From Streptomyces marianii (GTDB lineage: Bacteria > Actinomycetota > Actinomycetes > Streptomycetales > Streptomycetaceae), in NCBI RefSeq assembly GCF_005795905.1, contig NZ_VAWE01000005.1, positions 3,836-67,835 on the forward strand: a stretch of 64,000 bases of DNA, given 5' to 3'. The notes beneath the pieces were generated by a model, which saw only the letters and a program-made list of their open reading frames with translations, made no database searches and had not been told where the DNA came from. The position numbers and the translations under genes were made by a program. The first letter of the stretch is position 1. Each line of letters starts with the position of its first letter. This document shows, one piece after another, positions 1-64,000 of this stretch.

Positions 1-106
1 AAGTGGATGGAGATGGTTGTCACGCCTTCCACTCTGCCATCAGGGTCTGACAATCGATTCCGGGCGACATCGGCACTAATGCGATCAGCTTTCCTGTCCC
101 AGGTCG

Positions 107-1933
107 TCAGCGTTTGATCCGGCCGCGAGCCGCCAGCGCGGCAAGTCCGAGAAGGACTGGTTCGCTGAAGCGGCTGAACATCTCGATCCAGGTGCCGGCG
201 GTGGTGAGGTCCTGGTCGCTGGAGCGGAAGACGACGGAGTTCAGCACGACGCGCCCCGCCTTCTTCGCGCGGTCAGCGGTCCAGCGCTGACTGAGCGGTC
301 CAGACAGGGTGGGGTCGCTCTTGTCGATCACCAGATGGATCCGGCTGCCGGGGACGGGCATGGTGCCGCTCGCGGTCTGTTGCGGCTTCGGGTTGGGCAG
401 GCCCCACAGCATCATCAGCAGCACGGTCAGGGCCATCGCAACCCCGAGCGCGGCCAGGGCTCGGGAGGCGCGCAGGCCGTAGCCGGAGACGAGCCAGTAG
501 GCGTTCAGCAGGATGCGTTCGCCGAAGGGAGTGTCGTGGTCCAGGCGGCGCATCTCCATCTCGCCGTAGTAGAAGTCCGCGGCGCCGGGCTCGTTCTTGC
601 CGTCCTCCAGGGCCTTGCGCAGCTGCCGGTAGGTGGCAGCCAATTCCTTGGGCCCCGGGGTCGTGGCCGGGTCAGGGTGGTCGGGGCCGGGCTGCCAGCC
701 CCGGGTATGTGCGGGGCGGCGGCCGGGGAGGGGCAGGGCGCGCCAGTGGTGTTCCTCAGCAATGGTCCGGCGACGGGTCCAGGGGGCCGGCGGTTCGTCG
801 AACGGAACGTGACCTTCGAAGCGCAGCTGGTCGAGGTGATGGGCGCCGGTGAACAGGCAGGCGGACAGGTCCACTCCGGACACCGCCAGGAAGGCGACGT
901 CCACGCCCGCCAGCATGGCGATCGACGGCTGAGGGTCTTGTCCGGTCAGCGGGTCTTCGGGGACCAGGGCGTCGTTGAAGGGGAACGGCCGTGGGTGGAA
1001 GTTGATGGCGACGGGCTGGGAGAGCACGGCGTCCAGCAGATTGATGTCGGCGTAGCGGACGTCGAGGGTGAGCGCCGTGTTGATCTGCGCCGCCTCCAGG
1101 AGAACTTGCGCTGCGGCGATCCGTATGCGGATCGGGCAGGTCAGGACGGCCCGGCTCAGGTCCAGCACGCCGCCGCAAACGATGGGGCCCACCAGAGGCC
1201 CGGTGAACGTCGTGTCGGGAAGGTGGGCGCTGTCTTTGAAGCGGGCCCCGGCGAAGACGGCGTCACGGCCGAACGTCGCCTCGGTGAACCATGCTGCCTC
1301 TTCGACGTGTACCGAGACGAAGACGATCCCGTCAGTGAACGTCACTCCGTTGAAGAGCGCTCCGCCGAACATCTGGGCACGGGAGAACAGGGCCCCGCTG
1401 GCGAACCTGGCGTGCTCGAAGTCAGCGTCCCCGGCGAAGAGGGTGTCCTGAAACCAGGCGGAGCTCAGGAAGTCCGCGTGCTCGAACGCGCCGTCCTGCT
1501 CGAAAACGGCTTCCTCGAAGACAGCCTCACTGTTGAAGGTGACCTCGTAGAACAGGGCGTCGTCCGAGAACTGGACACACCAGAAGAATGCCTCGCCGTT
1601 GAACGTGACGCCCGTGAAGTCGGCCCGTTCCAGGAAGCGGGCGCGGCCGAAGTCTGCCTCGCCGAAGGTGTTGCCGACCGCCGCTTTGAGCTCTTCCAGA
1701 AGTTCAGGGGTGAAGGGCACGCCGCGGCAGTCCACCGCGGCGCCGGGCGATAACGCCCCAAGCGCCTGGCGCCGCTCCTCCAGCTCCAGGTGGGCCAAGC
1801 ACCGGTCGTACGACTCCCACGGCACACCGAAGCAGGCGCCGCGCTCGCCCGGGAAACCGCAGGCAGGCCACCGAAGCCGGGGATCATCACTTTGGAAGGC
1901 CAGGATGGGGCGGCCCGCATGGATCAGGTTCAC
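107..1933 (-). CDS. Pentapeptide-repeat membrane protein
   Basis: 608 aa. Residues ~95-275 are built of A(D/N)F-type pentapeptide units (for example ADFGRARF, ADFTGVTF, AVFEEAVF), which fold as a right-handed beta-helix. A second pentapeptide-like patch lies near 340-370. A single strongly hydrophobic segment near 505-527 (ALGVAMALTVLLMM) and a hydrophobic C-terminus suggest membrane anchoring. The start codon overlaps the stop of the upstream gene (ATGA), so the two are translationally coupled. Pentapeptide proteins with C-terminal membrane segments are common in Streptomyces and their role is mostly unknown. No enzymatic motif is visible. Confidence 0.85.
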   Translation of the reverse strand: MNLIHAGRPILAFQSDDPRLRWPACGFPGERGACFGVPWESYDRCLAHLELEERRQALGALSPGAAVDCRGVPFTPELLEELKAAVGNTFGEADFGRARFLERADFTGVTFNGEAFFWCVQFSDDALFYEVTFNSEAVFEEAVFEQDGAFEHADFLSSAWFQDTLFAGDADFEHARFASGALFSRAQMFGGALFNGVTFTDGIVFVSVHVEEAAWFTEATFGRDAVFAGARFKDSAHLPDTTFTGPLVGPIVCGGVLDLSRAVLTCPIRIRIAAAQVLLEAAQINTALTLDVRYADINLLDAVLSQPVAINFHPRPFPFNDALVPEDPLTGQDPQPSIAMLAGVDVAFLAVSGVDLSACLFTGAHHLDQLRFEGHVPFDEPPAPWTRRRTIAEEHHWRALPLPGRRPAHTRGWQPGPDHPDPATTPGPKELAATYRQLRKALEDGKNEPGAADFYYGEMEMRRLDHDTPFGERILLNAYWLVSGYGLRASRALAALGVAMALTVLLMMLWGLPNPKPQQTASGTMPVPGSRIHLVIDKSDPTLSGPLSQRWTADRAKKAGRVVLNSVVFRSSDQDLTTAGTWIEMFSRFSEPVLLGLAALAARGRIKR

Positions 1934-2457
1934 CGGGTCTGCAGGGCGCCGCTGTCGATGAGGCCCTGGATGTAGGACGGCCAGTCGCGGGTGAGGCTCT
2001 GGGCGATGCCGTCGTGGACGTCCTGGCGCAGCTGCGGGGTGACGTGTTCGACGTCGCCGTTCGGGTAGTGCAGGCGCAGGCCTTCGCGGCTGGCGTCACA
2101 CAGGATGGCGTGGGCCTTCTGGGTGAGCGTGAGGTAGAGCTGTGGGACCTGTGCGTTCAGGAGTTCGTCGATGACGGCCTCGTAGTCGATGCCGAGATCG
2201 GGCCAGGTCTTGCCCTGTTTGTCGAGCCACAGGGTGACGTCGGAGAAGAACACGGCCTTGCCTGGACCGTCGTTCGGGTCGCGGGCCAGGCCGGTGGCGA
2301 GGTCGAGCGCGATGCCGGCGCCCTTGCTGACGAGAGAGCGGGGGATCATCGTCGGCGCGATGGCGACCGCACACTCTCCCCAGCCGTCGCGGGTCTCGGT
2401 CGGCCAGGGCAGCCCCAGCACGAGCCATCCCGCCGGTGACAGCAGCGCGTTGCTCAC
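1930..2457 (-). CDS. Hypothetical protein coupled to the pentapeptide protein
   Basis: 175 aa with no family recognised. It is a soluble-looking acidic protein without signal peptide or membrane segment. It starts at ATG 2457, and its stop overlaps the start of the pentapeptide-repeat gene by 4 nt, so the pair is one transcription unit and probably acts together. Possible roles cannot be read from the sequence. Confidence 0.75.
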   Translation of the reverse strand: MSNALLSPAGWLVLGLPWPTETRDGWGECAVAIAPTMIPRSLVSKGAGIALDLATGLARDPNDGPGKAVFFSDVTLWLDKQGKTWPDLGIDYEAVIDELLNAQVPQLYLTLTQKAHAILCDASREGLRLHYPNGDVEHVTPQLRQDVHDGIAQSLTRDWPSYIQGLIDSGALQTR

Positions 2458-2738
2458 CGTGTTCTCCCCCTTGGTTGTAGATCACTGGCATCTGATCTTT
2501 TCGCCCGGGGTTCGCGGTGAACAAGGCGTTCATCGGCCACCCATCGGCCCCGTCTGCCGCCGCCGATCCGGTGCTGCGCAGCCTCGCCCGTCGTCCTGGG
2601 CCACGTTCGTCAGGCGACATTGACGCCGCCGACCAGATCGGCACCAGGCAACCGTAGGTGCCCTGTCAGTGGTGCCTGCTATCTGCTGTCCTGTCAGATA
2701 CGCCGCGAATTACGCCGGATCGCAAGGAGATGCGATTC
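2458..2738. promoter_or_regulatory. Divergent intergenic region
   Basis: 281 bp between the leftward hypothetical gene and the rightward CoiA-like gene. It must carry both promoters. No convincing -35/-10 pair could be singled out. The only firm signal is the ribosome site AAGGAGA at 2724-2730, 8 nt before ATG 2739. Confidence 0.4.
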
Positions 2739-4160
2739 ATGCCTTTCACCGCGCTGCACCCCCAGCTGGGCCGTCTCGACGCCACGCTGTCCGACCTCGG
2801 AGGCGGCCTGGACTGGAGCCGGGTCCATAAGGTCCGTCCACGGGTCCCGCTGGCCTGCCCGGAATGCTCTTGGAGTCTGCACCCCAAGGTCTCCCGGTAC
2901 GGCGTGCGGTTCTTCTGTCACGACCCAGGGCGGCCGCCGTCATGTGAGTTGTCGAACGAGTCGTGGGAACACCACATGCTCAAGCTGGAGATGGCGGCCG
3001 CGATCCGGGCGGCCGGATGGTACGCCACGTTGGAGGTGCCGGCCGAGGACGGCTCCTGGCGCGCGGATGTCATGGCGTCGTCCGTGGACGGCACCCATCG
3101 CATGGCCTGGGAGGCGCAGCTGTCGCCGATCACCTTGGAAGACATCGCTGCCCGCACTGAACGCTACGTCGGCGAAGGCATCCGGGTGTGCTGGGTGTCC
3201 CCGCATGAACGATCGCCACAGTGGATCAGTACGGTGCCGGCAGTCCGGGTTCGTCCTCCGGGAGAACGGGAGCAACCCTGGATCGTGGACGACGGCCTCG
3301 CCGGATTCGACTTCAGCGCCGGCCGCTGGGTGTTCCGCGAGGCGCCGCTGTCGGAGTTCGTGCGCTGGGCGCTGCACGGCCAGCTTGTCCCCGCTCCGAG
3401 CCTGCCGCGATACCGGCGGGTCTACCGGGTCATCGACGGCAAGGAGTGGCGGTTTCGGCGGAGCCAGTGGTGGACGTCGCTGCAGTCGGTCGGTGACCAG
3501 GACAAGCACGAGGCCATGCGGCAGCGGCAGGAGGCCGCGAAGGCCGAGCGGGAGGCCCGGCAGAAGGAGCGGGAGGAGGAAGCCGAACGTCGTCGGCGGG
3601 CGCAGGAGGAGCAGGAGCAGGCCCGAAGGGCAGAGGAGGCCGAGCGTCTGCGCAAGCGGCAGGAGGAAGAGTCCCGCGTCTACTGGGAGAAGGTCCGTCA
3701 GCAGTGGGCGGAGAGGGAGGCACTCCGGGCGAAGGAGAAGGCGGAGGAAGAGGCCCGCATCGCCCAGGAGCAGGCCGAGCGGGAGGAGAGGGAGCGGCAG
3801 GCGCTGGAAACGGCGAGGGCGTGGTGGGCCCGGCTGTCACCACAGCAGAAGAGCGAACTGTTCGCCGCCGTCGCCGAGCATGCGTGGCGCGACTCGAACC
3901 TGCGGGTGGAGATCCCGGAGAAGCCGGTGATGTCACCGGAGTACGCCTACGGGGTGCCGGTGTACTCGCAGGGGAGACGACGAATCCTGTACGGAGTCGT
4001 ACAGCCCTGCCCCAGCCTGGTCGCCTCCTCACCCCAAGTGGCGCGCCTTCACGCCTTGGCTCGAAGTTCCCAGGAGGCCCGGGAGCTGGCCGCGGTGATG
4101 CCCGAGGGCCGGGTGACGGACCTTGACCTGCCCGAGCACGAGCAGCTGACCATGTACTGA
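2739..4160 (+). CDS. CoiA-like competence/nuclease family protein
   Basis: 473 aa from ATG 2739, chosen for its AAGGAGA ribosome site; an in-frame ATG at 2658 lacks one. The N-terminal third has the CoiA pattern: a Cys pair (CPEC) near residue 45, HHMLK with a following E, then RADVMA and EAQ, which together match a PD-(D/E)xK-type catalytic core (D of RADV, E-x-Q). The middle (~250-365) is a long charged coiled coil rich in E, R and K. The C-terminus has a short YGVPVY motif shared with the neighbour at 4206-5540. CoiA is known from natural competence and recombination; in actinobacterial plasmids this family is of unknown function. Probable DNA nuclease, inferred. Confidence 0.8.
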   Translation: MPFTALHPQLGRLDATLSDLGGGLDWSRVHKVRPRVPLACPECSWSLHPKVSRYGVRFFCHDPGRPPSCELSNESWEHHMLKLEMAAAIRAAGWYATLEVPAEDGSWRADVMASSVDGTHRMAWEAQLSPITLEDIAARTERYVGEGIRVCWVSPHERSPQWISTVPAVRVRPPGEREQPWIVDDGLAGFDFSAGRWVFREAPLSEFVRWALHGQLVPAPSLPRYRRVYRVIDGKEWRFRRSQWWTSLQSVGDQDKHEAMRQRQEAAKAEREARQKEREEEAERRRRAQEEQEQARRAEEAERLRKRQEEESRVYWEKVRQQWAEREALRAKEKAEEEARIAQEQAEREERERQALETARAWWARLSPQQKSELFAAVAEHAWRDSNLRVEIPEKPVMSPEYAYGVPVYSQGRRRILYGVVQPCPSLVASSPQVARLHALARSSQEARELAAVMPEGRVTDLDLPEHEQLTMY

Positions 4161-4205
4161 GAGACAAGGGCCTGTTCAGATCGGGCCAGTGGAGTCGAGG
4201 TGCCC

Positions 4206-5540
4206 TCACATCCTGTCCAGGCCGAGCATCCGGTTCACGGCCTGCCGGACGGTGAGGTCACCTTTCTCCCGCTGCGGAGGAAACGCCGGCGGGGACGTCG
4301 GAGTGAGCTCTGCGGTGAGGACCTCGACGCGTTGGCCGGGGGCGGACTGGGCCACGAGGCGGGTGCGCTCGCGCTCGGAGGCAGCGAAGAAGACCAGGGA
4401 GGCCAGGCGGCTGCGCAGCGCGGGCAGTCGGCTGGCCACGGGGCAGATGACCGCGTAGGGCTTCCCGCGCACGTACACGGGCACTCCCATGGCGAACTCG
4501 GGGCTGCCGTGGCGGGCGACGCTGGGGTAGGTGCCGGCCTCGTGGTACACGAACTCCACCACCGGCTTGGTCAGCGCCTTCTGACGCTGGAGCAGGGCCT
4601 CGATCGCCGCCAGGTGCTCCTGTTCGGCGGCCTGCCGTGCCTGCTGTTGTCGCTGCTGGACGGCCAGCAGGCGTTCAACGATCTGGTACTTGCGGATGTG
4701 CGCCTGGAGCTGCTCCTCTTCCATGTCGAAGTACTGCCGGGTGATCCACCGCCATGTGCCCTTGGTGTCCCAGCCCATGCGCAGGCGGTGCGGGCGGGTG
4801 GCGTTCGTACAGATGGCGGCGACGAAGCGTTCCAGCGGGAAGGGTGTGGCCGGCTGCCACGTGCCGTGGCCGTCGCACGGCAGGGGTCCGTCGACGCCCG
4901 CGCCGCAATCCTCGCAGTCACACCAGTCGCAGACCGCCCGGTCTTCGCACCACTTGGGCTCGAAGCAGGCGGCCCCTGCGGTGACCTGGACCGGACCGCC
5001 GTCGTCGTCGGGCCGGGCGATCTGGACGCAAGGCACGTTGTCCAGCCATGGGATGGTTTTGCGGTCGGTGAACCAGCACACCTCGACACCGGCCTCGCGG
5101 TACCTGTCGGTACGGGCCTCGATGTCGGTGACCGAGATGGAGGCCATCTGTGCCTCCAGGGCCACGCGGCGGCTGCCGTCGGGGGAGGTGGCCATCACGT
5201 CCGCTCGCCAGGAGCCGTCTGGGGCGGCGACCTCGTACTCGGTGCTCCAGCCCGCGGCGCGGGCGTGGTGGGCGAGGTCGAGCTTGAGCAGGTGGTGGGC
5301 CATGCCCTCGCCGGCGGCCCTGGCTTCGCAGTGGGGTGCTTTGTTGGCGTGCCGCAGAAACCAAAGGTCGTACGCGCCGTGGGTCTTGTGGACCAGGTGG
5401 AGGCGCCAGTCGCACTCGTAGCAGGTCAGCGGTGCGGGCCGCTTGGTCTTGTAGATGCTCTCCCGGTCCTGGCCGCAGCCGAGGTCGGCTTGGGTGACGT
5501 CGATGCGTCCCCACTCTTCGTGGACCCCGACGAACACCAT
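4206..5540 (-). CDS. Second CoiA-like protein, convergent paralogue
   Basis: 444 aa from ATG 5540, preceded by GAAGGAG at 7-nt spacing; upstream in-frame codons are not needed. It shares with its convergent neighbour the order Cys pair, HHLLKL, SWRADVMATS, ALEAQ, then RTDRYREAG, and the C-terminal GVPVY segment. A Cys-rich insertion (CDWCDCEDC, ~190-200) that could bind zinc is unique to this copy. The central coiled coil is shorter. The conserved D and E-x-Q support a nuclease fold. The gap to its neighbour is only 45 bp, so transcripts converge. Divergence from the other copy is large, so this is an old duplication or independent acquisition. Confidence 0.8.
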   Translation of the reverse strand: MVFVGVHEEWGRIDVTQADLGCGQDRESIYKTKRPAPLTCYECDWRLHLVHKTHGAYDLWFLRHANKAPHCEARAAGEGMAHHLLKLDLAHHARAAGWSTEYEVAAPDGSWRADVMATSPDGSRRVALEAQMASISVTDIEARTDRYREAGVEVCWFTDRKTIPWLDNVPCVQIARPDDDGGPVQVTAGAACFEPKWCEDRAVCDWCDCEDCGAGVDGPLPCDGHGTWQPATPFPLERFVAAICTNATRPHRLRMGWDTKGTWRWITRQYFDMEEEQLQAHIRKYQIVERLLAVQQRQQQARQAAEQEHLAAIEALLQRQKALTKPVVEFVYHEAGTYPSVARHGSPEFAMGVPVYVRGKPYAVICPVASRLPALRSRLASLVFFAASERERTRLVAQSAPGQRVEVLTAELTPTSPPAFPPQREKGDLTVRQAVNRMLGLDRM

Positions 5541-5602
5541 CGCTTTCTCCTTCGCTCGATGACGGAGCTTGTCCGCAGCGGACGGTAGGAACCGGGTCTG
5601 AC

Positions 5603-7864
5603 ATGGCATCCCCCAGTCAGAGCAGCCCGATACGCCGGACGAGGGAGGGCGGTCCCTCTCCGGCCGTAACGACCCGTGCTCCTGTTGCCGGTCTCGGGCC
5701 CCTGTTGAGCGGCTTGAGGCGCTTTCGGGGGCCGTCCGCCTTTGTGGTGGCTGTAGCTGATTCGGCAACGGTTGTCAGAGGCGCGGTCTACGCTGCGGCC
5801 ACCGAGTCTGCGAGGGGGAGGGCCTTGGTAGAGCTTGATCCGCAGCGCTTTTTCAGTAGTCAGCAGCGCCAGGTTTTGTACTCGCTCGCCGAGGGGCGAT
5901 GCGAGCTGTGTGGCGATGAGCTGGTTGTCGGCTGGAACGCCGATCACCGCATCCCTTGGATCGCTGGTGGTCCGACAACCGTCGAGAACGGGCAGGCCCT
6001 GTGCGCAGGGTGTAACAGCAAGAAGGGGCGGGAGATGCAGTTTCAGGACACGTTCAAGCCGCGGCCGTTTCAGGCGGATGTGGTCACCCAGGTCATCGAC
6101 GGTATCGAGTCGGGCCGTGACCGGACGGTTGTCCTTGCATCACCAGGTTCAGGGAAGACACTGGCGTACTTGTCACTGGCTACTCGCCTGTTTCGTGAGG
6201 GCCGCATCGACCACATCGCGGTGTTCGTGCCTCGCGTCACGCTGGCACAGCAGTGTGAGATCGGGTGGCAGCATCTGACCCCTGACAAGCGGTCAGAAGG
6301 ACTGTGCAAGCTGTTCGAGCAGCCACGGTTCGGCAAGATCTGGCACCGCACGAACGAGGTGCCGCTTACAGGGGGGAAGGGGACCGGGTTCGTTGCTACC
6401 TACAGTGCTCTGGCAACCAGCGAGTCGATCTTCCTGGAGTGGGCTGCCAAGCACGAGGGCCGCTTCTTGCTGATCGCTGACGAGGCCCAGTTCTGCGGAG
6501 ACTCCAGGGACAACGACGGCGGCGGCACACGCGCCGGGACACTCATCCAGAGGCTCCACGGGTTCGCGTTGCACACTCTGCTTCTGACCGGCACGCCCTA
6601 CCGGGCGGACAATGCGCCGCTGGTGCTGGCCGACTACGCGGACCCGCGGCCTGATGACCCGAAGGGCCTCAGGCCTCTGGTTAAGCACGCCGAGGCCACG
6701 TACGCCGACGGCATCGCGGAAAACTACCTGCGCACCTTCGAGATGCACCTGACTGAGGCGCGTGTGTCGCGTCGCACCCTGGGCGATCCCAGTGACCGAA
6801 ACAGCGGGGACACGCTCCTCACGTACAACCTGTCGGACGACGGGGATGGCCTGGCCGAGGTTTTGCGTGATCCCAAGACCTGGGAGCCGTTGGTAGAGCA
6901 GGTCGTCGCCAAGGTGCGCGACAAGCAGAAGTTCAATCCCGAGTACCGTGGGCTGATCTCGTGCATGGGGCAGAGCGAAGCCAAGAAGGTGCAGAAGTAC
7001 CTTCAAAGCCGCCACCCGGGTCTGCGGGTCGGGATCGCAGTCTCCTCGGACACGGACGCACCCCGGGCCTTGGCGGAGTTCCGTTCCCTGCCGATGGACA
7101 TCCTCGTGACCGTGCGGATGGCGTTCATCGGCTACGACTGCCCGCAGATCAGCGTTGTCGGAATCCTCACTCATTACCGGGACACCGGGCATCTCATGCA
7201 GCTGGTCGGGCGAGGGCTGCGAGTCTGGAGCGGGATGCCGGCCCGGGAACAGTCGTGCCTGATCATCGCCCCGGACGATCCGAAGATGAAGGACTTCCTC
7301 GAGCACCTTCGCGGTCAGCGGGAGGAAGGTCTGCGCCGCGTCAAGGAACGCGAGGCCGCGGAGGAGTCGACTGGCACCGCCGAGGAACGCCAGCTCGCCC
7401 TGTCCTTCGTGGAATCGGCCGTGGCCACGACCACTCGCGCCGCGAGCAATGACACCGACGTCGAATCCGACGAGCTGATGCTCATCGAGTCGATCAAGGT
7501 GGAGGTGGACTCGGCTGAGGACGCGACCAAGCTCGCGAGGTTCCTGGACCTGTACGGAATTCGGGCAAAAAGGGCGCAGGACGTGCCGGGCCCGCGAGGT
7601 GACTCAGACAACGAGGTCTTCGTCGAGGTGCCCCAGCCTCCGCGTACCGACAAGGAGATCATGGAGGACCTCAGGAGCAGGACCACGACCGCCATCACCC
7701 GATATCTTCACGCCTGCGGCGTGGCGCCCGGGTCCCCCGGCTACCAGGACGCCGTCCAAAAGGCCACGTTCAGAGTGAACGAAGCCGCTGGCTACACCGC
7801 GAAGACGGCCAACACCGTTGATCGCGCCGAGAAGCGGCTGAAGGCCGCACTAGCCCTGAAATAG
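5603..7864 (+). CDS. HNH endonuclease-SF2 helicase fusion
   Basis: 753 aa if ATG 5603 is used. The better supported start may be TTG 5825 (GGGGGAGG just upstream), which gives 679 aa and leaves room for divergent promoters. An HNH/zinc module follows (CELC, then ADHRIPW, N, and CAGCNSKKG). Next comes a superfamily 2 helicase: Walker A ASPGSGKT, motif II variant ADEAQ, motif III LTGTPYR, motif VI QLVGRGLRVW. The C-terminal ~150 aa are acidic/helical and unrecognised. The layout implies a DNA-translocating ATPase carrying its own nuclease, as in restriction or phage-defence enzymes (inference). The stop is 9 bp before the next gene, so the two form an operon. Confidence 0.85.
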   Translation: MASPSQSSPIRRTREGGPSPAVTTRAPVAGLGPLLSGLRRFRGPSAFVVAVADSATVVRGAVYAAATESARGRALVELDPQRFFSSQQRQVLYSLAEGRCELCGDELVVGWNADHRIPWIAGGPTTVENGQALCAGCNSKKGREMQFQDTFKPRPFQADVVTQVIDGIESGRDRTVVLASPGSGKTLAYLSLATRLFREGRIDHIAVFVPRVTLAQQCEIGWQHLTPDKRSEGLCKLFEQPRFGKIWHRTNEVPLTGGKGTGFVATYSALATSESIFLEWAAKHEGRFLLIADEAQFCGDSRDNDGGGTRAGTLIQRLHGFALHTLLLTGTPYRADNAPLVLADYADPRPDDPKGLRPLVKHAEATYADGIAENYLRTFEMHLTEARVSRRTLGDPSDRNSGDTLLTYNLSDDGDGLAEVLRDPKTWEPLVEQVVAKVRDKQKFNPEYRGLISCMGQSEAKKVQKYLQSRHPGLRVGIAVSSDTDAPRALAEFRSLPMDILVTVRMAFIGYDCPQISVVGILTHYRDTGHLMQLVGRGLRVWSGMPAREQSCLIIAPDDPKMKDFLEHLRGQREEGLRRVKEREAAEESTGTAEERQLALSFVESAVATTTRAASNDTDVESDELMLIESIKVEVDSAEDATKLARFLDLYGIRAKRAQDVPGPRGDSDNEVFVEVPQPPRTDKEIMEDLRSRTTTAITRYLHACGVAPGSPGYQDAVQKATFRVNEAAGYTAKTANTVDRAEKRLKAALALK

Positions 7865-7873
7865 GAGGGCCGT

Positions 7874-9151
7874 ATGAGCGTACGCATAGAGTCGAACTCG
7901 CAGCTAACCCCGGAACAGGAGCGTGTCTACCGGCTCCGCAATGCTGCGGAGCGCGACGGCGGAACGCCCGGCGGCTTTCTTGAGCTGCTTGCCGCCGTCG
8001 TGGCCGACGGTACGTGGCGCCAGATCCCCTCAGGGATCAACTCCTCCGCCCCGTTCTCCTCCTTCGCAGAGTTCATCGAGGCCAAGCCGCCGTTCGGTCT
8101 GGGGCAGCGGGTACAGGACGTGCACGTTCTGCTGCAGATGCGCCATCCGCACGAAACGGTCGCTGAGATCCGAGCAAGGATGGACGCCATGCGCGCCGAG
8201 GTGCGCCGGCTCCTGGCAGAAGACGGCATCACCGGCTACTCCGAGCAACAGCGGGACCGCGACATCCAGGCCTGGACAGCTCTCGACAAGGCTGGCAGCT
8301 GGTGGCTGGCCTTCTTCGTGGCCTGCCAGGTACGTCCAGCGAATGCGGGAACGTCGGAAGCGCCGAAGCACGGAGACGTGCCGAAGATCTCCGCTGCCGA
8401 GTTCGCCCGGCGCGCAGGCACGTCCCCTGAACGCATCCTGCGCTACTACAAGGCGTGGGAAGCGGCACATACGGCCGGCGCCGTGGCGGTCAGTGCGACC
8501 GACCTGTACCCCGGACATGAGCCCGTCGAGCTTCCCCCGGCCGACGACTGGACGCTCTACTACACGAGCCGCCGCAGCGCCTCTTCCGACCGGGGTGCCC
8601 TCATCAGTGCAGCCGCTGAAGCAGAGGGGATCCGGCCGACCAAGGCACTGGAAGTCGCCGAGAATCCCACGGCGCTGCGCGCGGCGATCATGGCCGACCC
8701 CAAGACCGCAGAGGCCGCTCGCAACGCGCTCAAGGCCCTCACCGCCGAGGAACGCCGCGAAGAGCACCTCTCCTATGTCCGGCAAGCAGCTGAAGAGGGA
8801 AAGGCACAGGCCCCTTCCGGGCAGGTGATCGAGCTGCCGGAACAGATAAGGAACGAAGTCACAGCCCACCTGGCGGAAGTCACCGACGACACAGCTGACA
8901 CCGAAACAGTGACCAGCACCTACGAAGCAGTGCAGGAGCTGGTCGCCAAGGTCGTCGAAGCGGATCCGCAGCTGCGTGCGAGCGAGCAACGGGTGCGGTT
9001 CCAAAAGGCACTCAAGGCAACCCGCAAGAACATTTCATCCATCGACCCCACAGACTTGCCAGCCGTCGTCGATGACGACCTACGGCAGGAGATCACTTCC
9101 TTGCAAGAACTCGTCAACGCACTCGTGGCAAGCATCACCAGCCGCGGTTGA
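7874..9151 (+). CDS. Helix-turn-helix partner of the HNH-helicase
   Basis: 425 aa, ATG with GGAGG 9 bp after the helicase stop. A helix-turn-helix-like segment lies near 170-197 (SAAEFARRAGTSPERILRYY), which resembles KorB/ParB-type or transposase HTHs. The C-terminal half is helical with predicted coiled coil. No catalytic motif is seen. Tight spacing suggests a stoichiometric partner or specificity subunit of the helicase. Function otherwise unknown. Confidence 0.75.
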   Translation: MSVRIESNSQLTPEQERVYRLRNAAERDGGTPGGFLELLAAVVADGTWRQIPSGINSSAPFSSFAEFIEAKPPFGLGQRVQDVHVLLQMRHPHETVAEIRARMDAMRAEVRRLLAEDGITGYSEQQRDRDIQAWTALDKAGSWWLAFFVACQVRPANAGTSEAPKHGDVPKISAAEFARRAGTSPERILRYYKAWEAAHTAGAVAVSATDLYPGHEPVELPPADDWTLYYTSRRSASSDRGALISAAAEAEGIRPTKALEVAENPTALRAAIMADPKTAEAARNALKALTAEERREEHLSYVRQAAEEGKAQAPSGQVIELPEQIRNEVTAHLAEVTDDTADTETVTSTYEAVQELVAKVVEADPQLRASEQRVRFQKALKATRKNISSIDPTDLPAVVDDDLRQEITSLQELVNALVASITSRG

Positions 9152-9166
9152 CCACGCGGCAGATGT

Positions 9167-9194
9167 CGGGTTGTCGCACTGATGAGGCAACCCG
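9167..9194 (+). terminator. Hairpin after the helicase operon
   Basis: CGGGTTG (9167-9173) pairs with CAACCCG (9188-9194) around a 14-nt loop, 16 bp after the stop of the HTH gene. It is a short stem without a U run, so a weak terminator call. Confidence 0.45.
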
Positions 9195-9306
9195 GCTCTG
9201 CGTCGCCGCCCTGTCGCAGTACAGCGGAGCCGGGCAGCGCGACCCCGAGCCGGGCCCCGCGGGATGTCATGGCTCGCTGGGGTCCGTGGGTGTCCGGCGG
9301 CCACCG

Positions 9307-9993
9307 TCACCGTGTAGGGACAGGGCGGAGGGACGACTGGTCTCCGTCGTCGGCGAACAGCTCGACTACAAGGGACTTGGCGACCCCCAGGGCGAGGTCC
9401 AGGTTGAGGATCCGTTTCGAGGCTGACTGCTGGTCTTCCTCGTCCCACTTGCCCTCGATGCGGCGACGGAGATCTGCCCAGAGCGTCCGCAGTACCGTCT
9501 TGGCCTGTCCAACGAGGCCAAGCGCTGTCTGCTCACTCATGTTGCGTTCCCGGACTCCCACGACCAGAGCAGCGAGCAGCGTGGCGGTGTTCTCCACATA
9601 TCCCGGCACCAGACGGTGCTCCTCCGACATGCAGTCCAGCCACCGCCGCAGCACATCGAGGTCGATGGAGATCCGGTCCAGCAGGTCCAGGATCTTGGTG
9701 ACGCGGCCGTTGACATCATTCACGCTGGTGCGGTGCTGTACTGACCCGTTTGCGTAGAGGTCTCGTTGGAGGTCCGCTTCTACGGGGATGCCGGCGAAGT
9801 CCGTGACGCTGCCGTCCGGGCCGATCTTCCAGCTAGGGGGCTGGCGGTCTCCGCGCTCGGGGACCGTCACCTGGGCAAAGAGGACCGCGCGGCCTGCGTC
9901 GAGGTCCAGGCTGTCCTCCACGGCGGTCAGCACTGCATCATCTGCGGACCGCAGCAGGGCATCGAGTTCGGCGTCGCTGTCGAAGTGGGTCAT
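9307..9993 (-). CDS. Hypothetical protein of the sigma-factor operon
   Basis: 228 aa, no recognised family, mostly helical and acidic at the N-terminus. Its ATG overlaps the stop of the sigma-factor gene (ATGA), so it is co-translated with it. Position directly after an ECF sigma factor makes a regulatory partner plausible, but no zinc motif (HxxxCxxC) or transmembrane segment typical of anti-sigma factors is present. Confidence 0.75.
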   Translation of the reverse strand: MTHFDSDAELDALLRSADDAVLTAVEDSLDLDAGRAVLFAQVTVPERGDRQPPSWKIGPDGSVTDFAGIPVEADLQRDLYANGSVQHRTSVNDVNGRVTKILDLLDRISIDLDVLRRWLDCMSEEHRLVPGYVENTATLLAALVVGVRERNMSEQTALGLVGQAKTVLRTLWADLRRRIEGKWDEEDQQSASKRILNLDLALGVAKSLVVELFADDGDQSSLRPVPTR

Positions 9994-10616
9994 CGCTCGC
10001 CTCCGTCGTTCGCGCTGAGCAGGGTGGTCTTGAGCCGGGCGCGGCCGCGGCTCAAGTTCTGCCGTACGGCTTCGTGGGTCATGTCGAGAGCGTCGCCGAT
10101 CTCACTGGTCGCGAAGCCGTCCAAGTGCCAGGCGAGGACTGCGCGTTGCAGGGGTGGCAGGACAGCGAGGGCGGCGTAGACGCGGGTCTCTTCTTCTTTG
10201 AGTTCCACTGAGCGCAGAGGGCAGACGCCGCCCGGCAGTTCCGGGACGTCGTCGGTGAGGTCCTCGCGGCGGACCGGCTGGCGCAGGTAGAGGCGGATAG
10301 CGACTTTCCGAAGCCAGGCGGCGGGGTAGTCGATGGTCTCCCACTTCACGAATGCCTCAGCGAAGGCGGCCTGGGCGGCTTCTGCTGCTTCGTGGCTGCT
10401 GGCTCCCTGCCGCATCAGGTGCCTGACCAGCTTGGCCATGTGCTGCTCGTAGAACTGGGCGAATTCCACCCGGGCGAGGCTGCCACGCTGCTGTGGCAGG
10501 GCCAGCGGAATGCTCGGCTCTGGCGCAGACTCAGCAGGTGCGTGGCTGATCGTGTGCCGCCCGAAGGGCTCCAGTTCGAGCTGTGCGGTCTCCAGATGGA
10601 TCTCGAAGTCAGTCAC
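9990..10616 (-). CDS. ECF-type RNA polymerase sigma factor
   Basis: 208 aa from GTG 10616, which lies inside the end of the upstream small gene (8-nt overlap). Region 2 is visible at FAQFYEQHMAKLVRHLM through WLRKVAIRLYL. Region 4 is LPPLQRAVLAWHLDG followed by the HTH SEIGDALDMTHEAVRQNL. The N-terminal ~45 aa precede region 2 and are unlike the core family. It directs RNA polymerase to a dedicated promoter set. It is preceded by a small membrane protein and followed by a coupled unknown gene, which probably control or use it. Confidence 0.88.
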   Translation of the reverse strand: MTDFEIHLETAQLELEPFGRHTISHAPAESAPEPSIPLALPQQRGSLARVEFAQFYEQHMAKLVRHLMRQGASSHEAAEAAQAAFAEAFVKWETIDYPAAWLRKVAIRLYLRQPVRREDLTDDVPELPGGVCPLRSVELKEEETRVYAALAVLPPLQRAVLAWHLDGFATSEIGDALDMTHEAVRQNLSRGRARLKTTLLSANDGGER

Positions 10617-10836
10617 GGGCGTCTCCGCTGGCCGCGCCGACCTCGATGCGCAGTTCCTCGCCGGCCCTTCGCTCGGTGACCTTGCTGCCCGGCGGCAAGG
10701 CACGGACGCGGTCGCTGGCGCCCTGCTGGGTGAGGCGGGCCAGCTGGACCTGCGTCCGGCTGCGGATCCACTGGTAGAGCAGCCGTGCGCTCAATATCGC
10801 GCCCAGTGCCGCTAACCCGATCGCTGTCTCTGGCAA
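10609..10836 (-). CDS. Small membrane protein upstream of the sigma factor
   Basis: 75 aa from TTG 10836, with a GAGGGGG ribosome site just upstream. The N-terminus is hydrophobic (ETAIGLAALGAILSARLLYQW), one membrane helix, followed by a basic cytoplasmic tail. It overlaps the sigma gene by 8 nt. It may tether or sense for the sigma factor (inference). Confidence 0.6.
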   Translation of the reverse strand: MPETAIGLAALGAILSARLLYQWIRSRTQVQLARLTQQGASDRVRALPPGSKVTERRAGEELRIEVGAASGDARD

Positions 10837-11038
10837 CCTGTCCCCCTCGATGCCTCTTGTGGCGCCCGGTGCGCCCGTCACATCAAGGGAGTGCGGGCAG
10901 GGGCGGAAACCGTGACATCGGGCTTTTGTGACGTGCGTCTCGTGTCGTCGGTGGGGCCGTTGTGTCTGCGAGTTTTGTGGGGAAGACGCTGCCCGCGGGA
11001 CGCGCGGGTGGCACCGGCTCACTGTCTACGGTGGTGCG
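10837..11038. promoter_or_regulatory. Divergent region between sigma operon and DUF6233 gene
   Basis: About 200 bp that must hold promoters for both directions. No unmistakable promoter element seen. Confidence 0.35.
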
Positions 11039-11605
11039 GTGACACCGCATTCCGATGCCGACCCCGAGCCTGTGCCGGTCCGGGTCGTGCTGCCCGTCGA
11101 TCCTCTGCTCGGGTCCGAGCCGCAGGAGGTTGTCGCGCGGTTGTGGAAGCGGCGGCAGACGGAAACGGGCTGGGTCTACCTGGTGGGCATGCCGTCGTAC
11201 AGAGATCGCGAGGACGGCAGTGTGGAAGCGGCGGAGTACCGGGTGTGGGTGCGCGCCCCGGAGCACGTACGGCCGGTCGAAGGCGTTGACTACGACCGAG
11301 TCGTCACCGAACGGCTGGAGTCGTCACCGCCGTCGACGGTCCGCGAGGTCCTCGGGGAGCGCCGGCCTTCGGGGTGGGTGCTGCAGAAGGTGAGCGGCGG
11401 GCGCGGGACCGCCCAGGGCATTCTGCACGCGCTGGACTGTGAGGAGGCACCGAACGACGCGCCGCTGCTCGACTGGAGGCGCGCCCTGGACGTCGCGGAG
11501 AATCCGGCGACACGCCTGTGCATCCTGTGCGGTTGCGCCCAGGAGCTCACGCCCCTGCTCCGCGGCTTCGACCACATCACCGACTCCGCCCCCGACGACT
11601 CCTGA
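11039..11605 (+). CDS. DUF6233-family protein
   Basis: 188 aa from GTG 11039. The family signature is clear: VRVVLP, EVVARLWKRRQTETGW, AAEYRVWVRAPEHVRPVEGVDY, and a C-terminal CILCGCA Cys motif (C-x2-C). Widespread and often multi-copy in Streptomyces; function unknown. In-frame codons upstream to 10928 show no ribosome site and are left out. Confidence 0.8.
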   Translation: MTPHSDADPEPVPVRVVLPVDPLLGSEPQEVVARLWKRRQTETGWVYLVGMPSYRDREDGSVEAAEYRVWVRAPEHVRPVEGVDYDRVVTERLESSPPSTVREVLGERRPSGWVLQKVSGGRGTAQGILHALDCEEAPNDAPLLDWRRALDVAENPATRLCILCGCAQELTPLLRGFDHITDSAPDDS

Positions 11606-11805
11606 CCCCGGCCGCCGCACCGTCGGCAGCCAGGCGCGGCGGCCCCGCCCGGCGCGCAACACCAGCGAGCGCGCCCCGGTCCCCGGCAGCGTCCGCGCCG
11701 CCCATCCCGCCCTCCCTCTCTCAACTCCAGTTAAGGCGTGGGCAAAAGCGGCCGCAACGGGGATGTCAGATCCCCGACCACGCGCCTACGGTGGGGGTGA
11801 CCTGC
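11598..11805 (+). repeat. Direct repeat copy A (~200 bp)
   Basis: Non-coding segment after the DUF6233 gene that is repeated at 12275-12480. Shared blocks include CCCCGGCAGCGTCCGCGCCG followed by CCCATCCCGCCCT, then CTCAACTCCAG, GGCCGCAACGGGGATGTCAG and GGTGACCTG. Each copy begins at the stop of a gene (ACTCCTGAC) and each is followed by an array of 12-nt GCGCAA units. Confidence 0.8.
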
Positions 11806-11832
11806 ACCGATGCGGCGACGTCGGCAAGGCTC

Positions 11833-11892
11833 GCGCAAGAGAAGTCGCAAGAGATGTCGCAGGAGAAGGCGCAAGAGTTGGCGCAAGAGATG
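11833..11892 (+). repeat. Five 12-nt GCGCAAGAG tandem units
   Basis: Units start at 11833, 11845, 11857, 11869 and 11881, consensus (G/T)CGCAAGAGAWG. They would encode a repeating SQEK/AQEL tetrapeptide in one frame, but no supported gene uses that frame. The same 12-nt period recurs at 12508-12580. Confidence 0.8.
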
Positions 11893-11942
11893 TTGCCGCC
11901 AGACGATCCGGAGCGCGGTTCGAACAGCAGTACCTTGGGGCC

Positions 11943-12281
11943 GTGGCAGCCTCGTACGACTTCCCCCAGGCCTTGATCGACGCCCAGGACGAACTGGCTC
12001 AGGTCCGCGCTGAGCTCCAGGCGCTGTACCAGAAGGTGCCGTGGTCGGCCGAACCGCTGGACGCGTGGGAGACGCACGAGAACGCCTGGCGGAAGTCGTC
12101 CCGGCCTGCCTCCCCCGGCTGGGATCCCGAGGACGCGGCGGAGATCGCCCGGCTGCGGGCGAGGGAACTCGAACTCGCGAAGCTCATCGTCAGCCATGCG
12201 TTCTGGAGCGGACTCGCCCCGGCCGACGTCCCTGCGGCCCGTGACGCGCTCAAGCACCACCACGAGCAGCCCGACTCCTGA
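11943..12281 (+). CDS. Hypothetical helical protein
   Basis: 112 aa from GTG 11943. The start is uncertain because no clear ribosome site is present. The body is a helical, charged protein (SYDFPQALIDAQDELAQVRAELQALYQ) with no recognised domain. It lies between the two copies of the ~200-bp repeat, as if the gene and its flank were one duplicated cassette. Confidence 0.6.
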   Translation: MAASYDFPQALIDAQDELAQVRAELQALYQKVPWSAEPLDAWETHENAWRKSSRPASPGWDPEDAAEIARLRARELELAKLIVSHAFWSGLAPADVPAARDALKHHHEQPDS

Positions 12282-12480
12282 CGGCGGCCGCCGCTCTGTC
12301 GGCGGCCCGGCGCGGCGGCGGCGCCGACGCGCGGCACCGCGAGCGCGCCCCGATCCCCGGCAGCGTCCGCGCCGCCCATCCCGCCCTTCCTCATCCTCAA
12401 CTCCAGCCAGGGCATGGGCGAAGGGGGCCGCAACGGGGATGTCAGCGGCCGGACCATGCCGTACGCCGGTGGTGACCTGG
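12275..12480 (+). repeat. Direct repeat copy B (~200 bp)
   Basis: Second copy of the segment at 11598-11805, again starting at a gene's stop codon and sharing a run of more than 30 identical bases in its centre (12355-12387). Confidence 0.8.
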
Positions 12481-12507
12481 GCAGATTCCGGGACTCTGTG
12501 ACGGCCT

Positions 12508-12580
12508 GCGCAACACCTACCGCAACACCTAGCGCAACCCTTTCGCGCAACATCCAGCGCAACGCCTAGCGCAACGCGGG
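12508..12580 (+). repeat. Six 12-nt GCGCAAC units
   Basis: Units GCGCAACACCTA, CCGCAACACCTA, GCGCAACCCTTT, GCGCAACATCCA, GCGCAACGCCTA and GCGCAACGCGGG, with one inserted C after the third. Same unit length and GCGCAA core as the array at 11833-11892, but a different second half. Confidence 0.8.
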
Positions 12581-12673
12581 CTCGTATGAGGTCAAGCGCC
12601 GGGGCTCTACTCGGTCGGGTGAAGACGCCGGGATCGGAGAACTTCTGCGGGGTGCCGGCGCGTGGTGCCAGGC

Positions 12674-12883
12674 ATGAGGCAGATCACTGACGCGCACGTG
12701 GCAGAGCCGGGCCTGGCTGTGGTGGAGGTCGCGGCCGCCGACGACGAGACCGCGCTCGCGGTCCAGGAGCTGCTCGCCGCGCGGTGCGCGATCGCACCTG
12801 TGGACCGTACGACCCGGGAGCCCGGCGAGCCCGGTGTACGGCTGCGCTGCTTCCTGGACCTGCGCCAGGATCCCGACTGGTAG
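12674..12883 (+). CDS. DUF6207-family small protein
   Basis: 69 aa from ATG 12674. The sequence MRQITDAHVAEPGLAVVEVA and the end GVRLRCFLDLRQ match the small Streptomyces family DUF6207. Function unknown. The ribosome site is weak, and an alternative GTG at 12662 is only 4 codons upstream. Confidence 0.7.
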   Translation: MRQITDAHVAEPGLAVVEVAAADDETALAVQELLAARCAIAPVDRTTREPGEPGVRLRCFLDLRQDPDW

Positions 12884-13013
12884 CGCTGCGCACAGCGGCC
12901 ACGCCCGCCGACCAGCCATGGTCGAAGTCGGCGGCAGCGTGTGGTCGGTGTCGGCGATCTCCGGCGGGAGCCGCTGGTGCGCGGCCGTACGGGGTGGGGC
13001 CAGAATCTCCGCC

Positions 13014-13781
13014 ATGTCAGAAACCTTCTGGGTCGCCCTCGGCTCAATCGGCACCACCCTGGCCTTCGGTGGCGTCGTGTGGCAGGGATACCTCACGCGC
13101 GGAGCACTGAAGGTCAGCCAGCTCATGACCGCCGACGCCATCCGCAGCCGACTCGACTCCCAAGCGCCGGGAGTCACCCTCAGACTCAGTCCCCCGCCGT
13201 GGGACCCGCTGGCAGCGACCAACATGGGGATGCCGTGCAACCCCTGGCCGCAGGGGCACACCTGGCACTTCCCAGCGGAGCAAGAGGGCGCCAACCGTCT
13301 CGTGCTGCAGCAGGTCCTGGTCCTGGAGAATCTCAGCGACCGGCGCATGCAGGCACGGTTCGACGGCGACCTGGTCGTCGCCGATGAGGACAGGCGCCCC
13401 ACTGCCGCCGGCGTCATCCTCCTGGAACCCGGCGAGACAAGCCGGGACGTCTACCTGCAGCGCGAATTCACCATCAAGGAACTCTCAGAGAACTTCGCGG
13501 CGAAACAGGCCAGGCAGGAGCTCCCGCACAAGGTGTTCGGCACGGTGACGGCGGAGGACGACCGTGACAACGGAAGCACGGATCGCTGGGACCTGGTGCT
13601 GACCGGCTGCCCAGTCGAGCCGGTCCCCGACCGGGATGGCCTGTGGAGGATCGCGCCGTGGCACCTGACCGAGGGATCAGGGCTGCGCACCCTGGACTAC
13701 AACCTGCTGCCGTCGCGGCAGCGCATCCACTGGGTCTCGCGCACCAGGGGGATCCAGCTCCCGGCTCCGGACGTCGCATAG
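13014..13781 (+). CDS. Membrane-anchored hypothetical protein
   Basis: 255 aa from ATG 13014. An N-terminal hydrophobic segment (FWVALGSIGTTLAFGGVVWQ) is a single anchor followed by a soluble domain of beta-rich appearance. Similar small N-anchored proteins are frequent in Streptomyces and lack a known role. Codons upstream of 13014 in this frame are not supported. Confidence 0.65.
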   Translation: MSETFWVALGSIGTTLAFGGVVWQGYLTRGALKVSQLMTADAIRSRLDSQAPGVTLRLSPPPWDPLAATNMGMPCNPWPQGHTWHFPAEQEGANRLVLQQVLVLENLSDRRMQARFDGDLVVADEDRRPTAAGVILLEPGETSRDVYLQREFTIKELSENFAAKQARQELPHKVFGTVTAEDDRDNGSTDRWDLVLTGCPVEPVPDRDGLWRIAPWHLTEGSGLRTLDYNLLPSRQRIHWVSRTRGIQLPAPDVA

Positions 13782-13795
13782 CCGCGTAGCACCCG

Positions 13796-13881
13796 CTGAC
13801 CAGCCGTGGTCGGAGTCATGGTCGGGGTTGGCGGCAGCGTGGTCGGCGCCGTGGTCGGTCTACTCGGTGGTGTGGTCGGGG
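13796..13881. repeat. TGGTCGG repeat cluster
   Basis: Five TGGTCGG copies in 86 bp, opening with CTGACCAGCCGTGGTCGG. A related element occurs at 12908-12948 and another at 14386-14442 (CTGACCTGCTGTGGTCGGGC, then GACCACGG in the opposite orientation). The clusters sit only between genes, so they may be regulator binding sites. Confidence 0.6.
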
Positions 13882-14264
13882 TCGGGGAGCTGGGGCGGGA
13901 AATGCCGCTCCAGGATCTCCACCCACTTGTGCAGGACGACGAAGCCGGTGGTGTCGGCCTGCGCCTGGACCAACTCGGCCAGAGCGTCGACGAATGGCTG
14001 AGCGGCTGTACCGGGCGGGATCGCGGCGGCGGCCTGCTTCAGGCGTTCATGCGCGGACTGGAAGACTTCCTTGGCCCACGTGTCCTGTTCTTTGATGCGC
14101 CGGGATCCAGCCTCCCAGTTGATCCGCATGATGACGTACTGCGGGCAGTCGGGCGTGTGCCACATCTGGATCGGCATCCCGACCCCAACGCAGGCGTTCT
14201 CGGGACTGGGTCCTGCCTCGCAGTCGGGACACACTTCGCCTTCCGTCTCCGCAAAGCCCTTCAT
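13860..14264 (-). CDS. Cys-containing hypothetical protein
   Basis: 134 aa from ATG 14264, preceded by GGGGAG at 7-nt spacing. N-terminal CPDCEAGPSPENACVG and a later C give a possible zinc site. The rest is helical (WVEILERHFPPQL). No family recognised. It lies downstream of the leftward replication-relaxation gene and may be co-transcribed with it. Confidence 0.65.
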   Translation of the reverse strand: MKGFAETEGEVCPDCEAGPSPENACVGVGMPIQMWHTPDCPQYVIMRINWEAGSRRIKEQDTWAKEVFQSAHERLKQAAAAIPPGTAAQPFVDALAELVQAQADTTGFVVLHKWVEILERHFPPQLPDPDHTTE

Positions 14265-14464
14265 CAAGCTGCTCCCCTCGCTTGGAGAGCAAGAGCCTGC
14301 CACGGTCGATCACCGTCCGGCCAGGCTTTCGCCGTACGGCGTCCAGCAGTCCGTAGCCGGTGATGGCGGCGGGCAAGCAGCGCGCTGACCTGCTGTGGTC
14401 GGGCTCGTGGTCGGGGTGCGACCACGGACCCGACCACGGCGGGCGGTTGCTGGCACGGGTCGGT

Positions 14465-15943
14465 TCAGCGGCGCCGGCGGAAGACGCCGCGGGGCCGGTT
14501 CGCGGCCGCGACCGCGCGGGCGGCGGCTTCCTCTTCCGCCTGGCGGCGCGCGAGGCGTTCGGCCTGTGCGCGTTCGATGTGGTCGTTGAGGCACGGCCCG
14601 CATAGCTCGCGGTTGTCCTGTGTCGGGTGCTGCCGGACGAAGTTCCAGCGGTCGTCGGTGAACTTCTGGCCGCATCGTGGGCACACCGGCCGTCGTGCTT
14701 CCCGCTCGGCTGCCTCCTGCTCTGCTTGGCGGCGCCAGGCCTCCTGTCGCTCCATCTCGTGCAGGCGGTCGCCGTCGGGGTTGTCGAGTGCGTCGGTGAG
14801 GGTCTGCCAGTCGGGGCGTCCCAGGCGGCGCCACACCGCGCCGCCCGCGCCCAGAGGGTCGGCGGTGATTCGTTCCAGCTCGGTGACGACCACGGGCACC
14901 GACCGGTTGAAGTCGCGTGCGGTGATCCCGGCGCCTGGGTAGGGCTCGCCTGCGAGGAACGGGCGGCCGGCCTCTTCCAGGCGCAGCATCCGGCTCTCGC
15001 GCTGCGCGGCGGTCTTCCCGGTGAACACGAAGGCGATCGGCGGGTAGCCCTCGCGGCCGGTCGGCGGGTAGATCCGTGACCACAGCCGGAAGTCGTGCAC
15101 GGCCGCGCCCTGGCGGCGGGCCGCCTTCTCCTTGACGGGGTCGGCCTTCGGCGCCAGGAGCTCGAACCACTCGGTGTAGCGGCGGAGCTTGGCCACCAGG
15201 TCGTCGACGGGCTCGGTGACGCGGTCGACCTCGAGGAGCATCACGGGCACGCCCGCGTCGGGGGCGCGCATCGTCAGGTCGGCGTACTGGGTGTAGCCGT
15301 AGGGGAGCTTGTGGGCGATCTCGGTCTGCCAGGACAGCGGGGTGCCGAACCCGGCCCCTGTGAGCACCGCGGCGGTTGAGGTGACGGCGGCGGCGTGTTC
15401 GTCGTAGCCGTCGGCTTCCTTCGGCCGGCCGTCGTCGTCGTACTCGAGCTTGCGCAGCGCGGAGATCCGCATGTGCTTCGGCAGCAGCAGTCGGGCCTCC
15501 TTGTGTCCTCGCTCGGTGAGCACCCACAACTGGTGGCCTGACTCCAGTCGCGTCTCCACCCGGACCAGGCCCGAGCCTTTGAGGGCGTTGAGGGTGTCCC
15601 TCGTGATCCGGTCGTGCCGGTCTCCGGGGCGCAGCATCCGCCACAGTTGATCGGCGGTCGCTCGCTGGAAGATACCGAGCGCGGTCAGCACTTCCTTCCT
15701 TCGGCGTCCGGTCGGCTTCCACGCCTGGGGTGTCGAGACAGAAGGGTTGTCGAACATGTCCCGGGAGGTTCGCCGCCTGGGCTGACCTGCACGGACGCCT
15801 CCGGCGGCCGAAGTGGCCGTGGAGGGGGCGATGGAGGGGCCCGTGGAGGGGGCTGGCGGGACCTGGTCCAGGTCGTCGCCGGGCGTCTGTCCGGCGGTGG
15901 CGCGCGGCTCGTGGGCGGGGTCGGGTATGCGGTCGGCGGGCAC
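14465..15943 (-). CDS. Replication-relaxation family protein
   Basis: 492 aa from GTG 15943 (GAGGA upstream; ATG 15757 is an alternative). The core reads RRKEVLTALGIFQRATADQL, a winged helix, then GHQLWVLTERGHKEARLLL, and YADLTMRAPDAGVPVMLLEV with conserved D/E positions. This matches Pfam Replic_Relax, found on Streptomyces plasmids and integrative elements and thought to act in plasmid replication or relaxation. The C-terminus holds a CPRCGQ...CGPC zinc motif and a basic tail. Confidence 0.8.
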   Translation of the reverse strand: MPADRIPDPAHEPRATAGQTPGDDLDQVPPAPSTGPSIAPSTATSAAGGVRAGQPRRRTSRDMFDNPSVSTPQAWKPTGRRRKEVLTALGIFQRATADQLWRMLRPGDRHDRITRDTLNALKGSGLVRVETRLESGHQLWVLTERGHKEARLLLPKHMRISALRKLEYDDDGRPKEADGYDEHAAAVTSTAAVLTGAGFGTPLSWQTEIAHKLPYGYTQYADLTMRAPDAGVPVMLLEVDRVTEPVDDLVAKLRRYTEWFELLAPKADPVKEKAARRQGAAVHDFRLWSRIYPPTGREGYPPIAFVFTGKTAAQRESRMLRLEEAGRPFLAGEPYPGAGITARDFNRSVPVVVTELERITADPLGAGGAVWRRLGRPDWQTLTDALDNPDGDRLHEMERQEAWRRQAEQEAAEREARRPVCPRCGQKFTDDRWNFVRQHPTQDNRELCGPCLNDHIERAQAERLARRQAEEEAAARAVAAANRPRGVFRRRR

Positions 15944-16245
15944 GGCGGTCCTCGTTTCTCCGGCCACGGGGCCAGATCGGTGGCAGGTCCGGCCCGTGCG
16001 CTGTGCTGCGCCTCGGGCCGGTGGCCACCGTGCGGAGGACCCCCTTGTCCGCGGTCTGTTCACCGTCGCCGATCGTGTCCGTTATGCCCCTTGACCACCC
16101 CTTGTCCGGACGGCTTGTCCGTGATGGACGTCATGAGGCGGTGCCCCGTCGCCGCGCTGATCTCTTTCCACAGGCCGGGGCTTGCACCGTGGGGCGACCG
16201 GTCGGGTGCAGCAGGCGCCGGGCCCGTGAACAGTGAGGTAATGCC
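15944..16245. promoter_or_regulatory. Divergent intergenic region with CTTGTCCG repeats
   Basis: About 300 bp without a supported gene. Near 16045-16130 it holds three CTTGTCCG copies (one in TTGTCCGGACGG). It must carry the promoters of the replication-relaxation gene (leftward) and the 141-aa gene (rightward). Confidence 0.4.
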
Positions 16246-16671
16246 ATGGAGACCAAATCGAAGCTGCCCGAGCTCACCCCCGAGCAGATCCAGCGGGCCG
16301 CCGACTACGTGGAGCTGGTATGGCGGTACCAGGACAGCGAGCAGCAGCGGGCCTCGCTGGCGGCATTCCACGCCGACGGCTCCGAGCTGGTGCGGCTGAT
16401 CGGTGAGTTCGGCGCGCTGCTGCTGGCCGACTACATCAGCGCCGTGCCGGATGAGCACGCCGACTGTGAGGCCGGGGACGTCCTCGAGGACCTGGTGGCC
16501 GTGGTCAGCCGGTACCTGAAGCGCTGGTGCCTGGACGGTGGCGGCGCGCAGACGGCCTGGGGCGCGGCGGGCTTCCTAATCGAGTGCATGCAGGAGGTCG
16601 ACCAGGTCTCCCAGTTCCTGGCCGACGTCCGCGGCAACGTGGCCTTCGGGGCCGGGCTGTCCGCGGTCTGA
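16246..16671 (+). CDS. Hypothetical acidic helical protein
   Basis: 141 aa from ATG 16246 (GTGAGG upstream). Acidic and all-helical (LTPEQIQRAADYVELVWRYQ). No family recognised. It lies directly before the TGCGCA-rich non-coding region. Confidence 0.65.
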   Translation: METKSKLPELTPEQIQRAADYVELVWRYQDSEQQRASLAAFHADGSELVRLIGEFGALLLADYISAVPDEHADCEAGDVLEDLVAVVSRYLKRWCLDGGGAQTAWGAAGFLIECMQEVDQVSQFLADVRGNVAFGAGLSAV

Positions 16672-16679
16672 TGGTGCCG

Positions 16680-17330
16680 GCGCGGTGGCCGGTGACGTCA
16701 TCCTCGATGTCACCGGCCCGCACGCGTGGCTGCGCATCGCGGTGCGTACTGATGCGGTGCGCATCGCGCGGATGCTGCGCACTCCCCCGCCGGCGGTGCG
16801 GCACCCGTTGCAGTTCACTCCCTCCCCGGTGCGCACGGCGCGCACGATGCTCCGCGCTCCCGACCCGGCCGGTGCGCAGGGCCGGACGCGTCGATGCGCA
16901 CCGCGCCGGTTGCGCAGGGTGACAGCGCGCGGTCGCGGGTGCGGGAGGGAGAGTTCTCCTCTCGATACGCCGCATCGTGCACACGAAAAGGGACAGAGCG
17001 GACGGTAGCGAACGTGGTCCAGGGAAAACGCACGCAGGTCCGATCTCCACAAGGGGTGATGCTCAACTCGACAAGGGGTGCGCATCCGCCGCTGCGCACT
17101 TCGACAAGGGGTGTGCACTCACCGCATCGCCCCACCGCACCGTCACCCTGAGTGTGCGCATCGCCGGTGCTGTGCGCAGCGCCAAGAGCACCATGGCCCG
17201 CACCAGTGCGCAGGCGAGGGATTCACCGCATCGTCGGTGCGCGCACCGGTGCGCAGGGTTCAGCGCATCGCGGCGCGTCTCGGTGCGCACGATTCGGTTC
17301 ATCGTCGGGTGCGGTGCGCGCCGCGTCGTT
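16680..17330. repeat. TGCGCA/GCGCAC-rich non-coding region
   Basis: About 650 bp without a supported gene, packed with GTGCGCA or its complement, plus three ACAAGGGGTG direct repeats (17049, 17071, 17104). It lies beside parB and the parS-like sites. The density is far above the rest of the window. Candidate origin, centromere extension or transfer locus; not assigned. Confidence 0.7.
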
Positions 17331-17455
17331 CGGTTCATCCCCGGCGCGCTCATTGGCGCGCGGGCTGCCACGGCGGTTCGGCGGCCGCCAGGGTACGGAG
17401 TTGGCTGAGGGGCCAGCGCCGGTTCCCTCATCGCTGAACGCGGTTGCCTGCGGAA

Positions 17456-17482
17456 GGGGGTGCTTACGTCGTAAGCACCCCC
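17456..17482. promoter_or_regulatory. parS: parS-like palindrome 1
   Basis: Perfect 13-1-13 palindrome GGGGGTGCTTACG-T-CGTAAGCACCCCC, 80 bp beyond the parB stop. Same core as the sites at 17532 and 19783. Probable ParB loading site. Confidence 0.8.
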
Positions 17483-17531
17483 TTCTTGGCTCATCCTTAC
17501 GCCTCTGGCTGGGAGGGCCCCGTGGCGGTAT

Positions 17532-17550
17532 GTGCTTACGGCGTAAGCAC
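17532..17550. promoter_or_regulatory. parS: parS-like palindrome 2
   Basis: GTGCTTACG-G-CGTAAGCAC, a 9-1-9 palindrome whose flanks no longer pair. Centre is 72 bp from that of site 1, and it lies 10 bp from the parB stop. Confidence 0.75.
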
Positions 17551-17559
17551 CAAGGGAGC

Positions 17560-18495
17560 TCACGCCTTGAGCAGCTCGATCAGTTTCTCTACCTGTCCCG
17601 CTGTCAGACGGTTGCGCAGCTCGTGTGCCAAGGCCTGGAGTTCGTCGTCTGAATCGGGCGTTGCGCCCGCAGGCTGCTTCGCTGCTGCCTTAGGTGTCTC
17701 ATGAGCAGTTCCGTCGGTACGGGACGACGCGGGTTGCTCTGTCTTCTTCGCTCGTTCGCGCTTCTTGGCGGCGCGCTGCGTCAGTGCCTGTTCGGCGGCG
17801 CTGTGCTGCTGCTGTTCTGGCAACTGGCCGACTGTGCGGGCGACGTCCAGGGGGATCGTCTTCTCGGATACGGCCTTCTTGAGCTCGGGGGTGAGGTTGA
17901 GCAAAGCAAGCCTCTGGGTGACCCAGCCGCTGGACTTGCCGAGCGCTCGGGCGACCGCCCGCTGAGAGCCGTGCACTTCAACCAGGCGTTGCAGGGCTCG
18001 AGCTTCGTCGAGGGGTTCGAGGTCCTCGTGTTGGACGGCTGCGGTGAGCGCAGTCTCGAGAAGAGTGTCTGCATCTTCGGCGAGGGAGTCGTCGACGTGG
18101 ACAGGGACGTCATCAAGGCCTGCAAGCCTGGCGCCAGCGAGGCGGCGGTTGCCGTCGACGACGACGTAGTCCGCCGTCATGAGGTCTGAGGCGTGCTCGG
18201 GATGGGCCGCCAGAAATGCGTCCCTGGTGACGACGGTGAGGGGCTGGATGATGCCCTTGCCGGTAAGGCTGTCCGCCATCTCCTCTATGGCCGCGAGGGC
18301 CGCTCGCGGGTTGTAAGGGTTGGGCGCCAGTTGGTCGACGGGAACGCGGGGGGTCTCGTTGTGGCCTGCGGTGGGGCTTGCGGGCGGTGTGCTGGCCTGT
18401 CCGGCGAAGGCAGCGAAGCTGGCGGCGCGGCTGCTCATGGGCTGGGCTACTGCGTCGAAGGTGGCGGATCCGCCGAGAGAGTCGGCTTTGCTCAT
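17560..18495 (-). CDS. parB: ParB centromere-binding partition protein
   Basis: 311 aa from ATG 18495, whose ATGA overlaps the parA stop. N-terminal domain: VPVDQLAPNPYNPR, then the CTPase-type box GNRRLAGARLAG (~115). Central HTH: SQRAVARALGKSSGWVTQRL. The C-terminus carries a basic linker and a helical dimerisation end. Loads at parS and activates ParA for plasmid segregation. The three palindromes flanking parAB are its likely sites, and could also make the operon autoregulated. Confidence 0.92.
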   Translation of the reverse strand: MSKADSLGGSATFDAVAQPMSSRAASFAAFAGQASTPPASPTAGHNETPRVPVDQLAPNPYNPRAALAAIEEMADSLTGKGIIQPLTVVTRDAFLAAHPEHASDLMTADYVVVDGNRRLAGARLAGLDDVPVHVDDSLAEDADTLLETALTAAVQHEDLEPLDEARALQRLVEVHGSQRAVARALGKSSGWVTQRLALLNLTPELKKAVSEKTIPLDVARTVGQLPEQQQHSAAEQALTQRAAKKRERAKKTEQPASSRTDGTAHETPKAAAKQPAGATPDSDDELQALAHELRNRLTAGQVEKLIELLKA

Positions 18496-19697
18496 GTCAG
18501 TCTCCGGGCGATCTCGCGCATGTGGTGGGCCTGGTCGGAGTCGGGGGCGTAGGCAAGGAGCGCTCTTTGGAGCCGTACGGCTTCGCGTTGTTCCTTCAGG
18601 TCGCCGATGACTGCGAGGACGGGGGGTGTGCCGAGGCTCTTCCACTTCTCCAGGGAGGATGTGGCGATGTAGCCGCGACGCGAGTCGTACTTGTTGACCA
18701 CGAGACCGAGTTGATCGACCTCGATGTCGTAGTCGCCGGTGAGGGATACGACTTGATTGATGAGCATGCCGTAGGCCTGGGCGGATGTGTCCTCTGCTTC
18801 GACGGGGATGACCAGGCCGGAAGAGCCGGGCTTTTCGCCGTCGCGGCGCCGGCCGTAATAGATGGCGGCGTCCATGGCCAGTCCGAGGCTGGGCGGCGAG
18901 TCGATGACGATGGCGTCGAAATGCTCTTCCAGTGGGGCCAAGGCCCGTTCGAGCGCCGCGTGCCTGGGGCCACGGAACATGGTGAGGCCTGAGTCGAGCA
19001 GGAAGGCGTCGAATGCTGCAGGCAGGATGCGCAGCCGGTCACCGAAGCGCGCTTCGTCTATGGCGACGGTGAGGTCGATAAGAGGCGTACGCGCCTGTTC
19101 CCTGTTGAGCATGTGGGTGATGAGGCTTTCCGCCCCGGCGGGAATGGCCTTGAGGCCCAACTGGTGGGAGAGGTGCCCTTGGGGGTCGTAGTCGACCATG
19201 AGGACACGAAGCCCGAACCTTGCTGCGGCTTGGGCGAGCGCAACGGCATCGCTCGTCTTGCCCGGCAGCTCATGGGGGTCTTCCGCGAGCGCCTGGGCGA
19301 GGCCGGCGGTGACGGCGGTCTTCCCAACCCCGCCTTTCTGGTTGCAGACAATGATGCGCCGCGTCGGCGCGGTCTCGTCGTCTGCAGGGTTCTGCTCAAG
19401 CCACAGAGCCACAGCCTGGGCAAGTCCTTGGATGTAGGAGACACCCCGGGTGACGCAGTCCTGCTTGAAGGCGTCGTAGAGACCTTCCGGTAGCCAGGTT
19501 CCGAACGACTCGGCTCCCGCCGTGTCGACCGCGGGGAGCGGCTCCGGATGGGCGCGCCATGCTTGGATGCCGTCGGTGACGGCGTCCTGGAGGTCGGTAC
19601 TGAGCTGTGCTGCCCGGACTTTGAGGGCTTGCCGGAGGGATGCGGGCAGCTTTGATACGAGCTTCTCCCGCTCACCTCCCGATGTCGGAGATGCCAT
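18492..19697 (-). CDS. parA: ParA partition ATPase
   Basis: 401 aa from ATG 19697. Deviant Walker A KGGVGKT at 121-127, VDYDPQGHLS (motif A'), and Walker B FDAIVIDSPPSLG. The first ~110 aa precede the ATPase and contain two short segments resembling ribbon-helix-helix DNA-binding domains (LPASLRQALKVRAA; LPEGLYDAFKQDC). An N-terminal DNA-binding extension is typical of type Ia plasmid ParA, which represses its own operon. The parS-like site at 19783 lies 86 bp upstream. Confidence 0.93.
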   Translation of the reverse strand: MASPTSGGEREKLVSKLPASLRQALKVRAAQLSTDLQDAVTDGIQAWRAHPEPLPAVDTAGAESFGTWLPEGLYDAFKQDCVTRGVSYIQGLAQAVALWLEQNPADDETAPTRRIIVCNQKGGVGKTAVTAGLAQALAEDPHELPGKTSDAVALAQAAARFGLRVLMVDYDPQGHLSHQLGLKAIPAGAESLITHMLNREQARTPLIDLTVAIDEARFGDRLRILPAAFDAFLLDSGLTMFRGPRHAALERALAPLEEHFDAIVIDSPPSLGLAMDAAIYYGRRRDGEKPGSSGLVIPVEAEDTSAQAYGMLINQVVSLTGDYDIEVDQLGLVVNKYDSRRGYIATSSLEKWKSLGTPPVLAVIGDLKEQREAVRLQRALLAYAPDSDQAHHMREIARRLT

Positions 19698-19782
19698 GCG
19701 CGGCAGCATACTGCCGCCAGCGGCTGAAACATGTCAGGCAGGTCACGTCTTTCACTCGTTCTGGCGTTAGTTCCTGCATGTC

Positions 19783-19807
19783 GGGGTGCTTACGCCGTAA
19801 GCACCCC
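19783..19807. promoter_or_regulatory. parS: parS-like palindrome 3, upstream of parA
   Basis: Perfect 12-1-12 palindrome GGGGTGCTTACG-C-CGTAAGCACCCC. It sits in the 307-bp gap between parA and the rightward gene at 20005, so ParB binding here could also affect the par promoter. Confidence 0.8.
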
Positions 19808-20004
19808 AGCGCCGCGGTGGTCACGCAGCGGTCAACTCTTGGATGGCGGCTGACAGGAGCGCGGCGGCGTCTCACGGGGCGCTGTAGCCGCAGCGGTTCC
19901 TGGTCTCGCCTAAACGTCCGCCGGAAAGTCCGGCTATCCGCCTGCCTGCGGGGAGCGATGGCGGCACAGTGTGATCACCGCAGTGTCCCAGCAGAGGGGA
20001 TCGG

Positions 20005-20823
20005 ATGACACGCGACTCGAACCTCAAGGACGACCTTGACTCCGCTATCGGCCACTACATGACGTCTGTTGCCGCGAAGCTCTTAGACGAGGGGCTTCCG
20101 GTGAAGTCCCTCCACGCGTACGGCCACTACGACGACATCACCCAGCCGGATACCGATGACGTCGAAGGTGGGATCGACTTCGGCTCCGCCTTTCAGCGAC
20201 GCGTTTTCCCGGACGGGGAGGTAGGGCTCCACTGGTCGGCCACGTCGGGCTGGTGTCTGTTCCTCATCCCGAACAGCGGCGGTGGTGGGCTGTATGACGG
20301 AGCGCGTTGGCTGGGTGCCGGCCTGCTGCCCTCGCCTGAGCGGGTGGCTGCGTTCGTGTCCTCCGCTCAACTGGACGCCCGCAGTGCCGGCAGTGCGGAG
20401 CGGCCCTTCTACCGCACTCCCAGGGAGGACCTCCACGAGCTGCTCAAGCGGCTGGAGGAATTCGCGCCGGAAGGCGAGTTCAGCAGCCACAACTACGAGT
20501 ACCGCTTCAGGTCGCTGCAGGGCCAGGCATACCGGCGGCGTGTGATCGATGCCTTGCTGTCCGGGGAGGATGCGATCGTCGACCTGCCGATCCGGCGCAG
20601 CGAGCTGCAGGCCGTGCTCCACTTGATCGACTACGCCGAAGCAGCCGACTCCGCGATGCGGGGCCCGGAGGACTTCGTGGTGCCGGTCGTTGCCGACCTG
20701 ACGCATCGGATAGGGAACGGCTACGGCAGCGTGCTGGAGAACCAGCGGGCCCTTGAGCATGCTCAGGAGGTACAGCGGCGGATCGAGGAGCACCGCCGCA
20801 AGAAGGATCTGGAAGGGGAGTAG
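20005..20823 (+). CDS. Hypothetical protein, DUF6292-like
   Basis: 272 aa from ATG 20005 (AGAGGGGAT upstream). The segment LHWSATSGWCLFLIPNSGGG and LGAGLLPSPERVAAFV resembles the Streptomyces family DUF6292; assignment moderate. C-terminal ~40 aa form a charged helix. It ends at a strong terminator, so it is a single-gene unit. Confidence 0.6.
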   Translation: MTRDSNLKDDLDSAIGHYMTSVAAKLLDEGLPVKSLHAYGHYDDITQPDTDDVEGGIDFGSAFQRRVFPDGEVGLHWSATSGWCLFLIPNSGGGGLYDGARWLGAGLLPSPERVAAFVSSAQLDARSAGSAERPFYRTPREDLHELLKRLEEFAPEGEFSSHNYEYRFRSLQGQAYRRRVIDALLSGEDAIVDLPIRRSELQAVLHLIDYAEAADSAMRGPEDFVVPVVADLTHRIGNGYGSVLENQRALEHAQEVQRRIEEHRRKKDLEGE

Positions 20824-20853
20824 CACCGCAGGGCACTCCCCTGAGAACGCAAA

Positions 20854-20898
20854 AAGGCCCCGTCCCACCCGACCGTGAGCCGGGTGGGACGGGGCCTT
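20854..20898. terminator. Strong bidirectional terminator
   Basis: Perfect 17-bp stem AAGGCCCCGTCCCACCC / GGGTGGGACGGGGCCTT with an 11-nt loop, flanked by A5 on the left. It serves the rightward gene at 20005 and the long leftward backbone that ends at 20970. Confidence 0.9.
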
Positions 20899-20969
20899 GG
20901 TCGTGGACACCGGCAAAATTTTGCCGATTGCGCCGGTGGAGTGGGAGACGGCTAGCAGGTCCTGCCCGG

Positions 20970-21383
20970 TCAGGTCTCCCGGCGGGCGGGGCTGGCGGCC
21001 GGTCTGGCGAGGGTCTGGAAGACGGCGGGGTCCATGGTGGGGTGGGGCACTGGCTTCCCCGCGGCCGTGTGGGAGAGCGGCGCGTACGCCGCGGACCAGG
21101 TGCCGAGGATGCGGGTGCGGTCGGCGGTGATGCCGCCGATGAGCGGGGTGCCGTCGGCCGGGTCGACGACGACCAGGCCGACGGTGTCGGGTTGATGGCT
21201 GGGGGCGGTGCGGGCCCGGGCGACGTGGCCGCCGATCTCGATTGCGACGTCGTCGCCGGGCTGCCATGGGCCGGGCTGCTTGCGGGCGGCGAGCAGCGTA
21301 CGGAACGCGTCGACCACGGCCTGGTCGCCGGGGTGCATCGCGCCGGGCCCGTGCCCGCACCGCTTCCACGGTGTCCGGTTCAC
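20970..21383 (-). CDS. Hypothetical backbone protein
   Basis: 137 aa from GTG 21383, whose GTGA overlaps the stop of the RapZ-C-like gene. Contains WQPGDDVAIEIGGHVARAR and VGLVVVDPADGTPLIGGITA, beta-rich, no known family. Last gene of the leftward backbone. Confidence 0.65.
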   Translation of the reverse strand: MNRTPWKRCGHGPGAMHPGDQAVVDAFRTLLAARKQPGPWQPGDDVAIEIGGHVARARTAPSHQPDTVGLVVVDPADGTPLIGGITADRTRILGTWSAAYAPLSHTAAGKPVPHPTMDPAVFQTLARPAASPARRET

Positions 21384-21784
21384 CGGCTGGCCTTGAGGAC
21401 GCGCGGGAGGTGGGCGTGGCGGTGTTCGACGGCGACCGGGACGTCGCGCTGCAGCAGGCGCTGGGCGAGCAGTTCGACAAGTGCGCATGCTCGGTGCTTC
21501 CCGCCTGCGCACCCGATCGCGATGTGGCGGGGGCCGGCGGGGAGCAGGGCATAGGCGGTGAGGTTGTCGAGCAGCTCGGTGGCGCCGGGAGTGGCGAGGA
21601 CGACGGCCTGGACGCGGGGGTCGCGGCCGTCCAGGTCCAGGATGTCGCGGGCGGCGGCCGGGTCGCGCAGGCGCTCGCGTACATCCTCGATTCGGTCGGC
21701 GGTGGGCGGCACGGGGTGTCCGTCGGCATCGGTCGGCAGGTGGAGGTAGCCGAACGACGTCAGCATGATCGGGTTCAGGGGCAC
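21380..21784 (-). CDS. RapZ C-terminal-domain-like protein
   Basis: 134 aa. It matches the C-terminal domain of RapZ: VRERLRDPAAA, LDGRDPRVQAVVLATPGA, IAIGCAGGKHRACALVELLA, and VAVEHRHAHL. Full RapZ is ~285 aa with an N-terminal P-loop kinase domain, which is absent here. The C-terminal domain binds small RNA and metabolites in E. coli. Stand-alone copies occur on actinobacterial plasmids with unknown role. Coupled to the next gene by GTGA. Confidence 0.8.
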   Translation of the reverse strand: MPLNPIMLTSFGYLHLPTDADGHPVPPTADRIEDVRERLRDPAAARDILDLDGRDPRVQAVVLATPGATELLDNLTAYALLPAGPRHIAIGCAGGKHRACALVELLAQRLLQRDVPVAVEHRHAHLPRVLKASR

Positions 21785-21866
21785 AGGTTTTCCTTCGTGA
21801 TCGGTGGGACGCCGGGGCGGCCGGAGTCGGAGTCGACGGCCGCCCCGGGCGTACGGGGGTGAGCAG

Positions 21867-22103
21867 TCAGGCCTTGGGTCGGGTCAGGCCGCGGAAAGGC
21901 CGGACGACGATGGAGCCGTCGGCGCGGCGGACGGCGACGTTGCGCGGTCCGGCTGCCGGACGCCGACCCGGCCAGCGGAAGTCGAGCCACGGTGCGGTGA
22001 TCTCCGGGGCGGGGCGCGCGCTGTAGGCGATGGTCACCGTGACGGGGTGGCCGCGTTCCAGGTAGGTGCGGCCCGTCATGCCAGTCGGGTGCTTGGCGGT
22101 CAC
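21867..22103 (-). CDS. Small hypothetical protein
   Basis: 78 aa from GTG 22103, which overlaps the upstream stop (GTGA). Beta-rich (VTVTIAYSARPAPEITAPWL). Family unknown. Confidence 0.65.
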   Translation of the reverse strand: MTAKHPTGMTGRTYLERGHPVTVTIAYSARPAPEITAPWLDFRWPGRRPAAGPRNVAVRRADGSIVVRPFRGLTRPKA

Positions 22104-22294
22104 TGGCTGCCTCCCGTCGCTTGGCTGTGAAAGGCGGCGGGTGCCTCGGGGCCTGCGGTGGGCAGGGCGGCCGCCGTGACACGTCGGTGTCGACTGTCGG
22201 CGGCCGCGGCGGTGAGGGCGGCCCGCAGGGTGGCCGCGGTGAGCTGGTAGCCGGCCAGCGGGTAGAGGGCGCAGGCGTACGCGATGTCCTTCAC
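22100..22294 (-). CDS. Small hypothetical protein
   Basis: 64 aa, Ala-rich helical (MKDIAYACALYPLAGYQLTA). Its ATG overlaps the stop of the OB-fold-like gene and its stop overlaps the next start, so three genes are chained. Confidence 0.6.
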   Translation of the reverse strand: MKDIAYACALYPLAGYQLTAATLRAALTAAAADSRHRRVTAAALPTAGPEAPAAFHSQATGGSQ

Positions 22295-22821
22295 GCGGTG
22301 CCCCCGGGCCCGCCGGCCGTGCGGTGTTCGTAGGCATTGATCAGGTCACCGATGGTGGCGGGGTCGTCTGTCTCGCCGACCAGGGTGCCGGTGGCGTGCC
22401 AGATGTGGGCGGGTCCGTCGGGGTCGTAGATGACCAGGTATGAGGCGTACCGCTCGATGAACGGCACCGCCTGGTCGTCTTCGAGTCCCGCGTCGGTCAG
22501 CGCGGCCATCTCGTCTTCGTCGGCGGGGTCCAGGAGCAGCGAGGTGGCGAGGACGTCGATGGCGAGGACCTCCAGCCACATCGCGTCGTCCGGCGTCTGG
22601 GGGAGATGGACGTAGCCGGTGACGCGGAGCTGGTCGCCGCGCTTGAGTTCGTACAGCACGGCGTGGGCCAGGACCGGGTCGGCTACGCGGCAGGGCAGGA
22701 CGGTTTCGTCGACGCGTTCCTCGGTGGGAGACAGGGAGATCCGGAAACTTGCGGTGGTGCCGTGCAGGTCGCCGGGCATCGTTTCCTCGTCCAGGTACCC
22801 GTTCAGGGCTATGGCGTCCAT
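22291..22821 (-). CDS. OB-fold-like (SSB-related) protein
   Basis: 176 aa from ATG 22821, with GGAG upstream. MDAIALNGYLDEE, ASFRISLSP, LKRGDQLRVTGYVHLPQ and MWLEVLAIDVLA have the strand pattern of a single-strand-DNA-binding OB fold. The C-terminus is acidic without the DDDIPF tip of SSB. Likely nucleic-acid binding in transfer or replication (inference). Confidence 0.6.
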   Translation of the reverse strand: MDAIALNGYLDEETMPGDLHGTTASFRISLSPTEERVDETVLPCRVADPVLAHAVLYELKRGDQLRVTGYVHLPQTPDDAMWLEVLAIDVLATSLLLDPADEDEMAALTDAGLEDDQAVPFIERYASYLVIYDPDGPAHIWHATGTLVGETDDPATIGDLINAYEHRTAGGPGGTA

Positions 22822-22829
22822 GGGGGCTC

Positions 22830-23186
22830 CTACAGCGCGGCCAGGGCGGCGAAGACGACGAAGGCGATGGCGGCCAGCGAGAGGTCGATGGCCCGCCGCA
22901 GCCCCACGAACTTGCGCAGGGCGATCTGGGACAGGACGCGGATGCGGTCCGGTCGGCGGTCTTCGCACATCTCCGCGCGGATCCGCTGCGCGTCGTGGCG
23001 TGCCCAGTAGGGGAAGCTGGCGCGGTCTGCGCCTGCGAGGCGGGGGCGGACGACCAGCAGGAGTAAGACCGCGGATGCGGCCAGCGCCACGATGGCGATT
23101 CCGCCGGCGGCGCGGCACGGCAGCGGCAGCTGCTTGTCGGCGGCCCCGAACAGGCCCGCGATGACCGCGCCGTTGAAGGCCAGCAG
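22830..23186 (-). pseudogene. 3' part of a split DUF5706/Pycsar-effector-type gene
   Basis: Codes ~118 aa: LLAFNGAVIAGLFGAADK, a second hydrophobic helix (GIAIVALAASAVLLLLVV), SFPYWARHD and a third (LSLAAIAFVVFAALAAL). This is the membrane body of DUF5706/Pycsar-effector-type proteins but the N-terminus is missing. The frame runs upstream into a stop at the edge of the inserted element (23198-23200) with no usable start before an internal GTG at 23090. The missing 5' part lies at 28068-28238. A truncated product from GTG 23090 is possible. Confidence 0.85.
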
Positions 23187-23190
23187 GACG

Positions 23191-23204
23191 TGTTGACCGA
23201 ACTA
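23191..23204 (+). repeat. Left inverted repeat of element 1
   Basis: TGTTGACCGAACTA; 12 of 14 positions match the reverse complement of 28056-28069. Likely recombinase arm site next to the crossover. Confidence 0.75.
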
Positions 23205-23208
23205 AATC

Positions 23209-24546
23209 ATGCGTATTCGCAGGTCAGAGCGCCTTTCTGCTAGCTTTCGCGCCGTGTCTGGCGAACGACGTCCCGGAAGGGACCTAAAGAACTTCGTCCT
23301 GCCTCAAGTGGGCCAATTATTGGAGACGGGAGACTGTTGGGAGCCGTACCAGGTAGTGGACCCGCACGGCATACCGATCGAGGCCGTTGCGGTGTACCTC
23401 AAGGATTTGGTTGCAGCAGACGGCTCACCCCTGACTCCGCGCTCATACGGCATGGATCTGCTGCGTTGGTGGCGGTACCTTTGGGCGTTCGGGATCGAGT
23501 GGGACCGCGCGGTTCGGGAAGACGCCCGGGACTTCATGCTGTGGATGCGGCTTGCAGACAAGCCGGTGCGAATTCATTGGCGTCATCGAGGCAAGGACCC
23601 GGCAGAGATCCCAGCCTCTTCCCGGACCGTCAGGCCGGAACCCGGTACGCCGAATCCGGTGACCGGAAAGCCCTCCGTCGGCAAGAAGTACGCGCCAAGC
23701 ACACGAGCGCACTGCGAGACGGTGCTGCGGTCGTTCTACGACTTCCATTTGGAGCGCAACACCGGATCGCTGCTAGTCAACCCGTTCCCTCTCGTCCGTA
23801 GCAGACGCTCGGCCCGCGCGAATGCGCACCACAGCCCTGAAAAGTCCTACAGCAACCAGCGCACCGGCCTCTACCGACCCAAGGTGCCCAAGCGGATCCC
23901 GCGGCAGATCCCCGAGGAGAAGTACACCGAGGTCTTCGCGGGCCTCCGCTCGCATCGTGACCGCGCTCTCCTGGCGTTCTGGGTCGCGACGGGGGCCCGC
24001 GCGGAGGAACTGCTTACCTCCACTCAGAGCGACGCCTACGTCGGCGAGCAGACCATCGGTGTGATTCGTAAGGGCAGCCGCGCTTTCCAGGAACTCCCTG
24101 CCACTCGCGACGCGTTCGTCTGGCTGCGCCTCTACCAGGAGGAAGCTTGGAAGAAGGGCGTCCCTCGCGGACGTAAGCGGCCGCTGTGGTGGACGCTGCG
24201 TCGTCCCTGGCGGCCTTTGCAGTACGACGCGGCCCGCATGATGTTCAACCGGGCCAACGAACTTCTGGGCGCGAACTGGACCCTTCACGATCTTCGGCAC
24301 ACTGCAACGTTCCTGATGCTGGACGACCCGGACATGCCGCCCGTCTATGTCCAGCACATCCTGGGCCACAAGTACCTGTCGACCTTGGACATCTACAACC
24401 GTCCCACCAGAGACGACATCATCACGGCCGGGCTGGCCCATCATGCCCGGCAGCAGCAGCGTCGGGAGAATCCGCCGCCGGCACCGCCAGCACCGGCCTA
24501 CAACCCCGACTCTCTCAACGTCCTTTTCGGAAGGCCCTTTTCGTGA
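23209..24546 (+). CDS. Tyrosine recombinase (TnpA-like)
   Basis: 445 aa, ATG only 5 bp inside the element's left repeat. N-terminal SAM-like core-binding domain, then catalytic domain with R in ATGARAEELL (~264), HxxR in LHDLRHTATF (~360), H in HILGHKYLST and the nucleophile Y of LDIYNR (~396). First of two recombinases; its stop overlaps the start of the next gene (GTGA), as in tnpAB of Tn554. Promotes site-specific integration and excision. Confidence 0.88.
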   Translation: MRIRRSERLSASFRAVSGERRPGRDLKNFVLPQVGQLLETGDCWEPYQVVDPHGIPIEAVAVYLKDLVAADGSPLTPRSYGMDLLRWWRYLWAFGIEWDRAVREDARDFMLWMRLADKPVRIHWRHRGKDPAEIPASSRTVRPEPGTPNPVTGKPSVGKKYAPSTRAHCETVLRSFYDFHLERNTGSLLVNPFPLVRSRRSARANAHHSPEKSYSNQRTGLYRPKVPKRIPRQIPEEKYTEVFAGLRSHRDRALLAFWVATGARAEELLTSTQSDAYVGEQTIGVIRKGSRAFQELPATRDAFVWLRLYQEEAWKKGVPRGRKRPLWWTLRRPWRPLQYDAARMMFNRANELLGANWTLHDLRHTATFLMLDDPDMPPVYVQHILGHKYLSTLDIYNRPTRDDIITAGLAHHARQQQRRENPPPAPPAPAYNPDSLNVLFGRPFS

Positions 24547-26978
24547 CCAGTCGTCTTGCCGTGCTTTCTCGCCCAGCGTCGGCTACTCATCGGGGAGGAG
24601 AGGCTGCCGCTCTACTTCGAGCGTTCCCGCCTCGTTCCCGGGAAACTTCGTGGCCACTGACTACAGAATCACGCGAGGCCGTCCTTGACCGCCTGGACAA
24701 GCCGCCCCTGCGAAGGGAGAACGCAGGAGTTCGGAGCTCTCAAATGGTCGGAGCCCGTCTGCTGCTGAGCTGGCTGGAGACATTCTCCGGCGAGACCTGG
24801 CAGGAACGGTGGAACGCCGCTCCTGCCTCGGCTTCCTACGACAACTGGCAGCAAGGCATCCTGGCCTGGGCGTCTACCCTCGGCAGGAGCCCCAGCCGTA
24901 CTGCGCTCAGGTCTGGCCTGCTGGCTTTGATTTGTGCGGATGTCATCCGCCCCAGCATGGAATGGTTGGCCGGGAATTCATCGAGATACCTGCGGCCCGC
25001 TATTGCTGCTTCCCGCGACCCCACTGGATTTGCCCGCTTGGCAAGTGACGCCTCTGGACACGACCGGGCCAACCGCAACAGCTCAGAAGCGTATAAGTTC
25101 ATCGCCCAAATCGTCGCCGCTTACGGCGGCGGCGTCGACGACATTGTCGTAGGCGACCTGCTGACTCATCCGAAGCTGCTTGCGGGGTCAAGCGGCAAGG
25201 CAGTACGTCTCGCCTACACCTGGCTCCGGAACCGGGGCCAATTCCCTCCTGATGCCCCCGTCACCCTCAACCACGTGGCTGTCCGCACGGGACAGCTGCG
25301 ACCAGCCGAGCTCATAGATCGATACAAGCTGCGCTGCCGACCCGTTCGTGATCTCTTGGTCGATTACCTCACCGAACGCCAGCCCAGCCTCGATTACACC
25401 AGTCTCAGGACCCTCGCTCGCGAACTGGGCGGTCTCTTCTGGGCTGATCTCGAACACCACCACCCCGGCATCGACACCCTTCGACTACCGAAGGATGTGA
25501 GCGACGCCTGGAAAGTACGCATCGCAGTGAAGACCACACGCCGGCGTCGCCCTGACGGCACCATCCGAACAACGATCGAACCCCGCGAGAGCGCACCGGC
25601 CGTCAAGATTTCGGTGCGCGCCTTCTATCTGGACATCGCGGAGTGGGCCCTCGACGAGCCCGAACGATGGGGGCACTGGGCTGCACCATGCCCGGTCAGC
25701 GAAGCAGAGTTGGCAAAAAAGAAGCATGAGCAACGGAAGAAGTCCAGGTCGGACCAGCGCACCCGTGAACGTCTGCCTGTATTACCCGTTATTGTCCAAA
25801 CAGCTGAACGACTCCTCAAAGAAGCCACTGCGCGTCTCCGAACTATTGAATCGGCTCCCTTGGGCTCCGCCGTCGACTTTCGCGGGGAAACCTTCTTCCT
25901 CCCCGCGTCCTCCAGCCGCACCGACGGAAAACCAGGACGTGTTCGGGACATCAACGGAACCAGCCGGGACATCCGCGGTGAAGAGAAGCGTGCGTTCTTC
26001 GCGTGGGCAACGATCGAAATCCTGCGCCATACAGGAATCCGGATTGAGGAGCTCCAAGAACTCAGCCATCACAGCATCATCCGCTACAAGCTCCCCACCA
26101 CCGGCGAGACGGTCCCCCTCCTCCAGATCGCGCCGTCAAAGACCGACAAGGAGCGACTGCTGCTCATCAACCCAGAACTTGCCGACGTTCTGAGCGCAGT
26201 CATCAGTCGCGCCCGTCAACCCGACGGGATTATTCCATCAATCCAAACATACGACGCACATGAAAGGGTCTGGAACGCTCCGATGCCCATCCTCTTCCAG
26301 TGGGCTGTCAGTGGCGAACACAGAGCCATTTCATATGGCACCATCCGCAGGGCCTTGGACGAAACCCTCGAAGCATCCGGACTCACAGACAAAACCGGAA
26401 TGCCGCTGATTTTTCGGCCGCACGACTTCCGAAGGATCTTCATCACCGACGCCATCATGAACGGCCTGCCGCCCCATATCGCCCAAGTTATCGCAGGACA
26501 TGACAGCCTCACGAGCACGATGGGCTACGCCGCCATTTACCCTGCCGAAGCCATCGAGGCGCACCGCGCTTTCATCGCTCGCCGTCGCCAGGTACGGCCT
26601 GCCGAAGAGTACCGCACAGTCACGTCAGAGGAATGGGATGAATTCCTCGGCCATTTCGAAAGAAGGAAACTCGCCCTCGGGGAGTGCGGGCGAGCCTACG
26701 GAACCGAGTGCAGTCACGAGCATGCGTGCGTCCGCTGCCCTGTGCTCATCACCAGCCCTACCGAACGTCCGCGACTGATTGAAATCCGGGACAACTTGCG
26801 AGACCGCATCTCCGAAGCAGAGCGTGAAGGATGGCTGGGAGAAGCAGAAGGACTACGGGTCAGCCTCACCGCCGCCGACGAAAAGATCACCCAACTGGAC
26901 ACCAGGCAAGAACGGAAGAAATCTCCAATATTCCTTGGAGTCCCCTCGTTCGATCAGGTAGTTGGACGCGCGTGCTGA
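24543..26978 (+). CDS. Large tyrosine recombinase (TnpB-like)
   Basis: 811 aa from GTG 24543, coupled to tnpA; frame codons upstream of it belong to the overlap and are rejected. Catalytic residues: R in HTGIRIEELQEL (~500), HDFRR (~628), H in VIAGHDSLTS and Y in MGYAAIYP. After the catalytic domain comes a Cys cluster (ECGRAYGTECSHEHACVRCP) likely to bind zinc, and a C-terminal coiled coil that may stand in for the missing TnpC. Lower GC than neighbours. Confidence 0.85.
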   Translation: MTSRLAVLSRPASATHRGGEAAALLRAFPPRSRETSWPLTTESREAVLDRLDKPPLRRENAGVRSSQMVGARLLLSWLETFSGETWQERWNAAPASASYDNWQQGILAWASTLGRSPSRTALRSGLLALICADVIRPSMEWLAGNSSRYLRPAIAASRDPTGFARLASDASGHDRANRNSSEAYKFIAQIVAAYGGGVDDIVVGDLLTHPKLLAGSSGKAVRLAYTWLRNRGQFPPDAPVTLNHVAVRTGQLRPAELIDRYKLRCRPVRDLLVDYLTERQPSLDYTSLRTLARELGGLFWADLEHHHPGIDTLRLPKDVSDAWKVRIAVKTTRRRRPDGTIRTTIEPRESAPAVKISVRAFYLDIAEWALDEPERWGHWAAPCPVSEAELAKKKHEQRKKSRSDQRTRERLPVLPVIVQTAERLLKEATARLRTIESAPLGSAVDFRGETFFLPASSSRTDGKPGRVRDINGTSRDIRGEEKRAFFAWATIEILRHTGIRIEELQELSHHSIIRYKLPTTGETVPLLQIAPSKTDKERLLLINPELADVLSAVISRARQPDGIIPSIQTYDAHERVWNAPMPILFQWAVSGEHRAISYGTIRRALDETLEASGLTDKTGMPLIFRPHDFRRIFITDAIMNGLPPHIAQVIAGHDSLTSTMGYAAIYPAEAIEAHRAFIARRRQVRPAEEYRTVTSEEWDEFLGHFERRKLALGECGRAYGTECSHEHACVRCPVLITSPTERPRLIEIRDNLRDRISEAEREGWLGEAEGLRVSLTAADEKITQLDTRQERKKSPIFLGVPSFDQVVGRAC

Positions 26979-27029
26979 AGCTATGGGTTTCGCATGACCA
27001 GAGAGCTCCGGCTCAGACGTGCCTCGCGC

Positions 27030-27806
27030 CTAGTCGCGGCTGGCGACCACCAGGTATCCATCGCTCTCTGGGTCGAAGGTGGTGGACTGCACCGTGAGCC
27101 CGACACTCCGCAACTGCGCCACGAGTTCCTCGTACCGGTAGGGCCAGATGGACAACCGCTCCGAGCAGGCTCGCACTGCCCCATCCGGCTCGATCTGGGC
27201 GACCACGATCTCAAGGAAGTGTTCCTGCTCCCAGCGCTGCTCGATCTGCCAGTAGTAGCTGACCACCGCATCGCGGTCGTTGCGGCGGATGAGTCGATCG
27301 CGGACGTCTACCCGTGAGCCGGCGGAGCGCACGAGCTCCCAGTTGCGTGAGTGGAGCACAAGGCGTCCGCCCGGATTCAGCAGCCGCGACATCGCTTCCA
27401 GTGCGGTCAGGCGCCCGGCTGCGCCCTCAGCGTGCCCGAGCGAATTGCCGACGCAGAACACCAGATCGAACGTGGAGTCCTCCAGGTGGTCGGGCAGCTC
27501 GTCCCAACTCGCGCGGAGGGCTCGAAGCGAGACACCCTGCTCGTCGGCGACCTTCTCGGTCCGGCGAACCATCCCATCACTGGCGTCTGCGGCGACCACG
27601 TCAAGGCCAAGACTCGCGAGACCGACGGCGAGCTGGCCGGTTCCACACGCGCAGTCGAGGACGCGTGCGTTGGGCGGCAAAGAGCCCACGACATCGCTGT
27701 AGTAAACCGCGGCTGCCTTGGCGGGGGTCAACCTGTCGTCCCCGATCAGCCACTCGTATACGTCGGAAAGCGCCCCATAACCAGCCACCGCGATAACCTC
27801 CATCAC
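27030..27806 (-). CDS. Class I SAM-dependent methyltransferase (element 1 cargo)
   Basis: 258 aa. Motif I VLDCACGTGQLAVGLAS, motif II-like VVAADASDGMV, motif IV FDLVFCVGNSLGH, and LLNPGGRLVLHSRN. Rossmann-fold methyltransferase; substrate not readable. No DNA-methylase (N/D)PP(Y/W) motif, so a small-molecule substrate is likelier. It faces the recombinase genes and is the only cargo. No convincing ribosome site precedes GTG 27806/ATG 27803. Confidence 0.85.
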   Translation of the reverse strand: MMEVIAVAGYGALSDVYEWLIGDDRLTPAKAAAVYYSDVVGSLPPNARVLDCACGTGQLAVGLASLGLDVVAADASDGMVRRTEKVADEQGVSLRALRASWDELPDHLEDSTFDLVFCVGNSLGHAEGAAGRLTALEAMSRLLNPGGRLVLHSRNWELVRSAGSRVDVRDRLIRRNDRDAVVSYYWQIEQRWEQEHFLEIVVAQIEPDGAVRACSERLSIWPYRYEELVAQLRSVGLTVQSTTFDPESDGYLVVASRD

Positions 27807-28055
27807 TCGACGACACGCGGGCTAGACCGCCCTGCGATTCGGACCTTGCGCCTCGCACTGTGCCGGGCCGTGTCAGCGAAGCATTGAGCAGGACCCAACC
27901 ACTTCCGGCCGCTGAGACTCCACCGGATTTCGTGGGAAACCGCGGCCGGCAAGCGCGCGGTCACTGCGGAGCGCTCTTACGCACAGCCATCCAAACTGAT
28001 TGCCGAAACGCCGCGTCCGGATGAAGGACCGCCAGCGACCGCCTCTACTGCCAAG
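27807..28055. other. Non-coding right end of element 1
   Basis: About 250 bp between the methyltransferase start and the right inverted repeat. No gene seen. It should hold the methyltransferase promoter. Confidence 0.5.
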
Positions 28056-28069
28056 TAGTTCGGAGAACA
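28056..28069 (-). repeat. Right inverted repeat of element 1
   Basis: TAGTTCGGAGAACA; reverse complement TGTTCTCCGAACTA differs from the left end at two central positions. Confidence 0.75.
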
Positions 28070-28238
28070 GCGAGGCCTTGTTGTCGGTGCGGCCGATCTC
28101 GGTCGCGACCGTGGCCACCGCGTCGTTGAGGTTGTGATCGGTACGGTCCGGCCCTGCGGCGGCGGCCGGGTGATGGATCACGGCCAGCGCTTCCCTTTCA
28201 GTGGGGCGGGCCTCGAGGTCGGTTTCGTGGGCATTCAC
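28068..28238 (-). pseudogene. 5' part of the split DUF5706/Pycsar-effector-type gene
   Basis: 57 codons from GTG 28238 (GTGA overlap with the upstream HTH gene). It ends in VATVATEIGRTDNKASL, the N-terminal (R/A)xDxKAS signature that precedes the first membrane helix in this family. Rejoined to 22830-23186 it gives an in-frame 175-aa protein of normal family length. Left alone it reads into element DNA. Confidence 0.85.
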
Positions 28239-28588
28239 CGGCTCACCGCCCTGCGGCGGGTGGTGCCGGCGGCGAGCCGACCGCGCAGCATGGCGGCCGG
28301 GATCGTCTTGCGTTGCCTGGCCCGGGCGCGGGAGTCGGCGCGGGCACGGGCTATCTCGCAGGGTCCGCATGGGTCTTCGCCGCGGGCTTCGTGGCAGTCG
28401 TGGCCCTCGGTGGTGCCGTGCGGGGCGGTGATGTCGTGCAGTGCGGCCAGGCGGTACAGGTCGTCGGGGGTGACGTCGGTGCGGGCCTGGATGGTGCGCT
28501 GGGTGTAGCCGTCGCGCAGCAGGGTCAGGGCGACGGCCTGGCCGACGGTGAGGGCCGGCGGCTGGCCGGTGATGGCGGGGGTCTCCAT
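28235..28588 (-). CDS. Small HTH-type DNA-binding protein
   Basis: 117 aa from ATG 28588. LTVGQAVALTLLRDGYTQRT and ARTDVTPDDLYRLAALH form a helix-turn-helix. A later HDCHEARGEDPCGPC cluster could bind zinc. Basic C-terminus. Coupled to the DUF5706 gene downstream. Confidence 0.7.
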   Translation of the reverse strand: METPAITGQPPALTVGQAVALTLLRDGYTQRTIQARTDVTPDDLYRLAALHDITAPHGTTEGHDCHEARGEDPCGPCEIARARADSRARARQRKTIPAAMLRGRLAAGTTRRRAVSR

Positions 28589-28665
28589 GGTGGAGGGTCC
28601 TTCCAGGAACACGGGAGCGGGCACCGGCGGTTGGCCGGTGCCCGCGAAGTTGATGGGGGTGACGG

Positions 28666-28878
28666 TCAGGCGTGGTCGTCGCCGTCGGAGCGGCGCGGCT
28701 GGGCGTCGGAGACGAACCGGGTCTCGCCCGGGTTGGCCTCGTTCCAGTTCTCCGCGCAGACCTTGTGGACCGGTTCGCGCTTGTGGGAGCGCAGCGGGGT
28801 CGGCCCGCCGCACAGCACGCACGGCCGGTCGCTGAAGCGGTCGAAGTGTGCGCCGTCGCGCCAGACGAGCAGGGTCAC
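28666..28878 (-). CDS. Small zinc-finger-like protein
   Basis: 70 aa from GTG 28878. PCVLCGGPTPLRSHKREPVH then VCAENW gives CxxC plus H/C ligands. It lies 6 bp after the GGDEF gene, same operon. Unknown role. Confidence 0.65.
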   Translation of the reverse strand: MTLLVWRDGAHFDRFSDRPCVLCGGPTPLRSHKREPVHKVCAENWNEANPGETRFVSDAQPRRSDGDDHA

Positions 28879-28884
28879 GACGGA

Positions 28885-29574
28885 TCACGCGGCGGCGGCC
28901 GCGGGCAGGTGCGTGCCCGGGCGTCCGGGTCGGCGGCCGTTGACCGAGGGGGTGTCGGCGTCGGCCGCGGTGCCCAGGTAGGGGAAGGGCTCTTCGCCGG
29001 TCTTGACCTTGTACATGGACACGTCGGCGGCGCGCAGGACGTCGCCGAAGGGTCGGCCGGGCAGGTCGGCGGCGTAGGAGGTGCCGATCGACACGGTGAA
29101 CGGCAGCAGCAGACCCTCGTACGGGACGGAACGGTCCATGTGCGCGCGCAGCCCGGCGAGCTCCTGGGCGAAGTGCTCGCGCGGCAGCCGGACGGCGGCG
29201 CCGAACTCGTCTCCGCCCAGGCGCGCGGCCAGGCCCTGGCGGGCGGTGCTCCACTGGCGCAGCCGCTGGGCGAGGGTGATGACGACCTTGTCGCCGGCGG
29301 CATGGCCGTAGCCGTCGTTGATCGCCTTGAAGCCGTTGCCGTCGAGGACCAGGACCAGGAGGTCGTCGGCGCGGCGCCGGGCGGTGAGCTGCCGTTCGCC
29401 GTGGGCGGTGAGCCCGTCGCGGCAGGGCAGGCCAGTGAGCTGGTCGCGGCGCGCGGCCTCCAGCTGGCGGCGTACGCGGACGTCGTCGACGACGGCGGCC
29501 AGGGCGAGCGGCACAGCGGCCGCGGTGAGCAGAAGAGTGCGGGGATGCTGCCGTAACACGGTCAGGGCAGGCAT
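28885..29574 (-). CDS. GGDEF-domain diguanylate cyclase, membrane-anchored
   Basis: 229 aa. N-terminal membrane segment (residues 12-28), then RRDQLTGLPCRDGL, metal-binding LDGNGFKAIND (D78) and intact active site RLGGDEFG (120-124). The RxxD inhibitory site five residues upstream is absent (RQGL). Expected to make c-di-GMP, a developmental signal in Streptomyces, or possibly another cyclic nucleotide. It lies three genes upstream of the DUF5706 membrane protein in the same operon, which raises a signal-effector link (inference). Confidence 0.88.
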   Translation of the reverse strand: MPALTVLRQHPRTLLLTAAAVPLALAAVVDDVRVRRQLEAARRDQLTGLPCRDGLTAHGERQLTARRRADDLLVLVLDGNGFKAINDGYGHAAGDKVVITLAQRLRQWSTARQGLAARLGGDEFGAAVRLPREHFAQELAGLRAHMDRSVPYEGLLLPFTVSIGTSYAADLPGRPFGDVLRAADVSMYKVKTGEEPFPYLGTAADADTPSVNGRRPGRPGTHLPAAAAA

Positions 29575-29614
29575 GATTGAGACTCCGATCTCGCCCCTTG
29601 CGGGCGGGCATCAA

Positions 29615-29657
29615 GAAGAGGCGCACCCGGCTGTCCAGGCATGGGGTGCGCCTCTTC
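29615..29657. terminator. Terminator before the GGDEF operon
   Basis: Perfect 14-bp stem GAAGAGGCGCACCC / GGGTGCGCCTCTTC, loop 15 nt. It separates the DUF4314 gene from the GGDEF operon, so that operon needs its own promoter in 29575-29614 or reads through. Confidence 0.8.
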
Positions 29658-29688
29658 GTCGTGTGGGCGGCCAGCAGGCCGCAGGGGT

Positions 29689-29871
29689 TCAGGAAGACGG
29701 CAGGACGGTGACTTCGTCCGTGCGGGGGAACTGGGTGCGGCCGTTGTCCATCCGGACGGTGAGGTAGCCGTCGGTGTGGACTCCCTCCACGGTGCCCTGG
29801 TCGCCAGGGCGGGCGGTGTTGCCGCGAGATTCGATCTGCGTGGTGAGTTCGATGCGCTGTCCGACGTTCAT
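29689..29871 (-). CDS. DUF4314-family protein
   Basis: 60 aa from ATG 29871 (GAGG upstream). GQRIELTTQI, RPGDQGTVEGV, YLTVRMDNGR match the small SH3-like DUF4314 fold found on actinobacterial plasmids and phages. Function unknown. Confidence 0.75.
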   Translation of the reverse strand: MNVGQRIELTTQIESRGNTARPGDQGTVEGVHTDGYLTVRMDNGRTQFPRTDEVTVLPSS

Positions 29872-29915
29872 CAGGTCCTCTGGGTCTGGGGCCGTATGGC
29901 CTTGGTCGAAGTGGG

Positions 29916-30764
29916 TCAGGCGGCGTACCAGTCGGGGACGTCGCACCGGTCGCAGAACAGTTCTTCGGGCGGCTGGCCGTTGTAGACGGCCAGCAGGTCG
30001 GCGGCGTCGGTGACTTTCACCCACACCGCGCTGCCGCAGGCCTCGCAGGTCTCGCCCTCGAGGCGGGCCTGCCAGTGGTGGTCGAAGACCTCGCCATGGT
30101 CCGACCAGCGCACGGTCAGCTGCCGTCCGGCGACGGCGAACGCACCGACGGAGTCGGGGCTGTCCGGGTCGAAGGCGAAGACCCGGGCGAGGTCCGGGCC
30201 GAAGGTGGCCCGGACCTCGGCGAGCGGGTCGAAACCGGCGGCCACGGAGCGGGCCAGCAGCAGGTGGAGCAGGTCGAGGTCAGCGGCCGCGTGGACCTGG
30301 TCGAAGCCTTCGGCGAGCAGCTGCTCGCCGGTCGGGACGCCAGCGTGCTGCCGGGCGACGGTCTGCGCCGGGACCTGCCGGTTGGCGGGCCTCGCATCCT
30401 GCCGGGTCTGACAGTCCTCGAGGGCCGTGCGCGCGACGATCGCCACGGCGGGCAGCCGGTGCTGGTGCGCTCGCTCCACCAGCCGGGCGCGAATGGCGAA
30501 CTCGGTGTTCGTGGCGTCCACCAGAGTCGGCAATCGGCGCGCCAGGCGGCAGGTCAGCACCGTGTCGAAGACGGCGACCGCGGCCGGGGTGCTGTCCTGT
30601 AGACCGGGGTCGTCAGCCACCCGCTCGCGGCAGTCATCGAGCGACAGGCGCCAGATGCGGGGGAACGCCGTGGCGATCCGGGTCTTGCCGCTCCCGGCCG
30701 CTCCGATCGTCAGGTAGAGGCCGGGCGTGGGCAGGCCAAGCGCGGCCAGGGCGGATTCGATCAT
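29916..30764 (-). CDS. P-loop (polynucleotide-kinase-like) protein
   Basis: 282 aa from ATG 30764. Walker A GAAGSGKT (21-28), SLDDCRERV, and LPTLVDATN matching the Pnkp/YjoB-type kinase core. The C-terminal third has two Cys pairs (CEACG and CDRCD) that probably bind zinc. Predicted nucleic-acid end-repair kinase or related ATPase on the transfer backbone; substrate inferred only. Confidence 0.75.
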   Translation of the reverse strand: MIESALAALGLPTPGLYLTIGAAGSGKTRIATAFPRIWRLSLDDCRERVADDPGLQDSTPAAVAVFDTVLTCRLARRLPTLVDATNTEFAIRARLVERAHQHRLPAVAIVARTALEDCQTRQDARPANRQVPAQTVARQHAGVPTGEQLLAEGFDQVHAAADLDLLHLLLARSVAAGFDPLAEVRATFGPDLARVFAFDPDSPDSVGAFAVAGRQLTVRWSDHGEVFDHHWQARLEGETCEACGSAVWVKVTDAADLLAVYNGQPPEELFCDRCDVPDWYAA

Positions 30765-30875
30765 GTGGCTCCTCACACGGGGCTGAAGGTCGATGGGCGG
30801 CCGGTCGGCCTGTCCGGCCCTCGCCCGGCCCCGGTGTTGCGGGGTGGGCGAGGACCAGGCGGAGCGACCGGAGGG

Positions 30876-31661
30876 TCAGCGCTGGAGCGGGTGGATGTTG
30901 TCGCCGTAGTCGTCGCCCGCCGGGGTGGGGGCGGGGAGGGTGGCATGGATGTGGAGCGCGGGGTTGAACTGGGGCTGGAACTGCGGCGGGTGGTTGTGGA
31001 CGATGGGCCGCAGGGTCAGCCCGCGCAAGGCGAAGACGCTGGCCAGCGCCCACATGAGGGCGGCGAGCCCGGTGGCGGCGGCGCGGCCTCCGGCCGGGGC
31101 GGCGGACCAGATCATGGCGAGGCTGCCGATCCCGAACAGCAGCCAGGCGATGCGGGCGCCGGCGTTGCCGAAGAACCCGCCGACCAGACCGAGCAACCCG
31201 GTCAGTTGCCAGAACGCGTACAGGGCGGCCGGGGCGACGGCCAGGTGCGCGGCCTGGTCGGCGAGGAAGACCCGGATGGGGTGGTCGACCGTGCCCCACA
31301 GGCCGCTGCCGTCGCCGCCGTTGGTGGCCGGGACGTCGGACAGGCCCTTGAGCGTGGCGGAGGCGATGTCGCCGACGGCGTCCAGCATCAGCACGATGAG
31401 GCTGAGCCCGCCGAACAGTGCGGCGGCCTTGATCCAGTTGGCGACCTCGTGCCAGCTGCCGTGCCGGGCCTGGAAGACCTCTTCCCACCGCTGGTAGAGG
31501 AAGCCGCCCTCCTCCCAGGACGCCTTCCACGCGGCGCGCAGCCCGGCGAAGCGCTTCGGGCGGGGCCAGTCCTTCGCGTCGGGCGGCGGGGGCGTCTGGT
31601 TGAGCACGTCGAGGAAGGACCGGTTTTCCTGGCCGTTGACCGGCTTGTCGTTGCTGGGCAT
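30876..31661 (-). CDS. Multi-pass membrane protein of transfer region
   Basis: 261 aa from ATG 31661 (GAAGGAG upstream). Four hydrophobic segments: AALFGGLSLIVLMLDAVG, LALYAFWQLTGLLGL-like, IAWLLFGIGSLAMIW and LAALMWALASVFAL. N-terminal ~60 aa cytoplasmic. No family recognised. Sits in the conjugation backbone, so a mating-channel component is plausible. Confidence 0.7.
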   Translation of the reverse strand: MPSNDKPVNGQENRSFLDVLNQTPPPPDAKDWPRPKRFAGLRAAWKASWEEGGFLYQRWEEVFQARHGSWHEVANWIKAAALFGGLSLIVLMLDAVGDIASATLKGLSDVPATNGGDGSGLWGTVDHPIRVFLADQAAHLAVAPAALYAFWQLTGLLGLVGGFFGNAGARIAWLLFGIGSLAMIWSAAPAGGRAAATGLAALMWALASVFALRGLTLRPIVHNHPPQFQPQFNPALHIHATLPAPTPAGDDYGDNIHPLQR

Positions 31662-31720
31662 GGCGTAGCTGCTCCTTCGGCGGAGGTCGGTGGTGAGCGG
31701 TGGTGGGCTGGCCGGGTCGG

Positions 31721-32212
31721 TCAGCGGATCTCGTTGCGGGTGCGGGCGAAGAACGCTCCGCGCGTGGTGCTGTTGTTGTGGATCTCGGTGTGGTGGGTGA
31801 CCGGGCCCTCGTAGACGTTCTTGGTGACAGCCGCGCGGGCCTTGCTGATCGCGCCGCCGATGGCGGTGGCTGCCATGGCCAGGCCCGCGAACGGCAGGGT
31901 GACCATCAGGACGCTGTTCAACGTGACGGAGGCCAGGCCCTGGAGCACGAGCCAGGCGCCGCAGCCGATGCCGGTGACTCCAGCGCCCACGCCGATCGAG
32001 GCGACGGCGATCCCGGCCGCCCAGGCCGGGACGATCCGCTTGTCGTCCTGCTTCACGGGCGGGGCGGTGCCGAAGGCCGGCGGCTCGGTGTCGTCGCGGA
32101 ACGAGGTGGGGTGGTGCTGGACGGGCTTGCTGGCCCATTCATCGATCAGGCGGCGGGCTTCGGCCGCGGCCTCGGACTCGGGCATGCCGTGCTGGGTGTT
32201 CAGGGGGTCCAT
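31721..32212 (-). CDS. Membrane protein of transfer region
   Basis: 163 aa from ATG 32212. Soluble acidic N-terminus, two long hydrophobic segments (IVPAWAAGIAVASIGVGAG; VLMVTLPFAGLAMAATAIG), then a soluble tail (HHTEIHNNSTTRGAFFARTR). Unknown family. Same strand and spacing as its neighbours. Confidence 0.7.
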   Translation of the reverse strand: MDPLNTQHGMPESEAAAEARRLIDEWASKPVQHHPTSFRDDTEPPAFGTAPPVKQDDKRIVPAWAAGIAVASIGVGAGVTGIGCGAWLVLQGLASVTLNSVLMVTLPFAGLAMAATAIGGAISKARAAVTKNVYEGPVTHHTEIHNNSTTRGAFFARTRNEIR

Positions 32213-32300
32213 CGGGGTTCTCCGATCACGCGGGAAGTGGAGCGCCCTCCTGGCCGTGACGGCTGGGAGGGTGCTTGAGGGAGTGGCCGCGCGCAACGGC

Positions 32301-32338
32301 GAAGGGCGTCGCCGGAGTCGTGTCCGGCGGCGCCCTTC
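32301..32338. terminator. Hairpin terminator
   Basis: 16-bp stem GAAGGGCGTCGCCGGA / TCCGGCGGCGCCCTTC with one G-T pair, 6-nt loop. It lies upstream of the 163-aa gene and splits the backbone into transcription units. Confidence 0.75.
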
Positions 32339-32433
32339 GGCGTTGTGCAGCAGGTGAGTTGGGGCTGGCGGGTGGGTAGTCACCGCACCTGCGCCCCAGG
32401 CATCCTCAAACCAACAGGCGCGGGGAAGGGGAT

Positions 32434-32598
32434 GTGGTGGAGTTCGTCTTCGAGTGCGGATGGTGCGGGGGCGACAACTACTTCGTGGGCAAGCAGGTCG
32501 GCTTCTGGGTCGACAAGTGGGAGATCCCCTCGGAGTGGGACTGCCGCTTCTGCGACGGGCTCAACTACACGCCCGACCCGCCGTGGACCGAGGCGTAG
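32434..32598 (+). CDS. 54-aa zinc-ribbon protein, opposite strand to the backbone
   Basis: Starts at GTG 32434 with GGAAGGGG upstream and ends at TAG 32598. Sequence pattern: ECGWCGGDNYFVGKQ, FWVDKWEIPSEWDCRFCDG, then LNYTPDPPWTEA. Two CxxC pairs make a zinc ribbon. Composition and conserved-looking aromatic residues argue for a real gene. It is the only rightward gene within the leftward transfer block and ends directly against the stop of the gene at 32599. Confidence 0.65.
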   Translation: MVEFVFECGWCGGDNYFVGKQVGFWVDKWEIPSEWDCRFCDGLNYTPDPPWTEA

Positions 32599-32787
32599 TC
32601 AGAAACTGGAGATCAGTCCGGCGAGCGATGCGAGGCCGCTGTTGATGAACGGGGCCAGGCCGGTCGCGGCGAGGGTGAAGCCGAACAGCGTGCAGGCCAG
32701 CATGGAGCCGACGCGGACGTAGCCGCCCTTGAGCAGGACGAACACGATGATGCCCAGCAGCGCGGCGGCGGAGACGGAAAGGGCCAC
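32599..32787 (-). CDS. Small two-helix membrane protein
   Basis: 62 aa from GTG 32787 (GGAGGACC upstream). Two membrane helices: SAAALLGIIVFVLLKGGYVR and LACTLFGFTLAATGLAP. Resembles small spread/transfer membrane proteins that sit beside TraB-type ATPases. Confidence 0.7.
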   Translation of the reverse strand: MALSVSAAALLGIIVFVLLKGGYVRVGSMLACTLFGFTLAATGLAPFINSGLASLAGLISSF

Positions 32788-32873
32788 GGCGGGTGGTCCT
32801 CCTTCGCGAGGATCGGGTGGGGCCGGCCGTGCTCGGGCAGGCCGGCCCCGGGGATGGACGGGATGAGGAACGG

Positions 32874-35009
32874 TCAGGCGTTGTTGAGGCTCTTGATGGC
32901 CTCCAGCGCCTGGCGGGGTGAGGTGACCTGCTCGGAGCGGCTGCCGGAACTGCGCTTGCCACCGCCGCCCTTGCCGCCTCCGCCACCGCTGCGGCGGCGG
33001 GAGCGGCCGTCGCCGTCGTCCTCGTCGGGCTCGGGCCAGAACTCGCCGGGCCGCACGGGCTCGTTCCAGTCGAACCACAGGCCGCGCTTCTCCAGCTCGC
33101 TGATCTCGTAGTCGGTGAGCCGGTTGACCTCGTCGGGGAACAGCTCGGAGAGGTCGGTGTCGAAGTCCGCGTACAGCGACCGCATCAGGACGGCGCGGCC
33201 GTTGTCGAGGACGATGACCGCGACGCCGCCCGTGCTGACGCCGTTCTCCGGGTCGGCCTCACCGCGCATGGCCCGCTCGATCGCGGAACCCTCGGTACGG
33301 GAGTAGCGCGCCGGGATGGTCGGCACGTCGTAGGCGTTCTCCATGGTGCCCTCCGCCGCCTTGCGGGTGGCGCCGGGCGAACCCATGTTGAAGATGACCG
33401 GACGGCTGTTCTGCCGCAGGTTGTCCTTCATCTCCGTGGAGAAGCCGTTGTGCGCGAACGGCGACTGCCCGGCCGGGTTGAAGCCGATGCCGTACTTGAG
33501 CCCGGTAACGGTGAGGTCCTCGCCGTCCTTCTGGATGAACTCGCCGAAGTCCGCGTCCTGCGCCGCGGTCATGAACTCATCGCCGTAGACGTTCAGCTGC
33601 CGGTAGGGGCAGCGGGGGTCGCCCGGCTTGTAGTCGTGCGGCTGGCCGTCGTGCGGCCAGGGCATGTCGGCGCGGATCTCACACAGCGCCTTCGCCGCCC
33701 GCAGCGAGCGGGCCATCCACAGCGCGTTCGAGCCCTGCCGGTCGATGTACCTGCCGAGCACGGTGGTCTTCTCGTCCTTGCGGACGGTGCCCAGCCACAC
33801 CACCTGTCCGTCCAGGGACTGGGCGGCCATGTGGATCGCGAAGAACTGCGTCTTACCCGACCGGCTGACCCCGAGGGTGAGGCCGTGGGCCGGGGCGTTC
33901 TTGTCGTGCTGGTACACCATCGTCTTGACCGGCTGGCCGGTGATGGTGAACCCGCACACGTACATGCCCTTGGCGTCCGGGGTGAGCAGCTCGCGGGTGG
34001 CGGGGAAGATCTGCGACAGCGGCGGCTCATCGAACGCGCTGATCAGGAACTCCGAGCCGTCGATGAGGACGAACACGCAGGAGTCGTCCTCGGGCAGCTT
34101 CAGTCCGCGGCAGACCTTGGCGAGGTCGATGCGCGGGGTCTCGGTGGAGTCGGACATCTTGGCCCGGTAGAACGTGACCCCGCGTTCGTCGTCGCGGGTC
34201 TTGTGGACCAGCTCGGAGCCGGGGGCGCCGCCCTTGGGCGAGCCGACCTTGTCCGCCCAGCGCTCCTGGTCGGTGGGGGCCTTGCGGCGGCGCTGGTTGG
34301 CGTCGGGGGTGATGTGGGCCTCCATCCAGCCGGGTCCGCCCTGGCGGCCGGGCTGGATGGCGACCTCCGACAGGACGACGTCGCTGGAAGGCACAGCGAA
34401 CGGGGCGGCGACGGCGGCTTCGGTGAGGCCGGTGATGGGCCGTCCGGTCTCCGAGGCGCGCAGCAGGATCGTCATGTCGTGCCGCATGCCGGGATGCCGG
34501 GTGGCCTTGACGACGTGCGTCCGGGCGGGCATCCCGGCGTTCTCCCACATCATCCGCACCTCGCGGGTGAGCAGGTCGGCGCCGTCGTCCGGCACGGCCG
34601 GGGACGGCTCCGGGACTTCGGCGACCTGCAGTTGCGGGGCCGGGGCCGCGACGGCAGGGCGGTTGCGGCGGCGGGTGTGCCGGGAGAACGGCAGCACGAA
34701 AGAGCCGGCCGCCGCCCATCCGGCGGCGAGCAGTCCGTCCAGCCAGTACGGGCCGAAGCCGGTGGTGTGCCCGGCGGCGACGTCGACGGCGGCGGCCAAG
34801 ACCAGCGGGGACCAGCGCAGGATCTTGCGTCCGGCGCCGGGCTCATCGCTCTTGGCGGCCAGGAACCATGCGCCGATCCCGGCGGCGCCGGCCAGCTGCA
34901 CGACCTGGTTGACGGGGCTGTCGGGGTAGACGTTCGGGGCCACGGCCAGCACAGGCGCGGCGAGGGTGTAGGCGAGGCGTTCGAGCGTGACACTGCGCGG
35001 CGTGGTCAC
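32874..35009 (-). CDS. TraB-like conjugal transfer ATPase
   Basis: 711 aa from GTG 35009 (GAAGGAG upstream); codons further upstream are out of context and rejected. Two N-terminal hydrophobic stretches anchor it. The ATPase core has Walker A GVSRSGKTQ (~380) and a Walker B-like LNVYGDEFM (~475), followed by PARYSRTEGSAIERAM. Gly-rich, basic C-terminal tail. Homologous to the FtsK/TraG-type pump family used for double-stranded DNA transfer in Streptomyces mating. Central enzyme of the transfer block. Confidence 0.85.
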   Translation of the reverse strand: MTTPRSVTLERLAYTLAAPVLAVAPNVYPDSPVNQVVQLAGAAGIGAWFLAAKSDEPGAGRKILRWSPLVLAAAVDVAAGHTTGFGPYWLDGLLAAGWAAAGSFVLPFSRHTRRRNRPAVAAPAPQLQVAEVPEPSPAVPDDGADLLTREVRMMWENAGMPARTHVVKATRHPGMRHDMTILLRASETGRPITGLTEAAVAAPFAVPSSDVVLSEVAIQPGRQGGPGWMEAHITPDANQRRRKAPTDQERWADKVGSPKGGAPGSELVHKTRDDERGVTFYRAKMSDSTETPRIDLAKVCRGLKLPEDDSCVFVLIDGSEFLISAFDEPPLSQIFPATRELLTPDAKGMYVCGFTITGQPVKTMVYQHDKNAPAHGLTLGVSRSGKTQFFAIHMAAQSLDGQVVWLGTVRKDEKTTVLGRYIDRQGSNALWMARSLRAAKALCEIRADMPWPHDGQPHDYKPGDPRCPYRQLNVYGDEFMTAAQDADFGEFIQKDGEDLTVTGLKYGIGFNPAGQSPFAHNGFSTEMKDNLRQNSRPVIFNMGSPGATRKAAEGTMENAYDVPTIPARYSRTEGSAIERAMRGEADPENGVSTGGVAVIVLDNGRAVLMRSLYADFDTDLSELFPDEVNRLTDYEISELEKRGLWFDWNEPVRPGEFWPEPDEDDGDGRSRRRSGGGGGKGGGGKRSSGSRSEQVTSPRQALEAIKSLNNA

Positions 35010-35092
35010 CGAATCTCCTTCGGGAAACGGGACGGGCGGCCCCGCGGTGTGTCGCGGAGCCGCCCGTGGCGGGGTGGGTTGGGGGAGCGGGG

Positions 35093-35512
35093 TCAGCGGT
35101 TGAAGAAGCCCGGCTTGGGGGTCTTCTCGCGCCGGTTGGAGCGGATTTCGTCCAGCGCTCCGTAGAGCTTGGAGTGGGTACGCCGGGTCTGGTGGGTGAG
35201 GTCGGCGGTCTCCTGGGCGGTGTCGCTCAGCTTCTTGACCTGCACGGCCGCGCCCCCGAGGGCCACCGAGACGTTGCTGGTCAGCTCCACGAACTTCGCG
35301 TCGAGTCCGGCGGTGCCGATGTCGCGGGCCACGTCCTGGGCGCGCTGGGCGTTGGCCTTGACGCTGCGCACCAGCGCCTCCAGCTCGAGGCCGGCGTCGT
35401 CCAGCGCGCCGGCGAGCGTCTTGAGCTTGGCCTGGACGGCCTTGTACCGGTTGTCGTCGTCGGCCGGGACGGGCACCGGGCCGGCGCCGCTGGGTGCGAG
35501 ATCGCTGCTCAT
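35093..35512 (-). CDS. Small coiled-coil transfer protein
   Basis: 139 aa, nearly all helical (LDDAGLELEALVRSVKANAQ; VKKLSDTAQETADLTHQTR). A predicted coiled coil without membrane segment. Lies between the TraB-like ATPase and the low-complexity protein, with which it probably assembles. Similar ORFs are annotated as transfer proteins in Streptomyces plasmids. Confidence 0.7.
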   Translation of the reverse strand: MSSDLAPSGAGPVPVPADDDNRYKAVQAKLKTLAGALDDAGLELEALVRSVKANAQRAQDVARDIGTAGLDAKFVELTSNVSVALGGAAVQVKKLSDTAQETADLTHQTRRTHSKLYGALDEIRSNRREKTPKPGFFNR

Positions 35513-35533
35513 CAGCGGGTTCCTCCCTGATTC

Positions 35534-37765
35534 TTAGTCGTGGTGGGCGGCGGCCGACGCGTACGTCAGGCCCGCGTCTTCCTTGGCGGCCATGTCCTGG
35601 CCGTAGATGCGGGCGACCATCGCGGCCGCGAGCTTGGCGGCCTCCAGGGCGAGGCCGCACTCGGACGCGCACCGTTCGGCCTGCTGCCTCATCCGGCCCG
35701 CGGCGTCGGCCAGGTCCGAGATCAGTTCGGTGACCTCGGTGGCGATGTTGTGGTCGCCGATCAGGTCGGCGGACATGTCCCGCAGGGCGTCGGCGACCTT
35801 GTCGAGCGCGTCCGCGAGGGCTTCGGCCTTCTCCTGGTCGGAGGCGGCCTGGATGGCGATGTTCGCCATCTCCATCAAGAACTCGTCGAACGTGATGTCC
35901 GTGCGGTGCTGGGCGGCCAGACCGCCCTGCCCGGACGGCCTGCTGACCTCCGCGCTGCTCACGCTGCTCCCTTCGGTGCTGGTGGGTCGGCTGCTGGTGG
36001 CCGGTCGGCCGACGACGGCCTGATCGCGCTCGCCGGGTGCGTCGGTCGCGTCCGGCCGACTGGTGCCGGGGCGCTTGATGACCCCCCGCCTGACGCGCGG
36101 TTGCCTGGGCGCGCGGGGCAGGCCGGGACGGCGGGCGGCATACCAGCCGAACGGGTCGGCTTCGTCGTCGACGATCACCGCGTCCGGGATGTCCTCGCTG
36201 GTGTCCGGCTTCGGGCTGGGACGGCTCGGGCGGCCGTCGGCCCACTCCACCGTCGGGTCGGGATCCTCCGCCCCGTCCCATGCCCAGCCGCGTCGCCGCC
36301 CGGCACGCCCCGCACGACCAGTGCGGCCCCGCCGACCGGCCCTGCCGGTTCCGCTGCCGGTGCGCCGACGCCGGAACCGGCGCCGTTTCTTCGAGTCGTC
36401 AGACGGCCCGTCACCGGCCTTGGAGTCCTTGCCCGGCTCATCGGACGCCGGGGCGTCCTTTGTGCCGCTGGAGGCCCCGTCAGGGCCCTCCTTGGCGTCC
36501 TTCTCGCCCTTGCCGTCGGTGCCCTTGGCCTTGGAGTCCTTGTCCTTGGTCAGGCTCACCTTCTCCGCGCCGGCCTTGGCATCCTTGGCGTCCTTCGCGT
36601 CGGCGCGGCGCTTGTCGAAGCGGCGCTGGGCTTCCTCCGCGACGGCCTGGCCCAAGGTGGTGCGGCCCGAGTCGGCCGACGCCGCGGCTTCCCGCTTCGC
36701 CTTCCGTGCCGCGTCCCGCTCCTGCCGCTTCGCGCGGCGGTCATCCCGGTTCTGCTGCCGGTTGGCGCGGGCCTGGTCGCGGTCCTTGGACCGGTCGGCG
36801 ATGCCGGCGGCGTGCCCGGCACTGCGCCTTTCCTGCCGGGCGGCCTGGCGGGCTCCGGCGCGCTCCTGGCGGCCGCGGGCCCGCTCCGCGCGGGCGTTGG
36901 AGGCCGGGCCGTCGTTCTTCGAGCCGCCAGACCCCGTCTGAGAGCCTTTCGAGCCCCCGGACGACCCGTTGCGCCCGGAACCGCCTGTACGGCCGCCAGA
37001 GCCCGTCTGGGAGCCCTTCGTTCCGCCCTTGCCGCTTCCGCTGCCCCCGGATGATCCGGACCCCGAACGCCCGGCGCCGCCGCCGGAGTTGGTGCCACGC
37101 GACCCGGGCCCCTTGGAGCCGGGACCCGAGTTGTTGCGGGACGGACCGCCGCCGCTGCCGCCCCCGCCGCGCGAGGACCCGCCGCCACCGCCGGCCTTCG
37201 AGCGGCCCTTGTCCGTCCCCAGGCCGGAGCCCGGCGACTTCGTGCGGTCGGCGTCGGCCTTTGACCGTGCCGCCGCTTTGTCGCCCTTCGCTTTCATCAT
37301 CGCGGCGTGGAGCTTTCCGTTCTGCTCCATCATCGCGACTTCCTGCGCGGTGCGGCCCTCCAGCAGCGCGGCCTTGCGCGCTATTTCAGCCTCACGGAAA
37401 GGCGCTTCGCTTTCATGATTGGCCCGCGCCCTTTCCAGCCGGAATTCAAGCCAGTCACCGAGACGGTCAGCGAGCGAACGAGGCTGGACGTATTCGCCTT
37501 CCTCGTATTCACCCTCATCTTCTCCGGTTTCCGGCGCCGTAATTCCGTCGGAACGCAGCGCTGCCGCCGGGTCCGGAACAGCCGGAATCGGCGGCAGTTC
37601 CATCGTGGTCTCCTCCGGGCGCTCCGGGGGAGCCTCCGGAATGTCTTCCGGCGGCGGAATGGTGTCGATGAAATCCGGGATCGGCGGCAGCGTGTAGGTG
37701 GAATCACCGCTCCACGGGCCGTGGACCAGGGTTCCACCGCTCGCGTCGTCGGACTCGTCGGACAC
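35534..37765 (-). CDS. Large low-complexity transfer-region protein
   Basis: 743 aa from GTG 37765 (GGAGG upstream). Acidic Pro-rich N-terminus (IPDFIDTIPPPEDIPEA), a helical segment, then ~85 aa of Gly/Ser repeats, then ~300 aa of very basic R/K/A-rich disordered sequence, and a folded helical C-terminus (DITFDEFLMEMANIAIQAA). The disordered middle would bind nucleic acid non-specifically or span a structure. Function not known; position suggests a transfer accessory factor. Confidence 0.75.
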   Translation of the reverse strand: MSDESDDASGGTLVHGPWSGDSTYTLPPIPDFIDTIPPPEDIPEAPPERPEETTMELPPIPAVPDPAAALRSDGITAPETGEDEGEYEEGEYVQPRSLADRLGDWLEFRLERARANHESEAPFREAEIARKAALLEGRTAQEVAMMEQNGKLHAAMMKAKGDKAAARSKADADRTKSPGSGLGTDKGRSKAGGGGGSSRGGGGSGGGPSRNNSGPGSKGPGSRGTNSGGGAGRSGSGSSGGSGSGKGGTKGSQTGSGGRTGGSGRNGSSGGSKGSQTGSGGSKNDGPASNARAERARGRQERAGARQAARQERRSAGHAAGIADRSKDRDQARANRQQNRDDRRAKRQERDAARKAKREAAASADSGRTTLGQAVAEEAQRRFDKRRADAKDAKDAKAGAEKVSLTKDKDSKAKGTDGKGEKDAKEGPDGASSGTKDAPASDEPGKDSKAGDGPSDDSKKRRRFRRRRTGSGTGRAGRRGRTGRAGRAGRRRGWAWDGAEDPDPTVEWADGRPSRPSPKPDTSEDIPDAVIVDDEADPFGWYAARRPGLPRAPRQPRVRRGVIKRPGTSRPDATDAPGERDQAVVGRPATSSRPTSTEGSSVSSAEVSRPSGQGGLAAQHRTDITFDEFLMEMANIAIQAASDQEKAEALADALDKVADALRDMSADLIGDHNIATEVTELISDLADAAGRMRQQAERCASECGLALEAAKLAAAMVARIYGQDMAAKEDAGLTYASAAAHHD

Positions 37766-37855
37766 GGTGCACCTCCCTCCAGGGGGACTTGACAGACAGT
37801 GGGGTCTCGTGTGCACGCGTGTGCACGTGCACGTGTGCACGCTTTACGCGCGCGA

Positions 37856-37880
37856 GGCCCCGCCGGAGCCCGGCGGGGCC
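37856..37880. terminator. Hairpin between transfer genes
   Basis: Perfect 11-bp stem GGCCCCGCCGG / CCGGCGGGGCC with 3-nt loop. Between it and 37765 lies a GTGCAC-rich stretch (37809-37842) that may hold the promoter or operator for the 743-aa gene. Confidence 0.7.
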
Positions 37881-37894
37881 TTCGTGGGTGACGC

Positions 37895-38203
37895 TCAGTT
37901 ACGCGGGCCGTGCTGCTTCAGGACGGTGTCCGCGTACTGCATGAGGTGGTCGAACAGCCGCGGGTCGCCCGCCTGCCGCTTCTCCAGCACCAGCTTGAAG
38001 AGGCGGCAGACCAGCGTGAATGCGGTGAGGACATCACCGCGACCGGCTTTGACTTCCCTCGTGATTTCGGACCGAGTAACGCGGAGCCAGAATTCCATCC
38101 GGCCCATTTCACCGCGACGTTCGATCGCCTTGCGCTCTTCGTCCTGCAGCCAGCCGTTCCGCCCTTGAATGGAGCGTTCGATGCTGCTGAGGGGGCGCGT
38201 CAC
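37895..38203 (-). CDS. Hypothetical transfer-region protein
   Basis: 102 aa, helical and basic (MEFWLRVTRSEITREVKAG). ATG overlaps the upstream stop (ATGA). No family recognised. Confidence 0.7.
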   Translation of the reverse strand: MTRPLSSIERSIQGRNGWLQDEERKAIERRGEMGRMEFWLRVTRSEITREVKAGRGDVLTAFTLVCRLFKLVLEKRQAGDPRLFDHLMQYADTVLKQHGPRN

Positions 38204-38676
38204 GCCGACTCCCTGTTACCCAGGTCGTAAATCGACGTAGGAACACTATAGCCGGAACTCGGGCTCTGCGCACCCTGCTGCGTCGAGTTGGGTGCAGCCT
38301 GGAGCTGCTGCGGGTTCTTCTTCCGCTGCCTTTCCAGCTCCTTTTCCTTCCTTTCCTTGGCCGTATTCACAACGGCCTCGTCGTGGGCGCGGCGCTTATA
38401 GGCGCTCTTTTCCAGGCCCGCGGTCAGGTCGTTCAGGTCCTTGAGAACACTCCCGAGGGCCTTTTCGACGGGCATCGCCCGCAGCCGGGCGTGGTACCAG
38501 CGGTCACCCTCCACGTGCGTGTCGCGCAGGTGCACGCGAGTCTCCATCGCGAGGGTCTCCAGGTTCTTGCCGATGTCCAGCAGCACGCGCCGAACGTCGG
38601 CCAGGTACCGGGCGGTTGCCTCCGGGCTCTGCGCGACGTCGCGCAGAGGGGAGTAGTTCGGGTCGTTGCTGTTCAT
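38200..38676 (-). CDS. Hypothetical coiled-coil protein
   Basis: 158 aa from ATG 38676. Helical N-terminal two thirds (ARYLADVRRVLLDIGKNLET), a strongly charged KERKEKELERQRKKN stretch, and a disordered Gln/Ser-rich tail. Coupled to the next gene. Confidence 0.7.
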   Translation of the reverse strand: MNSNDPNYSPLRDVAQSPEATARYLADVRRVLLDIGKNLETLAMETRVHLRDTHVEGDRWYHARLRAMPVEKALGSVLKDLNDLTAGLEKSAYKRRAHDEAVVNTAKERKEKELERQRKKNPQQLQAAPNSTQQGAQSPSSGYSVPTSIYDLGNRESA

Positions 38677-38926
38677 GCGAGAAGACCTCCAGGTCTCGGG
38701 GTTGGGGAGGGGAGAGTCCGTGTCCCCGAGGCTGTGCGCGGGGGTGGGTGGTGCTCGGAACGATCTCGCCCGCGCCCCGCTCGGGGCGGGCGCGGGCGAG
38801 CGGCCTGCCGGCCGTGGCCGTCACCGGTCCGCGCTCACGCTCGGGAGCGTGGGCGCGGACCGGGTGCGACCATGAGCGGCAGGGGACTGCCGGGGGTGAG
38901 CGCGTCGGCGCTCACCGGGCGCTCAC
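38677..38926. terminator. Intergenic region with two strong hairpins
   Basis: Holds CTCGCCCGCGCCC / GGGCGCGGGCGAG (about 38765-38800) and GGTCCGCGCTCACGCTC / GAGCGTGGGCGCGGACC (about 38826-38863, one mismatch). These would end the DUF2637 transcript. No gene seen. Confidence 0.65.
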
Positions 38927-40996
38927 CTACGCGCCCGGGGCGGCCTCTTCGACCTGAGCGCGCAGGCGCTGCGCGGTCGGGCGGGAGACCGGCTTGTCGG
39001 ACAGGCCCGCGTCGGTGAGCGCGTCGCGGATCTCCGTCCACTCGGGTCGGCGCCCGAGCTCGGTGTAGAGCAGACGGATACGAGCGTGGCGGCGCTCGGT
39101 CAGCGCCTCCGTCTCGCTGCGCGTAAGCGCGCCCTCCGCTCGCTGAGCGTCCGTCTCCTCCGTGTCGCGCTCACCCTCGTGAGCGCCGGAGGTGAGCGCC
39201 GGGCGCTCACGCTCGCCGCGAACCTCGCCCGAGGTGAGCGCGCTCATGTCGGGGTGAGCATGCTCGGTCTCCTCCGCCCGTTCGACGGTGAGCGCGTCCT
39301 CGGGAGTGAGCGTGTCGGCGAGCGCGGCGGGCGCGGAGCCGAGCTTGAGCGCCATCCGCTGCTCCAGCGGAGCCTTGCTCCGCCACCGCCACCCGTACTC
39401 CTCCTTGAGCTGCGCTCGCAGGTAGGTCTGCTCCTGGAGCCGGGTGAGCGCCTCCTCGTAGGAGGTGATCTCCCACAGGATCATCCGGCGGCGAAGCCGA
39501 GCGGTGGGGATCGGGGCGAGGATCCAGCGCGAGCGCCGCACCGTCTCCATCCGCTTCTTGCCGGTGACCGCGCCGATCCGCGTCGCGTACACGTGGGAGG
39601 CGATCTCCGAGAAGACCACCCACAGCAGCGTGAGGGCCGCGTGCCCGAGACGGCCCGACGCGGAGTCCGAGGCGTTCCAGTTCAGGTACACGGTCACCGC
39701 CGTCAGCGCCCGCGGCACCCAGCGGATCCACCGGAGCTCCATGCCCATGCGGATCAGCACCAGGTTGGCGCCGGTGAACGCCGGGATGGCGACATCGATG
39801 CCGACCGGCAGCAGCCACGGCCACTCCCAGCCCCACCCCGACGCCTTGGTCTCCAGCGCGGTGTAGGAGGACAGCAGACCGAGAGTGGAGACGACCGCGG
39901 CCGCCAGGACGATCCCGGCGACCAGGACCAGCTCCTGCCCGGACAGCGGCGGGACACCGCCAGCGGGCCGGGCGTCGTTGCGGGCCTTGCGCCGCGCGGC
40001 TCGGGACTCGGTCCGGATCTCCCGGCGCCTCGCCCGCTGCACGGTGCGCTCCGTCGCCGCCTGAAGGACCCGGTCCGCCTCGGCTCGGGCCTGCGCGGCG
40101 GCGGCCTGGTCGGCCGTGGCCTTGGCCGCCGCCTCCCGGGCCGACGTCGCGTCCTTCTCCGCCTGCTCCCGCAGCCGGGCGACGTCCTTGTCCGTGGCGG
40201 CCCGCAGCTCCTCAGCGGAACTGCGGGCGTCGTCCAGGGCGCGGTCGGCGTCGGCGCGAAGGCCGGCGGCCATCTTCTCCGCCCCGGCACGCACCTGCGC
40301 GGCCTGGTCGTCCGCGCTCTCGCGCAGCCGGTCGGCCTCGCCCCGCGCCCGCTCCAGGAGAGCTTCGGCGTCGGTGGTGGCCCGGGTGCGGGTCTCCGCC
40401 GCGGTGCGCTCCGCCGCCGCGAGCAGCTCGGTGCGCGCGGCCTCCGCGTCGGCGAGAACCTTGGCGGCGGCCTGCGCGGCCTCCGCCTGGACCTCGTCGG
40501 ACCGCGCGGCCGCCGCGGTGGTGACCTCCTCCGCCTGGCGGCGGGCGTCGGCGAGCAGCTGCTTGGCCTTCGCGTCGGCGTCGGCCAGGACCTGGTCGGC
40601 GTCGGCGGCCGCGGTGCTCGCGGCCTCCGTGCGGACCCGGTCGGCGTCGGCCTGCGCGTCGGCCAGGACACGGGCCTGCTCGGTGGTGGCCGCCTCGGTG
40701 ATCGAGGCAGCCTCCGAGCGGGCGCCGTCCAGGAGTTCGGCGGCGCGGGCCTCGCTGTCGGCGAGGATGCGCGCTGCGTCGTCGGCGGCCAGGTCCCGGA
40801 GGTCGGCGGCGCGGTCGGCGGCATCGGCCAGGACCGGGTCGGCCTCCGGGTGCACCAGCGGCACGGTGGTCTCTTCGGGGGCGGCGGCCTGGGCGGGGAT
40901 GGCGGCCGACGGCTTGGTCGCCTTGGCGCGCCCGGCGCCTCGGGGCTTCGCGGCCGGGGCGGCATTCCGCCTGCGCCGGGTGGTGGTGTTGGCCAC
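38927..40996 (-). CDS. DUF2637 (SpdB-like) membrane protein with coiled-coil domain
   Basis: 689 aa from GTG 40996. Residues ~50-320 are an Ala/Glu/Arg heptad coiled coil (ADADQVLADADAKAKQLLAD). Then the DUF2637 domain with four membrane helices (ELVLVAGIVLAAAVVSTLGL; WPWLLPVGIDVAIPAFTGAN; VYLNWN). The C-terminus is soluble, with a winged-helix-like segment. DUF2637 includes Spd spread proteins that move plasmid DNA between hyphal compartments. Usual SpdB proteins lack so long a coiled coil, so this is an enlarged version. Confidence 0.82.
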   Translation of the reverse strand: MANTTTRRRRNAAPAAKPRGAGRAKATKPSAAIPAQAAAPEETTVPLVHPEADPVLADAADRAADLRDLAADDAARILADSEARAAELLDGARSEAASITEAATTEQARVLADAQADADRVRTEAASTAAADADQVLADADAKAKQLLADARRQAEEVTTAAAARSDEVQAEAAQAAAKVLADAEAARTELLAAAERTAAETRTRATTDAEALLERARGEADRLRESADDQAAQVRAGAEKMAAGLRADADRALDDARSSAEELRAATDKDVARLREQAEKDATSAREAAAKATADQAAAAQARAEADRVLQAATERTVQRARRREIRTESRAARRKARNDARPAGGVPPLSGQELVLVAGIVLAAAVVSTLGLLSSYTALETKASGWGWEWPWLLPVGIDVAIPAFTGANLVLIRMGMELRWIRWVPRALTAVTVYLNWNASDSASGRLGHAALTLLWVVFSEIASHVYATRIGAVTGKKRMETVRRSRWILAPIPTARLRRRMILWEITSYEEALTRLQEQTYLRAQLKEEYGWRWRSKAPLEQRMALKLGSAPAALADTLTPEDALTVERAEETEHAHPDMSALTSGEVRGERERPALTSGAHEGERDTEETDAQRAEGALTRSETEALTERRHARIRLLYTELGRRPEWTEIRDALTDAGLSDKPVSRPTAQRLRAQVEEAAPGA

Positions 40997-41072
40997 GGGG
41001 GGTGTCCTCTCTTTCCGGCGCCTCGTGCAAGAGGTCACCGCGGGTCGGCGTCGGTCGGTAGGGTCGTGACCA

Positions 41073-41119
41073 GGCCCTCCGAGGCCCCGGCAGCTCAAAT
41101 GCCGGGGACTCGGAGGGCC
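41073..41119. terminator. Nested hairpin terminator
   Basis: Outer stem GGCCCTCCGAG / CTCGGAGGGCC and inner stem CCCCGGCA / TGCCGGGG. It lies between the 123-aa gene and the DUF2637 gene. Confidence 0.75.
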
Positions 41120-41138
41120 GTCTGCGCGAGGCAGGTGG

Positions 41139-41510
41139 TCAGGGACGGGCGGGCAGCGCGCTGCTGTCCTGCCGAAGGTGCTGGCGCAGCCAGGCGACCG
41201 CGGCCGGGGTCATCGCCCCGGTGTCCGGCTCACTCAGCGGCGCGGTGTCGATGTCGTGCATCGCGTCGGTGGCCGGGAGCAGCCGCATGTAGGCGGGGTC
41301 GATCCCGGCGCGGGCGCGGTTGCCGCTCAGCTCAGTCAGGTCGTAGAGGACCTTGCCGGTGTCGGCGTGCCGCCAGGACCGCTCCACCCGGCCGACGAAG
41401 GTGTGGCCGGGAAGCCCGAGCCAGAACCGTTCGACGTCGCGGAACAGGACGAAGTCGCCCTTGGTGTAGGTGACCTTGGGCTGTACCGCCTGCGTCTGGG
41501 ACTGGGTCAC
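41139..41510 (-). CDS. Hypothetical backbone protein
   Basis: 123 aa from ATG 41510. KGDFVLFRDVERFWLGLPGHT and TFVGRVERSW suggest a small beta-barrel. Family unknown. Confidence 0.65.
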   Translation of the reverse strand: MTQSQTQAVQPKVTYTKGDFVLFRDVERFWLGLPGHTFVGRVERSWRHADTGKVLYDLTELSGNRARAGIDPAYMRLLPATDAMHDIDTAPLSEPDTGAMTPAAVAWLRQHLRQDSSALPARP

Positions 41511-41574
41511 GTGCTCTCCTCACATCGCGTACACCGGCCGGGGCCGGGGGTCCGGGCTGTCCGGCTCCCCTCAG

Positions 41575-41599
41575 CCCCGCCCGTACGAGACGGGCGGGG
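41575..41599. terminator. Hairpin terminator
   Basis: Perfect 10-bp stem CCCCGCCCGT / ACGGGCGGGG, 5-nt loop, after the stop of the 120-aa gene. Confidence 0.65.
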
Positions 41600-41621
41600 G
41601 AGGCAACCGACAGGCGGAGCG

Positions 41622-41984
41622 TCAGTCGACGTCGATGAAGCGGAACGCCGCGAACGCGGTGTGGCGCGGGTCCGCGGTGGCGTCGACGATGCGGTCGGCT
41701 TCGTCGACGTCACCGCGGTTCACGGCCTCCGCGGCGCGGCGAGCGGCGTCCCAGTCGACGGGCCCGGCGAAGTTGCCGGGCTCCTGCTGGGTGCGGTGCA
41801 GGCCGGTGTGGAAGCGGACGCTGCGCAGGACGGCGCGCATGGCCCGGCGGACCGGGCGCGGCGAGCGGGCCTGGGTGACGCGGGCCGCCGGCCGACGGAC
41901 GCCAGCGGCGATGAGCACCTCGACGGAGTCGAAGTCGGCGGCCGTCCAGTCACGGCCGATGCGGTTGCGTCGGAGGGCGATCAT
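41622..41984 (-). CDS. Hypothetical protein downstream of whiB
   Basis: 120 aa from ATG 41984, overlapping the whiB stop by one base (TGATG). Basic N-terminus, helical C-terminus (AVNRGDVDEADRIVDATADP). Unknown family. Insertion in whiB has probably cut it off from its original promoter. Confidence 0.7.
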   Translation of the reverse strand: MIALRRNRIGRDWTAADFDSVEVLIAAGVRRPAARVTQARSPRPVRRAMRAVLRSVRFHTGLHRTQQEPGNFAGPVDWDAARRAAEAVNRGDVDEADRIVDATADPRHTAFAAFRFIDVD

Positions 41985-42127
41985 CACGCCTCCTTCCGGG
42001 CCCGGTTGCGGGCGGCGCGGCGCCGCATGGAGCGGCGTTCGTCCTCGCTCAGGCCGCCCCAGACGCCCGACTCCTGGCCGCTTTCCAGCGCCCACTGCAG
42101 GCACTGCTCGATCACCGGGCAGCGGCG
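41984..42127 (-). pseudogene. 3' half of a split whiB gene
   Basis: 47 codons: RRCPVIEQCLQWALESGQ, SGVWGGLSEDERRSMRRR, basic tail. This holds the third and fourth Fe-S cysteines and the GVWGG turn of WhiB. The first half with the other two cysteines lies at 47311-47421. The rejoined 84-aa protein has the normal WhiB length and order. Product lost unless the element excises. Confidence 0.92.
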
Positions 42128-42128
42128 G

Positions 42129-42140
42129 CTTCTCTGGGGG
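42129..42140 (+). repeat. Left terminal inverted repeat of element 2
   Basis: CTTCTCTGGGGG, exact reverse complement of 47296-47307. Confidence 0.9.
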
Positions 42141-42258
42141 CTGATCCTGTGTGGTGAGACGTTGCACCGGAGAGCTATGTTGATCTTCTGAAGATCGTTC
42201 TCTGGGGGTGCGGCTCTGTGGCGGGTTGTTGCATCAACCGTCGGATCATGGAGTTGCA

Positions 42259-43425
42259 TTGCGTGCCTTTCCTGTCAGATTGCCCTCTGGCGTGCGGTAT
42301 TGGACGGTCGTCGATGACGGCTACGAGGTCGTGTTCATCGCTGATCAGTGGCTGAGGTTCTTGCGGTTCGGCCGAAGCCGTTCCGAGTTGACGACGAAGG
42401 CGTACGCCGGCGGCATAGCGCTGTACCTGCGGTGGTGCCGGTCAACCGGGCGCGAATGGTCCGTCGCTGCGCGGGACCTGGGCCTGTTCATGGTCTGGCT
42501 GAAGTACACGCCGTCCTCGCTGGATGACGATCCGGCGCCGGTGGTGCTGGGGCCGGGCGCCGACCCGGCTCGCAAAGAGCGGAGGGTCAACGGCGTCCTG
42601 GCGGCGGTGCGGGGGCTGCTGTCCTACGCGGTGTCGGTCGGTGAGGCACCGAGGTCGGTGCTCGGGCAGATCTACGAGCTGGCGGACAGCCGGGACCTGC
42701 CGGTGGAGGCCCAGGGCGAGGATTCCGGCCTGACCTACCGGCTGCGAGCTGTCCACCGGAGCCAGGAGCCGGAAGCCGAGGTGGACCGGGCCACCGACGA
42801 AGAGCTGGTGGCGATGTTCCTGGAGTGCCGCAATGCCCGTGACCGGCTGATCGTGCTGCTGCTCGGCCGGGTCGGGCTGCGCCGCGGCCAGGCGGCCGGT
42901 CTGCACCGCAGTGACTGTCACCTGCTTCCCGATTCGCGGGCGCTGGGCTGCGACTACAGCGGCGCTCACCTCCACGTCCGGCGACGGGAGAACAGCAACC
43001 GGGCGTGGTCGAAGTCGAAGCAGGCCTGGACACAGCCGTTGGACTTCCTGGTGGTCCAGGCTTTCGACCAGTACATCGACGAGCGACACGAAATACTCGG
43101 GGCGGGCGGCAGCGACTTCCTCCTGGTGAACCTGTTCCGTGAGCCGCTGGGGGCGCCGATGCCGCCGGACGCGCTGGGCGAGTTGTTCGAGCGGCTGAGC
43201 CAGCGGGCCGGGCTGTCGCGGAAGGTCGGTCCCCACATGGCCCGCCGGGCCTTTGGCAGCAACGTTGCGGACGCCGGCGGGTCGGTGGACGAAGTGCAGG
43301 CCCTGCTCGGCCAGACCCACCCGGAGTCGCCCAGGCCCTACCTGATCCCCGACCGGGCCCGATTGCGCGAGGCGATCGAGCGCGTTCCCTCCCCGCGGTC
43401 CCTGCACGGGACGGGGGAGAAGTGA
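42259..43425 (+). CDS. tnpA: TnpA-type tyrosine recombinase
   Basis: 388 aa from TTG 42259 (GGAG 5 nt upstream); GTG 42208 in the same frame is an alternative. R in GRVGLRRGQAAG (~206), HMARR (~326) with the second R, H in LLGQTHPESPRPY and the final Y nucleophile (~361). The stop overlaps tnpB (GTGA). Confidence 0.85.
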   Translation: MRAFPVRLPSGVRYWTVVDDGYEVVFIADQWLRFLRFGRSRSELTTKAYAGGIALYLRWCRSTGREWSVAARDLGLFMVWLKYTPSSLDDDPAPVVLGPGADPARKERRVNGVLAAVRGLLSYAVSVGEAPRSVLGQIYELADSRDLPVEAQGEDSGLTYRLRAVHRSQEPEAEVDRATDEELVAMFLECRNARDRLIVLLLGRVGLRRGQAAGLHRSDCHLLPDSRALGCDYSGAHLHVRRRENSNRAWSKSKQAWTQPLDFLVVQAFDQYIDERHEILGAGGSDFLLVNLFREPLGAPMPPDALGELFERLSQRAGLSRKVGPHMARRAFGSNVADAGGSVDEVQALLGQTHPESPRPYLIPDRARLREAIERVPSPRSLHGTGEK

Positions 43426-45914
43426 TCGGGACACCTCTGCCGCTGGCCCATGAGCTGCAGGACCTGCGGACCCAGGTCATCATCGACGCCTTGGACGCCG
43501 AGTTCCTGAGCCTGGTGAGCTGGGACTGGGAGTCGCGTGTCGTGCGCTACCCCAAGGTCCATCCGGTGCTGGGCATGCCGGACTGCGAAATCCCCGGCTG
43601 CACGAAGGGCACCCCGCTTGGCGAACCGGTCTGTGTCGGCTGCATCGGCCGCTGGCGGCGCTCCGGCCTGTCCTTCGAGGACTTCGCCGCGGTCCCGAGG
43701 GAGAGTGCCTATCACCGTTCCGACGGGCAGATCCTCTGTCGTGTCCCGGGCTGTCAGCGGCCGCCCCGGCTGGTCACGCATGGTCTTTGCACCGCTCACC
43801 AGGCGCGCTGGCACAGCTCGTCCGAGCTGACCGTAGAAGACTTCCTGCGCAACTCCCCGCAGCAGGGGCTGCCCGGGTTCGGGCCCTGCCAGGTCGCCGC
43901 CTGCTACCGGCTGCGCGGCTCAGAGCGGACCCGCTACTGCGAGGTCCACCGAGGCCGCCTCAACCGCGAACGGCGGTCGGGGACCTTCGACGGCGACGAG
44001 GAACGGTGGCGCCTGACGTCGTCGTCGGTGCCGGTCAACCGCGAAGTCAGCCTGCGCGGGCTGCCTGACCGGCTGGTCGCCGAGCTCCTCTACTGCCTTC
44101 AGGTCCGCACCGCCCGGGAGGCGAAGACCAAGGATCACCGGATGCGGCACATCAGCGATCAACTGCGTCTGTTCCAGGTCCCGAGCCTGGAGACGCTGGG
44201 AGAGGACGACCTGATCCGCGCGGGGATGGTCGATGACCTTCGGATGATCATCCGTGGTGCACAGACCGCGCTGCGCAGGCTGGGGGCGACTGCGGAGACC
44301 GAGCGGCTCAAGGACGTCTGGGACCTGTTCGTCTTCGGGCACCACGGCACGCTCACGTTCAGCCGGATCCACCAGCGTCCCCTGCGGGAGGCGGTCAAGG
44401 TCTGGGCCTATGACGAACTCCCTCGGCGTCGCGGGCGGCATGTCGCCAGTTCCATGCAGAACATGATCCGCGGCATGGAGCAGCTCTCGGACAGCCTGCG
44501 GCTGCAGCGGGACGACGCGGGGCATGCACTTCGGCTTCTGGGCCGCACGGACATGGTCAGCTTCTGCAACCGCGTCGCGTTCCTCACCGAGACCGGCGTC
44601 TTCGGGGCTCACCACCGGGTCAATGTGATCCGATACGTCCGCAGAATCGTGAACCGGATCCGTGTCCTGGGTCTCACCGGCCCCGGCCAGATGCTGGAGG
44701 GCCTGCCGGCGGACTTCTCCCTGTCCATGGAGGACATCCCCGACGAGCCCGAGGACACCGAGGCCGGACGGGACCTGCCGGACGAGGTGATGCGGGAGCT
44801 CTGTGACAACTTCGATCTGCTGGAGAAGATGAGCAACCGCGAGTACCGCGTCGCGGCCGAGCTCCTTGTCGACACCGGCCGGCGGCCGGACGAGATCAGC
44901 ACGCTGGCGCTGGAGTGCCTGGGCAAGGACCCGGACGGGACCTTGGTCCTGATCTATGACAACTCCAAGAACTACCGGCTGGGCCGTCGTCTGCCGATCG
45001 CGAAGGCGACCGCCGCCGTGATCACTGCGCAGCAGGAGCGGGTCCGTGAGCGCTTCCCTGGCACCCCGGCCGACAAGCTCAAGCTGCTGCCGAGCCCGGT
45101 GGCCAACCCCGCGGGAACGAAGCCGATCGGTTCGATCGGTGACGCCCACCGGGCCTGGGTCAACGCGCTTCCCGACATCATGATTCCGGTCGTCGTCGAG
45201 GTCGACGGGCAGCTGGTGACGAAGCTGCTGCCGTTCGACAAGTCCAAGATCTTTCCCTACGCCTACCGGCACTCCTTCGCTCAGCGCCACGCGGACGCCA
45301 ACGTCGACCCCGACGTGCTCATGGATTTGATGGACCATCGTGAACTCTCCACAACTCAGGGCTATTATCGGGTCAGCCAGGAGCGACGCCGTGAGGCGGT
45401 CGACCGGGTCACCGCGTTGCAGTTCGACCGCCGCGGCACCCGCGTCTGGCGCAAAGCCCAAGGACTTCTGGACTCCGAGCACGTACGGCGGGCCATCGGC
45501 GAAGTCGCCACGGCCTACGGCATCTGCCTGGAACCCCACAACGTCGCGGCCGGCGGCCAGAGCTGCCCGCTCCGCTTCCGCTGCATCGGCTGCGACCACT
45601 TCCGCACTGACGTCTCCTACCTGCCTGACCTGGAGCGATACCTCTCTGATCTCCTCCGCAGCCGGGAGCGGCTGATGTCGGCCTTCGAAGCCGACGACTG
45701 GGCCCGCAGCGAAGCGATGCCCTCCGAGGAGGAGATCAGCCGGGTCCGCCGTCTGATCAACCGGGTCAAGGCGGACTTGGACGACCTCTCGGACGAAGAA
45801 CGTGCCCAGATCGAAGAAGCCGTCGCCGTGGTCCGCCGCGGCCGCTCAGTGATGCTGGGCATGCCCCGCGTCGGCCAGCCACTTCCCGACGTCAGGCCCT
45901 GGAGGCTTCCGTGA
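43422..45914 (+). CDS. tnpB: TnpB-type large tyrosine recombinase
   Basis: 830 aa from GTG 43422. Two N-terminal zinc-like repeats (CEIPGC..CVGC and CRVPGC..CTAH) followed by a third (CQVAACY..C). Catalytic R in DTGRRPDEIS (~487), RHSFAQRH (~616), H in MDHRELSTTQGYY and a Y just after. A C-terminal CPLRFRCIGCDH Cys cluster. Stop overlaps tnpC. Acts with TnpA on the inverted repeats. Confidence 0.88.
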   Translation: MIGTPLPLAHELQDLRTQVIIDALDAEFLSLVSWDWESRVVRYPKVHPVLGMPDCEIPGCTKGTPLGEPVCVGCIGRWRRSGLSFEDFAAVPRESAYHRSDGQILCRVPGCQRPPRLVTHGLCTAHQARWHSSSELTVEDFLRNSPQQGLPGFGPCQVAACYRLRGSERTRYCEVHRGRLNRERRSGTFDGDEERWRLTSSSVPVNREVSLRGLPDRLVAELLYCLQVRTAREAKTKDHRMRHISDQLRLFQVPSLETLGEDDLIRAGMVDDLRMIIRGAQTALRRLGATAETERLKDVWDLFVFGHHGTLTFSRIHQRPLREAVKVWAYDELPRRRGRHVASSMQNMIRGMEQLSDSLRLQRDDAGHALRLLGRTDMVSFCNRVAFLTETGVFGAHHRVNVIRYVRRIVNRIRVLGLTGPGQMLEGLPADFSLSMEDIPDEPEDTEAGRDLPDEVMRELCDNFDLLEKMSNREYRVAAELLVDTGRRPDEISTLALECLGKDPDGTLVLIYDNSKNYRLGRRLPIAKATAAVITAQQERVRERFPGTPADKLKLLPSPVANPAGTKPIGSIGDAHRAWVNALPDIMIPVVVEVDGQLVTKLLPFDKSKIFPYAYRHSFAQRHADANVDPDVLMDLMDHRELSTTQGYYRVSQERRREAVDRVTALQFDRRGTRVWRKAQGLLDSEHVRRAIGEVATAYGICLEPHNVAAGGQSCPLRFRCIGCDHFRTDVSYLPDLERYLSDLLRSRERLMSAFEADDWARSEAMPSEEEISRVRRLINRVKADLDDLSDEERAQIEEAVAVVRRGRSVMLGMPRVGQPLPDVRPWRLP

Positions 45915-46435
45915 TCCCTGCTATGCGCGACGGCCGGCAGGCCGACACCGAGCGGCGCCGCCAGCGGGTTGCCACCGCGGTGAAGAACGCCGCGAGGAAC
46001 GGCACGCCCATCAGCGTCTCGGCCATCGCCCGGCAAGCCGGAGTCGATCGCAGCTTCCTCTATCGTCACCGCGACTTGCTGGAGGTCGTGCACGCGGCCG
46101 AGCTCGAACCTGCGGCTCAAGACCCGGCAGGCACTTCACCAGTGAGCCGGGCCTCGCTCCAAGCCGATCTCGCGAACGCTCAGGCTCGCAACACCCGACT
46201 TGCCGCCCGCGTCCAGCAGTTGGAGAAGCGGTTGTCGCAGGTGCTGGGGACTCAGGCATGGCAGGAGTCAGGGCTCGGGGCTCCAGCGGACATCGACGAG
46301 CTCCAGCGGAAGATCACGAGACTGGAGCAGCGCAACGTCGAACTGGCCTCCGCGTTGGAGGAGGCCCGATCCGATCTCGATGCCGCGCGGGCGGCCAACC
46401 GGGACCTGACGAGAGCGCTGAACCAACGCGGCTGA
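45911..46435 (+). CDS. tnpC: TnpC-like DUF6262 DNA-binding protein
   Basis: 174 aa from GTG 45911. N-terminal HTH (ISVSAIARQAGVDRSFLYRH) and a long C-terminal coiled coil (LARQ...RNTRLAARVQQLEKRL, LEQRNVELASALEEARSDL). Matches DUF6262, the TnpC position of Tn554-like trios, where it directs orientation and efficiency of transposition. It converges on the methyltransferase gene. Confidence 0.85.
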   Translation: MIPAMRDGRQADTERRRQRVATAVKNAARNGTPISVSAIARQAGVDRSFLYRHRDLLEVVHAAELEPAAQDPAGTSPVSRASLQADLANAQARNTRLAARVQQLEKRLSQVLGTQAWQESGLGAPADIDELQRKITRLEQRNVELASALEEARSDLDAARAANRDLTRALNQRG

Positions 46436-46442
46436 GGCGGTC

Positions 46443-46483
46443 CAGGTTGTCGCGTGCCGTCGAAGGCGGCACGCGACAACCTG
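46443..46483. terminator. Terminator between tnpC and methyltransferase
   Basis: Perfect 17-bp stem CAGGTTGTCGCGTGCCG / CGGCACGCGACAACCTG, 7-nt loop, midway between two convergent genes. Confidence 0.88.
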
Positions 46484-46485
46484 AA

Positions 46486-47127
46486 TCACTTCCCTGCACG
46501 CATCAGCAGATGCCCCCGGCGAAACCGTTCTCCCTCGCATGGCTCACGCAGCATCCGGCCGACCTCGGTGAAGCCGGCCGCACCGGCCAGCCCTGCAAGG
46601 TCGTCGATCGGCCATCGGTAGGCTGTCGTCACCTTGTGGTCGAACGCCGTGGTCGGCTCACCTTCCGACTCGAAGAAGGCGAGCAGAAGAGTTCCGTCGG
46701 GCACGAGTACCCGATGGAACTCGGCGAAGTACGCCTGCACGTCCTTCGGTGGGGCGTGAATGATCGAGTACCAGGACACGATGCCTTGCAACTGGCCATC
46801 GGCCAGGTCGAGGGCATCCATGGAACCGACCTCGAACCGCAGGTCCGGGTATGTCTCCCGCGCGAGATCGATCATCACCGGCGACAAGTCGACGCCGAAG
46901 ACGTCCAGCCCCAGATCCCGCAGGTGTGCGGTGACAGGTCCAGGGCCGCATCCCAGCTCGGCGACGGGCCCGGAGCCGGCGGCCCGCACAGCTTCGGCGA
47001 ACGCGGCGAGCACCGCGCGATCCAGCGGAAGAGTGTTGAGGTCGTCGCGTGGCAATTCGGCATAGAGAACGGCGACGGCATCGTAGGCATCAGCTGTCGC
47101 ACCGTGATACGAGGAAAGTTCAGTCAC
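46486..47127 (-). CDS. Class I SAM methyltransferase (element 2 cargo)
   Basis: 213 aa from GTG 47127. Motif I VAELGCGPGPVTAHLRD, motif II FGVDLSPVMIDLA, GSMDALDLADGQLQGIVSWY, and LVPDGTLLLAFFES. It faces the recombinase genes exactly as in element 1, but is a different methyltransferase subtype (YhjD-like, SSYHGATADAYDAVA). Substrate unknown; lacks a nucleic-acid methylase motif. Confidence 0.85.
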   Translation of the reverse strand: MTELSSYHGATADAYDAVAVLYAELPRDDLNTLPLDRAVLAAFAEAVRAAGSGPVAELGCGPGPVTAHLRDLGLDVFGVDLSPVMIDLARETYPDLRFEVGSMDALDLADGQLQGIVSWYSIIHAPPKDVQAYFAEFHRVLVPDGTLLLAFFESEGEPTTAFDHKVTTAYRWPIDDLAGLAGAAGFTEVGRMLREPCEGERFRRGHLLMRAGK

Positions 47128-47295
47128 AAGCGAGGACCCTAGAGCCTTCCTGACGCTGACGGCTGGCTATCGGACAGGCCCACTGGCGACTGCTCGAAGC
47201 GACAGTGGCGCCACATGTGTTGCACACGATAGTGTCGCTCGCACCGGCGCTGAGCTGCACAAAGTGGTCCCCACTCGCCTCGCGCCACACGGTTA

Positions 47296-47307
47296 CCCCC
47301 AGAGAAG
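47296..47307 (-). repeat. Right terminal inverted repeat of element 2
   Basis: CCCCCAGAGAAG, perfect match to the left repeat in inverted orientation. Confidence 0.9.
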
Positions 47308-47310
47308 TGC

Positions 47311-47421
47311 GCAGACCGATTTGGCTTCCTCGATCTGCAGCAGGGCCGGGCCGGTGTTGCCGATCGGGAAGAAGAGCTCCGGGTCTTCCTCGCGGCAGAC
47401 GGCGTTGTGTCGCCAGTCCAT
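47311..47421 (-). pseudogene. 5' half of the split whiB gene
   Basis: 37 codons from ATG 47421, with an ideal GGAGG site. MDWRHNAVCREEDPELFFPI and the following GNTGPALLQIEEAKSVC carry the first two Fe-S cysteines. The original frame stops within the element shortly after codon 41. Together with 41984-42127 it rebuilds a WhiB of 84 aa. Confidence 0.92.
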
Positions 47422-47547
47422 GGTTTTCCTCCGTCGTTGTCGTGCGTGCGTCAGGGAAGTTGGGGTGCCAAGCCGGGGCGGGCCGAAGTGATCGCGGCCG
47501 CTGGCTGCGGAAGACCTTCTCCGCACCCGCCCGCGGCGGCGTGCGCG

Positions 47548-48030
47548 CTACTCAGCGAGGTGGCAGCGGATCTGCTTGCCGATCAGCGAGTGCTCGATGG
47601 TCCAGCCGGGGGCGAGCAGATCCAGCAGGGCCAGGCCCCGTCCGGAAGTCGCCTGGTCGCTGTCCATCGGCGTCTCGCTGCGGTGCGGCAGCAGCTCCGG
47701 AGCCGGGTCGTGCACGTTCACCGCGATACCGAGCGCGGTGACGTACACCTCGATCACCAGCGGCACTGCCGGGCCACAGGCCCGCACCGCGTTGCCGACC
47801 AGCTCGGAGAGGACCAGTTGCGCGGTGGCGGCGGCCTCGCGGTCGGCCCCGTACGACATCAGCACCGACGCGGCCAGGCGGCGGACGGTGCTGAGGGCGT
47901 GCTCGGAGGCGGTGACGTGGGCGGTGAAGCCCCGGTCGCGGTGGCGCAGGTACAGGCCCGGGACGGAGGCCGGCAGCACCGGCCGCTCCGTGAACATCAC
48001 GCCGGTGCCGAAGGTGGTCGGGGCGCTCAC
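47548..48030 (-). CDS. ATP-binding anti-sigma-type (HATPase) protein
   Basis: 160 aa from GTG 48030, GTGA-coupled to the upstream gene. N-box AQLVLSELVGNAVRACG, then VNVHDPAPELLP and TSGRGLALLDLLAPGW (G1/G2 boxes) of the RsbW/SpoIIAB-type kinase family. May act as an anti-sigma or regulatory kinase. First functional gene upstream of the broken whiB, so the pair was probably regulated together. Confidence 0.82.
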   Translation of the reverse strand: MSAPTTFGTGVMFTERPVLPASVPGLYLRHRDRGFTAHVTASEHALSTVRRLAASVLMSYGADREAAATAQLVLSELVGNAVRACGPAVPLVIEVYVTALGIAVNVHDPAPELLPHRSETPMDSDQATSGRGLALLDLLAPGWTIEHSLIGKQIRCHLAE

Positions 48031-48368
48031 CGCGTCCCGCCGCCGTTCGTGTTCGCCGGCGTCCCGTCGGCCTCTCGGACCAGGTGGTCCGACGTGGTCC
48101 ACACCGAGCCGACCGCGAAGGGCTCGGCTCCGGGCCGCAGTCGGTCCTGAACGATCAGGGCCCACTGGGCGCAGCGCCGGTTGAGCAGCTCGCGCGCCCG
48201 CTTCGGGTCGCGGATCACGGCCAGGACCTCGAAGGCCCCGTCCTGGTTGGTGTAGATCGCGCCCTCGAGGCGGGGGCCGATCTGGGCGTCGACGACGCGG
48301 CGCAGGCCCTCGAGGATCTCGGGGTCGCTGACGCCGGACGACGGCGGAGATGCCATCATGGAAGCCAA
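48027..48368 (-). CDS. Hypothetical protein upstream of the HATPase gene
   Basis: 113 aa. TTG 48368 is favoured (GAAGGAG 7 nt upstream); ATGs at 48359 and 48356 are closer but have no site. Helical; LEGAIYTNQDGAFEVLAVIR suggests a small sensor-like fold. Starts the leftward operon. Confidence 0.6.
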   Translation of the reverse strand: MASMMASPPSSGVSDPEILEGLRRVVDAQIGPRLEGAIYTNQDGAFEVLAVIRDPKRARELLNRRCAQWALIVQDRLRPGAEPFAVGSVWTTSDHLVREADGTPANTNGGGTR

Positions 48369-48416
48369 GGTCGTACTCCTTCTGACTGCTCTGGTGAGTG
48401 GGTGAAGCGACCGACA

Positions 48417-48445
48417 ACGGCCCCGGGGTGCGATCCCGGGGCCGT
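48417..48445. terminator. Hairpin upstream of the backbone operon
   Basis: Perfect 11-bp stem ACGGCCCCGGG / CCCGGGGCCGT, 7-nt loop. It sits 50 bp 5' of the leftward operon, so it may be an attenuator or end a transcript from the right. Confidence 0.6.
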
Positions 48446-48449
48446 CACC

Positions 48450-49106
48450 GTTTGTTGAGGCCGGTCCTGCTGGCCCCCTGCCGTTGCCGCCCCGGTCGTG
48501 GCGGACAGCAGCGACAGGCAGCGCAGGAACTGCTGCGGTAGCGCGGACCCTTCCGCCGCGCCTGACCACCTTTCGTCCGGGAGGTGGCGTGCCCGCGATC
48601 ACTGGCTCACCTGCCGGATCGTGCGATAACTCCGCTTACCGGCTGGGGGCTTTCGTCGCGCAACCGCCGCATGGTGCAAGGTGCGGGGGCGGGTGATCGC
48701 TCGGCCCACGCGGCAGCCGAACCAGACCGGGGTCTGACTTGCTGCCGCTCCATGGCACGAAGCAGAGTCGCTCTCACTCCCCCGCCTCGCACCGCCGTTC
48801 ACGGTGACCGGGATTTCTGGCTCCGGCCTGCCCTTCTGATGCATCCCAACGAGCCCCGCAAGGGCCCGCGCGCCGGTTACCTCCCCACCCCTGCGCTCAA
48901 GCCGCCGTCAAGGGGCTTCAGCGATCGAGGGCTTCGCGGGGGTCGTCACCCAGCGGTCCGCATCTCCAGTTCTCAAGCAACGAGCGCTTCCTTGGCCCCC
49001 TCCCGTGGGAGAGCAACGTCCGGGCGCACTTTCGAAGTTAGTCGCACTGTAAGTGCTAGTCAACAGTCCGAGTGCTATCTAGCACTAGAAGGCTTAGTGT
49101 GAGAAT
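48450..49106. other. Long intergenic stretch without supported gene
   Basis: About 650 bp. Open frames exist on both strands but lack ribosome sites, codon logic or family signals. It ends in the operator-like repeats at 49052-49086 next to the rightward monooxygenase operon. Confidence 0.5.
49052..49086 (+). promoter_or_regulatory. Operator-like AGTGCTA repeats
   Basis: AGTGCTAG at 49052, then the palindrome AGTGCTA-TC-TAGCACT at 49071-49086. They lie 60 bp upstream of the monooxygenase start in the promoter zone, the usual place for a GntR or XRE operator. The XRE gene of this operon is a candidate binder. Confidence 0.65.
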
Positions 49107-49145
49107 GTGTCCGTGACACAGCGACTGAGAGAGGGAGGCAGCCCC

Positions 49146-49472
49146 GTGCCCAGCGGATTTGCACTGACAGTGCGGTTCACCCTGCGAGACGCCGAAGCTG
49201 CCCAGCAGTTCGATGAGCTGGTGGCACGTACCGCCACCGGCATCCGCGAGGAGCCGGGCACGCTCGTCTACGCCGTGCACGAGCCGGTCGACGAACCGCT
49301 GGTGCGGGTCTTCTACGAGCTCTACGCCGACCGTGCCGCCTTCCAGGCACACGAGGATCAGGCGCACACCAAGCACTTCCTCGCCGCGCGCGAGCAGTAC
49401 CTGGCCAACACCGAGGTGATGTTCCTCAACGAGCTGGAAGGTCTCAGCAAGCGCCCCGGGTTGGAGGGGTGA
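49146..49472 (+). CDS. ABM-type (quinol) monooxygenase
   Basis: 108 aa from GTG 49146 (GGGAGG, 7 nt). GTG 49107 is an alternative. FALTVRFTLRDAEAAQQFDE, REEPGTLVYAVHEPVDEPLV and VFYELYADRAAFQAHEDQAH are the antibiotic biosynthesis monooxygenase fold, including the H of QAHTKHF. The family oxidises quinols without cofactor. Coupled by GTGA to the XRE gene. Confidence 0.85.
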   Translation: MPSGFALTVRFTLRDAEAAQQFDELVARTATGIREEPGTLVYAVHEPVDEPLVRVFYELYADRAAFQAHEDQAHTKHFLAAREQYLANTEVMFLNELEGLSKRPGLEG

Positions 49473-50728
49473 TGAAGCCGACGGGGAGGGACGTCGATCC
49501 GAACGATCGAGCGTTCGGGCAGCGCGTCCAGAAGTTCCGCAAGGAGCGTGGCCGTACCCAGGCCGAACTCGCGGCAGCTCTCGGCAAGACGAGTAGCTGG
49601 ATGTCGCAGGTCGAACGGGGCGTTCAGCCGGTACAACGTGTCGACCTGCTCCAACAGCTTGCAGACGAGCTGGGTGTGTCCGTTCAGCAGCTACGTCCCG
49701 GCGCTCCGGCTGACCGTGGCGGGGAGTCATCGGCTCCCGCCCCGCTCGCGCTGTCCAACGACCTGGATGAGACCCGTCGACTGATCTCCGGTCACCCGGC
49801 TCTTCGCACACTGCTGTCCGGGCCGGCCGGGGACGAAGGCAGACCCGTGGAGGCGCTGCGCCGTGACGTCGACGATCTGTGGGAACTGACTCACGCGGGG
49901 CGCCTGGCTCAGGTCAGCCTCCTGGCGGTGGACCTGCTCCCTGCCCTCGAACACTCCGCGCGTACGGCTACGGAGCAGCAGCAGACCGAGCTGTACCTGC
50001 TGCTCTCCCGGGCCTACCAGGCGCTGTCGGCGGCGTTCGTCCGGCAAGACGAAGCCGACGCCGCCTGGGTCGCGGCCGATCGTGCTGTCTTCGCCGCAGA
50101 ACGGTCCGGCGACCCGCTGCACGTCTGTGCTGGCGTCTTCCGAATGGTCCAGGCATTCGTTCGGCTTCGAAGCCTCGGTCAGGCCGAGCACGCGGCGCGC
50201 ACGGCCATCGACGCGCTGGAGGAACACGGCAGCGATTCGCCGCAAGCCCTGTCCGTCTTGGGTTCCCTTCACCTGGTCCTGGCGCTGGTGCACGCACGCG
50301 CCGGCGCCCGGTCCGAGGCCAAGACCGAGATCGCCAAGGCCCGCGACATCGCTGCTCAACTGGGCGAGAACCGAAACGACTTCAATCTGGAGTTCGGCCC
50401 GGTCAACGTCGAGATCCAAGCGGTGAGCACTGCCGTCGATCTCGGCGACGCCGGCGAAGCCCTGGACATCGGCCTCAGCATCAACGCCGACGACCTGTCG
50501 CCCGAACGCCAAGGTCGGTTGCTGATGGACCTGGGGCGAGCACACGCGCAGAGGCGACACGGCGGCGAAGCCCTCGACTGCCTGCTGCGCGCAGAAGTAG
50601 TCGCCCCGGAGACGATCCAGACCCACCAAGCTGCCCGCGCAACCATTCGTGAACTGGTCCTCATCGCTGGCCCAAATGCCCCGCGAGAGCTGCTTGAACT
50701 GGCAGAACGAGCCGACGCCCTCGACTAG
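49469..50728 (+). CDS. XRE-family regulator with TPR-like body
   Basis: 419 aa from GTG 49469. HTH: FGQRVQKFRKERGRTQAELA and KTSSWMSQVERGVQPVQRVDL. The remaining ~320 aa are TPR-like helices (LAQVSLLAVDLLPALEHSAR). Such Streptomyces regulators often control adjacent genes and may sense small molecules. Followed by a terminator. Confidence 0.88.
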   Translation: MMKPTGRDVDPNDRAFGQRVQKFRKERGRTQAELAAALGKTSSWMSQVERGVQPVQRVDLLQQLADELGVSVQQLRPGAPADRGGESSAPAPLALSNDLDETRRLISGHPALRTLLSGPAGDEGRPVEALRRDVDDLWELTHAGRLAQVSLLAVDLLPALEHSARTATEQQQTELYLLLSRAYQALSAAFVRQDEADAAWVAADRAVFAAERSGDPLHVCAGVFRMVQAFVRLRSLGQAEHAARTAIDALEEHGSDSPQALSVLGSLHLVLALVHARAGARSEAKTEIAKARDIAAQLGENRNDFNLEFGPVNVEIQAVSTAVDLGDAGEALDIGLSINADDLSPERQGRLLMDLGRAHAQRRHGGEALDCLLRAEVVAPETIQTHQAARATIRELVLIAGPNAPRELLELAERADALD

Positions 50729-50766
50729 GACAAAGACCCTTGCTGACGTACTCGTCTTCCGCCTCG

Positions 50767-50815
50767 GGAGCTGCAGACTGCCCCCACGTGTGGGCAGAGC
50801 AGCCTGCAGCTCCCA
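50767..50815. terminator. Terminator after the XRE gene
   Basis: Outer stem GGGAGCTGCAG / CTGCAGCTCCC with a second hairpin (GCCCCCAC/GTGTGGGC) inside. Serves the rightward operon and the leftward gene at 50851. Confidence 0.8.
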
Positions 50816-50850
50816 GAGCATGTGGCCCCGAAGACCGACGGACACGGCGC

Positions 50851-51129
50851 TCACCGGCCCCGCCTGCTAGAAGGGGCCAGCAGGGCCTTCACAATCAGGC
50901 CGACCGCGCTGCCGCTCGCCAGGGTGGTGATGACGTCCCGTATCACCACGAGCAGCACCGAAACGACCAGGCCGACGGTAAGGACGACGGTGATGCGTAC
51001 GACCACCGCGCCACGGGATCCGCGCAGCCGTGGGCCTTCTTGGGTTCTCGCGCAGGTGCATGGGTGGGTATGGGCCAGCTCAGCGTTGGTGGCGGTGAGA
51101 TTGATCTGCCGTCCGTGTGCATCGAACAT
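50851..51129 (-). CDS. Small membrane protein
   Basis: 92 aa from ATG 51129 (GGGGGGAG upstream). Basic N-terminus with PCTCARTQ, one long hydrophobic helix (VRITVVLTVGLVVSVLLVVI) and a second amphipathic one. Unknown function. Confidence 0.65.
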   Translation of the reverse strand: MFDAHGRQINLTATNAELAHTHPCTCARTQEGPRLRGSRGAVVVRITVVLTVGLVVSVLLVVIRDVITTLASGSAVGLIVKALLAPSSRRGR

Positions 51130-51354
51130 GGCGCTCCCCCCTTCCTCGCGGGATCGAAGTGACGTGAACTTGTCGATCACCACGGTCCGTTGGGGGAGCA
51201 TGACCAGACGAGGTCCCTCAGCGGCCCGGTCCGGGACCTAGACCGGACATGAACCGGACCAGAGGGGGACCAGGCCGTATGCCCTGCTGATTTGCAGTCG
51301 TCGCCGCATGACACTGAGGTCCGCAGAGCACGATTTCGTGACTCGGGAGGAGCG

Positions 51355-52677
51355 GTGGCCGGAAGCGCCCATCAGGGAGATCCGCGCACCACGTTGGAGT
51401 TCTTGCTGCGGGAGCAGCCGAAGACGTACGACGAAGTCGTTCGCGACTTCGCTCGTCTTGCTGAGGAGTTAGGGGAGGACGTCACCCTCAGCGTTCGGCA
51501 TCTTCGGCGGCTCGCGAGCGGCCAGCGCACCAACACCACCCCGGTCATGCGTCGCGTCCTGCAGGCCATGTTCGGCAGGCCGCTGGAGGAACTTCTCGCT
51601 CCGTGGGACGGGGTCCTTCCTTCGGTGGCTGCCGGATCCAGTGGGTTGGTCGTTGCCACCGGCCGGCCCAACGCGGACAAGGAGCTCATTGAGATGGCAG
51701 CGCGGCGCGCAAAGAGCTTTGCCCTCACAGCAGGCCAGACCGACCTCACCACCGATGTGCTGGAGCAGGTGCACGAAGATGTGCAGCGGCTCGCGACCGA
51801 CTATCCGCAGAGGCCGCTCACCGAGCTGCTTCCCGATCTGTTCACCACGCAGGACACTCTCTTCACGCTGCTCGAGCAGCAACGACGACCGAGCCAGGCG
51901 CGTCAGCTGTATTTCCTGGCCGGTGTGACCGGTGGGTTGCTCGCGAAGGCCTCGCACGACCTCGCAGACCCGTACGCGGCGCTCACCCAGGCCCGGACGG
52001 CGTTCGTCTGCGCGGACAACGCGGACCACAACGGGCTCCGCGCGTGGATCCGTGGCATCCAGTCGCTGGTCTCCTACTGGGCTGGCCGCACTCGCGAGTC
52101 GGTCAAGTACGCCCAGTCCGGTGCGGAGTTCGCGCCGAACAGCACCGCCAGTGTGTGGCTGCCCGTGAGCGAAGCCCGCGCCTGGGCTGCTCTCGGCAAC
52201 GCCAACGCGACCCGGGCCGCCATCGAGCGTGCGGAGGCGGCATGGGATTCCGTGCAGGAAGACGAGGTCGACGAACTGGGGGGCCTGTGCACGTTCGGCC
52301 GGACCCGCCAGATCTACTACGCGGCCGAAGCCCTCTCCTGGCTGCCATCCGAGACCACGGCCGCGGCGGACTACGCGAACCGGGCCGTCACGGCGTACGA
52401 GGACACCAGCTCGCCTGAGTGGGCGTTCGGGGACCAGGCCGGCTCGCGCAGCGCCCTAGCCATCACCCGGATCCGTGCGGGTGAGCTGGAGGGCGCCGCG
52501 GAAGCAGTCGCGCCCATGCTCGAGCTCGTACCGGAGCAGCGAATCAACGGCATCATCCACTGCGCCCAACGGGTCCACCGTGCTCTTGGCGAATCGCCGC
52601 TCGCCGAAGCCGGCGGGGAGCTCCAGGAGCAGATCGAGGCCTTCACCCGTACCCCGCTCAAGTCCCTGCCCAGCTAG
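51355..52677 (+). CDS. Regulator with N-terminal HTH-like and TPR-like body
   Basis: 440 aa from GTG 51355 (GGGAGGAGC upstream). N-terminal segment LLREQPKTYDEVVRDFARLA to TLSVRHLRRLASGQ is an HTH-like module; the rest is helical repeats (ALTQARTAFVCADNADHNGL). Same general plan as the XRE protein at 49469, consistent with the large Streptomyces family of TPR regulators. Followed 10 bp later by a GNAT gene. Confidence 0.75.
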   Translation: MAGSAHQGDPRTTLEFLLREQPKTYDEVVRDFARLAEELGEDVTLSVRHLRRLASGQRTNTTPVMRRVLQAMFGRPLEELLAPWDGVLPSVAAGSSGLVVATGRPNADKELIEMAARRAKSFALTAGQTDLTTDVLEQVHEDVQRLATDYPQRPLTELLPDLFTTQDTLFTLLEQQRRPSQARQLYFLAGVTGGLLAKASHDLADPYAALTQARTAFVCADNADHNGLRAWIRGIQSLVSYWAGRTRESVKYAQSGAEFAPNSTASVWLPVSEARAWAALGNANATRAAIERAEAAWDSVQEDEVDELGGLCTFGRTRQIYYAAEALSWLPSETTAAADYANRAVTAYEDTSSPEWAFGDQAGSRSALAITRIRAGELEGAAEAVAPMLELVPEQRINGIIHCAQRVHRALGESPLAEAGGELQEQIEAFTRTPLKSLPS

Positions 52678-52687
52678 GAGTTCACCG

Positions 52688-53233
52688 TTGACGTATCCGA
52701 TCCGCATCGTCGGCGACCAGGTCGTCCTGCGCGAGTTCACCCTCGAGGACGTTGACGATGTCCTGGCGATCATCGGCGACGACACCGTCACGACGTGGCT
52801 CAGCTTCGACAGCCGCGACCGTGCCCAGGCCATCGCGATGCTCGAGGGCACGATCGAGCGCGCTCAGCAGGAGCCCCGGAGCGAGTTCTACTTCGGGGTG
52901 ACCAAGCGCGGCGACGACAGGGTGATCGGATTCGCTCGGATCGGGCTCAGCGGCGTCCAGGCCGGGAAGCTGGGATACGCCATCACAGCGAAAGAGTGGG
53001 GCCGCGGCTACGCCACGGACGCGGCCCGCGCTCTGATCACGTACGCGTTCAAGGAGCTCGGTCTCCACCGGATCACCGCCGCGATCGGACCGGACAACGC
53101 CGCCTCGATCGCCGTGGTGCAGCAACTCGGGTTCACCCGCGAGGGCGTACTGAGGGATCACGTCTTCACAAACAGCGCGTGGCGCGACAGCGTTCTGTAC
53201 GCCGTACTCGCTCCCGAATGGGGCGCCGTATGA
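52688..53233 (+). CDS. GNAT-family N-acetyltransferase (RimJ/RimL type)
   Basis: 181 aa from TTG 52688 (AGGAG, 7 nt). VVLREFTLEDVDDVLAIIGD, KLGYAITAKEWGRGYATDAA (acetyl-CoA-binding R/QxxGxG/A region), ALITYAFKELGLHRITAAI, DNAASIAVVQQLGFTREG. Probably modifies a protein or small-molecule amine; substrate unknown. Likely regulated with the upstream TPR regulator. Confidence 0.88.
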   Translation: MTYPIRIVGDQVVLREFTLEDVDDVLAIIGDDTVTTWLSFDSRDRAQAIAMLEGTIERAQQEPRSEFYFGVTKRGDDRVIGFARIGLSGVQAGKLGYAITAKEWGRGYATDAARALITYAFKELGLHRITAAIGPDNAASIAVVQQLGFTREGVLRDHVFTNSAWRDSVLYAVLAPEWGAV

Positions 53234-53346
53234 GGGCATCCTGGCATCCGGCCTCAGGCAACGGATCCCTGACGACACGTGACCCCCGGAAGTCCCTGAC
53301 GTATCGCGGGAACGGTAGGGTGGCCCCGAACGTTGATCAAAAAGAA

Positions 53347-53387
53347 GTGGCCCCGTCGACCGGCCTTGGCAAGCCGGGAGGGGCCAC
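53347..53387. terminator. Terminator after the GNAT gene
   Basis: GTGGCCCC / GGGGCCAC outer stem with a CCGGC...GCCGG inner stem. Upstream is an A-rich run (CAAAAAGAAG). Confidence 0.7.
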
Positions 53388-53857
53388 GTGGCCAACGGAC
53401 CTTGTAGTGGGGGTCCGAAAGCCTGCCGAGCACCCTTTTCGCGAGAAGGAAGGTGCCGACGTGATCAGGGTACCTGTACCCGCACGCGCACACACCGCAC
53501 CCCGCCGTGGGGTCAGCAGCCATGCCGGTTGCTGGTCCGTCGACGGGGCGCTCGTGTTGTCCGCACGCACCCCGGGCCGCACCTCTGCTGAGGGGGCCGG
53601 GATGGTGACGTAAGTCGTCGGGGGCGGCGCCCGTCTGGGTCTTCATGCCGCCCCGGGTCGCTCAGCTACCAGGTGATTCGCACTCACCCCGGCTCAGCGC
53701 CCATCTGCCTCCGGAGGGTTTCGCACGCCCTCCGAAGGGATTGTCCGTCCGGGTTCGCACCCCGTTCGAACAGTTCGATTCAGGTTCTCGGCAGAACCAA
53801 CCAGCAGCCCCGAAGGGGATTGCTGTACCCATCTGCAGCGCAGGAGGCGTTGTCATT

Positions 53858-54202
53858 TTGCACGACCACAGGGCGGCCCGCCAGCTTTGGCAGGGCAGTC
53901 GACTCCAGTTCCAGCCGTCCGAGCGGCTGTTGAGGCGCTTCGACGTGACGGACATCACGGCGCCGCTTGTCAGCGCGCATGGGGTTGTCGGGGGCGGCGG
54001 AGATTCCTCGCTCGGGTCCGTCACACGCGACGCGATTTTCGAACCTGTAGAGAGTGTGACCCCCTCCTTCTCTACCTCCGTCCTGTCCGCCGCCAGCGTG
54101 GCCGGCCTTCCGGTCGTCGCTCACTGGTCTCTGTCCACAGGTGACCTGTTCGAGGGTCGCCGGATGGACTCTGTACTGATGCCGTGCCGGGTGAGCCGGT
54201 GA
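53858..54202 (+). CDS. Small protein upstream of the HTH/zinc protein
   Basis: 114 aa if TTG 53858 is used (AGGAGG 10 nt upstream). No known domain. Its stop overlaps the start of the next gene (GTGA), which supports coding. Ends in VAHWSLSTGDLFEGRRMDSV. Real but start uncertain. Confidence 0.45.
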   Translation: MHDHRAARQLWQGSRLQFQPSERLLRRFDVTDITAPLVSAHGVVGGGGDSSLGSVTRDAIFEPVESVTPSFSTSVLSAASVAGLPVVAHWSLSTGDLFEGRRMDSVLMPCRVSR

Positions 54203-56016
54203 GCGCCGTGGCGGCGGAGGCCGCTGTCGAGACCGGCGTGCTCGCGCCGCTCCAGCCGCGGGCGGCCCTCGTGCCCTGGCGGTCTGGGGTGGTGCGCAAG
54301 CAGCGGGTGAAGGTGCCGTGGCGCCTGGTGGCGTCGCCGTTCTACCCGGATGTGGCGCTGTCGGTGTACGTGAAGGTGGCGGCGCTGGCGGCGCGGCCGG
54401 AGGGCTGTGAGGCGAAGGCGGAGACGCTCGCGTCGTACCTGGGGCTGTCGAAGGCCTCGGTGGAGCGGGGTCTGACCGCGCTGTCGAAGCCGGCGCCAGA
54501 CGGTGTGGCGGAGCTGGCGACGCGTCGGCGCACACGGCCGGGCGGTAAGGGGACGTCGGCGGTGCGCCGGACGCGGCCGGTGTCGGGTGCGGAGGCGTTC
54601 GTGTGGGTGCCGGTGGCGGCCGCGGAGGACCTCACGCCCCGGCAGCTGCGCGCGTATGCAGTGATCGCGTACGCGGAGAAGATGCGCATCGCGCTGACCG
54701 AGACGGAGCTGGCCGGGTATCTGCGGCACCACACCGGCCAGCGGGCGGGGCAGCCGATTACGGCGGACGCAGCCGGTGCGGTGGTGGATGAGGTGGAAGC
54801 GGCGCGCTGGATGACGGTGCAGCGGCGGGCCGGGGCGCAGGGGCGTCACCGGTACATCGCGCACGACATCGCCTCGGAAGCGGCCGGTCCGACGGTCGTC
54901 GACGTTGCGCCTGCCCCCGCCCTGGAGCCGACGGACGAGGTGTCTGAGGCGCCTGTGGACAGTGGTGCGCAGGCGTCGGTGAGTTCCGTGGTTGATGAGG
55001 GGTCGGGTTCCGGGGTTGGTGAGGGATCCCTCGCGAATAGGGAATCACTTAGGACTGACTCACCAGATGACGAGGGCGCGCTCTTCTCACCCGCCGTAGG
55101 CGAAGTACCGGTAGGAGAGGTGTGGAAAACCGGCTCGGACGTGAACGCGCGTACGGATGCCGGTGGTCTCGCGCTGCGCGCGGATGGCAACAGCCAGCCC
55201 GTCCCCACCGAGTCGAAGAGCGAAATGCGCAGCAGCAGCGGGGGGTCGGCCAGGTCGTCGTACACCGGTCCGCAGCTGGCGATGAGCGCCCGGGTGTACG
55301 CGGTGCTGGAGCCGGTGCACCTGCTGCTGGAGCGGGTGAACAACGACTTCGTCGTGCGGAAGATCGCCCGTGAGGTGGGCCGTCAGCTGCGCGAGGGCAT
55401 GGATGCCGAACGGCTGCAGCACCGGCTGACCGCCCGGTTCGCCGGGGTGATGGTCTCGGAGATCCGTGACCCGGGCCGCTGGCTGCTGGGGGTGGCGCTG
55501 CCGCGCTGGGGCTGCGGGCACCTGGACTGCGAGTCCGGGACGATGTGGTCGACCGGCCGCCGCTGCGACGTGTGTGCCGACATCGTCGCCGACAAGTTCA
55601 CCGCCCGGCAGCGCGCCCAGCGCCTGGAGCAGGGCCTGTGCCCCGAGCACGGCACTCGCCCCAGCCCCGCCGGCGTCTGCACTCTGTGCGAGCTGGACGA
55701 CGCCGTGCGGCATCCCGCCCCGCTGCCCGCCCGCCAGGAGCCGCAGGGCCCGCCGCGCGGCAACTGCGGCGAGTGCGGCGCCCGGATCTTCGTGACCGGT
55801 CCCGCCCTCGAGGACGGCCTGTGCAAGCCCTGCCGCCAGGAGCACGCCGACCTGGCGGCCGTCGCACCCACGGAGCCGGCCGCACCGGCCCGGTCGGCTG
55901 GAGTGCTGACCTGCTCCGGCAAGGACGGCGACAGGCCGTGTGCCCGCAACGCCCTGCCGACCCGCAAGGTCTGCGCCCGGCACCGCGCCCAGGAGGTGGC
56001 CGCCGAACCGGCATAG
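54199..56016 (+). CDS. HTH and zinc-finger protein upstream of tap-tpg
   Basis: 605 aa from GTG 54199. The N-terminal half is a pair of winged-helix modules (VKVPWRLVASPFYPDVALSV; LASYLGLSKASVERGLTALS). The C-terminal ~180 aa carry many Cys clusters: WGCGHLDC, CDVCADI, CPEHGT...CTLCEL, CGECGARI, CKPCRQ, and CARNAL...CARH. Genes of this type lie before tap-tpg on Streptomyces linear plasmids and may act in replication initiation or transcription control. Role inferred from position only. Confidence 0.75.
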   Translation: MSAVAAEAAVETGVLAPLQPRAALVPWRSGVVRKQRVKVPWRLVASPFYPDVALSVYVKVAALAARPEGCEAKAETLASYLGLSKASVERGLTALSKPAPDGVAELATRRRTRPGGKGTSAVRRTRPVSGAEAFVWVPVAAAEDLTPRQLRAYAVIAYAEKMRIALTETELAGYLRHHTGQRAGQPITADAAGAVVDEVEAARWMTVQRRAGAQGRHRYIAHDIASEAAGPTVVDVAPAPALEPTDEVSEAPVDSGAQASVSSVVDEGSGSGVGEGSLANRESLRTDSPDDEGALFSPAVGEVPVGEVWKTGSDVNARTDAGGLALRADGNSQPVPTESKSEMRSSSGGSARSSYTGPQLAMSARVYAVLEPVHLLLERVNNDFVVRKIAREVGRQLREGMDAERLQHRLTARFAGVMVSEIRDPGRWLLGVALPRWGCGHLDCESGTMWSTGRRCDVCADIVADKFTARQRAQRLEQGLCPEHGTRPSPAGVCTLCELDDAVRHPAPLPARQEPQGPPRGNCGECGARIFVTGPALEDGLCKPCRQEHADLAAVAPTEPAAPARSAGVLTCSGKDGDRPCARNALPTRKVCARHRAQEVAAEPA

Positions 56017-56068
56017 GTCGGCTGACCTGCCCCCTCTGGCGCACAGTCGAAGGACTGTTACGTTCAAT

Positions 56069-56103
56069 GTGACGTTCGGAGTGATTTTCAGCGTGACGTT
56101 CGG
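56069..56103 (+). repeat. GTGACGTTCGG direct repeats upstream of tap
   Basis: GTGACGTTCGG at 56069-56079 and 56093-56103, 24 bp apart (about two helical turns), with a half-match TTACGTTCAA at 56058. They lie just before the tap ribosome site, so could be an operator or iteron. The N-terminal HTH of Tap is a possible binder. Confidence 0.6.
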
Positions 56104-56130
56104 CTAGGATTTGGGAAGGAGGTTGAACTG

Positions 56131-58248
56131 ATGCCCACGGAAGACGAGTTGTTCGAGGCGGTGGATGCACTGCTGGAACAGGGGCCGCTGCTGCCCCCGC
56201 CAGCGGAGCGCCGTCGGCTGCGCGAGGCCGCCGGCCTGACCCAGGAGGACGTGGCGGCCGCGCTGCGCACGAAGCGCGAGACGGTCAACGGCTGGGAGAC
56301 CGGCCGCACCACCCCGCGCCCGCCGCGCCTGGCCGCGTACAAGCGGCTGCTGGACGGCTGGGCGGTGAGGTACCCGGCCGACAGCCAGGAGGTTCCCGCG
56401 ACGTTCACCGCGGCCGCGCCGCCGCGCCCGACCGACGTTCCGCAGCAGGCTCACATCCCGCAGACTTCCACGGCCGCGAGCTCCCGCCCGGCGCCGGCGG
56501 ACCGGCCCGCGGCGAGCACCAGGCCCTCGTCGACGTCGCGGCGGCCGGGCGCGAAGAAGGCCGCGTCGCCGGCCTCGGACCCGCGGTTCCCGCACGGTCC
56601 GCTGGGTGTGCTGGACGGCGACGGCACGGTGTACTGCGTCGGCGGCGTGGTGCTGGAGTGCCCGGCGACCACGATCCCGGCCCTGGTGGAGTGGACGCTT
56701 GCCGAGTCCGGGATCGGGCAGGCGCGGCTGCACCGCAACGGCAAGGACTCCGACCCGCTGATCGTGCTCACCGAGTCGGCCACGAAGCGGTTCGGCCTTC
56801 CGGCACGCCTGGAGAGCCCGGAGGAACGCCGCTCCCTGCGCCTGGCGGAGAACCACAAGGTCGTCAAGCAGATCACCCGCGCGAAGTGGCAGCTGACCAA
56901 GCGCGGGTTCGGCCCGTGGGCGCGGGTTTACCGGCCCGCCCAGGGCGGCCAGCGCCGCTGCGTGCAGTTGGCGATCCTGTCGTGGGACGCACTGGACCCG
57001 AGGGCGTGGGGCGACGCAGCCGAGTTGCCGGCGCCAGAGCTGGCCCGTGTGCTCGGGGTGTACGCGAACCGCGTCATCACCCCACGCGGCTCCACCGCCG
57101 TCTCCGGCCTGGAGCTGATGACCGCGCTGCGCCCGCCGACTCGCGCGGTGCGCGACGAAGCCACCGGCGGGTTCCGCAAGGCGGACACCAAGAATCCCGG
57201 CTCCCTGGGCGAGCACCCGATCGACCCGGCCCCGCCGGAGGCGCCCTCCGAACACCCTAAGGTTCAGGACTGGGACGGGGGCTTCCTCGATGAGGAGGCG
57301 TACCAGTGGATGCGCCCGATGGACACCCTCTCCGATGAGGAGTGCCTGCTGCCGTGGGCGGTGGGCATCGACATCAACACCGCCTACCTCGCGGCCGCCG
57401 CCCGCCTGACGGTGGGCCTGGGCGAGCCGGTCCGCGTCAACGCGCCCGTGTTCGACAAGAAGATCCCCGGCTGCTGGCTGGTCGACCTGTCCCACATCGA
57501 GACCGACCCGCGCCTGCCGTCGCCGTTCACGCCGTCCGGGAAGCGGCCGACCGGTCCGGCCTGGTACGCCACGCCCACCGTCGCTTACGCGGTGGAGCTC
57601 GGCTACAAGGTGCAGCCGCTGGAGGCGTTCCTGCGGTACGAGACCGGCGCCTTCCTGGACCCGTGGCACGACCGGCTCAAGGACGCCTACGTGACCACGA
57701 TGGCCGACCTCGGTGTCCCCGTCGGCAAGGACGTCGACGAACGCGCGTTCCTGGCGGCGATGGAGCACCACAAGGACGTCGACCCCGGCCTGACCTGCGT
57801 ACTGTCCGCGATCAAGGCCACCGTCAAAGGCGGCATCGGCAAGATGCGCGAGCGGCCGCAGGGCAAGAACTACCGAGACGGCGATCCCTGGCCGGCACTT
57901 GAGCGCACGACCTGGCGCCCGGACATCCGCGCGGCCGTCATCGCCAAGGCCCGGGTCAACATGCACCGCAAGATGGCGAACGTGGCGAAGGCGAGCGGCC
58001 GTTACCCGCTGGGCGTGGCGACCGACTGCGTTGTCTACGCCAGCCCTGAGCCCTCCCCGCTGGCCTTCCTGCCGCTGACGCCCGAGGGGCACGTGCTGCC
58101 CGGGACGTTCCGGCTCGGCGCGACGCCCGGCCTGGCCAAGCTGGAGGGCGTCCAGCCGATGCTCACCGCGGTGGAGTGGCTGGAGAAGGGCCTCAACCCG
58201 GCCCGGCACATCAAGGGCGGCGACAGCTTCGCGGACGAAGGGGAGTAA
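56131..58248 (+). CDS. tap: Telomere-associated protein Tap
   Basis: 705 aa, ATG with GGAAGGAGG at 8 nt. N-terminal HTH of XRE type (RRRLREAAGLTQEDVAAALR; RETVNGWETGRTTPRPPRLA), then a Pro-rich linker, then the large Tap domain (GTVYCVGGVVLECPATTIPA; GIDINTAYLAAAARLTVGLG; NMHRKMANVAKASGR). Tap binds telomere 3' overhangs and recruits the terminal protein Tpg. It is followed 3 bp later by tpg, as in all Streptomyces linear replicons. The host replicon must be linear. Confidence 0.95.
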   Translation: MPTEDELFEAVDALLEQGPLLPPPAERRRLREAAGLTQEDVAAALRTKRETVNGWETGRTTPRPPRLAAYKRLLDGWAVRYPADSQEVPATFTAAAPPRPTDVPQQAHIPQTSTAASSRPAPADRPAASTRPSSTSRRPGAKKAASPASDPRFPHGPLGVLDGDGTVYCVGGVVLECPATTIPALVEWTLAESGIGQARLHRNGKDSDPLIVLTESATKRFGLPARLESPEERRSLRLAENHKVVKQITRAKWQLTKRGFGPWARVYRPAQGGQRRCVQLAILSWDALDPRAWGDAAELPAPELARVLGVYANRVITPRGSTAVSGLELMTALRPPTRAVRDEATGGFRKADTKNPGSLGEHPIDPAPPEAPSEHPKVQDWDGGFLDEEAYQWMRPMDTLSDEECLLPWAVGIDINTAYLAAAARLTVGLGEPVRVNAPVFDKKIPGCWLVDLSHIETDPRLPSPFTPSGKRPTGPAWYATPTVAYAVELGYKVQPLEAFLRYETGAFLDPWHDRLKDAYVTTMADLGVPVGKDVDERAFLAAMEHHKDVDPGLTCVLSAIKATVKGGIGKMRERPQGKNYRDGDPWPALERTTWRPDIRAAVIAKARVNMHRKMANVAKASGRYPLGVATDCVVYASPEPSPLAFLPLTPEGHVLPGTFRLGATPGLAKLEGVQPMLTAVEWLEKGLNPARHIKGGDSFADEGE

Positions 58249-58251
58249 CCG

Positions 58252-58809
58252 GTGGGTGACATCGACGACGCGATCGAACGCGCCGGGTACGAGGCGGTCA
58301 CCAAGGCCCCGCCCAAGACTCCGCTCGCGCAAATGCGGCTGCTGCTGAAGGCGGAGAAGGGCTCCACGAAGGCCGTGGCGGACCGCCTGGGCATCTCTCA
58401 GCGCACGGTGGAGCGCTACCTCAAGGGCACGTTCAAGCGGCCCCGCCAGGCCCTGCGGGACGCCCTGCTGCGCGAGGTCCGCAAGGTCTGGCAGCCCCGG
58501 GTGCGCCAGCAGGCCCGCAAGAAGGCCGCGACGTCCACCGGCCTCACGGTGGAGACCCGCGCCCGGTTCGGCTACACGGCGCCGATCGGCACGACCGACG
58601 ACCCGCGGATGCGCCGGCTGACCGTCCACCTTCCGCCGGAGTACGCCGGACGGCTCTTCGATGCGCAGCAGGCAGGCGCGAGCGACCAACAGCTTCGTGG
58701 AATCGTCGCGGAAGGCTTGCAGGAGATCTATTTCAAGGACAACGGAGCGCGGGCTGACGGCCTCGAAGTCGCCATTACTGACATCGACTATTTCGACGTC
58801 TCGTACTGA
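58252..58809 (+). CDS. tpg: Telomere terminal protein Tpg
   Basis: 185 aa from GTG 58252. HTH DRLGISQRTVERYLKGTF (~45-62), then ARFGYTAPIGTTDDPRMRRL and the C-terminal signature DGLEVAITDIDYFDVSY. Tpg is covalently attached to the 5' DNA end and primes end patching. Coupled to tap. Confidence 0.95.
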   Translation: MGDIDDAIERAGYEAVTKAPPKTPLAQMRLLLKAEKGSTKAVADRLGISQRTVERYLKGTFKRPRQALRDALLREVRKVWQPRVRQQARKKAATSTGLTVETRARFGYTAPIGTTDDPRMRRLTVHLPPEYAGRLFDAQQAGASDQQLRGIVAEGLQEIYFKDNGARADGLEVAITDIDYFDVSY

Positions 58810-58821
58810 GGTGAGCGCTGA

Positions 58822-59073
58822 ATGTCTATCAATGAAAGGCCGCCCAGTGAAGAAACAGAACAGCGGTTACCGGGGCGCGCTATGAGGGCGGCCCGCGCTC
58901 CGTATGCGTACAACCTGGATGCGCAGACCGCGACGTGCCGCACCTGCCACATCTCCGGGTACAACCTGCTGCCTGAGCAGGCGGGCCCGTGGCACGCCGG
59001 ACACCGGGCTCGGTGCGCCGGCGTTCCCGGCGGTGACCGCCCGCCGGGAACCGTCCTGCCGTTCCGGCGCTGA
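58822..59073 (+). CDS. Small zinc-motif hypothetical protein
   Basis: 83 aa from ATG 58822 (GAGG upstream), 12 bp after tpg. ATCRTCHISGYNLLPEQAGP and HAGHRARCAG hold CxxCH and HxxH/C ligands. Could be co-transcribed with tpg. A shorter ATG at 58882 is possible. Confidence 0.55.
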   Translation: MSINERPPSEETEQRLPGRAMRAARAPYAYNLDAQTATCRTCHISGYNLLPEQAGPWHAGHRARCAGVPGGDRPPGTVLPFRR

Positions 59074-59169
59074 CGCTGCCGCCGCCCCGTTGGAAGGGAT
59101 CACCGCATGTCCGTCCCTGTCGCCCGGCGCCCCGGCTACCGTGGCGATGAGCCCCGCCTGGAGGAAGCC

Positions 59170-59475
59170 ATGAGCGCCCAGCCCGACCACGCTCCCGCCC
59201 CACCGCCGGCACCGGCGCCCACCGCGGCTGCGCAGCTGCGCGCGCAGATCCGCGCCGACCGCCGCGCCCCGTCCTGGCTGCCAGCGTTCGAGCAGGACTG
59301 GTCGCGCGCGCTGCAGGACGCCCAGCACAGCTACAGCCTGGCCCCGCTGCACGACGTCGTCCGCACGTGGCAGGCCCGCCTGGCCGCAGCGCCGGCCGTC
59401 GACGCGTTCGTCGCCTCCGGCTACGACGACTCCGACGGCGTCGCCCTGGAGGACGTCCTCGGACCCCGCCAGTGA
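59170..59475 (+). CDS. DUF6247 protein, putative antitoxin
   Basis: 101 aa from ATG 59170 (GGAGG, 5 nt). A Pro/Ala-rich head, then FEQDWSRALQDAQHSYSLAP and LHDVVRTWQARL of DUF6247. Helical and acidic C-terminus, consistent with an antitoxin that wraps its partner. Coupled by GTGA to the next gene. Confidence 0.7.
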   Translation: MSAQPDHAPAPPPAPAPTAAAQLRAQIRADRRAPSWLPAFEQDWSRALQDAQHSYSLAPLHDVVRTWQARLAAAPAVDAFVASGYDDSDGVALEDVLGPRQ

Positions 59476-59732
59476 CCGGCGCGCCGTGGCCGGCCCGGCT
59501 GTCGCCGCAGGCCTCGAAGGTGCTCGCCGAACTCCCGCCCCACGCAACCGAGATGCTGCGCGATGTGCTGGACATCGCCGGCCGTGACCCGTGGACCTGG
59601 CCGCCGTTCGATGCCCGCGACCCCGAAGGCGAAGACGTCCGCGCGGCCGCGGCCGGACAACTGACCGCCGTCTACTGGGTCAACCGCGCAGCGGCCCGCC
59701 TGTACGTGGTCGACATCGTCTGGCTCGGGTAG
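59472..59732 (+). CDS. RelE/ParE-like putative toxin
   Basis: 86 aa from GTG 59472. Pattern of the RelE/ParE fold: ARLSPQASKVLAELPPHATE, MLRDVLDIAGRDPW, GQLTAVYWVNRAAARLYVVD and final VWLG. Short, small-gene pairing with an acidic helical partner fits a type II toxin-antitoxin module that would stabilise the plasmid. Catalytic residues cannot be fixed by eye. Confidence 0.65.
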   Translation: MTGAPWPARLSPQASKVLAELPPHATEMLRDVLDIAGRDPWTWPPFDARDPEGEDVRAAAAGQLTAVYWVNRAAARLYVVDIVWLG

Positions 59733-59747
59733 CCAGCCAGCACACCA

Positions 59748-59795
59748 AAGTGGCCCCTTCCCCGGGCATTGCAGCTGCCGGGAAAGGGGCCACTT
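59748..59795. terminator. Terminator after the putative TA pair
   Basis: 18-bp stem AAGTGGCCCCTTCCCCGG / CCGGGAAAGGGGCCACTT with one mismatch and 12-nt loop. Confidence 0.85.
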
Positions 59796-60163
59796 CGCAT
59801 TTCTCCGCCAGCACGCGAGGCAGGTAGCGCCCAACCGTCCGGGCAACCGACTCACTCACTGACTTGAGACGGCACCAGAGCCCGCCCCGCAAGGCACCGG
59901 AGCTCATACCGCAGCAACAGCCAGCATTCAAGCCCGGGTTCGAGCGTCTTCGCAGGTCACAAGCCTTGAATTCAAGATCCTGGCTGGCAAAGTCGGATCC
60001 GCTGCAGCACCCGCTCCCCACCCCGCCGCCTGCCGCGTGACCGACTTCACAGCAGATGGTGAACGTGCTGGTCAGAGCGCGGTTGCGGGGCTAACCCCTG
60101 CCTGAATCACCCTGGCGCAGCCCCGTCTGAGCCGACTCACCAAGACGCAAGGGCCAAGGAGAG

Positions 60164-60221
60164 CGCACCCTCCACCGGTCTGACCAGGGAAAACGCACCC
60201 TCCACCGCTCTGACCAGGCAA
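60164..60221 (+). repeat. Tandem 30-bp repeat
   Basis: Two units: CGCACCCTCCACCGGTCTGA-CCAGGGAAAA at 60164-60193 and a near copy from 60194. They differ at two or three positions. The rest of 59796-60290 shows no supported gene. Confidence 0.75.
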
Positions 60222-60290
60222 CACCTCCCTTCCACTGTTCACGCCCTGCACGCGGAACCGCCGCACGCCTCATCCCGAGGGGGAAACCGA

Positions 60291-60473
60291 ATGTCCACGC
60301 TCGCCCTGATGGTCGTCCTGCTGCTGGTCCTGGTCGGCCTGCTGCTTCTCGGCGCGCTCGCCTACGCCGTCTACCGCGTCCCACGCCTCACGCAGCCGCT
60401 GATCGTCGCCCTGACCGGTGCCGGGGTTCTGGCCGCCCTTGTCACCGCCGTGGTCACCGCCGGCGCCCGGTGA
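60291..60473 (+). CDS. Small two-helix membrane protein
   Basis: 60 aa from ATG 60291. Two hydrophobic helices (LMVVLLLVLVGLLLLGALAY; LIVALTGAGVLAALVTAVVT). Similar small spread-type membrane proteins occur on Streptomyces plasmids. Confidence 0.6.
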   Translation: MSTLALMVVLLLVLVGLLLLGALAYAVYRVPRLTQPLIVALTGAGVLAALVTAVVTAGAR

Positions 60474-60547
60474 ACCGGGCACCGCTTCGTCGGCCGCAGC
60501 GCCCGCGAAGCCCGTCCGTCGGCTGCACGGTGCAGTACGTGCAGCGC

Positions 60548-60576
60548 GGTGTGTGCAGCAGCGTGCTGCACACACC
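60548..60576. promoter_or_regulatory. Perfect GTGCAG palindrome upstream of second tpg
   Basis: GGTGTGTGCAGCA-GCG-TGCTGCACACACC, 13-bp arms and a 3-nt centre. More GTGCAG/CTGCAC copies follow to 60780. It lies in the 346-bp non-coding gap before tpg2, so an operator is likely. Confidence 0.7.
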
Positions 60577-60819
60577 GCCCGGCGGGCAGCGGCCTGGCGC
60601 AGCTTCATCACTCGAATTCGAGTGGGATCGTTCGAATCAGACGACAGAGATTCGGACGCTCAGCCCACGCTGCCGCTCGCCGCTGCACGTGCTGCTGCTC
60701 CTGGTCCTCGTGCAGCATCCGCCGCTGCAACTACGGCCCGCGCGTGCAGCAGCTGGTGCTGCACCGCCGCCGGGAATCGCCGGTCTCTGTCCACAGGCCC
60801 GGGCCTCCAGCCTGCACAC

Positions 60820-61410
60820 ATGACTGATGAAGCCATGCAGCAGATAGCGCAGCGGGGTCCGGTCCGCGACGGCCTGGAGCGCGCGGAGCGCACGAAGTTC
60901 ACCGAGCCGGTGCCGACGTCGCCAACGGAGCAGGTTCGGTTCCTGGTGGAGAAGGTGAAGGTCGGGACACGGGCTCTGGCGGCCCGTCTGGGCGTCTCAC
61001 AGCGGACCGTGCAGCGCTACATCAAGGGCACGATCCGTACGCCGCGCCAGGCCACCCGGGAGGCCCTGGCCGACCAGGCCGCCAGCGAGTGGCAGCCGGA
61101 GGTCCGTGCGCAGGTCCGGGAGCGGGCGTCCAGCACCACGGGCCTGCTGATCTCCGTCCGCTGCCGTTTCGGGTTCGACGCTCCCGGCGGAAGCTCCGAC
61201 GAGGCACGGATGCGCCGGATCACCCAGCGCGTCTCCCCGGCCGCGGCCCGGGAAATCATCGCGGGCCTCGAGGCCGGCGTCCCCGAAAAGGACCTCCACG
61301 ACCTGGTCGCCCACGCGCTGGGCGAGGCGTACTTCCAGGACGGCGGCAGCCGCGCGGCGGGCCTGACCGTACGCATGCGGGACATCGACTACATCGACTT
61401 CCGCTACTGA
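60820..61410 (+). CDS. Second Tpg-family terminal protein
   Basis: 196 aa from ATG 60820. Same plan as tpg at 58252: HTH ARLGVSQRTVQRYIKGTI, then CRFGFDAPGGSSDEARMRRI and C-terminal GLTVRMRDIDYIDFRY. N-terminal ~35 aa differ. A second Tpg beside tap-tpg may serve the other telomere or another replicon. Confidence 0.9.
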   Translation: MTDEAMQQIAQRGPVRDGLERAERTKFTEPVPTSPTEQVRFLVEKVKVGTRALAARLGVSQRTVQRYIKGTIRTPRQATREALADQAASEWQPEVRAQVRERASSTTGLLISVRCRFGFDAPGGSSDEARMRRITQRVSPAAAREIIAGLEAGVPEKDLHDLVAHALGEAYFQDGGSRAAGLTVRMRDIDYIDFRY

Positions 61411-61444
61411 TCGCCTCCTCCACTCCACGGTGACACTCCGTACC

Positions 61445-61488
61445 TGTCACGCCGGTCTGTCACGCCGATGTCACGCGCACTGTCACGC
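61445..61488 (+). repeat. Four TGTCACGC iteron-like repeats
   Basis: TGTCACGC at 61445, 61458, 61469 and 61481 (spacing 13, 11, 12). Inverted copies follow near 61540. About one helical turn apart, so a protein could bind all on one face. The region 61411-61634 holds no gene. Confidence 0.75.
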
Positions 61489-61634
61489 TGCCATGAATCA
61501 ACCGTGACCTTGGAATATGCCCTCAAGAGCGCCACCTGCGGGCGCAGCGTGACAAGCTCCGGAAGCATCTCCGGGAAATCACCTATGGTGACTGCATTCC
61601 GCCGGGAGCCGCAGGCCGCCAGGCCTTCGGCAGG

Positions 61635-62054
61635 TCAGCCGATGCCTCGGATCGAGGCGTCGTGATGGCCGGCGGAGACGGGTGTGTCCATCGGGTGCAG
61701 CCAGCGGACCGGCACGGTGAGCGCGGCGATCCGGGGGAGCTCCACGGGTTCGCCCTCGACATCGAGCAGCATGCCGGTGACCTGGTAGCCGTGGCCGAGC
61801 GGCAGGCCAGCGGCTTCGACCTGGTCCTCGGTGAGCTTCACCGTGATGCGGGTAGTGGAGGCCATCCGCAGGCCCTGGGCGGTACGGGCTTCGGTGTCGA
61901 CGTCGGTGACGGTCAGCGGGAAGTACGAACCGCGCAGCCAGGTCAGGGGCCACCAGGAGTCGCCCATGGTCTCCGGCCGGTACCGCCGGTACGGGAGCGA
62001 GAACGGCACCTCGCAGCGGTACGTCTGCCCCACCCTGACGTCCTTGGTGCGCAT
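61635..62054 (-). CDS. Hypothetical protein
   Basis: 139 aa from ATG 62054. Beta-rich with LTVTDVDTEARTAQGLRMAS and VGQTYRCEVPFSLPY. No family recognised. Its upstream region is the repeat-rich 62055-62385. Confidence 0.65.
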   Translation of the reverse strand: MRTKDVRVGQTYRCEVPFSLPYRRYRPETMGDSWWPLTWLRGSYFPLTVTDVDTEARTAQGLRMASTTRITVKLTEDQVEAAGLPLGHGYQVTGMLLDVEGEPVELPRIAALTVPVRWLHPMDTPVSAGHHDASIRGIG

Positions 62055-62385
62055 GCCTCCAGGGTGCTCCCCGGTAGGGCGTCATCGATGCCCGCCGTCC
62101 GGACCGCTGACGGCCAGGTCCTGCTCGTCATCGCGGCTGAGCCACCCGGCGGGACCCAGCTCGAGGCTGGGTCTCTGGGTCCTGGGTCCGGCGTTTCGCC
62201 AGGTGGAGCCCTGCCACTCACGGGCTGGGTCCTTGAGGCTGGCTGGGTCCAGGATCTGTGTCATCGGACCGGATCTGTGTCATGGCACCCGCGTTTTCCC
62301 AGGTACACGCGGTGCGTCCAGGTGACTGTTCACCTGTGTCATCTGTGTCAGACGTCCGGTCCATGGCCCGGACCCTGCGGCTGGT
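62055..62385. repeat. Repeat-rich non-coding region
   Basis: Several GCTGGGTCC copies (about 62165-62250), two GGATCTGTGTCAT (62252-62264, 62271-62283) and CTGTGTCATCTGTGTCA at 62334-62350. No gene. It lies between the 139-aa gene's start and the RepL-like gene's stop; candidate origin or operator. Confidence 0.6.
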
Positions 62386-62859
62386 TCAGCCGACCGCGTG
62401 CAGCGAGCCGCGCCGCTTGGCGGCCGCCGCCTTCTTCGCCGCGGCCTGCGCGGCGCGCTTCTTGCGCTGCTGGGCGAGCTGGTCCTGATAGGCGGCGACC
62501 GCACGGTGGTAGCTGTCGACGAAGCCGGGGGCGTCCAGGCGGTCGCCCTCAGGCATCGCGCTGACGGCCGCCACCGCGTCCTGCGGGGAGTTGTAGCCGG
62601 CCAGCATCGGGTTGATCTGGTAGACGCCGTTACGGACCTTCTTGACCAGCTTGGCCAGTTCCAAGGTGCGCAGCGCGGCGTTGACGCTGGGACGGCTGAG
62701 CGCGAGCAGCTCGCCGATGCTGCCCTGGTCGATGGTGATGCGGCCGCCCGGTTCGCTCAGGGCTCGCAGCTTCAGCAGCGCCCGGTAGGAGGCCGGCGGC
62801 AGGTCCAGGTCGGACAGCAGGCCGTCGGCGTTGACCGCGGCGAATCGCAGGGTGCTCAC
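62386..62859 (-). CDS. RepL-like winged-helix protein
   Basis: 157 aa from ATG 62859, overlapping the upstream stop (ATGA). PPASYRALLKLRALSEPGGR, ITIDQGSIGELLALSRPSVN, KLVKKVRNGVYQINPMLAG is a winged helix like RepL plasmid initiators. The C-terminus is a basic Ala/Lys coiled tail. Replication or copy control is likely but unproven. Confidence 0.65.
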   Translation of the reverse strand: MSTLRFAAVNADGLLSDLDLPPASYRALLKLRALSEPGGRITIDQGSIGELLALSRPSVNAALRTLELAKLVKKVRNGVYQINPMLAGYNSPQDAVAAVSAMPEGDRLDAPGFVDSYHRAVAAYQDQLAQQRKKRAAQAAAKKAAAAKRRGSLHAVG

Positions 62860-63596
62860 TGCTCTGTCCCTTCCTCCCGGCGCATGGCACGCACCGCACG
62901 GCGTGCTGCGCGTTGTGCGGCCCGCTCCTCACGGAGCTCCTCGATGGCCCGGCGCATGTGCTCCAGCGACGGGAAGCGCACGAGCTCCGGCAGCGTCGCG
63001 TCCTTGCGGATCTCGCTGATGGTCTCGTACTGCTCTACCCGACGGTACTCAGGCTTGCCGCCCGCGGTCTCCGTTCCGGGGATGAATTCCGCCACCCGGT
63101 AGGAGAAGGGCGGGTTGAACTGGTAGCAGCCGCGCTTGACCTTGAAGACGATGCCGTGGCTCATGATGACCTGCAGCGTCTCGGTCGCCTTGGTGCGCGA
63201 GACGTCCAGCACGGTGGCCATCTCATCCTGGGTCAGATGGATTCGACCGCCGGCGCGCTGGCAGGCGATCAGCAGCAGGATCATCCGCAGCGGCAGCGCC
63301 TCACGGAAGTACTGGGCGATCAGGAAGAAGAACTCCAAGCTGTCCATGGAGAACGCGTTCGGCTCGCCCGGACGGCTGTAGAACTCCAGCGGGGCCCGCT
63401 CGCCCTCAAGTGTCAGCCTGCGGCCCGGGTAGCGGCGCGCAACGTCGTCCAGGTCCCTCACCGGGGACAGAGGCCGGCCCCACGCCTGGATCGCATCGTC
63501 GAAGGGAGGCTGCTGCCGCGGAACACTCCTGGCTTCCGGCTGCTGGCCATCCTCAGGCTCGGCGGCCACGCGGCGCTCCTCTCCGTCGATGATCAC
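62856..63596 (-). CDS. Second RepL-like winged-helix protein
   Basis: 246 aa from GTG 63596. Longer in-frame starts at 63626 and 63647 lie within the operator-like repeats and are disfavoured. Core LPLRMILLLIACQRAGGRIH, LTQDEMATVLDVSRTKATET, IVFKVKRGCYQFNPPFSYRV has the same winged-helix plan as its downstream neighbour. The two are coupled and probably paralogous. Candidate replication initiator of the plasmid. Confidence 0.65.
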   Translation of the reverse strand: MIIDGEERRVAAEPEDGQQPEARSVPRQQPPFDDAIQAWGRPLSPVRDLDDVARRYPGRRLTLEGERAPLEFYSRPGEPNAFSMDSLEFFFLIAQYFREALPLRMILLLIACQRAGGRIHLTQDEMATVLDVSRTKATETLQVIMSHGIVFKVKRGCYQFNPPFSYRVAEFIPGTETAGGKPEYRRVEQYETISEIRKDATLPELVRFPSLEHMRRAIEELREERAAQRAARRAVRAMRREEGTEQ

Positions 63597-63608
63597 TTGG
63601 AAGCAGTA

Positions 63609-63779
63609 TGTCAGCCGCGCCGACACAAACGTCGGCCACGCCGACATTCCGCGTGTCTTGTGTCCCCCCAGGGGGACAGATCTCCCCCCTGCCGTTCTCG
63701 TGATGCCGCTGCGCCTACGCCCGCTGGAATGTCGGTCACGCTGACATTCCAGGGCTCCTGGTGTCGGCCACACTGACAT
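63609..63779. repeat. Four TGTCGGCCACGCCGACATTCC-type palindromes
   Basis: Sites at about 63609-63625, 63630-63647, 63729-63747 and 63762-63779, consensus TGTCGGYCACRCYGACA. They lie directly upstream of the winged-helix gene. In the same stretch, TGTCCCCC-CA-GGGGGACA at 63661-63678 is a separate perfect palindrome. Likely operators or iterons for the RepL-like proteins. Confidence 0.75.
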
Positions 63780-63788
63780 TCCGACGCC

Positions 63789-63848
63789 GATCTGTACCCC
63801 CAGGAGAGACACACCGAAGGCGATCTGTCTCTCCTGGGGGTACAGATC
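63789..63848. repeat. Perfect 23-bp inverted repeat
   Basis: Left arm GATCTGTACCCCCAGGAGAG (plus ACA) at 63789-63811 and its exact reverse complement at 63826-63848, 14-bp loop. Too long for a routine terminator and without a T run. It lies upstream of the operator array near the right end of the window. Confidence 0.8.
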
Positions 63849-64000
63849 GTCACTGCACACACCGCGCTGACCTGCGGTTTCTTCATCTCTCCCTATCTCT
63901 CTGAAGGCAGGCGGTCACGTGCGGGCCGGACCCCGTCGTGGCGCGCGCGGCTTCGCGTGCGGCTCCGTGGAGCAGCTGCAGGTCGTGGACGGCACCAGCG

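Follow-up and report, generated by a model that had tools for sequence, protein, structure and literature searches.

An actinobacterial Tn554-related transposon that appears to favour the CxxC codons of class I whiB genes

A whiB gene on a probable plasmid of Streptomyces marianii was found to be interrupted by a transposon, and related elements occupy the same site in whiB genes of other Streptomyces genomes. The element is best read as an actinobacterial Tn554-related site-specific transposon, the main target of whose lineage would be the site formed by the CxxC codons of class I whiB genes. We put this reading at roughly 80%, a figure that covers the whole of it: target, circular-copy mechanism, jump from chromosome to plasmid and subsequent gene conversion. 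The anatomy of the element, the recurrence of one insertion site across different whiB genes, the cores at its ends and a 91-bp tract in the left flank were read directly from the sequence.

Results

The window, the whole stretch of 64,000 nucleotides that was analysed (G000:C5:3836-67835), lies within a 67.8-kb contig, C5, of a 9.0-Mb genome. Neighbouring DUF2637, ATP/GTP-binding and TraB genes resemble those of linear Streptomyces plasmids, and C5 is therefore probably a plasmid. Features of the element and of the gene that it splits are listed in Table 1.

Table 1. Features of the transposon and of the interrupted whiB gene (window positions).
Feature	Position	Strand	Basis or remark
whiB 3' half, 146 bp (RRCPVIEQC... 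to stop), left core included	41984..42129	-	Pfam Whib E 3.8e-14; translation
91-bp left-flank tract, common to the window and the second copy (L002)	42039..42129		0 mismatches; 10 in 30 bases outside
Left 6-bp core GGCGGC	42124..42129		read as native target core
Element, 5,177 bp	42130-47306		tnpA-tnpB-tnpC and methyltransferase between 11-bp terminal inverted repeats
Left terminal inverted repeat TTCTCTGGGGG	42130..42140	+	
Internal second copy of left 11-bp repeat	42198..42208	+	similar repeat in relatives
tnpA, tyrosine recombinase, 405 aa	42208..43425	+	Phage_integrase E 3.6e-14
tnpB, large recombinase-type protein, 830 aa	43422..45914	+	Phage_integrase residues 609-654, E 4.4e-9
tnpC, DUF6262, 174 aa	45911..46435	+	PF19776 E 5.7e-12
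Inverted repeat between convergent tnpC and methyltransferase genes	46443..46483	.	reverse self match, 41 bp, 87.8%; probably a two-way terminator
Cargo gene, class I SAM-dependent methyltransferase	46486..47127	-	Methyltransf_25 E 3.3e-20
Right terminal inverted repeat CCCCCAGAGAA	47296..47306	+	
Right 6-bp core GTGCGC	47307..47312		read as donor-site import; equals native core of L125
whiB 5' half, 109 bp (MDWRHNAVC...AKSV and first base of Cys codon)	47313..47421	-	Pfam Whib E 1.5e-7

The initial annotation had described a Tn554-like element with perfect 12-bp ends and a tnpA-tnpB-tnpC trio. The trio was recovered by Pfam (Phage_integrase, Phage_integrase, DUF6262), with overlapping reading frames, whereas the repeats are perfect over 11 bp, the twelfth base being a chance match in the flanking core on each side. 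The Tn554 relationship is supported by gene order, by the 6-bp cores and by TnpB, which in the search listing matched OL539428.1 ('Tn554 family transposase B') with 23.7% identity over residues 418–762 (E 5e-8), so that the similarity to Tn554 covers less than half of TnpB; the N-terminal part of TnpB is Cys-rich. The start codon of tnpA is uncertain, and an identical start is annotated in NZ_CP108555.1. The methyltransferase cargo, absent from the initial annotation together with the 6-bp cores and the second identical copy described below, is also carried by the relatives L059 and L073 (96–97%).

The halves flanking the element sum to 255 bp (84 codons and a stop) with the 6-bp core taken once, and both give Pfam Whib matches, which upholds the proposal that two half genes rebuild an 84-aa WhiB with four ordered cysteines (C-x27-C-x2-C-x5-C). 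The split falls between the second and third of these (the CxxC). The reading frame was restored solely when one 6-bp core was counted, and there is no longer target duplication. By homology, the interrupted gene is a class I (WhiB1/WblE-type) whiB, a refinement of the earlier whiB assignment: its 5' half is near-identical to that of an intact paralogue in the same genome (L109), for which the best structure match was WhiB1 (E 5.9e-43) and the next WhiB3 (1.5e-16), and WhiB1/WblE is placed in class I in the available text of PMC6282962. The whiB halves of all hit genes carry the L109-like FFPIG.TGPA-type sequence with small departures (halves other than the window's judged by eye). Comparison with empty alleles, which had been suggested at the outset, was partly achieved. 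Empty class I whiB genes were found on homologous plasmids (L060-L063) and at the chromosomal site orthologous to the second copy (L125, L126); an intact allele of the exact plasmid gene was not found, the nearest plasmid homologues compared having 12–14 differences from it across 85 inner left-flank bases. An open reading frame (41984-42259) starts at an ATG within the element and continues into the 3' whiB half, and might pass for a rescue fusion; this was set aside, since its extra cysteine is missing in the relatives L010 and L032.

Relatives of TnpA at E<=1e-60 were present in 28 of 392 same-genus genomes (own genome included); 20 loci were taken from the scan of genome contigs and more from plasmid records. 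Viral contigs were searched with two peptide patterns, neither of which matched a relative. Both whiB halves flank the element in six cases: the window, L002 (the second copy), L059 (a plasmid of Streptomyces sp. NBC_01207), L068 (NRRL S-340, one insertion together with G077/L010/L039), L070 (MNU76) and L073 (Isolate_45). These differ pairwise at 10–37 of 120 left and 12–31 of 100 right flank bases. At L084 and at L104/L105 (one common insertion) the right end abuts a whiB 5' half and the left end is beyond reach; compared with the other genes, L084, L104/L105 and L069/L070 show 9–26 differences in 80 bases of the right flank. In a decayed copy (L054, G125) the left flank is whiB and the right flank a whiB-like remnant. 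Given these flank differences, eight different whiB genes have been hit at the same site, with L054 as a further, decayed case, and such recurrence in different genes rules out random placement at one exact site. In MNU76 the right flanks of L069 and L070 are equal (0/80 differences) and the left flanks differ; L070 is at a contig edge and either locus may be misassembled or rearranged, and the two were taken as one whiB event.

The whiB genes hit appear, in the cases seen, always to be extra copies and never the canonical wblE, which was intact in all seven genomes checked (L109 here, 98–100% identical in six others). Contrasting studies on the essentiality of wblE in Streptomyces are reported in the available text of PMC6282962.

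Exclusivity was assessed at left junctions where TnpA, or its remaining fragment, was at least about 80% identical (n = 13). Seven lie in whiB (window, L002, L059, L068, L070, L073, L054). The other six comprise L066 (S. griseofuscus; a GFO_IDH_MocA oxidoreductase gene, with clean ends and a trio 96–98% identical), L067 (S. varsoviensis; left flank without a Pfam family), L069 (left flank MerR, right flank whiB), L071 (DprA, labelled by eye), L064 (Transposase_mut, IS256 type) and L085 (a remnant). In S. varsoviensis no class I whiB was found beyond the canonical wblE, the next match being 47% identical; S. griseofuscus has two more intact class I-like whiB genes (73% and 63% identical), both empty. 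Among 18 right ends from the 392 genomes, with whiB, remnant and IS256-type labels assigned by eye, three abut class I whiB, two whiB-like remnants, one an IS256-type gene and 12 other or unreadable sequence. Eleven of these 12 are only 76–88% identical and may belong to other lineages; the right end of L087, 98% identical, is outside whiB. A further scan matched 10 of 395 genomes, every one already in the 392-genome right-end set. The site preference proposed for whiB thus stands in the eight whiB genes and the decayed case and does not extend to exclusivity, six of the 13 left junctions being elsewhere. Nor are the relatives confined to unrelated targets, though some close ones occupy them (L066 and the IS256-type case). 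From these junctions the preference is strong, not absolute.

The second copy in the same genome (C1:670556-675945) is a 100% identical element that interrupts another, chromosomal whiB at the same site. Alignment of the two loci gave 33 mismatches in 5,409 bases. The element itself had none; 10 were at the far left, in whiB, and 23 on the right (three in the 6-bp core, 20 in whiB). The right flanks part at the element's end; the left flanks stay identical for 91 bp. This tract is foreign to the chromosomal locus, as judged against the empty orthologue L125, which matches the locus on both sides (90% and 83%) and differs from it at 21 of 85 bases within the tract, at 3 of 84 immediately beyond it and at 4 of 150 on the right; for L126 (82% and 80%) the counts were 19 of 85, 13 of 84 and 8 of 150. 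The tract is probably a gene conversion in which the left flank of the plasmid copy overwrote that of the chromosomal copy; it could also be an assembly artefact. A third, partial relative (right end alone) lies at C1:254221-254335 beside sequence resembling, on inspection by eye, an IS256-type transposase.

For SEs and for Tn552-II/Tn554, the available texts of PMC10214605 and PMC12486829 describe that the native 6–7 bp remain on the left and that the donor's left bases show at the right. The cores seen here fit this 'att-brought-in' rule, the left one being read as native and the right one as carried from the donor. In L059 the right core is not native, because the Cys codon would become Trp; nor is that of L002 (GGCGGC), which is unlike the cores of both empty orthologues (GTGCGC in L125, GGGCAC in L126). 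Right cores vary between insertions (GTGCGC, GGCGGC, GCAGCC). GGCGGC occurs at 13 of 30 right ends, a count in which the cores of L098 and L102 were extrapolated past the aligned part and the one right flank of L069 and L070 entered twice; the binomial tail against its frequency in the analysed DNA is 8e-27, which is only indicative, the ends being related. For five of the 13 (L085, L064, L090, L094, L097) the present location is not a recognisable whiB gene, which would be expected of elements that came from a whiB site. The core of the canonical wblE is GGCGGC in three and GACGGC in four of seven genomes.

The right core of the window equals the native core of L125, which suggests a jump from chromosome to plasmid. 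The left core of the chromosomal copy is the plasmid's GGCGGC, where such a jump predicts GTGCGC. A jump in the opposite direction, with the site preference unchanged, would explain why L002 has on its right the core that the window copy has on its left, and the 91-bp tract moved that way as well; we nevertheless think it unlikely, as it leaves the window's GTGCGC, native in L125, unaccounted for. The agreement between L002 and the window is weakly informative, GGCGGC being common among right cores. The lost native core of the strain's chromosomal gene is uncertain, as the orthologues disagree.

At the whiB sites the sequence is GGGCAGC-core-AGACSG or a close variant of it. The site in the IS256-type gene, GCGGCAGC-GCCGGC-TGACCGG, is similar, and this gene is oriented opposite to whiB relative to the element (read from the + strand rather than the minus strand), so recognition is probably of the DNA rather than of the protein or its expression. 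One exact match to the combined 18-bp motif was found in the strain's own genome, inside the intact, unoccupied canonical wblE. Definition of the site by this short motif alone was rejected: at <=2 mismatches it had 143 matches against 209 for the reversed control. As the motif is scarcer than its reversed control and its sole exact match is empty, the site must hold more information than these 18 bp.

A TnpA tree was built from 40 rows picked from the fetched loci, with truncated copies (among them L029-L032, L034, L035, L054, L064, L084, L085), L017 and duplicate records left out and L059 and L065 alone included from one set of plasmid records. Twenty-two rows had no target label and were uncounted. 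The whiB rows form one clade (95/98; 0/500 shuffles as low), within which L066, L067 and L069 have no left whiB flank. One change on the tree suffices for the whiB label and likewise for the AAA_33, polymerase-like and YGFGG labels. A strict rule of one target per lineage was rejected, since the Ku and DprA labels take two changes each and the whiB clade includes those three rows. Labels came from Pfam on 30 left flanks (Ku in L019, L022 and L036; AAA_33 in L015 and L075; DprA in L020; IS256-type in L064; single others), which gave no family for 12 of the 30, and by eye from the flanks of L071 (DprA), L076 (AAA_33), L018/L078 (polymerase-like) and L072/L083 ('YGFGG'). The N-terminal part of TnpB was considered as a candidate for setting the target: it is among the regions most variable between lineages but varies also among members sharing the whiB target.

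The shared site might instead reflect descent, one old whiB insertion having been inherited and spread between paralogues by homologous recombination. The 91-bp tract, as a flank exchange between whiB copies, and the single whiB clade would agree with this. We regard it as distinctly improbable, however. Right of the element, the second copy is flanked by sequence native to its locus, and divergence sets in exactly at the core rather than within whiB. Different insertions have different right cores. IS256-type and oxidoreductase genes are occupied, with clean ends, by members of this clade, so the element moves by itself. The L059 element is 95–98% identical to the window's, whereas their whiB halves are only about 85% identical. 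Low target specificity, with the element surviving best in dispensable genes such as extra plasmid whiB copies, would suit the six left junctions outside whiB and the seven intact wblE genes but is very hard to credit, as it cannot account for insertions that recur at a single base position of a small gene, or for related lineages that hit one position of other genes (AAA_33 in L015, L075 and L076).

Discussion

Tn554-type transposition needs all three proteins and passes through a circular intermediate. On our reading of a site-specific transposon, TnpA, TnpB and TnpC would make a circular copy that includes the 6 bp flanking the donor insertion on its left; when this copy integrates, the native 6 bp of the target would stay on the left and the carried 6 bp land on the right. 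The chromosomal copy was probably the source of the plasmid copy in the window, and 91 bp of the plasmid copy's left flank may afterwards have overwritten the chromosomal flank by gene conversion.

Actinobacterial Tn554-related elements, Streptomyces included, were defined by Van Houdt et al. 2012 (PMC3414803). As far as the available text of that paper goes, they share with the present element an ordinary and an abnormally long tyrosine recombinase and a TnpC-like third gene; identical chromosomal and plasmid copies in one strain are already known there, and several similar attB sites are suggested. That text names no target gene, whereas one is identified here. The RIT elements discussed in the same text likewise have three adjacent overlapping genes, but all three encode tyrosine recombinases, where the third is DUF6262 here. 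According to the portion of PMC12486829 available, Tn554/Tn552-II of Staphylococcus resemble the element in tnpABC, an in-gene target, donor att bases at the right end and chromosome-to-plasmid transposition, and Tn552-II differs in its 7-bp att and its target genes. SEs, with the four core genes intA, tfp, intB and srap, have been described mainly from Gammaproteobacteria, whereas the window element has three recombination genes and a methyltransferase; an SE-type fourth core gene was not seen between its ends. Literature searches, with most subscription papers outside their coverage, showed, among the papers listed, no report of a whiB target for Tn554-related elements. The available text of an Arthrobacter genome paper mentions Tn554 and whiB, in separate places.

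Evenly balanced, in our judgement, is the wider proposal that actinobacterial Tn554-related lineages each favour the conserved-motif DNA of a different widespread gene (the class I whiB CxxC, Ku, an AAA_33-domain gene, DprA), and that the whiB lineage hops between chromosome and plasmids via a dispensable class I whiB network, spares the canonical wblE and has its previous location recorded in the 6 bp at its right end.

These insertions define a natural target for an actinobacterial Tn554-type transposon, and one genome probably contains both the donor and the recipient copy. Related lineages use different target genes, so it can now be tested which component of the trio recognises the target. 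Split whiB copies in genome annotations may be explained by such insertions.

Cargo and repeats of the element

Cargo was not constant among close relatives of the element. The methyltransferase gene was common to the window element and to its relatives on the plasmid of NBC_01207 (L059) and in Isolate_45 (L073). The relative lying in an IS256-type transposase gene (L064) carried MerR and DUF6194 genes, and a MerR-DUF6194 pair stood directly left of the right end at L104 and L105, which represent one shared insertion. The inverted repeat separating the convergent tnpC and methyltransferase genes is probably a two-way terminator. Repeats similar to the internal copy of the terminal sequence were present in relatives, and this copy is a possible recombinase binding site.

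Coordinates of cargo, repeats and remnant
Feature	Position	Description
Internal terminal sequence	window 42198-42208	11-bp direct repeat, 68 bp inward of left (tnpA-side) end
Inverted repeat	window 46443-46483	41 bp, imperfect
Methyltransferase gene	window 46486-47127	cargo
Remnant (L004, L057)	G000:C1:254221-254335	right end of related element, S. marianii chromosomal contig

Flanks and recurrent targets

Related trio elements repeatedly occupied a Ku gene (L019, L022 and L036), an AAA_33-domain gene (L015, L075 and, by eye, L076) and DprA genes (L020 and, by eye, L071). Read by eye, the remnant adjoined sequence resembling an IS256-type transposase, and the right end at L095, in another genome of the same-genus set (G131), adjoined sequence resembling a Tn3-family transposase gene. 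Two element copies in Streptomyces sp. MNU76 (L069 and L070) had the right whiB flank in common and differed in their left flanks (MerR gene versus whiB, respectively), a pattern attributable either to recombination between the copies or to misassembly at a contig edge.
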